24,011 nt of DNA from Bordetella parapertussis (GTDB lineage: Bacteria; Pseudomonadota; Gammaproteobacteria; Burkholderiales; Burkholderiaceae_B), in contig CAMDEF010000053.1 of assembly GCA_945895265.1 (NCBI GenBank), forward strand, positions 1 through 24,011, in the 5' to 3' direction. Of this stretch, positions 1 to 24,011 are shown piece by piece. A model generated the notes under the pieces. The model worked only from the letters and a program-made list of their open reading frames with translations, was not told the DNA's origin and ran no database searches. A program made the translations under genes and the position numbers. Numbering within the stretch: position 1 is the first letter of the stretch; each line of letters begins with the position of its first letter.

Positions 1-113
1 GCAACAATTTGGCCTTGAGCGACCTGCAGCGACACACCCTTCAAAACGAGAATCACGTGGTTGTAGATAACCTCGATGCCGTTCACATTTAAAACGATCG
101 CAGGACTATTCAT
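1..113 (-). CDS. livF: ABC transporter ATP-binding protein, LivF type (partial, N-terminus only)
   Basis: Only the first 37 codons lie in the window; the gene runs off the left edge. The peptide begins MNSPAIVLNVNGIEVIYNHV and continues into LKGVSLQVAQGQIVA, which is the first beta strands of an ABC nucleotide-binding domain of the LivF family, just before the Walker A motif. It is the last visible gene of the operon that starts with the acyl-CoA synthetase at 6451, and lies 69 bases beyond the livK-like stop. LivF pairs with LivG as the second ATPase of branched-chain-amino-acid-type importers. An in-frame ATG at 122 is possible, but its GAAGAG sequence would touch the start codon, so 113 is preferred. 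The call rests on this short N-terminus plus gene order. Confidence 0.85.
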   Translation of the reverse strand, partial: MNSPAIVLNVNGIEVIYNHVILVLKGVSLQVAQGQIV

Positions 114-143
114 AGACAGCATCTCTTCATGGGGTGTGGAATC

Positions 144-178
144 TATCCCCGCCGGTCCGATGAGGACCAGCGGGGATA
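144..178 (-). promoter_or_regulatory. Intercistronic stem-loop between the livK-like gene and livF
   Basis: ATCCCCGC-C-GGTCC (145-158) pairs with GGACC-A-GCGGGGAT (164-177) around a five-base GATGA loop. There is one mismatch, and one extra T-A pair at 144/178. The stem begins five bases past the livK-like stop codon and no T-tract follows it. A strong hairpin directly after a binding-protein gene commonly stabilises the upstream mRNA or causes partial termination, so that binding protein exceeds transporter. That role is inferred. Confidence 0.6.
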
Positions 179-182
179 AGCC

Positions 183-1520
183 TTAGCGCTGGCAGTCCTC
201 TTTAGAGCGACGGGTCATCTTTTTCTCAGCGGCATATTTTTCAGCCGACGCTTTGACCATTGGATCAATCAGACTCTTGTCTGCTTGAAGCCAATCGGAC
301 GCCCACACAAACTTAGCACCATCCCAGGTGTGAACACGCGCCCACGCCGATCCCATGTGATCACTACAAGTCGTCGCCACAGGGCGCATCACACCTTTGA
401 AACCTAACGCATCCAGATCGGCTTGAGTCAGGTTCAGGTTTTCATAACCCCAGCGAGCTTGCTCTGGCGTGACAGGCTTACCTTTTCCAAACTTCGTCTG
501 CGCGGCACGGGCGCCCTCTACAGAAAGCATGGCACCAACAACGCCACGCATATAGAGCACTTGACCAACTTCGTTACGCGGACCGACTCCCTGGCCTTTG
601 TCATACACCATCGATAGAATTTGCTTGACCACATCAGACTGTGGTTCGGCGCCGTGCTGCATCATGACTGCGCTGTAACCTTTAGCGGCAGCACCAACAT
701 CTTTTAAATCAGGCTCAGCACCAGACCACCAAGTGCCAAACATCTTCTCGCGAGGGTAACCCACCGCGATCGCTTCACGGATAGCTGTCGGCGTCATGAC
801 ACCCCACGTTTGTAAAACGACATAGTCAGGTCTTTGTTGACGCACTTGTAGCCAGATAGCCTTTTGCTCAACACCTGGTGCTGGGATTGGAAGTAATTGC
901 AATTGAAAACCGTGTTTTTTGGCACGCTCTTCCATGATTGGCAACAGCTCTTTGCCAAAGGGGCTATCGTGATAGCCAACGGCAATTTTTTTACCTTTCA
1001 GCTTGTCCCAACCACCTTCCTTGTTGGCGATGTGCTGCAGCACAGTATCGCCCGCAACCCAATAATGTCCGATCAGAGGAAAGTTCCACTTGAAGATATC
1101 TCCATCGGCTGAATCGCTACGACCATAGCCGGAGGTGATCATTGGAATCTTGTCAGCAGGAACCTTCTCAGTTAACGCGAAAGTGATGCCAGTCGATAGT
1201 GGCTGGAATACCGTGGCTCCACCATGCTTTCCTTTCAACCGCTCGTAACACTCAACGCCTCGGTCAGTCGCATAAGCGGTTTCACACTCTTCAACAAGCG
1301 TCATCACGCCATTGACGCCACCACGTGCATTCACAAGCTTCATGTAATCGGCGTAGCCATTGGCAAATTGTGTTGCATTGGGCGCGACTGGGCCCGTACG
1401 ACCAGTCAAGCTAGGAAAAAACTGTACCTTTTCCTGTGCGGTAGCTACCGATGTACCCACCATTCCCGTCAACCCCGCGGTTGCGAGGGCGAGTCCTAAA
1501 GCAATCTGTCGAAATTTCAT
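183..1520 (-). CDS. ABC transporter periplasmic substrate-binding protein, LivK type
   Basis: 445 residues. Residues 1-29 form a Sec signal peptide (MKFRQIALGLALATAGLTG, then a VATA-QEK cleavage site). The mature protein fits the Peripla_BP_6 (Leu/Ile/Val-binding) fold: an opening VQFFPSLTGRTGPVAPNA segment, a GGVNG segment, and the inter-lobe region with GKKIAVGYHDSPFGKE near 177-192. It would capture the substrate in the periplasm and deliver it to LivHM. The start is supported by AGGAGATAATCC directly before the ATG. It lies between livM and livF in the operon. At 445 residues it is longer than classical LivK (about 370), like binding proteins of the larger HAAT group that often carry aromatic or organic acids. 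The substrate is not readable from sequence. Confidence 0.9.
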   Translation of the reverse strand: MKFRQIALGLALATAGLTGMVGTSVATAQEKVQFFPSLTGRTGPVAPNATQFANGYADYMKLVNARGGVNGVMTLVEECETAYATDRGVECYERLKGKHGGATVFQPLSTGITFALTEKVPADKIPMITSGYGRSDSADGDIFKWNFPLIGHYWVAGDTVLQHIANKEGGWDKLKGKKIAVGYHDSPFGKELLPIMEERAKKHGFQLQLLPIPAPGVEQKAIWLQVRQQRPDYVVLQTWGVMTPTAIREAIAVGYPREKMFGTWWSGAEPDLKDVGAAAKGYSAVMMQHGAEPQSDVVKQILSMVYDKGQGVGPRNEVGQVLYMRGVVGAMLSVEGARAAQTKFGKGKPVTPEQARWGYENLNLTQADLDALGFKGVMRPVATTCSDHMGSAWARVHTWDGAKFVWASDWLQADKSLIDPMVKASAEKYAAEKKMTRRSKEDCQR

Positions 1521-1607
1521 GGATTATCTCCTATTGCATTAAACACCGGTTAAAGCAGCGAAAGCCCTAGCTCTCTGGGTGTCGTCAGAGTACTGAGGTA
1601 CAAAAAA

Positions 1608-2684
1608 TCAATGCGGGAAGGGCCAAAGACGTAGCTTCTGTTTTCCGATACTCCAGAGCTTGGCTAACCCATGCGGCTCGGCGATAAGGAACCAAACGAT
1701 CAACCCGCCGAAGATCATGAACTCGGCGTGCGAAATCATTGCGGTCGAAACAGTTACCCCAACAAGACTGCCAACCCAAGGTAGCGCCTGGTTTAGAAAT
1801 ATCGGCAAAATCACAATAAAAGCCGCCCCAAAGAAGCTACCCATAATGGAGCCCATCCCGCCGATAATCACCATGAAGAGCAACTGGAACGAGCGATCAA
1901 TCGAAAACGCGGCCGGCTCCCAAGAGCCCAGGTGCACAAAAGCCCACAAGCCGCCTGCGACTCCGATAATGAACGAACTGACCGCAAAGGCGCTGAGTTT
2001 GGCATACATCGGTCGAATGCCAATCACCGCAGCAGCCACGTCCATATCGCGAATCGCCATCCATTCACGGCCGATCGCACCGCGCACTAAGTTCTTGGCT
2101 AAGAGTGCGAACGTCGCTGTAAAGGTCAGACAAAATAGATATTTCTCAACCGGCGAGTCGATTGTCCAACCCAAAAAACTGAGATTAGAGACCGCAACAG
2201 ATCCCGAAGAACTGCTGTTGGTAAACCAACCAATTCGAGCAAAAGCCCAGTCGCAAAAAAACTGTGCTGCGAGGGTAGCCACTGCCAGATAAAGCCCCTT
2301 AACACGTAGGCTCGGAACACCGAACAAGATTCCGACCAGCATCGCAAAAAAGCCACCCGCGAGCAACGCTAAGACTAACGGCATGTCCTCGATTCGAACA
2401 AAAACGTTGTAGGCCATATAGGCGCCCACAGCCATAAAAGCGCCCGACCCCAACGAAATCTGTCCACAGTAGCCCACCAAGATGTTTACACCGATAGCCG
2501 CCAAGGACAAGATCACAAACGGGATCAGAATCGCTCGAAAAAGATAGCCATCGGCAAGAAAGGGGACACCGATAAACGCAAACGCAATCAACGCTAAAAC
2601 AGCCCAGCGATCTTGCGCAATCGGAAAAATCTGTTGGTCGGCTCGGTAAGCAATCTTGAATTGGCCGTTTTCTCTGTAGAACAT
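1608..2684 (-). CDS. livM: ABC transporter permease, LivM type
   Basis: 358 residues from the chosen start MFYRENGQFKIAYRADQQIF. The frame is open further upstream to 2756, but that would overlap livH by about 60 bases, whereas AGAGGACC precedes the ATG at 2684 and leaves a ten-base gap after livH. It is a polytopic inner-membrane protein with about ten hydrophobic segments. LivM-family marks include VNILVGYCGQISLGSGAFMA near 70-90 and the cytoplasmic coupling region VRGAIGREWMAIRDMDVAAA with GIRPMYAKLSAFAVSSFIIG after it. With LivH it forms the transmembrane channel. The gap to the livK-like gene is 87 bases and shows nothing clear beyond that gene's ribosome binding site. Confidence 0.92.
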   Translation of the reverse strand: MFYRENGQFKIAYRADQQIFPIAQDRWAVLALIAFAFIGVPFLADGYLFRAILIPFVILSLAAIGVNILVGYCGQISLGSGAFMAVGAYMAYNVFVRIEDMPLVLALLAGGFFAMLVGILFGVPSLRVKGLYLAVATLAAQFFCDWAFARIGWFTNSSSSGSVAVSNLSFLGWTIDSPVEKYLFCLTFTATFALLAKNLVRGAIGREWMAIRDMDVAAAVIGIRPMYAKLSAFAVSSFIIGVAGGLWAFVHLGSWEPAAFSIDRSFQLLFMVIIGGMGSIMGSFFGAAFIVILPIFLNQALPWVGSLVGVTVSTAMISHAEFMIFGGLIVWFLIAEPHGLAKLWSIGKQKLRLWPFPH

Positions 2685-2694
2685 GCTGGTCCTC

Positions 2695-3624
2695 TTACAC
2701 TCGGTCAATAATCTTTTCACCGAACAAACCTTGCGGTCTGAACAGCAGGAACACAAGCGCTAAAACGTATGCGAACCAAATTTCAATACCGCCACCCACC
2801 AACGGCCCCAAATAGACCTCTGAGAGTTTTTCGCCAACACCAATAATCAGACCGCCTATGATGGCCCCTGGAACGGACGTCAACCCCCCAAGAATGATGA
2901 CCGGAAGAGCTTTGAGTGCGACGGTAGTCAAGGAAAACTGAACGCCAATCTTAGAACCCCAGATGATGCCCGCAACTAACGCAGTGATGCCTGCAACAAA
3001 CCAAACAATGACCCACATTCGATTAAGCGGAATACCGATTGATTGTGCGGCCTGATGATCGTCTGCAACGGCTCGTAATGCCCGCCCAGTGGTAGTCTTC
3101 TGAAAGAACAAAGACAGAACAGCCACAAGAGTCGCAGCAATCAGGGCCGCAATCAGATCTTCCTTGTTGACCAGCAAGCCCCCTTGAAATAAGTTATCCA
3201 AGACAAATATCGGCTCTTTGGGCATACCAACATTGATACGGTAGACCGCGCTACCAAAAATAGTCTGACCAAAGCCGTCAAGAAAATACGTAATGCCAAG
3301 TGTTGCCATCAAAAGTGTTACGGCTTCCTGATTCACCAGATGACGCAAGACCAGACGCTCTACCAGCCAAGCAAAAACCAGCATGCACATTGCCGCTAAA
3401 ACAAATGCAATGATGTTGGCCAGCAGCAGACTTTCAAAACCTAACCAGGCTGGCACCCACTCAGAGAAACGCGCCATGGCGAGCGCGGCAAACAGCACCA
3501 TGGCGCCTTGAGCAAAGTTGAACACACCAGACGCTTTAAAAATCAGTACAAATCCAAGAGCAACCACTGAATACAGCACTCCCGCCATTAGGCCGCCAAG
3601 CGTGGTCTCCAGGAAAAATGCCAT
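2695..3624 (-). CDS. livH: ABC transporter permease, LivH type
   Basis: 309 residues, usual for LivH. It opens with MAFFLETTLGGLMAGVLYSV and FVLIFKASGVFNFAQGAMVL, the conserved N-terminal membrane region. The coupling region TTTGRALRAVADDHQAAQSI and GIPLNRMWVIVWFVAGITAL follows near 172-215, and the C-terminal SVPGAIIGGLIIGVGEKLSE region near 250-270. About eight membrane segments are visible. It is the inner-membrane partner of LivM. GGAG lies before the ATG, and only 14 bases separate it from the livG stop, so the two are surely co-transcribed. Confidence 0.93.
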   Translation of the reverse strand: MAFFLETTLGGLMAGVLYSVVALGFVLIFKASGVFNFAQGAMVLFAALAMARFSEWVPAWLGFESLLLANIIAFVLAAMCMLVFAWLVERLVLRHLVNQEAVTLLMATLGITYFLDGFGQTIFGSAVYRINVGMPKEPIFVLDNLFQGGLLVNKEDLIAALIAATLVAVLSLFFQKTTTGRALRAVADDHQAAQSIGIPLNRMWVIVWFVAGITALVAGIIWGSKIGVQFSLTTVALKALPVIILGGLTSVPGAIIGGLIIGVGEKLSEVYLGPLVGGGIEIWFAYVLALVFLLFRPQGLFGEKIIDRV

Positions 3625-3638
3625 CTATATCTCCGTGT

Positions 3639-4424
3639 TTAGTGTGATGTGCCTAGATAGGCTTGAATCACTTCGTCGTTGGCACGCACCTCATCGGGTG
3701 TACCGTCACCAATCTTTTTTCCGTAGTCCAACACCACTACGCGATCACTAATATCCATCACCACACCCATATCGTGTTCAATCAGGACGATGGTTGTACC
3801 AAACTCATCTTGAACATCCATGATGAAGCGACACATATCCTGCTTTTCTTCGACGTTCATCCCTGCCATGGGCTCATCGAGCAACAACACCTGGGGCTCC
3901 ATTGCCAGCGCACGCGCAAGATCAACTCGTTTTTGTAAGCCATACGGAAGCTGACCAACTGAAATCTTTCGATAGGCCTGAATCTCTAAAAAATCAATGA
4001 TGTGCTCAACTTTCTCGCGATTGGCGATTTCTTCGCGCTCTGCAGGCCCCAAACGAAGCGCTTGCAACAAAATATTGCTTCGAATGTACAAATTACGCCC
4101 CGTCATAATGTTGTCGATGACGCTCATGCCTTTAAAGAGCGCCAGGTTCTGAAAGGTGCGCGCGATGCCCATTTTGGCAACTTGACGACTATTCATATGA
4201 CTAAAGGTCTGGCCACGAAAGGTGATTGAACCTGCCTGGGGCGTGTACACCCCATTAATACAGTTCAGCATCGAGCTCTTACCTGCTCCATTTGGACCGA
4301 TGATCGCTCTAATCTCATGCTCTCTAACATTAAAGGAAATATCCGACAGCGCTTTGACTCCTCCAAAGCGCAAACTAATATTTTCAACATCTAAGATGAC
4401 ATCGCCAATTTGCCGATTTGCCAT
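3639..4424 (-). CDS. livG: ABC transporter ATP-binding protein, LivG type
   Basis: 261 residues. Walker A is GPNGAGKS at 43-50. The Q-loop region is ARTFQNLALF near 88-97. Walker B is VLLLDEP at 179-185, followed by the LivG-typical MAGMNVEE, and the H-loop is IVLIEHDMGVV. The ABC signature at 158-166 reads QLPYGLQKR, weaker than the usual LSYGQQRR but in the right place. It powers the LivHM channel together with LivF, in the cytoplasm. AAGGA precedes the ATG. The start codon directly abuts the stop codon of a 21-codon ORF (4425-4490) that itself overlaps the ligase stop, so translation may be coupled through the whole junction. Confidence 0.94.
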   Translation of the reverse strand: MANRQIGDVILDVENISLRFGGVKALSDISFNVREHEIRAIIGPNGAGKSSMLNCINGVYTPQAGSITFRGQTFSHMNSRQVAKMGIARTFQNLALFKGMSVIDNIMTGRNLYIRSNILLQALRLGPAEREEIANREKVEHIIDFLEIQAYRKISVGQLPYGLQKRVDLARALAMEPQVLLLDEPMAGMNVEEKQDMCRFIMDVQDEFGTTIVLIEHDMGVVMDISDRVVVLDYGKKIGDGTPDEVRANDEVIQAYLGTSH

Positions 4425-4490
4425 TTACGATCCTTGTTTTCTTAAGAATACAGGTCCGACGCGATTGACAGTCCGTTGAACGGTCGTCAT
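4425..4490 (-). CDS. Possible 21-residue coupling ORF between the ligase and livG
   Basis: An ATG at 4490 overlaps the ligase stop as ATGA. The frame reads MTTVQRTVNRVGPVF and ends LRKQGS, and its TAA (4427-4425) sits immediately before the livG ATG. The livG ribosome binding site AAGGA lies inside it. Both junctions suit termination-reinitiation, so it may simply carry ribosomes from the ligase to livG. The peptide has no recognisable domain, is basic, and could equally be chance. No dedicated ribosome binding site was judged strong. Confidence 0.3.
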   Translation of the reverse strand: MTTVQRTVNRVGPVFLRKQGS

Positions 4491-6451
4491 GTCTTTCCTA
4501 CGACAAATGTGGTGACCTCGTGTATCTTCAACGTTGCCGAGACCTTACCTTCCCGTCCATCTTCAAAGCGCACTTGAGTCTCGATGAACTGCTCGGACAA
4601 ACCGCCGTATATCGCATTCACTAGCGGTGCATACTTGCTCTCGACAAATCCACGCCTTACCTTCCGTGTGCGCGTCAACTCATCGTCATCGGGATCAAGC
4701 TCTTTGTGCAACACCAAAAACTTAGAGATCTGAGCATGCCCGAGCATCGATTCTTTAGATAACTCTTCGTTCATCTTTTCAATACAGCCACGGATGAGTT
4801 CAGCCACGGCAGCGTTACCCGTCAAGTCCACATAGCCACTGTAGGCAATGTTACGGCGTTCAGCCCAATTTCCAACCGCTTCAAGATCGATATTCACAAA
4901 TGCACTTATCGTTTCGCGCCCCGAGCCAAATACAACGGCTTCTTTAATAAAGCTAAAGAATTTCAGCTTGTTCTCTATGTATTTAGGCGCAAATACTTTT
5001 CCATTTGCTAGCGTGGAGACATCTTTTGCACGATCGATAATGCGAAGATCTCCGTCATTATCGATCACACCAGCATCTCCTGTGCGGAAGTAGCCATCTG
5101 CGTCAAACGCCTCAATGGTCGCCTCGGCGTTTTTGTAATAACGATCCATCATAGACACGCCACGCACTAATACCTCGCTGTTGTCTCCGATACGAATTTC
5201 AACGCCCGGGGAAGGCTTTCCAACCGAGTCATATTTAACCTCACCGTCTCGTTGGATGCAGACATACGCGCATGTTTCCGTTTGTCCGTATAGCTGTTTC
5301 AAATTCACACCGATAGACCGATAGAATCTGAATAGATCTGGACCAATCGCCTCTCCCGCTGTGTATGCGACACGAATGTTGCTCATTCCTAAGGTATTGC
5401 GTAACGGGCCATACACAAACATATTGCCTAAGGCGTACAACAGGCGCTGCCCCAATCGCACCGGTTTGCCATCCAACAGATTGGAGCCGCATTGCCGAGC
5501 AACACCCATGAAGTAATCAAACATCTTGCGCTTGATACGACCAGCATCTTCCATGCGAATCGTGACAGAAGTCAGTAGCCCTTCGTACACGCGCGGTGGT
5601 GCGAAGTAATAAGTTGGACCGATCTCTTTCATATCCGTACTGACAGTCTCTCGCGACTCAGGACAATTTACTGTAAAGCCTGAGGCCAGGCATTGGGCCA
5701 TCGAAAACAAAAAGTCGCCCACCCAAGCCATTGGAAGATACGCCATCACACTATCCGCAGGCGACAGAGCATCAACCTCACAGGCGCCTCTGCCGGCACC
5801 GATCATCGATGCATGTGTTTGGCAAACGCCTTTAGGCTTGCCCGTCGTACCCGACGTGTAGAGAATCACACTTACATCGCTTGACTGACCAAGTGCAACT
5901 TGCGCATCAAAGTAGTCAGGCTTTGCTTGATTGAAACTGCGCCCTGCCTCCAAAAGCTCATCAATAAAGCAAAGCCTTGCGTCGTCATAGCCCCGCATCC
6001 CTCTTGGATCGAGATAAAAAATATGGCGTAGTGCAGGAATCTGATCTGCTATTTCAAGCAGCTTATCGACTTGCTCCTGATCCTCTGCAAACGCAAAACC
6101 GATCTCCGCATCCTGCAACACATATGTCATTTCTGTTGCGACTGCGTCCTGATATAGCGGCACAGCAGTGCCGCCAAGCGCATGTGCAGCCAGCATTGCC
6201 TGATATAAGCGAGGCCGATTGTCACCAATGATGCCGAGGGTCATACCGCGGCCAAAGCCCTTGCTTGCGAGTCCGCCAGCCAGTTCGCGCACAGTCTTGG
6301 CTGCGTCTGCCCAAGACTCCGTCTGCCAAATACCAAGAAACTTCTCGCGATATGCTGGATGCGTTGGCCGCACCCGCGCATGCGACAGCAATAGTCGAGG
6401 AAACGTTGGATCGCGCGTTAAGTCGAAATTTTCTTGGGGCTGGCTAGACAT
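4487..6451 (-). CDS. AMP-dependent acyl-CoA synthetase (long-chain fatty-acid-CoA ligase type)
   Basis: 654 residues of the ANL adenylate-forming superfamily. The P-loop YTSGTTGKPKG is at 198-208, the A5 motif YGQTET at 388-393, YFRTGDAG at 454-461, and the hinge region DRAKDVSTLANGKVFAP near 473-489. The FadD15/FACL-like form of that hinge points to a long-chain or bulky acid rather than acetate. It would convert an acid, CoA and ATP to acyl-CoA, AMP and pyrophosphate in the cytoplasm. It is the first gene of the operon that continues with livGHM, livK and livF, so the likely job is to trap the imported acid as a CoA thioester. AAAAAAGG lies before the ATG. The exact acid cannot be read. Confidence 0.9.
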   Translation of the reverse strand: MSSQPQENFDLTRDPTFPRLLLSHARVRPTHPAYREKFLGIWQTESWADAAKTVRELAGGLASKGFGRGMTLGIIGDNRPRLYQAMLAAHALGGTAVPLYQDAVATEMTYVLQDAEIGFAFAEDQEQVDKLLEIADQIPALRHIFYLDPRGMRGYDDARLCFIDELLEAGRSFNQAKPDYFDAQVALGQSSDVSVILYTSGTTGKPKGVCQTHASMIGAGRGACEVDALSPADSVMAYLPMAWVGDFLFSMAQCLASGFTVNCPESRETVSTDMKEIGPTYYFAPPRVYEGLLTSVTIRMEDAGRIKRKMFDYFMGVARQCGSNLLDGKPVRLGQRLLYALGNMFVYGPLRNTLGMSNIRVAYTAGEAIGPDLFRFYRSIGVNLKQLYGQTETCAYVCIQRDGEVKYDSVGKPSPGVEIRIGDNSEVLVRGVSMMDRYYKNAEATIEAFDADGYFRTGDAGVIDNDGDLRIIDRAKDVSTLANGKVFAPKYIENKLKFFSFIKEAVVFGSGRETISAFVNIDLEAVGNWAERRNIAYSGYVDLTGNAAVAELIRGCIEKMNEELSKESMLGHAQISKFLVLHKELDPDDDELTRTRKVRRGFVESKYAPLVNAIYGGLSEQFIETQVRFEDGREGKVSATLKIHEVTTFVVGKT

Positions 6452-6480
6452 GCGTAAATAACCTTTTTTGTCTCATGCAA

Positions 6481-6528
6481 GCAAGTTCTCTTTATAGATC
6501 ATCCGCCATTGGAACGGCTTGAACTTGC
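6481..6528. promoter_or_regulatory. Inverted repeat upstream of the ligase-liv operon
   Basis: GCAAGTTC (6481-6488) and GAACTTGC (6521-6528) are perfect 8-base inverted copies. Their centres are 40 bases apart, about four helical turns, and they lie 30-77 bases upstream of the ligase start. On the minus strand TATAAA (6497-6492) falls between them as a possible -10, but I see no good -35. It could be a two-site operator for a regulator acting on the catabolic operon, or a hairpin in the 5' leader. Confidence 0.4.
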
Positions 6529-6631
6529 GTGATTCTTACGCATATTTTGGTAAGGGATAAAACAGTAAAGTAATGGTGCTTTGCAGCATTTTCTGCTCGC
6601 ATTGTTAATTTGCACTGAATCCTGACCCATC

Positions 6632-6663
6632 AAAATCGACTGCGCTATCGCGCGGTCGATTTT
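6632..6663 (-). terminator. Rho-independent terminator after the MFS transporter
   Basis: AAAATCGAC-T-GCGC and GCGC-G-GTCGATTTT form a 14-pair stem, counting one G-T wobble, around a TATC loop. The stem starts four bases past the MFS stop codon on the minus strand and ends in TTTT. It is nearly symmetric, so it could also act on the plus strand, but the gene position points to the minus strand. It separates the MFS gene from the ligase operon. Confidence 0.75.
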
Positions 6664-6666
6664 GGT

Positions 6667-7902
6667 TCAGGTATTTGGTTGTTGGGGTCGCTGAGCGAAC
6701 CAGAAGGCAAGGGCGCCAATCACAGCAATACCTGAAATCGCCGTAAAGCCAAGCTGATAATCGCCAGTCACATCGCCTAGATAACCGGCGATCAGTGGTC
6801 CGACAGTTTGTCCAATCGCAGCGATTGAGGCGGATATACCGAGAATCATTCCGATCGACTTTCGGCCAAAATAGTCCGCCCGAATCGCCTGCATGAAAGG
6901 GCCCCTGATACCCCAGGCTAGGCCGTGACCTAAAGCGAAAAAGATTAGCTCGAGGGCATGGGTGGCATACGTCAGTACGAACAACGCACCTGCATGTAAC
7001 AACATGCATGACGCCGCGACAAGCCTTTTGTCGAACTTGTCTCCTAGGTATCCGCCTATTAACACGCCGGTAACCTGAGAGCCTGTCATGATCATGATGA
7101 ACAGAGATGCCTGCGTGATGGTGTAGCCCATCGAAATTCGCATGTGATTGATGGCGTGAGTGTTAACCGTCATCACCACGACGAGCGCGATCCCGTGCCC
7201 CGCCGCTAAGAGCCAGAATGCTTTGGTTCTTAGTGCTTGTCCGACAGTGAAGGTGGGCTCTGGCGTAGCGGCTGTCACAGAGCCGTTTGCTTGAGCTTGC
7301 GTTTGGCTGTTTATACCATCGACGACTTCGCCAAAATCTTCGGGTCGACGCCGAAACAAAGTCGCGAGCGGATAACCAATGATGATTGAGATGATGCCGC
7401 TACAAAAGGCCGTGGTTCGCCAGCCAAACATTTCGATAGAACCGGCAATCAAGGGCACGAAAAGTCCGCCGACGGCAAAGCCAAGACCGACGACAGATAA
7501 CGCTCTCGCTCTTTTCTTTTCGAACCACTGAATCACAGCGACGTTGAGCGGGAAGTACCCGAACATGGACATGCCAAGAGCGCAAATGATGATGCTGAGG
7601 TAAAAGCCCGTCAGGGTTTCGATTTGACTCAGACAAATAAAACCTAAGCCAAACAGGATGATGCCCGTTTTGATGATGCCCTTGGCCCCGAAACGGTCTA
7701 GAAACCAGCCAATTGCAGGACCAAGTAAAGCTGCTTCCATGGCGAGCATCGCCGCGCCTACGGAAAGTGACGTCTTGCTCCAACCCATCTCTGTCGCAAG
7801 CACTGCCACATAGGCGCCAAACGCCTGGTACAGCATCATCGCCTGTATCAATTGCAAACCAGCGGCTGCGAACGCCATTTTCCAGCCGTAAAAAACTCTC
7901 AT
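6667..7902 (-). CDS. MFS transporter, monocarboxylate/oxalate-antiporter-like
   Basis: 411 residues with about twelve membrane segments in two halves and a charged central loop (about 190-220: RRRPEDFGEV then a polar linker). The MFS loop 2-3 motif appears as GWFLDRFGAKG at 65-75 and its second-half counterpart as GGYLGDKFDKR. The opening FYGWKMAFAAAGLQLIQ and overall layout resemble the OxlT/monocarboxylate-porter group, which moves small organic acids across the inner membrane. It is monocistronic with its own terminator. The start at 7902 has only a weak ribosome binding site (TGGGC); an in-frame ATG at codon 9 is an alternative. The substrate is not determinable. Confidence 0.88.
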   Translation of the reverse strand: MRVFYGWKMAFAAAGLQLIQAMMLYQAFGAYVAVLATEMGWSKTSLSVGAAMLAMEAALLGPAIGWFLDRFGAKGIIKTGIILFGLGFICLSQIETLTGFYLSIIICALGMSMFGYFPLNVAVIQWFEKKRARALSVVGLGFAVGGLFVPLIAGSIEMFGWRTTAFCSGIISIIIGYPLATLFRRRPEDFGEVVDGINSQTQAQANGSVTAATPEPTFTVGQALRTKAFWLLAAGHGIALVVVMTVNTHAINHMRISMGYTITQASLFIMIMTGSQVTGVLIGGYLGDKFDKRLVAASCMLLHAGALFVLTYATHALELIFFALGHGLAWGIRGPFMQAIRADYFGRKSIGMILGISASIAAIGQTVGPLIAGYLGDVTGDYQLGFTAISGIAVIGALAFWFAQRPQQPNT

Positions 7903-7929
7903 AAATTAGCCCAGATTTCGGCGGAATTT

Positions 7930-7957
7930 GATATAAAAAACAGCGACGCCTAGTTAA
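7930..7957 (-). promoter_or_regulatory. Candidate sigma-70 promoter of the MFS gene
   Basis: On the minus strand TTAACT (7957-7952) and TATATC (7935-7930) are separated by 16 bases, with T-rich DNA before the -10. This lies 28 bases upstream of the MFS start codon and just past the dehydrogenase remnant. The match is moderate and the spacer slightly short. Confidence 0.3.
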
Positions 7958-7968
7958 TACCTGAGAGT

Positions 7969-8170
7969 TTACGCGACAAGTTGCCGATTTAAGGACTCTG
8001 TGGCGCTGACTGAATCAAGCATCACGCTGTGAATCGATTTTCCTTCATGCATAAGATCAAACGCTTCGTTGCTATTGTTCAAAGGAATCGCGTGGGCGAT
8101 AAACGGTTTGAGTTGAATTTGCTATATTTGGATCGCTCATATTTGTTGGCACTTCGTTTGCCACCTAGAT
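7969..8170 (-). pseudogene. Remnant of a class III-type zinc alcohol dehydrogenase (C-terminus)
   Basis: The minus strand reads IQLKPFIAHAIPLNN, then NEAFDLMHEGKSIHSVM and a stop at 7969-7971. This is the C-terminal hallmark of S-(hydroxymethyl)glutathione/class III alcohol dehydrogenases, usually close to INEAFDLMHEGKSIRSV. Upstream the similarity continues in another frame as LGGKRSANKYERSKYSK, corresponding to GG-KGRS plus the helix before IQLKPF, so a frameshift lies near 8113-8125. In the IQLKPF frame a TAG stop sits at 8122-8124. Past about 8170 I cannot follow the family; 8171-8333 holds nothing recognisable. No coenzyme or zinc-binding part of the enzyme is present, so the fragment cannot be functional. 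It marks a deletion or decay event beside the MFS gene. Confidence 0.65.
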
Positions 8171-8333
8171 TGACTATGACGGTGAATGAAATGGCTTTAT
8201 TCGTTGCACCGCGAATGCAAGGGATCCAAGCGGCGGGCCATTTAGCAGAAACAATATCTACGGTATCAAAGAGGGTCGTTTTTGTTTGCCCAGCTAACGC
8301 GTGTTACATATTTAACAGGTCAGAGAGCAGTTT

Positions 8334-8801
8334 ATGGATATCAGTGATCCTATTAAAATTGAGTTCTTGTTGAAAGAGCTTTTTTTTGCCCTGAGCGTTA
8401 CATGCGTAGTGGTAATCTTTAATCTTTATAGTTTTGCGTGGATATCGCTTAAATATCGTAAGTTATTGGAAAAAAGCCGAACCCATGGCCTGCACCTCGA
8501 GGTGCTTCGGTTCGTGCTTTTTATTATGTTGCTGGTGATGGCGATGTTTCTATCGCTCTTGATATGGGTCGCAGCATTAGTGAATTTTGATTTCGCTAAA
8601 GATTGGGTGACGGCTCTCTTGTTTACAGCTGGATTTTTTACAACCATCGGCAGTACTGCAATGACTCTACCGATAGGGTGGCGTTTTATACCTTCAGTGA
8701 TTGCCTTTTCAGGGCTCTTTTCGTTTGCCTGGGCATCAGCGTCTTCAATCGGAATGTTTAACCACTTGACTAACCATCTTTATAAGCACAAGAAGATTTA
8801 A
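8334..8801 (+). CDS. Small membrane protein resembling the ion-channel (Ion_trans_2) pore domain, altered filter
   Basis: 155 residues with hydrophobic segments at about 14-38, 58-84, 92-106 (short, pore-helix-like) and 118-142. The layout resembles the pore unit of bacterial two-pore-domain-like potassium channels: a pore helix, a TTxG filter, a conserved LPxxWR segment, then an inner helix. Here residues 103-109 read TTIGSTA, followed by TLPIGWR at 111-117 and GLFSFAWASAS on the inner helix. The expected filter is TTxGYGD, so Tyr, Gly and Asp are replaced by Ser, Thr and Ala and potassium selectivity is unlikely. The start has only a weak purine stretch (AGAGAG) before it. The gene is isolated: upstream is decayed DNA, downstream the dioxygenase. 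The family link is read by eye; it may be just a small membrane protein of unknown function. Confidence 0.6.
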   Translation: MDISDPIKIEFLLKELFFALSVTCVVVIFNLYSFAWISLKYRKLLEKSRTHGLHLEVLRFVLFIMLLVMAMFLSLLIWVAALVNFDFAKDWVTALLFTAGFFTTIGSTAMTLPIGWRFIPSVIAFSGLFSFAWASASSIGMFNHLTNHLYKHKKI

Positions 8802-8809
8802 TATGTAAT

Positions 8810-8824
8810 TTCACTAATAGTGAA
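8810..8824. promoter_or_regulatory. Short palindrome between the channel-like gene and the dioxygenase
   Basis: TTCACT-AAT-AGTGAA is a perfect 6-base inverted repeat with a three-base centre, starting nine bases after the upstream stop codon and about 95 bases before the dioxygenase start. It could be an operator for the downstream pair. No T-tract follows, so a terminator role is unlikely. Confidence 0.3.
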
Positions 8825-8873
8825 TGGCCAACAGGTCAAACTCTGCTTGCCTCACGCTTCTAGTATCGAAGCC

Positions 8874-8888
8874 TGGCATCCTCCCCGC
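8874..8888 (-). repeat. IS200/IS605-end-like motif, copy 1
   Basis: The minus strand reads GCGGGGAGGATGCCA, differing in one base from the plus-strand copy at 14320-14334. Sequences of the form GGGCGGGGAGGATGTCAA are familiar at the right ends of IS200/IS605-group (TnpB-type) elements. No transposase remains nearby. At 15 bases this may be chance, and it lies only 32 bases before the dioxygenase start. Confidence 0.25.
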
Positions 8889-8919
8889 CCTCAAGGCCGA
8901 ATACGCCAAGGAGACCACC

Positions 8920-9477
8920 ATGCAAGTACACGAACTCGTTGCCCGCCTCGCCAAGGCCGGCGCCAGCAGCATCCCGATGCAAGCCGTGCGCGAAGAATTT
9001 GAAAGTCTGCGCGGTGATATCGACTCTGTCGACCAAGCCCTGCGGTTTGTCGCGGGCACGGGCGGCAATACGCGGCAAGTGTTTTACCGGTCGCCGTCGC
9101 TTTCGCTGTTGAAGGTTTGCTTCCCAGCCGGGCGTCGCACGCCGCCGCACGATCATGGTACCTGGACGACCATTCTGCTGTTCTCGGGCGAAGAAAAAAA
9201 CACACTGTATCGCGCTGAAAATGGAAAATTGCGCAAGGCCAGCGAAGTCACGCTCACGCGCGGATCGATTTTGCCGATGCTAGCTGACACCGTGCACGTT
9301 GCCGAGTGTCTGGGTAACGTGCCAGCCATCGGCCTGCATGTCTACGGCGGCGACATACTCGAGTTACCGCGCCGTATGTGGCATCCCGAAACGCTTGAAG
9401 TGCATCCGTTGGATTTGACGTTGTATGAGTCGTTTTCTCAGGCCGCATCTAAGGCTGACCGCGCACCGCTGACTTAG
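8920..9477 (+). CDS. Cysteine-dioxygenase-like (thiol dioxygenase, cupin) protein
   Basis: 185 residues from the ATG at 8920, which has the strong site AAGGAGACCACC before it; the frame is open further upstream but without such a site. The cupin core aligns with cysteine dioxygenase: RQVFYRSPSLSLLKVCFPAG leads to PPHDHGTW (metal ligands His77 and His79), then LLFSGEEKNTLY, and DTVHVAECLGN gives the third ligand His126, followed by AIGLHVYGGD with Tyr142 in the place of the catalytic tyrosine. Such enzymes add dioxygen to a thiol to give a sulfinate in the cytoplasm. It lies 15 bases upstream of gamma-glutamyltransferase and surely forms an operon with it. The substrate (cysteine, mercaptopropionate or other) is not assignable. 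Confidence 0.8.
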   Translation: MQVHELVARLAKAGASSIPMQAVREEFESLRGDIDSVDQALRFVAGTGGNTRQVFYRSPSLSLLKVCFPAGRRTPPHDHGTWTTILLFSGEEKNTLYRAENGKLRKASEVTLTRGSILPMLADTVHVAECLGNVPAIGLHVYGGDILELPRRMWHPETLEVHPLDLTLYESFSQAASKADRAPLT

Positions 9478-9492
9478 TCTAGAGGAGACCAC

Positions 9493-11097
9493 ATGAAAGG
9501 CGTTGTCGTATGTCCGCAGCCGCGTGCTGCTGAAGTGGGTGCCGAGATCCTTGAACAGGGCGGTAACGCCTTTGACGCGGCGTTGGCGACGGCCTTTTCG
9601 CAAATGGCCAATGATCCCTTTATGTGCGGTCTGGGCGGCATGGGTACCTTGCACTACTTTCATGCAGCCACGGGCACCAGCGGGATGATCGATTTCTATA
9701 ACCGTGCGGGCTCTAACGTGCGCCCGGAGATGTGGGAAAAAGACTGCAAGGGCCGCACTCCGATTTCAGGCTATAGCTTGTTTGATGATTTCAGAAGTGA
9801 GATTGGCTATACCGCCATCATGACGCCTGGTACGCCTGCAGGGCTTGGTTTGTTTCATGAAAAACTTGGCTCGATGCCTTGGGCCGATTTGATCGCGCCC
9901 GCGATTACCCAAGCGAACGAAGGCATCTTAGTCACGCCAAACTTGGCAACGGTCTGGAGCGGTTACGCTCAGCCTGGTATCCCCGATGGCCTCACACGTA
10001 TCCGAAAAACTGCCGAATGCGCGCGCGTGTATCTGCACCCCGAGGGGCGTTTGTTCAAGGTTGGCGACGTGATGCGCCTGCCTGACTATGCGCGCACTTT
10101 AGAGCGACTCGCCAAAGGGGGTTGGCGCGAGTTTCATCAAGGTGCGCTCGGCGATGAGATCGCCCGCGACCTTCAAGCCAATGGTTCGTTCGTCACTCGC
10201 AAAGATTTAGCCGGCTATCAACCCGAAGAAAGTGCACCTTTAGTGGGATCTTATCGCGGCTATGAGGTGCGCTCTAATCCGCCACCCGGCAGTGGCGCAA
10301 CGTTGATTGAAATGTTGCAGATTCTTGAGCATTTTGATTTGAGTGCACTCGATCATGGCTCGGCACGACACATCGATTTAGTGGCGCGCGCGATGGCTGC
10401 TGCCCATGTGGATCGCAATGCTTATCTAGGCGATCCACGTTTTGCAGACGTCCCGACCGAGATGCTGATATCTAAAAGGCGTGCAGCGTATTGGGCTGAC
10501 CGAATCAAGTCGGGTCAGTATGCAGGTGGCCAAGAAGAGGCGCCGCCCGGCTGCACCACGCATGTGTGCGTCATGGATGCCGAGGGCAATGCGGTATCGA
10601 TGACGCATACGCTTGGCACGGCTGCGGGCGTCGTGAGCCCGGGCTTAGGCTTTAACTACAACAATTCGATGAAGTTGTTTGATCCCGTGCCGAATAAAAA
10701 GAATTCGATGGCCCCTGGCAAAGCCCGCACCACCGGGATGGTGCCCACCATGTTGCTCAAGGACGGCAAGCCCGTGTTGTTAGCCGGCGCACCTGGCGGG
10801 AGTGTGATCATCAGCGCCACGTTGCAGGCGATTTTGAATGTGGTGGATTTTGGCATGTCGCCGGTCGAAGCCGTCACTGTGCCACGCATCCATTGCGAGG
10901 GTCTGGGGATACACACTGAAGCCACCGTGCCGCGCTCGGTGATTAAAGAGTTACGTGCGTTAGGCCATACCGTTCTGCAAAGCGCGCACAGCTTTGAGCC
11001 CAGCATGTCGCGTGCGCACGTGATTTCAACCATTGGCGGGCGTATGCGAGGCGGAGCTGACCCCAGGGGTGGCGCTGGTGTTGTTTACGCGCGTTAA
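9493..11097 (+). CDS. ggt: Gamma-glutamyltransferase family protein, cytoplasmic form
   Basis: 534 residues. The N-terminal part has PRAAEVGAEILEQGGNAFDA and GLGGMGTLHYFHA, the core GGT fold. The autoprocessing nucleophile is Thr355 in PPGCTTHVCVMDAEGNAVSM, which would split the chain into large and small subunits. NSMAP stands where SSMSP binds the donor in Escherichia coli GGT, and GAPGGSVIISATLQ is the conserved glycine loop. No signal peptide is present, unlike periplasmic GGTs, so it probably acts in the cytoplasm. It hydrolyses or transfers gamma-glutamyl groups from glutathione-like compounds. AGAGGAGACCAC precedes the ATG. With the thiol dioxygenase just upstream, the pair may release and oxidise a thiol; that link is inferred. 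Confidence 0.88.
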   Translation: MKGVVVCPQPRAAEVGAEILEQGGNAFDAALATAFSQMANDPFMCGLGGMGTLHYFHAATGTSGMIDFYNRAGSNVRPEMWEKDCKGRTPISGYSLFDDFRSEIGYTAIMTPGTPAGLGLFHEKLGSMPWADLIAPAITQANEGILVTPNLATVWSGYAQPGIPDGLTRIRKTAECARVYLHPEGRLFKVGDVMRLPDYARTLERLAKGGWREFHQGALGDEIARDLQANGSFVTRKDLAGYQPEESAPLVGSYRGYEVRSNPPPGSGATLIEMLQILEHFDLSALDHGSARHIDLVARAMAAAHVDRNAYLGDPRFADVPTEMLISKRRAAYWADRIKSGQYAGGQEEAPPGCTTHVCVMDAEGNAVSMTHTLGTAAGVVSPGLGFNYNNSMKLFDPVPNKKNSMAPGKARTTGMVPTMLLKDGKPVLLAGAPGGSVIISATLQAILNVVDFGMSPVEAVTVPRIHCEGLGIHTEATVPRSVIKELRALGHTVLQSAHSFEPSMSRAHVISTIGGRMRGGADPRGGAGVVYAR

Positions 11098-11101
11098 CGT
11101 T

Positions 11102-11155
11102 CACTAGCAGAATGAGCGTTTGAACAAACGATCACACCGCTACTGCTGGCTAGTG
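11102..11155. terminator. Possible bidirectional terminator between convergent genes
   Basis: CACTAGCAG (11102-11110) can pair with CTGCTGGCTAGTG (11143-11155) with a small bulge, and inside it CGTTTG-AA-CAAACG (11117-11130) is a perfect 6-base inverted repeat. It spans the 42 bases between the convergent ggt and glycosyltransferase genes and overlaps the latter's last codons. There is no clear T-tract on either strand. Confidence 0.3.
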
Positions 11156-12789
11156 CTATGCCGACGATAAACGGTGAGCACTGTGCTGCCGTCAATCACG
11201 ATCTCGTAAAAGACTGTGTAGGCCTTGTGGGGTTGTTCAAATCTAGAGCCATCAAAAAATCGATAGTTTGTCAAAATATAATCCGACTCTAAGTTTGAGG
11301 GATCTAAGACCATTCTCTTGCGATCTTGCGGCCTCAGCAACTCGATCGCCTGCTGTGCTGAGGTTACGCCGAGTGACCGAATTGTGATGCGGTGTCTATC
11401 GTCGTTGGCCAAAATAAATTCAAGCCCCTTCACATCGGTCAAGCCCCAATAGTCACGCTCAAAGCTTTGATGCGATGACAGTAGTGTCATCAAACCATTG
11501 AAGTACAAATGTTGAAAGGGGTGATTGCGTATCATCCAGCTAACGTTAAACAGGATTTGTACGCTGAACAGAATCCCCATTAAACCAGCCAGAGGTATCC
11601 CAAGCACTTGTTTTTTGTTGATCGCCTGCAGACCGGCTACGCTTAACAATACGATGGCAGGGTAAATAAAATAGAGTTGTCGCCAGCCATCGTAGAGTGT
11701 TGAATTCAAGATGATGACCGCGCAAATCGGGCCTCCTGCCGCTGCCAAAAATAAAAAATCCAGAAAATAATCGAGGCGCTGTAAATTTTGTCGCGGTCGT
11801 GATACCACTTTCATGCATACGTGTACGGCGCCTAGTACAAAGCATGCCGAAATCAGGATGGGTGTGGTCAGCGCAATCCATGTTGGCGCATAATGCCAAG
11901 GCAAACTCTTTGCAAAAACATAGTCACCTAAGTAGAGATTAAAGTAATCCCAACGAAATTTAGACATGTTTTTTAACGCGACTAAAAAATTCGTGAAAGG
12001 GTCTTCCCATAACCAAGGCCATAGCCCAACGATACACAGGGCACTGGTCACACCAAACACAACCGTCAACGTTAACCACTGTCGCACCTTGAGCAAACGA
12101 AGACTAGCAAGCATCACAAGCATAAAAATTGTTAGCCCAAACAAAATCACACCAGCAATACGGATATTGATTGTGAGCGCAATCATGCATGCGTGTAAAA
12201 AGGCGCTTTGCCAACTGAGTCTCAGTCGCAGTCGAGTCAGGGTATACAGACTTGCCGCGCAACACGCCATGAAAACAATATCTTTATTGTTGAAAAACGC
12301 TTCGCCGTAGAGTCGAGGGCTTGTCAACAGTAACGTGCTCGCCAACAGGGCATAGCCCCAATGATTGAAACGCAATTTCGCTGCGTGATACATTGCAATT
12401 AGGCCAGCCCAAAAAACAAGAAAGGTTAGGGCGTGCCTCAGTAAGAATTGCTGCCGTGAGTCGTTCAGCGAAAATAAACGTTCGATAAAAAACACGGGTA
12501 AATCAAAGGCAACTCCATAGTCGCGATCGTAATACTCGTCGAGCGGAATATCGAAGGTGGCTAAGATCGGATCGTTTTTGAGCCAGGTGATGTTGAACTT
12601 CTCAGCGATATAGTTCAAACTCATCCCGCCATTGGTGCGGCTAATCAGTTCGTCTGCTGACATCCCATAGTGGGTGAAGGTTGTCATCCCCAGCGCCAAG
12701 ATAAAAAGAAAATAAAACGCCACCAGCAATGGGCGATATTGACCCACTACAGCGAAACGATTTTTTAAATACCAGGCAAAATTCATCAT
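11140..12789 (-). CDS. GT-C-fold membrane glycosyltransferase (family 39/ArnT-like)
   Basis: 549 residues. About eleven hydrophobic segments follow a short basic N-terminus, and the last 130 residues are soluble. The first outer loop carries an acidic pair, MSADELISRTNGG (Asp46, Glu47), the usual catalytic place in GT-C polyprenyl-phosphate-dependent transferases. LLTSPRLYGEAFFNNKDIVF near 155-175 and RQLYFIYPAIVLLSVAGLQA near 370-390 fit the PMT/ArnT-like group. It would use a lipid-linked sugar to glycosylate an envelope acceptor on the periplasmic side. It lies 15 bases after the secreted NlpC/P60-like gene, so the two are co-transcribed. Adjacent ATG codons at 12789 and 12786 make the start ambiguous by one codon, with no strong ribosome binding site. 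The sugar and acceptor are unknown. Confidence 0.75.
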   Translation of the reverse strand: MMNFAWYLKNRFAVVGQYRPLLVAFYFLFILALGMTTFTHYGMSADELISRTNGGMSLNYIAEKFNITWLKNDPILATFDIPLDEYYDRDYGVAFDLPVFFIERLFSLNDSRQQFLLRHALTFLVFWAGLIAMYHAAKLRFNHWGYALLASTLLLTSPRLYGEAFFNNKDIVFMACCAASLYTLTRLRLRLSWQSAFLHACMIALTINIRIAGVILFGLTIFMLVMLASLRLLKVRQWLTLTVVFGVTSALCIVGLWPWLWEDPFTNFLVALKNMSKFRWDYFNLYLGDYVFAKSLPWHYAPTWIALTTPILISACFVLGAVHVCMKVVSRPRQNLQRLDYFLDFLFLAAAGGPICAVIILNSTLYDGWRQLYFIYPAIVLLSVAGLQAINKKQVLGIPLAGLMGILFSVQILFNVSWMIRNHPFQHLYFNGLMTLLSSHQSFERDYWGLTDVKGLEFILANDDRHRITIRSLGVTSAQQAIELLRPQDRKRMVLDPSNLESDYILTNYRFFDGSRFEQPHKAYTVFYEIVIDGSTVLTVYRRHSTSQQ

Positions 12790-12804
12790 CAGGGTGAGCG
12801 GCCG

Positions 12805-13608
12805 TTAACGATACATCGGTCGACCAATCGCGCCGCTTTTACTTTTGCCGGTACTGTATTGTGCCCAAGCAGGGTCAAAGGGTTGAAACGTTGCGTTGGT
12901 AAAGTTATTGGCAAAACCAACGATCTCGTGATTAGCTGATACATAAAGCCTGAGTTTTCCGCGGCCTAAGCCTTTTATTTTTGTGCCATCGGCTTGTACC
13001 CGAGTATCGTGTGGATCGTGATACGCCTTTGACGAGTCAATGACAAATACTTCGTATTGTGTAGTGTTTGGCACGAAGGGCGCTCTGTTTTCAATTTTGA
13101 CCGGGATGGTGTCAATGAGCATCACGTGCCCAGTATCTTTGGCGATTTTCTTATCAATATCTAAAGTAAATTTCCAAGCGATCAGGTCGCCGGGTTGAAT
13201 GCGTTCGACAGTCGTAATCTGGTTAAACCCATGAGCGCCTTGAATCGAGTCAACAAAATCTTCTGCTAATGGTCGTTGACGCGGTTTTGGAACTGACATC
13301 AATGACCGAACGGGGCTTGCTGCCCGGTCGAGCAGTGCGATCGCCAAGCCAGAGCAATCGGCATACATTGCGAAGCCTTTAGACACACCATCGCTGGGCA
13401 GGCTGATTTGTTCGGTATGGCGATACTCATTATGACTTAGTGCAACATTGTCTAGTAATTGTCTGGCCAGGGTCAAATGCAGCGGTGCTGAGGGAGCAGG
13501 GTCTGCCCCTTTGGCCCAATGCGCGATACAAACGAGAACAATGGCAAGACATTTTGACAAGAGCTTGTTGGCTAACCAGTGGCGGTTTTTGTACATAATT
13601 TGTGTCAT
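12805..13608 (-). CDS. Secreted NlpC/P60-like (papain-fold) putative cysteine hydrolase
   Basis: 267 residues from the ATG at 13608. A TTG at 13626 with AAGTAAG before it and an ATG at 13596 are alternative starts. A basic segment (KNRHWLANKLLSK) and hydrophobic core (CLAIVLVCIAHWAKG, then ADPAPS) make a signal peptide, so the protein is exported. The core has MYADCSGLAIALLDRA, the DCSGL motif of NlpC/P60 enzymes (Cys85 as nucleophile), then IQPGDLIAWKF and DTGHVMLID with the candidate His. This order of Cys, PGDL and GHV is typical of cell-wall endopeptidases and related amidases. The C-terminal 100 residues are unassigned. It is the first gene of a pair with the membrane glycosyltransferase, so an envelope role is likely. 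The substrate is unknown. Confidence 0.65.
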   Translation of the reverse strand: MTQIMYKNRHWLANKLLSKCLAIVLVCIAHWAKGADPAPSAPLHLTLARQLLDNVALSHNEYRHTEQISLPSDGVSKGFAMYADCSGLAIALLDRAASPVRSLMSVPKPRQRPLAEDFVDSIQGAHGFNQITTVERIQPGDLIAWKFTLDIDKKIAKDTGHVMLIDTIPVKIENRAPFVPNTTQYEVFVIDSSKAYHDPHDTRVQADGTKIKGLGRGKLRLYVSANHEIVGFANNFTNATFQPFDPAWAQYSTGKSKSGAIGRPMYR

Positions 13609-13740
13609 GGCTAGGTTTTTAGTCAAAGACTTACTTGATATCTACGCAACGTGTCAGTTTAGTGTCTTGAGTTAGCAATAACTAGAGAAAAATCTTAGAA
13701 TAGCGATCTTTTCCCTTTAGGTCATTCTGCGGTCATCGAC

Positions 13741-14175
13741 ATGGGCATGAAACGCTGGCAAATGCGAAAAAACTGTGCTTTGACACCAAAGCAGCTGCTC
13801 ATGTTTTATGTCGTTTTAGTCTGCCTCTCATTGATCGTGGCCACAGGTTTCTTTTTGGCTGGGATATGGATGATTTCAATTTTTACGGCCCTAGAAATAT
13901 GTGCCGTCACGATTGGTTTTTTAATCTACTCTAGGCACGCCTTAGATTGCGAAACGGTTGAAATTGAAGATAAATGCTTATTGGTCAAAAAATATATTGG
14001 CCACAAAGAAACCGTTTATGAGTTCAACACGCAGTGGGCAAAAATTGAGCCGCCGCTCAAGGGCTCAAAAACCTTCAATATCAGTCAATCTCAGTTACGG
14101 GTTGAACTCGGTCAGTTCATCAGGCACGAACAGCAGATTGCGTTGATTGCACAAGTCCGTGCTCATCTGGGTTGA
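13741..14175 (+). CDS. DUF2244 integral membrane protein
   Basis: 144 residues. The N-terminus RWQMRKNCALTPKQLLMFYV, two membrane helices (about 19-42 and 43-63), and IYSRHALDCETVEIEDKCLL match the DUF2244 pattern, as does the C-terminal VELGQFIRHEQQIALIAQVR. The function is not established; in many proteobacteria such genes sit near cytochrome c oxidase genes, but none is here, so the gene appears displaced. It is divergent from the NlpC/P60-like gene across about 130 bases, which contain TAGAAT at 13695-13700 as a possible -10 without a good -35. ATG codons at 13741 and 13747 are both possible, and neither has a strong ribosome binding site. Confidence 0.7.
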   Translation: MGMKRWQMRKNCALTPKQLLMFYVVLVCLSLIVATGFFLAGIWMISIFTALEICAVTIGFLIYSRHALDCETVEIEDKCLLVKKYIGHKETVYEFNTQWAKIEPPLKGSKTFNISQSQLRVELGQFIRHEQQIALIAQVRAHLG

Positions 14176-14257
14176 GTAAGCGAATTGATACAGTTGAAAT
14201 CAGCGACGCCAATTTAGAATGCCCTGTACGAAAAATTGCTTTCATCGACTTCATGTA

Positions 14258-14334
14258 AATTCAGGACCCCCAGAAAAAATCTAAGAAGCTCCTGAATTAC
14301 GGCGTCCGTCAGGACCAGCGCGGGGAGGATGTCA
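14258..14334 (+). repeat. IS200/IS605-type right-end-like remnant with hairpins
   Basis: AATTCAGGA (14258-14266) and TCCTGAATT (14290-14298) are perfect 9-base inverted copies. A second fold, CCTG-AATT-ACGG / CCGT-CAGG (14291-14313), overlaps the first, and GCGGGGAGGATGTCA closes the block at 14320-14334. The last motif after a hairpin is how TnpB-type IS200/IS605 elements commonly end, where the guide RNA scaffold is also encoded. I find no TnpB or TnpA coding sequence on either side, so this would be a leftover end. It lies directly next to a cluster of decayed toxin-antitoxin genes. Identification is from memory of the motif, not a search. Confidence 0.4.
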
Positions 14335-14649
14335 AGCCAGTGCTGGCGCAGGTGTGACGCGCATGGGCTTAAGCTTGAATTGCTGAGCGGCTTGCCACAT
14401 GTCGTAGGCTGATTGTTGCGCCAGCCAAAGGCGGGCGTCGCCGCCGCGCTCTTTGCCAAGCCATGCTTCGATCCGCAAGGCCATTTCGGGTGAGATTGCA
14501 GCACGTGCGTTGATCATGCGAGAAAATGCAACACGAGAAACGCCCAATTGTTCAGCCGCCTGAGTGACATTGAGACCGAGCGCTGGTAAAACATCGTCGC
14601 GGATCGTGAGGCCGGGGTGGGGTGGGTTGTGCATACGAGTCATATTCAT
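14332..14649 (-). CDS. higA: HigA-family antitoxin (XRE helix-turn-helix), no toxin partner
   Basis: 105 residues. The start MTRMHNPPHPGLTIRDDVLP is the hallmark of HigA/VapI-type antitoxins. The helix-turn-helix covers about 28-50 (NVTQAAEQLGVSRVAFSRMI), and RAAISPEMALRIEAWLG follows as usual. It should bind its own operator and neutralise a HigB ribosome-dependent RNase. The higB gene normally lies directly upstream with a small gap, yet the 106 bases upstream (14650-14755) hold no readable HigB. The ATG has no ribosome binding site, which fits loss of a translationally coupled toxin gene. The C-terminus overlaps the IS-like end by a few bases. ATG codons at 14649 and 14643 are both possible. 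Confidence 0.8.
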   Translation of the reverse strand: MNMTRMHNPPHPGLTIRDDVLPALGLNVTQAAEQLGVSRVAFSRMINARAAISPEMALRIEAWLGKERGGDARLWLAQQSAYDMWQAAQQFKLKPMRVTPAPALA

Positions 14650-14755
14650 AATAATTGTAGGAAGCTAATCATCAGGCATCAATGTCGGAAAAGTACGATA
14701 TTTATCTAGGCTATTGAAAACAAGAGACTTTTTTTACCCATTTAAAATTAATAAC

Positions 14756-15061
14756 TTAGCTCAACTCACAAGGTTGGGCTTTTTTGTTTGCTACCAATCG
14801 CACCACGGTATGGCTATTTGTCGCTTGAGCATATCGAGCAAATGTGCGCATTGAAGGCATCATGCGCCCACTCTCTAATCTGGCAATCGTAGATTGGGTC
14901 GTGCTCATGCGCTGCGCTAACTGGGCTTGTGTCATTCCTGCTCGCATGCGCGCAGCGATCAGCTCGCGCGCGATGGCAAACTCGGGTTGTTGCAATGCGT
15001 ACTCGGCACTGACCGCGGCATCTTTCAATATGCGTGCTTTAACTTCTTTCAGGCTATCCAT
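14756..15061 (-). CDS. XRE-family antitoxin of a RelE/HigB-like toxin-antitoxin pair
   Basis: 101 residues. The N-terminal helical part (LKEVKARILKDAAVSAEYAL, then EFAIARELIAARMRAG) precedes an XRE helix-turn-helix at about 43-68 (MTQAQLAQRMSTTQSTIARL then ESGRMMPS). The family form MTQ-LA-RM-TTQS-IARLESG with R-P-S-RTFARYA is that of antitoxins encoded just after phage-derived Gp49/RelE-like toxins. The start overlaps the end of the truncated toxin ORF (15054-15200), matching the normal toxin-then-antitoxin order. The reading frame is intact. It is likely expressed or was until recently, and may cross-regulate other systems. Confidence 0.8.
   Translation of the reverse strand: MDSLKEVKARILKDAAVSAEYALQQPEFAIARELIAARMRAGMTQAQLAQRMSTTQSTIARLESGRMMPSMRTFARYAQATNSHTVVRLVANKKAQPCELS
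14759..14785 (+). terminator. Rho-independent terminator, plus strand, inside the antitoxin 3' end
   Basis: GCTCAAC-TCACAAG-GTTGGGC forms a seven-pair stem (one G-T wobble) followed by TTTTTT on the plus strand. It overlaps the last codons of the antitoxin encoded on the other strand. On the minus strand the same stem follows AAAAAA and precedes AT-rich DNA, so it may also end the antitoxin transcript. The nearest plus-strand gene upstream is the DUF2244 gene, about 580 bases away. Confidence 0.45.
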
Positions 15062-15200
15062 TATTTATTCTCCGTAGTCGCTCTGATTGTGGTCCAAACT
15101 CTTGAAGCATTTCTGAAATGTGCACAAAACGCGCTTGGATATCGGTGTGCATCCTCATGAGTTCTGTTACGGCTAGCGGGTTAACTTGGACTATCCACAT
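15054..15200 (-). pseudogene. Truncated RelE/HigB-like (Gp49-type) toxin, N-terminal part only
   Basis: 48 codons read MWIVQVNPLAVTELMRMHTD, then IQARFVHISEMLQEFGPQ, then SERLRRINNG and a stop overlapping the antitoxin start. The helical hairpin IQARFVHISEMLQEFG is characteristic of phage-derived Gp49-like/RelE-superfamily toxins, where a VREP-K-L segment and the R-rich catalytic strands should follow. Here the frame jumps to a short tail, so about 55-60 residues with the RNase core are missing, as from an internal deletion. It stands in the expected place directly upstream of its antitoxin. The product cannot be an active RNase. Confidence 0.6.
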
Positions 15201-15237
15201 TAGCAATTTATCTCTTTTTTGCTATTAAAGCAATGAA

Positions 15238-15472
15238 TTTGTGAGGCTTGAAATCTCGGTGGCGAATGCTAATTGCAATGAGCCAGTCTTGGGGAGTGGC
15301 TGGACAATTACAGCCTGCTTTGAAACACACTTTTGGCGCGGTAACGGTCGATACAGCGCAAAGCCAAGTGACTTTCGCCGCAGCTCCGGCCGCTAACGCG
15401 GCCAGTATCCAAACCGCCGACACCACTGTTCATGCAGTCAGCAACGTGACTGCTGTGGTGTGGCATAGCTGA
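15238..15472 (+). pseudogene. Frameshifted heavy-metal-associated (HMA, CopZ-like) domain remnant
   Basis: One frame from 15238 reads FVRLEISVANANCNEPV, which resembles the first strand and metal loop of an HMA domain (usually xxMxCxxC). The next frame then reads VAGQLQPALKHTFGAVTVDT followed by AQSQVTFAAAPAANAASIQT and TVHAVS, matching the HMA pattern of a helix, the GV-V-VD strand, the QVTV strand and the last helix-strand (usually AGYTVH). A frameshift thus lies near 15290-15310, and the second metal Cys is absent. An intact version would be a small copper chaperone or the N-terminus of a copper ATPase. Between its end and the monooxygenase start at 15611 I see no gene. Confidence 0.5.
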
Positions 15473-15610
15473 TCGTGGGCGGTTCGCTGTTCATAGCCAT
15501 AGCGCTGCCTAGTCTCGGCGTAAGCTTGCGTCCCTATTTTTGCTACGAAAGGTTAAAGTTCAACGCAAAAGTGGTAAGTTCTCTTTAATCATATATAACA
15601 AAAAGCCAAA

Positions 15611-17245
15611 ATGAATCAAAACCAAACAACGAACAGTGGCTCCGCACCCACCCAAAAACTTGACGTCATCATTATCGGGGCGGGTTTGGGCGGCATGTAT
15701 CAACTGCTACGCGTGCGAGAGCTTGGGATGTCGGTGCGCGTGATTGAGGCTGGCGGCGATGTGGGCGGCACTTGGTACTGGAATCGTTACCCCGGCGCGC
15801 GTTTTGATTCTGAAAGCTATAGCTACGGCTACTCTTTTTCGAAAGAGTTGCTTCAAGAGTGGGAGTGGACTGAGCACTTCGCGCCGCAACCAGAAACACT
15901 GCGCTACGCCGGTTTCGTTGCTGATAAATTCAAGTTGCGCCAAGACATTCTTTTCAATCGAAAACTGGTCAGTGCCGAATGGAACGAAGACACTCGAGAT
16001 TGGCACCTAACGTTAGATACCGGCGAGCGAATGGTTGCGCAGTTTCTCATCACCGCGATTGGGCCGTTGTCGGTGCCGACCTTGCCAAATATTGCAGGCG
16101 TCAAAGACTATACCGGCATCGCTTGCCACACGGCAAACTGGCCGCATGAACCCGTCAGCTTTGCGGGCAAACGCGTCGCGGTATTAGGAACCGGCGCAAC
16201 CGGTATCCAAACCATTCAAGAGGTTGCCAAAACGGTCGGGCACCTTACCGTTTTTCAGCGCACCGCTAACTGGAGTGCGCCCTTACACAACGGCCTGATT
16301 ACTGACGAGCAGCAACGCACGATCAAGGCCTCATATTCAGATATCTTCAAGCGTTGCCACGAAAATGTTTCTGGCTTTCTGCATAATCCTGATCCACGTC
16401 GTGGTGTCGATGTATCAGAGCAAGAGCGTAAAGAGCTCTGGGAGAAACTCTACAAAGAACGCGGCTTTTCTGTTTCGGTTGGAAACTTTCGCGATCTCTT
16501 AACAAGTCCGCAAACCAATGCCTGGATGTCAGAGTTTATTGCTGACAAAATTCGTCAGCGTGTCAAAGACCCTGTCACTGCCGAAAGACTCATCCCCAAA
16601 AACCATGGGTTCGGCACGCGTCGTCTGCCGCTTGAGAGTGGTTATTTTGAGGCTTATAACCAGCCTAATGTTGAACTGGTTGATTTACGCGAGACCCCAA
16701 TCGAGCGAATCACTGCGACTGGGATCAAAACGACAGAGCGTGAGTTTGAGTTTGACATGATCATCTATGCAACAGGCTTCGACGCACTGACCGGCGCTTA
16801 CGATCAGATCGACTTTCGCGGCATAGGAGGCCAATCGCTTAAAGACCAATGGGCCGCAGGCGCCAAAACCTTTCATGGTTTTCAAAATGCAGGGTTTCCG
16901 AATTTGCTGATGATACTTGGGCCAATGGGCGCGTTGGGTAACATTCCCCGCAGCCTTGAATACAACGTCGAGTGGGTCTCGCAACTACTCGCCCACATGC
17001 AAACAAAAAATCTCTCGCGCGTAGAGGCGAGTTCTGAAAGCGTTGAGGCATGGATGGATGTCGTCGAAGCCGCCTCGGTCGGTCTTTTAGCCAATGACGT
17101 CGACTCGTGGATGACTGGTGTGAATAAGAACGTCGAGGGCAAGTCGGTGCGTGTGCTCGCACGTTACGCTGGCTCGGGCCCAGAGTTTCGTGCACGTTGT
17201 GATGCGGTGGCCGCGGGTGGTTATGCTGAACTTGATCTGACTTAG
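15611..17245 (+). CDS. Flavin-containing Baeyer-Villiger monooxygenase (cyclohexanone monooxygenase type)
   Basis: 544 residues. The FAD-binding Rossmann motif GAGLGG is at 23-28, followed by the family segment GGTWYWNRYPGARFDSESYS at 52-71. The Baeyer-Villiger fingerprint FxGxxxHxxxWP appears at 167-178 as YTGIACHTANWP, with Tyr in place of Phe. The NADPH-binding GTGATG follows about 15 residues later, and ATGFDALTGAY stands near the C-terminal third. The enzyme would insert oxygen next to a ketone carbonyl, giving an ester or lactone. The ATG is preceded only by a weak AAAAAG site. It stands alone: decayed DNA upstream and a 192-base gap before the sugar-type ABC operon. The ketone is unknown. 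Confidence 0.9.
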   Translation: MNQNQTTNSGSAPTQKLDVIIIGAGLGGMYQLLRVRELGMSVRVIEAGGDVGGTWYWNRYPGARFDSESYSYGYSFSKELLQEWEWTEHFAPQPETLRYAGFVADKFKLRQDILFNRKLVSAEWNEDTRDWHLTLDTGERMVAQFLITAIGPLSVPTLPNIAGVKDYTGIACHTANWPHEPVSFAGKRVAVLGTGATGIQTIQEVAKTVGHLTVFQRTANWSAPLHNGLITDEQQRTIKASYSDIFKRCHENVSGFLHNPDPRRGVDVSEQERKELWEKLYKERGFSVSVGNFRDLLTSPQTNAWMSEFIADKIRQRVKDPVTAERLIPKNHGFGTRRLPLESGYFEAYNQPNVELVDLRETPIERITATGIKTTEREFEFDMIIYATGFDALTGAYDQIDFRGIGGQSLKDQWAAGAKTFHGFQNAGFPNLLMILGPMGALGNIPRSLEYNVEWVSQLLAHMQTKNLSRVEASSESVEAWMDVVEAASVGLLANDVDSWMTGVNKNVEGKSVRVLARYAGSGPEFRARCDAVAAGGYAELDLT

Positions 17246-17365
17246 CCTAAACTTTTATAGCGCTTCTTATGGATAACCCCTAGCACAAATTATGAGCTTC
17301 GGTATTACGATAGCTCTGTTGGTAAAAATCAACCGTAGATCAAACTTAAAACTATTTGAATAAAT

Positions 17366-17406
17366 GAGCTTTGATTTTTTTGCAGTGTTGTAACGGCATC
17401 AAGCTC
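17366..17406. promoter_or_regulatory. Inverted repeat upstream of the sugar-type ABC operon
   Basis: GAGCTTTGAT (17366-17375) and ATCAAGCTC (17398-17406) are inverted copies apart from one extra T, with the second ending 31 bases before the binding-protein start. T-runs follow the first arm. It may be an operator for a repressor of the operon or a leader hairpin; an additional GAGCT...AGCTC pair lies upstream at about 17292-17314. Confidence 0.35.
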
Positions 17407-17437
17407 GTTCGTTTTCCCACTATCAGGAGACACACTC

Positions 17438-18793
17438 ATGGCTTTAGATATGAAATTTTCTCGTCGACGTCTGCTGGCAGGCGCAGCTTCTGCCTCCGCA
17501 CTATCCATGACTTCACCCTTTATCAGAACAGCACACGCTGCGGGTAACCTTTCGATCGGCTTTTGGGATCACTGGGTGCCGGGTGCAAACGATTCTCTCA
17601 CCAAGCTTTGTAAAGAGTGGGGAGAAAAAGAGAAGGTGAATGTCAAAATTGATTACATCACCTCGCAAGGTAGCAAACTGCAACTCACCGCGGTCGCAGA
17701 GGCACAAGCCAAGTCCGGACACGACATTCTTCAATTGACCAGTTGGGATGCGCCCAATCAGGCTAAGAATTTAGTGCCCATGGATGACATTGTGAATGCG
17801 GCAATAAAAAAGAACGGCAATGCGACCGACGTTGTGCAATACCTAGGAAAAGTCAATGGCTCTTGGATCGGCGTACCAGCCACCAATGGCAGTCAAGTCA
17901 AGGGGCCTTGTGGCCGCATGGATCTGTTAGCAAAATATGCCAATCTAGATGTTGTCAAAATGTATCCAGGGGTAAACGGAAAACCAGACAAGGCCTTGCA
18001 AGATCAATGGACTTGGGACACCTTCTTGTCGGCCGCTGAAAAATGTCACAAAGGTGGCAATCCTTTTGGTTTAGGGCTTGGCCAGACAACGGATTCGGTC
18101 GATTGGGTCGGCGCACTCTTTGCAGCCTATGGTGCGATCTTAGTCGATGCAAAAGGCAATATCACCGTGAACTCTGATGCCACCAAACAGGTGCTCGAGT
18201 ATATGCAGCGCTTGGTGAAGGTGATCCCGGCTGACGTCTTTGCTTGGGACGACGCTTCGAATAATAAGTATCTGATCTCGGGACAAGGCTCGCTGATCAT
18301 GAACCCGCCTAGCGCTTGGGCAGTTGCGGTTAGGGATAATTTAAAAGTTGCCGAACAGTGTTGGACGTTCCCGTCGCCCAAGGGACCAAAGGGTCGCTTT
18401 TCGCCTGGGTTGCCTTATTTTTGGGGCACCTGGAAATGGTCAAAAAATATCTCAGCCGCAAAAAGCTTACTCACGCATTTGTCTGACAGAGCCAGCATCG
18501 AGAAAATGGTGATTGGCAGCGGTGGCTATGATATCCCTGGTTACTCTAACCTGCGTGACTTTAAAACCTGGGCTGAGGTTGGCCCACCTGTCGGTGTGTC
18601 TTACAACTACCCACCACGTGGCGAAGAGATTGTGTCGATTGCGGCGGCCCCTGCGCCTGTCGCCATCGCACAGCAAATTTACGCTCAGGCGACTATGACC
18701 AAAATGATTGCCAAATGCACACAAGGTGGTGAATCAGTGGCGAAGGCAATTGGTTGGGCGTCATCTGAACTTGAAGGCTTCAAGCGAACCTAA
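17438..18793 (+). CDS. Extracellular solute-binding protein, family 1 (sugar-type ABC), Tat-exported
   Basis: 451 residues. Residues 1-34 form a twin-arginine signal: SRRRLLAGAASASAL at 8-22 with a hydrophobic stretch and a TAHA-AG cleavage site, so the protein folds before export. The mature part opens LSIGFWDHWVPGANDSLTKL, typical of SBP_bac_1 carbohydrate-binding proteins, with GHDILQLTSWDAPNQAKNLV and the closing regions following. It delivers the ligand to the two permeases encoded next. CAGGAGACACACTC before the ATG is a strong ribosome binding site. It is the first gene of a complete importer operon and is followed by a hairpin. The substrate is not readable; sugars, sugar acids, polyols or glycerol-phosphate-like compounds are all possible. 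Confidence 0.9.
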   Translation: MALDMKFSRRRLLAGAASASALSMTSPFIRTAHAAGNLSIGFWDHWVPGANDSLTKLCKEWGEKEKVNVKIDYITSQGSKLQLTAVAEAQAKSGHDILQLTSWDAPNQAKNLVPMDDIVNAAIKKNGNATDVVQYLGKVNGSWIGVPATNGSQVKGPCGRMDLLAKYANLDVVKMYPGVNGKPDKALQDQWTWDTFLSAAEKCHKGGNPFGLGLGQTTDSVDWVGALFAAYGAILVDAKGNITVNSDATKQVLEYMQRLVKVIPADVFAWDDASNNKYLISGQGSLIMNPPSAWAVAVRDNLKVAEQCWTFPSPKGPKGRFSPGLPYFWGTWKWSKNISAAKSLLTHLSDRASIEKMVIGSGGYDIPGYSNLRDFKTWAEVGPPVGVSYNYPPRGEEIVSIAAAPAPVAIAQQIYAQATMTKMIAKCTQGGESVAKAIGWASSELEGFKRT

Positions 18794-18823
18794 GTTCTAA
18801 GTCGGTATGCCATATTGAACGAA

Positions 18824-18854
18824 CATGGTGGTGCGCTTGAGTGCGCACGCCATG
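18824..18854 (+). promoter_or_regulatory. Intercistronic stem-loop after the sugar-binding-protein gene
   Basis: CATGG-TG-GTGCGC (18824-18836) pairs with GCGCAC-G-CCATG (18843-18854) around a TTGAGT loop: six plus five base pairs with a small internal loop. It lies 31 bases after the binding-protein stop codon and no T-tract follows. As after the livK-like gene, it likely protects or separates the abundant binding-protein message from the permease part. Confidence 0.6.
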
Positions 18855-18893
18855 CTTCACGTATCCGGTTAAATGTCATTCTGGAAGATTTCA

Positions 18894-19820
18894 ATGCAAA
18901 ATGACGTGACGAGTTTGCAGGGTTCTGCAACACGCAGACCAACCACCATGAAAGTTTTTCTTCGACGCAAGTCAACGGTGGCATTTTTTCTAGCCTTACC
19001 CTTGATCATACTAGTGACGGCACTAGTGATTTACCCCGCCTTGTTTTCTATGTATTTAGCGACCTTGAATAAATCAATGGAACGCTTCGTTGGTCTGGAC
19101 AATTTCGTATTCTTGTTCAAGCGTGAAACATTTTGGATGGTCGTGAAGCAGTCTTGCCTGTTTGCCGTGACCGCGGTGCTCTTTAAGGCAGCCATTGGTT
19201 TTATGCTGGCACATTTTGTGCACACGATCCCCGCCAAAGGCCAGCGCAAATGGCGTGGCATGCTGTTAATCCCTTGGGTGATTCCGCCCGCCATGAGTAC
19301 CTTAGGCTGGTTCTGGTTGTTTGACCCGACCTACAGTGCACTGAATTGGATTTTTGTTCGTATCGGCATGGATCCAGTGAATTGGCTTGGCGACCCGTTC
19401 TGGGCGCGGTTTTCTGTGATTCTGGTCAATGTTTGGTACGGCGCACCTTTCTTTCTGATTATGTATTTGGCGGCACTGAAGTCGGTACCCGAACAATTGT
19501 TTGAGGCCGCCTCGATTGATGGCGCAAACTGGTGGCAAAAAATTTGGTACATCACCTTACCCATGATGAGAAATATTATTTCTATCACGGTCTTGTTTTC
19601 ACTGATTGTCACTTTTTCTAATTTTGATATTGTCCGGATCCTGACCTCAGGCGGCCCTGTCGATCAAACGCATGTCTTCGCGACGTGGGCCTTCAATCTT
19701 GGCATACAAGGTAACGACATCCCCTTAGGCGCAAGCGTTTCGCTGTTTATGCTGCCGATATTAGGGGTTGCTGCGATATTCATTTTGCGTGGTGTTAACA
19801 AACGTGGAAACGAGGCCTAA
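18894..19820 (+). CDS. Sugar-type ABC transporter permease (MalF/UgpA family)
   Basis: 308 residues from the ATG at 18894, chosen because GGAAGA stands seven bases before it. An in-frame ATG at 18873 lacks a site, and one at 18948 starts MKVFLRR. There are six hydrophobic segments. The BPD_transp_1 coupling loop is EAASIDGANWWQKIWYITLP, and GGPVDQTHVFATWAFNLGIQ near the end is typical of the MalF/UgpA subfamily. It forms the inner-membrane channel with the next gene's product. Its stop is two bases before the next start, so the two are translationally coupled. Confidence 0.9.
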   Translation: MQNDVTSLQGSATRRPTTMKVFLRRKSTVAFFLALPLIILVTALVIYPALFSMYLATLNKSMERFVGLDNFVFLFKRETFWMVVKQSCLFAVTAVLFKAAIGFMLAHFVHTIPAKGQRKWRGMLLIPWVIPPAMSTLGWFWLFDPTYSALNWIFVRIGMDPVNWLGDPFWARFSVILVNVWYGAPFFLIMYLAALKSVPEQLFEAASIDGANWWQKIWYITLPMMRNIISITVLFSLIVTFSNFDIVRILTSGGPVDQTHVFATWAFNLGIQGNDIPLGASVSLFMLPILGVAAIFILRGVNKRGNEA

Positions 19821-19822
19821 TC

Positions 19823-20731
19823 GTGTCACAACATTCAATCGCAGCGACTAGCAATGTGGCTCCAGTGCAGCGCAGCATGCAGCGCAGTAGGCGTTGGGCC
19901 TTGCTCTGGTCTTACTTTTTTCTGGTGCTTTTTTCAATATTTTTTTTAATGCCACCGCTATACATGCTGATCACTTCACTAAAAGACAGTGGTGAAATTT
20001 CAGCAGTGACAAACCCCTGGTGGGTTAATCGCCCAACGTTTGATAATTACCTGGCGCTGTTTCGCTCAAATGATTACCTGACGTTTTTCAGAAACTCGAG
20101 TGTCATTGCTGTAATTGTCGTGATCGTGACGATGTTGATCAGTATCCCCGCTGCGTTCTCGTTATCAAGAATGAAGTTTTGGGGCTCGACGACGCTGGCG
20201 ACTGGCGTCTTTCTGACCTATCTGGTACCTGATACGCTGTTGTTCATTCCGTTGTTTAAGATCTTTGCCTTTATCAATCAGCTGACTGGAATTGAGCTGA
20301 TTAATCATTGGTGGGCCTTGATCATTATTTATCCCACCTTGACTGTACCGTTCGCGACTTGGATTTTGATTGCGTATTTTGCTTCGATCCCAAAAGAACT
20401 CGACGAAGCTGCGTTGATTGATGGGGCGGGGTATTTTCAGATGCTGACAAAGATCTTTATCCCGGTTGCGATCCCGGGCATTATCGCGGCCATGATCTTT
20501 GCCTTCACAGTGGCATGGTCACAATTCTTGTACCCGTTGGCGTTCACAACGTCATCCGACCAATTGGTGTTGCCGGTCGGGATCGTGACCACGCTTATTA
20601 AAGGCGATGTCTATAACTGGGGGCAGATTATGGCGGGCGCCTTGTTAGGGGCTGCGCCACCTTTGGTGATCTACGCTTTCTTGATGGATTACTACATTGC
20701 CGGGCTGACGGCTGGCGCTACAAAAGGATAA
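19823..20731 (+). CDS. Sugar-type ABC transporter permease (MalG/UgpE family)
   Basis: 302 residues from a GTG start two bases after the upstream stop, with ACGAGG as ribosome binding site. There are six membrane segments. [20 protein letters not shown] near 47-66 is the MalG-type first loop, and the coupling loop reads [20 protein letters not shown]. The C-terminal [20 protein letters not shown] and GLTAGATKG are usual for the family. It pairs with the preceding permease. The GTG start and tight junction point to coupled translation. Confidence 0.92.
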
Positions 20732-20735
20732 TCAA

Positions 20736-21836
20736 ATGGCTCAGGTCAAGTTGCAGCAACTCGTTAAAAACTATGACGATACGCCGGCGGTTCGTGGCAT
20801 TGATTTAGAGATTGCCGATAAAGAGTTTTTAGTCTTAGTCGGGCCCTCGGGTTGCGGCAAAAGTACGACTCTTCGCATGATCGCGGGGTTAGAAGACATT
20901 ACCAGTGGCGACATCTTGATCGGCGACCACGTGGTGAACGATGTGCCGCCCAAAGACCGAGACATTGCGATGGTCTTTCAAAATTATGCGCTTTACCCGC
21001 ATATGACAGTCTTTGAGAATATGTCGTTTGGTTTGCGTCTCAAAAAAGTACCCAAGCCCCAGATCGCAGAGCGCGTCAACGCGGCGGCCAAGATTCTGGA
21101 TATTTCAGAGTTGTTGCAGCGTAAACCCAAACAACTTTCTGGTGGACAGCGTCAGCGTGTGGCGATGGGGCGAGCCATTGTTAGAGACCCCAAAGTTTTT
21201 CTATTTGATGAACCCTTATCGAATCTAGACGCCAAGCTGCGGGTGCAGATGCGCACCGAGATTAAACGCGTACACCAAAAAGTTAAGACAACAACGGTGT
21301 ACGTCACGCACGATCAGGTCGAGGCGATGACACTGGCCGACAGGGTCGTTGTCATGAATGCTGGGCGCATTGAGCAAGTCGGTACGCCGCAAGAGCTTTA
21401 TCATTTTCCGGCGACTAAATTTGTAGCGGGCTTTATTGGTTCGCCTTCAATGAACTTTATACCCTGTAGGCTTGAGGAAAACTCGGGTGAGTTGCTGTTG
21501 CGTCTCAATGATCAAATTGCCTTTCCGGTGCCTCAAGAAAAGGCAGCGCGCTATCGCAACCATTTGAGCAGTACGTCTTTACTGTTTGGACTGCGTCCTG
21601 AACACATCGTCGAAGAGCGTCCGCACCGTGAGCCCGGGCACCATAGCTTTAAAGTCATGTTAGAGGTCACAGAGCCCATGGGGATGGAGACCATGGTGTA
21701 TTTTTTCATTCAAGGTGTTGAAGTGTGTGGCAGAGTGAATCCGCTTGCCGGTGCCAAAGATGGGCAATCGATCACCTTAGTTGCTGATCTGACTAATATG
21801 CATTTAATAGACGAGGTATCCGGAAAAGTGCTTTGA
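20736..21836 (+). CDS. ABC transporter ATP-binding protein, MalK/UgpC/MsmX family
   Basis: 366 residues. Walker A is GPSGCGKS at 36-43, the Q-loop [17 protein letters not shown] at 79-95, the signature LSGGQ at 134-138, and Walker B FLFDEP at 155-160 followed by LSNLDAKLR. The C-terminal third (about 240-366) is the TOBE/OB-fold regulatory domain, with FGLRPEHI in its expected place. It energises the two permeases from the cytoplasm. AAGGATAATCAA precedes the ATG, four bases after the upstream stop. The last gene of the operon, it is followed by a hairpin shared with the convergent TRAP genes. Confidence 0.94.
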
Positions 21837-21840
21837 CAAT

Positions 21841-21878
21841 CGGCGAAGTCAGCTAAGACCATGCTGACTTCACCGCCG
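21841..21878. terminator. Hairpin between the convergent ABC and TRAP operons
   Basis: AAGTCAGC (21846-21853) and GCTGACTT (21863-21870) form a perfect 8-pair stem with a nine-base loop. It is extended by CGGCG / CGCCG-type pairing (21841-21845 with 21873-21878) across a two-to-three-base bulge. It sits in the 56-base gap between two convergent operons and may end both, although neither side has a clear T-tract. Confidence 0.5.
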
Positions 21879-21892
21879 TGTTGATTGCAAAC

Positions 21893-23194
21893 CTAAGACA
21901 TCATTTTTGACGGTAACCATGTCGCCACCTCAGGCACGTACCAAAGTAGCGCGACTGCAAGCACTAACAAAATAAAGAACGGAAACGACGCTCTGGAAAC
22001 GAAGGCAAGACTTTTTCCTGTCATTCCTTGCAGCAGAAATAAATTCATGCCGACAGGCGGGGTGATCAGCGACATTTCTACCACCAACACCAAGTAGATC
22101 CCAAACCAAATCAAATCAATACCGGCGAGCTTGATCGCCGGAAGGATGATTGAGCTCACGATCACAACGATCGAGATGCCGTCAATAAAACAACCCAGAA
22201 TAATAAAAAGTACTGTTAAGTATGCGATCAGATGCACCGGGCTTAGATTCATTCCGGTGATCCATTCTGCAAGCAACCTCGGCACGCCAGAATAGTCCAT
22301 GGCTAAGCCCAAAAAGGCCGCGCACGATAAGATCAGCGCGATCATGCAAGAGGTTTTCATTGCGCTCATGATCGAGTCGCTGAGAGAGCTCCAGGTCAGT
22401 GCGCCAGACAACGCAGCAAGAATCAGGCTGCCCAACACTCCCACCGCCGCTGCCTCGGTTGCCGTGGCAATGCCCAAATAGATTGAGCCGATCACCGCCA
22501 CGATCAGGCTAATGATCGGCATCAAACGCAGCGTTGAGACAATTTTTGTTTTTAGACTGACTTTTAAATCATCAGGCGGCACTTTAGAGGGATTCAACAG
22601 CGCCCATAGCGCGATGTACCCAGAAAACAGAATCACCAAGGCGAGGCCCGGCAGAATACCGGCGATGAAGAGCTTGGGGATCGATTGCTCTGCCGCAACG
22701 CCATAGACAATCATGATGATTGACGGGGGGATCATCAGACCAAGTGTTCCAGAGCCCGCAAGCGAGCCAATCGACATGTAAGGGTCGTAGCCACGCTTAT
22801 TGAGTTCGGGTAAAGACATACGCCCAATCGTGGCGGCTGTGGCCAAAGACGAACCAGAGACTGCGGCAAAGATGCCAGAGCCGATGACATTGACATGAAG
22901 CAGACGGCCCGGTAATCGGCCAAGCCAAGGCGCGAGCCCCGCAAACATATCTGCCGAGAGGCGGGTGCGAAATAATATTTCACCCATCCAGATGAACAAG
23001 GGCAGTGCCGTGAGCGTCCAACTCGAACTTGCGCCCCACACTGAGGTTGCAAATACGGCGCCGGGGCTCGCTTGAGAAGATAGCGCAATGCCAAGCACAC
23101 CTACAAGAGCAAGCGTGAGTGCAACCCATAGCCCAGTGGCCAGTAAGAGAAACAAAAATACGATCAGTACAATAGAAAGTAGCGCGCCATCCAT
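21893..23194 (-). CDS. dctM: TRAP transporter large permease subunit, DctM family
   Basis: 433 residues from the ATG at 23194, with GGAGTAAAGAC before it. The frame stays open to 23281, but that would overlap dctQ by 80 bases. About twelve membrane segments are visible, starting MDGALLSIVLIVFLFLLLAT. DctM marks include AVSGSSLATAATIGRMSLPE, with LNKRGYDPYMSIGSLAGSGT and LGLMIPPSIIMIVYGVAAEQ after it, and GCFIDGISIVVIVSSIILPA near the C-terminus. It is the sodium-driven translocating subunit. It starts four bases after the dctQ stop. The third component, a DctP binding protein, is not in the window, so substrate specificity cannot be guessed. Confidence 0.93.
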   Translation of the reverse strand: MDGALLSIVLIVFLFLLLATGLWVALTLALVGVLGIALSSQASPGAVFATSVWGASSSWTLTALPLFIWMGEILFRTRLSADMFAGLAPWLGRLPGRLLHVNVIGSGIFAAVSGSSLATAATIGRMSLPELNKRGYDPYMSIGSLAGSGTLGLMIPPSIIMIVYGVAAEQSIPKLFIAGILPGLALVILFSGYIALWALLNPSKVPPDDLKVSLKTKIVSTLRLMPIISLIVAVIGSIYLGIATATEAAAVGVLGSLILAALSGALTWSSLSDSIMSAMKTSCMIALILSCAAFLGLAMDYSGVPRLLAEWITGMNLSPVHLIAYLTVLFIILGCFIDGISIVVIVSSIILPAIKLAGIDLIWFGIYLVLVVEMSLITPPVGMNLFLLQGMTGKSLAFVSRASFPFFILLVLAVALLWYVPEVATWLPSKMMS

Positions 23195-23198
23195 GTCT

Positions 23199-23714
23199 TT
23201 ACTCCGCCTGGTTTGATTGCTCGGAGGCAAGAAAGAATTTGTCTTCGTGTTGTGCGATGGTGGCACAGAGACCATCCACACACGAAATCAGAAAGATCAA
23301 CATCCCCAGCAGCATTCCCATCTGCGGGATCCAAAGAGGGATTGGGACCATGCCAGGTGTCTTTTCATCAAAGTCAAAAGACTCCCAGGTCATGTGTCCA
23401 ACGTGAAAGGTCAAATAAGCCAAAAGCCCGACAGCCATCGCCAGGCAAAGCACGTCATACTTTCTTTTTGTAGAGGCCGTAAAGCGATCAATCAGCAACG
23501 TGACGCGAACGTGTATCCGATCTCTAAAGGTTGCTGCGAGCCCTAAAAATGACGAGGCAACCATGCAATAGCCGGCAAACTCATCTGCAGACTTGACTGC
23601 GATGCCGAGTTGACGACCAAAGACATTGGCAATGACAAACACGGCGATCAGCACAAAGAATACACCTGCCAAAACGCCCGCACCGTCATAGATTCGATTC
23701 AGAACAGCACGCAT
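23199..23714 (-). CDS. dctQ: TRAP transporter small permease subunit, DctQ family
   Basis: 171 residues with four membrane segments (about 12-30, 45-65, 88-108 and 130-150). The second segment region, GIAVKSADEFAGYCMVASSF then LGLAATFRDRIHVRV, is the typical DctQ pattern of an E-F/AGY motif followed by a charged RD-IHVRV segment. DctQ anchors and supports DctM in the inner membrane. AGAGGC lies before the ATG. It is the first gene of the dctQM unit; upstream there are only regulatory-looking sequences, not dctP. Confidence 0.88.
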   Translation of the reverse strand: MRAVLNRIYDGAGVLAGVFFVLIAVFVIANVFGRQLGIAVKSADEFAGYCMVASSFLGLAATFRDRIHVRVTLLIDRFTASTKRKYDVLCLAMAVGLLAYLTFHVGHMTWESFDFDEKTPGMVPIPLWIPQMGMLLGMLIFLISCVDGLCATIAQHEDKFFLASEQSNQAE

Positions 23715-23760
23715 GCAAGCCTCTTATTAAGGTGAGTATTTATTGCGCATTTCAGAATAC

Positions 23761-23804
23761 GTTGACAAATTCGATAGTTTCATGAAACGATGACTAGTGT
23801 CAAC
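23761..23804. promoter_or_regulatory. Nested 44-base dyad upstream of dctQ
   Basis: The perfect palindrome GTTTCATGAAAC (23777-23788) is flanked symmetrically, nine bases away on each side, by GTTGACA (23761-23767) and TGTCAAC (23798-23804), all about the same centre. TTGACA, a consensus -35 hexamer, is thus present on both strands. It lies 47-90 bases upstream of the dctQ start and would suit a regulator binding as two dimers between two diverging promoters. I see no convincing -10 at the right distance. Confidence 0.5.
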
Positions 23805-23874
23805 GCAGAGTGACGTAGAGTGCTCGACGGTTGAGTCGGGCGTTTATTCTTATCCAAACAATATCGGAGATGTT

Positions 23875-23904
23875 ATGAACGCCTCCCTCCCCCCTGGGGA
23901 GTGA
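23875..23904 (+). CDS. Nine-residue leader ORF MNASLPPGE
   Basis: ATG at 23875 has the strong site GGAG five bases upstream, and the frame ends in TGA at 23902-23904. The peptide contains Pro-Pro-Gly, a sequence known to slow ribosomes strongly without EF-P. Its codons form a hairpin, CTCCCC-CCT-GGGGAG (23887-23901). About 100 bases downstream is the start of another ORF behind a structured RNA. This is the layout of a translated leader controlling a downstream gene, but the ORF is tiny and may be chance. Confidence 0.35.
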   Translation: MNASLPPGE

Positions 23905-23922
23905 GGGTGCCAGAAAAGCAGA

Positions 23923-24006
23923 GAGCCCTCGCTTTACCTAACGGCATCTAAGTGCCAAAGTGGAGTTTCTGAAATTAACCACAAACGGTAATGAGGGCTC
24001 GAAATG
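23923..24006 (+). promoter_or_regulatory. Predicted three-way-junction RNA element sequestering a ribosome binding site
   Basis: By hand folding, P1 pairs GAGCCCTC (23923-23930) with GAGGGCTC (23993-24000), then TTACC (23934-23938) with GGTAA (23987-23991). Inside are P2, GGCA-TCTAAG-TGCC (23943-23956), and P3, GTGG-AGTTT-CTG-AAATT-AA-CCAC (23960-23982). The GAGGG in the closing strand of P1 is the apparent ribosome binding site for the ATG at 24004, so closing P1 should block translation. I do not recognise it as a known riboswitch class. The end of an insertion element is an alternative reading. Confidence 0.4.
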
Positions 24007-24011
24007 AAGAT
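24004..24011 (+). CDS. Start of an ORF running off the window
   Basis: ATGAAGAT follows GAGGGCTCGAA, an acceptable ribosome binding site. Only two and two-thirds codons are visible (Met-Lys-Ile or Met), so no product can be named. It is called because of the structured leader just upstream that places its ribosome binding site in a stem. Confidence 0.3.

Follow-up and report, generated by a model that had tools for sequence, protein, structure and literature searches.

The 24,011-nucleotide stretch of Bordetella parapertussis DNA analysed here (the window) finishes in the left end of an IS1111-family (IS110 superfamily) insertion sequence, which occupies positions 23868-24011 and is complete in congener copies. 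We think it probable that a three-way junction within this left end is the 5' leader of the IS1111 transposase mRNA, where it would bury the ribosome-binding site (RBS) and keep transposase scarce in an element that its seekRNA would direct into host Shine-Dalgarno sites. Many IS1111 transposases in Pseudomonadota are preceded by this three-way junction, with the transposase RBS again in its closing stem. Membership of the insertion sequence family, fold, covariation, position on the RBS and target site were all computed here.

An IS1111-family left end at the edge of the window

Since only the first eight bases of the coding sequence fall inside the window, a copy found elsewhere was used to read the gene. 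This copy, L001 in genome G018, is complete and identical to the window at 147/147 shared bases, and the open reading frame which a preliminary description of this DNA had noted at 24004 is there a 339-aa IS1111 transposase. The protein (P0001, from L001 and L002) scored above cut-off for PF01548, PF02371 and NF033542 ('IS110 family RNA-guided transposase'). According to the available text of two reports, IS1111 elements are characterized by a DEDD transposase, subterminal inverted repeats and a long downstream non-coding region with guide matches (PMC11187229; PMC11208160). P0001 is a DEDD transposase with the IS110 N- and C-terminal domains and a length within the ~330-350 aa of IS1111 transposases. 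Further, the 14-bp subterminal inverted repeat (TATGAACGCCTCCC/GGGAGGCGTTCATA) lies within the 7-17 bp range of IS1111 elements, and the downstream non-coding region is the longer one (right 270 nt vs left 138 nt, initial boundaries). With these initial boundaries the element measures 1428-1429 bp in L001 and L002; judging from the insertion sites compared, the boundaries probably lie a few bases further in.

Matches at 92-100% identity were found in four of the 61 genomes searched (six in G020, three in G022, two in G018 and one in G016), with 9 of these 12 long matches stopping at a contig end, while G004 and G014 yielded short matches only. Among the matches listed for an unspecific 15-mer query, named carriers include Zwartia panacis KCTC 42751 (L033, a relative) and an Alcaligenaceae MAG (L043/L085). 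The preliminary description had also considered that its junction might prove to be the terminal repeat of an insertion element. The block does lie within such a left end, but the repeat itself begins ~48 nt 5' of P1 and the junction is a separate conserved feature (Table 1).

Table 1. Features of the element's left end and its insertion site, in window coordinates.
Feature	Position	Strand	Basis
Last host bases before the insertion sequence: GG of host CGGAGA Shine-Dalgarno	23866..23867	+	empty site in L297, L298, L299
Left end of IS1111-family insertion sequence, cut off by window end	23868..24011	+	complete, ~1.4 kb, in L001
Left subterminal inverted repeat TATGAACGCCTCCC	23874..23887	+	partner GGGAGGCGTTCATA at right end of L001
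Predicted hairpin distinct from the three-way junction and 5' of it, includes part of the inverted repeat	23879..23908	+	fold
P1 5' strand, GAGCCCTCG ct TTACC	23923..23938	+	fold, covariance model, covariation
P2 hairpin GGCAU-CUAA-GUGCC	23943..23956	+	fold, covariation
P3 hairpin GUGG...CCAC	23960..23982	+	fold, covariation
P1 3' strand GGTAATGAGGGCTC, contains likely Shine-Dalgarno GAGGG	23987..24000	+	fold, covariation, accessibility
IS1111 transposase gene start	24004..24011	+	in L001, 339 aa with Pfam domains DEDD_Tnp_IS110 and Transposase_20 and NCBIfam match NF033542

A conserved three-way junction on the transposase ribosome-binding site

Folding of 23860-24011 yielded the compact three-way junction with two internal hairpins that had been described for 23923-24000. 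P1 pairs 23923-23931 with 23992-24000 and then 23934-23938 with 23987-23991, so that the stem stands as described but holds 14 base pairs in the minimum free energy structure where thirteen had been counted. P2 pairs 23943-23947 with 23952-23956, and P3 pairs 23960-23963 with 23979-23982. The minimum free energy was -50.7 kcal/mol (z -3.0, 0/200 shuffles as low), a z value that covers the whole 152 nt, the separate hairpin 5' of P1 included. As had been claimed, the closing strand carries the RBS of the frame whose ATG is at 24004: an RBS-like GAGGG lies inside the 3' strand of P1. The predicted mean unpaired probability of the RBS was 0.056 with P1 and 0.36 in a piece lacking the P1 5' strand. 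The RBS is paired in a conserved covarying structure, as in leaders that act by RBS sequestration.

To follow the junction through the family, we read what lies upstream at 83 loci that encode a transposase N-terminus and saw the same layout at many. A sequence-based alignment of all leaders left P1 unaligned, a problem that was circumvented with a covariance model (R1) built from ten cleanly aligned leaders (alignment A2) whose transposases share 39-48% identity with the window type. R1 matched the window at 23922-24006 (33.3 bits, E 8.5e-6, 303 kb searched) and, with E up to 1 allowed, 59/79 sources, a figure that includes its own ten training sequences. The preliminary description had left its claim to covariation among homologues, and this is present: on 76 distinct sequences (alignment A5), 18/22 pairs change on both sides, 86.4% of cells are paired and double-change cells number 281 vs 97 in shuffles. 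The covariation score was 0.400 vs 0.145 in shuffles, 0/500 of which reach it, and a control in which partners were slid lowered it to at most 0.086. Since the alignments behind these pair counts were fitted to the structure or model, an alignment-free folding test was added, in which 50/71 leaders form a junction whose closing stem takes in the RBS/start region, compared with 17% of shuffles and 9/65 pieces of flanking DNA. This test applied a best-of-five-windows rule to all sequences and excluded ten duplicate or unsuitable loci as well as loci with less than 90 nt upstream; another best-of-windows count, 75/82, was biased and was set aside.

Outside the training set, 20/27 transposase loci carry the leader at E up to 0.05, while the other 7/27 gave no leader match at this threshold. 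A second model, R2, found the leader in 68/398 Pseudomonadota genomes, and the transposase was found in 74 of the same 398. We examined 30 loci around R2 matches. A tblastn match to the transposase was present at 22, and three of the remaining eight have an IS110-type N-terminus in an ATG-opened frame. At four, reading by eye revealed nothing recognisable after the start, one of these stopping at a contig end, and L244, at a contig edge, fell outside the reading; the totals are 25/30 with an IS110-type transposase, four with nothing recognisable and one unread. L283 gave no leader match. At L100:2717-2801, in a MAG labelled Proteobacteria, the leader stands before a transposase that is cut short not far beyond its start.

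P2 is conserved in sequence beyond what a lid on the RBS needs, which hints at a bound partner. Its GGC/GCC is nearly fixed across the family, and the apical U.G wobble pair is kept in 64/70 family sequences with letters there. Possibly, though this is tentative, the mRNA offers the transposase an autoregulatory binding site in the junction: the RNA-binding transposase would bind P2/P3 and lock or open the RBS stem. Transposases of the IS110/IS1111 family co-purify with RNA, according to the available text of PMC11187229. However, models R1 and R2 did not find the whole motif a second time within the right non-coding regions. The sole partial match is a 14-nt P2-like hairpin in IS5075/IS4321 (L281, L282; 1553-1566, minus strand, downstream of tnp; R2 10.1 bits, E 0.46), which may be chance.

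It is also conceivable, but in our judgement doubtful, that conservation acts at the DNA level: recognition would then be of the left end as DNA, and the complementarity would merely follow from a third inverted-repeat copy. P1 starts at most 5 nt from the ATG of the left inverted repeat in 29/41 elements (two without a P1 value), so that in such elements the repeat is the 5' strand of P1; here the distance from repeat to start codon is 60-95 nt. A strand test was mixed. Once the apical U.G pair of P2 is omitted, the count of 45 G.U vs 92 A.C cells does not favour RNA over DNA, and the comparison fails as support for the RNA reading outside that pair. The A.C excess resides in P1 (65 A.C vs 11 G.U cells in A5), unlike P2 and P3, and could be due to alignment error, to purine pressure acting on the strand with the RBS or to some function of the antisense strand. 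Against the DNA-level explanation, P2 and P3 covary though they lie outside the repeats, and the U.G apical pair of P2 would be a mismatch in DNA. Further, a distance of 113-206 nt separates the repeat from the start codon in the window's clade, where P1 draws on a strand of its own. The two P1 strands are GAGCCCTCG/TGAGGGCTC in the window, GGACCCTCA/GGAGGGTCC in L193, GGATCCTCG/GGAGGATCC in L134 and GGGGTCTCG/GGAGACCCC in L138, and in L001, L134, L163, L138 and L139 they change together at 45-57 nt from the inverted repeat. That the separated P1 still co-changes argues that it is kept for its own sake. Two members of this clade, L135 and L164, showed no convincing junction.

Target sites at host gene starts and a predicted junction promoter

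The window element inserts (23867/23868) between the Shine-Dalgarno bases of a host gene and its start codon. The same site is uninterrupted in three congeners, where ATATCGG (ATACCGG in L299) is followed directly by AGACAACATG and stands before a 326-aa frame, which in L297 is DctP (Pfam PF03480, E 5e-35). The TRAP transporter genes dctM and dctQ lie beside the insertion in the window (21893-23714, minus strand), and the insertion would have interrupted the matching dctP, which is intact in the congeners.

Two distinct elements follow this Shine-Dalgarno target rule at many sites (L285-L296; L300-L310). For window-type copies, ten left flanks end in GG with the boundary as set here, while three G022 copies lack the exact pattern. 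Twelve window-type right ends were found, 11 with flank, and a start codon follows 7-8 bases on in 11/11 (one TTG); the open frame is at least 193 aa in 10/11 right flanks and 16 aa in L296. In case of the second element (G445, transposase 60% identical), ATG occurs 7-9 bases after the boundary in 11/11 copies, GGA precedes the boundary in 9/11, and frames of at least 91 aa are seen in 8/11 fragments. Shine-Dalgarno targets occur in 6/12 elements with a leader separated from the repeat vs 0/44 others (Fisher 2.8e-5), based on 56 elements with both ends found, from which 17 duplicate loci had been dropped by name and in which the 44 include one type three times, as L281, L282 and L147. This link between separated leader and target is not statistically independent, because 11/12 separated-leader elements form one clade (100/100 support; tree of 54/56, L269 and L282 left out). 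The other five members of the clade have no Shine-Dalgarno target by the same rule. Our literature search, which covered titles and abstract openings of the records listed with subscription papers and preprints outside its scope, found no publication on a conserved IS1111 leader or on Shine-Dalgarno targeting by IS110/IS1111 elements; the target logos of PMC11187229 could already include such a target.

The right non-coding region of L001 contains guide-like segments of 8 and 10 nt, ACGGAGAC and ATGTTTGTCT, which match the two strands of the target and were not jointly equalled in 200 simple letter shuffles. This suggests a guide RNA from the right non-coding region, as a predicted transcript. 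With a single target tested for each, guide matches were good in L001, L134 and L135 and weak in L163, L139 and L193. The non-coding region of the G445 element holds AGGAGAA and ATGGCGG, counted without shuffle control, and against the single L193 target the second strand matches 5 nt only. The position of these matches bears on whether the left-end structure is itself the seekRNA or bridge RNA. IS110-group elements usually carry their guide RNA upstream of tnp, as the available text of PMC11187229 and PMC11208160 has it, but a search of the right non-coding region, the usual place of an IS1111 guide RNA, gave the guide-like matches of the window element, and we consider a left-end guide RNA very unlikely here.

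Joining right and left ends of 41 elements gave a -10 box with at least 5/6 bases in 35 and a -35 box with at least 4/6 in 34, each count being the best of 27 placements without shuffle control; the right repeat sits in the spacer. For the window type the joined ends, read from linear ends, give a predicted junction promoter, TTGCCA-16-TATAAG. A junction promoter is documented for ISEc11 in the available text of PMC11187229. As the start is predicted at the inverted repeat, at or upstream of the P1 5' strand, the three-way junction of the window type would be transcribed whole from this promoter, and a brake would not be specific to read-through. The idea that the leader represses read-through transcripts only is weakened by this prediction. 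Separately, the window-type right end together with host AG (L285-L296) again reads TTGCCA-16-TATAAG. The start codon of the host gene follows 6-7 bases downstream, an arrangement that may yield leaderless host transcripts.

Probable translational control of the transposase, and related systems

We infer both the braking effect of the leader and its purpose; most likely, the leader is a translational brake on the transposase. A seekRNA (bridge RNA) would direct the element into host Shine-Dalgarno sites. As the element lands in sense orientation immediately before host start codons, read-through is to be expected, and its place downstream of host promoters suggests a particular need of a brake. 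Transcription would start at the promoter of the interrupted host gene or at the one that end joining creates in the circular form. When a transcript comes in from the left, P1 would pair with the transposase RBS and P2 and P3 would complete the junction. With the RBS paired in P1, translation would rarely start, and the leader would keep transposase scarce despite host read-through. More speculatively, and with considerable reserve, this may be an IS1111 lineage whose guide RNA is programmed for the Shine-Dalgarno/start-codon region, which survives there because its insulated junction leader silences transposase against host read-through, and whose right end, with host bases (TATA plus AG), completes a promoter with its predicted start on the host start codon, the interrupted gene perhaps living on as a leaderless mRNA.

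The closest comparison is ISPpu9 of Pseudomonas putida (IS110/IS492 group), described in the available text of PMC8450116. There, too, a folded 5'-UTR in an IS110-superfamily tnp mRNA buries the RBS and lowers translation, and weakening this fold raised a tnp-lacZ fusion 26-fold. ISPpu9 differs in belonging to another group, in its longer UTR with the start codon at +245 and in its regulation by the sRNAs Asr9 and Ssr9; a three-way junction or a comparative RNA family is not mentioned in that text (PMC8450116). Within IS1111, ISEc11, ISPa11 and ISKpn4 share with the window element a DEDD transposase, subterminal repeats and a long downstream non-coding region with guide matches (PMC11187229, available text). 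In the main text of that report the words 'translation' and 'leader' occur 0 times, and its available sections do not treat the short upstream region as RNA. The window's clade differs from these three elements in that the repeat stands apart from P1 and several members use Shine-Dalgarno targets. ISEc11 still moves with cargo inserted after bp 50, according to the same available text (PMC11187229); movement in that assay thus tolerates an interrupted left region.

IS4321 and IS5075, which target Tn21 ends, belong to the same IS1111 family as the window element, and L147, near-identical to them, has the same junction-promoter layout as the window type. Their leader is short, with ~60 nt from repeat to start codon, and no three-way junction is predicted; a fold of 90 nt allows pairing between the left repeat and the start region. 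In IS10 and IS50, incoming outside transcripts hide the transposase RBS in a fold-back stem. These are DDE elements with a simple stem, whereas the window element has a three-way junction that would be present in the junction transcript too.

A metabolite riboswitch controlling the transposase, after the riboswitch-like reading of the preliminary description, is scarcely credible and was rejected: a compact three-way junction with RBS sequestration would suit one, but the downstream gene is an IS110/IS1111 transposase, as at most R2 loci examined, the structure is a mobile element's left-end leader with no junction predicted in IS4321 and IS5075, nothing found suggests a metabolite ligand, metabolite-pathway genes were not found at the R2 loci read, and Rfam 15 gave no match for the window at gathering score or for L001 at E up to 1, in line with the earlier remark that the consensuses considered (TPP, purine, c-di-GMP, guanidine, glycine) do not fit.

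IS110/IS1111 elements attract attention at present as programmable DNA recombinases, and the papers cited here on them deal with the guide RNA. A second conserved RNA, placed in the transposase message and setting the amount of enzyme, would bear on both the biology and the use of IS110/IS1111 elements. The Shine-Dalgarno rule, followed by two distinct elements at many sites, represents natural RNA-guided insertion at gene starts and leads to testable predictions on host gene expression after insertion.
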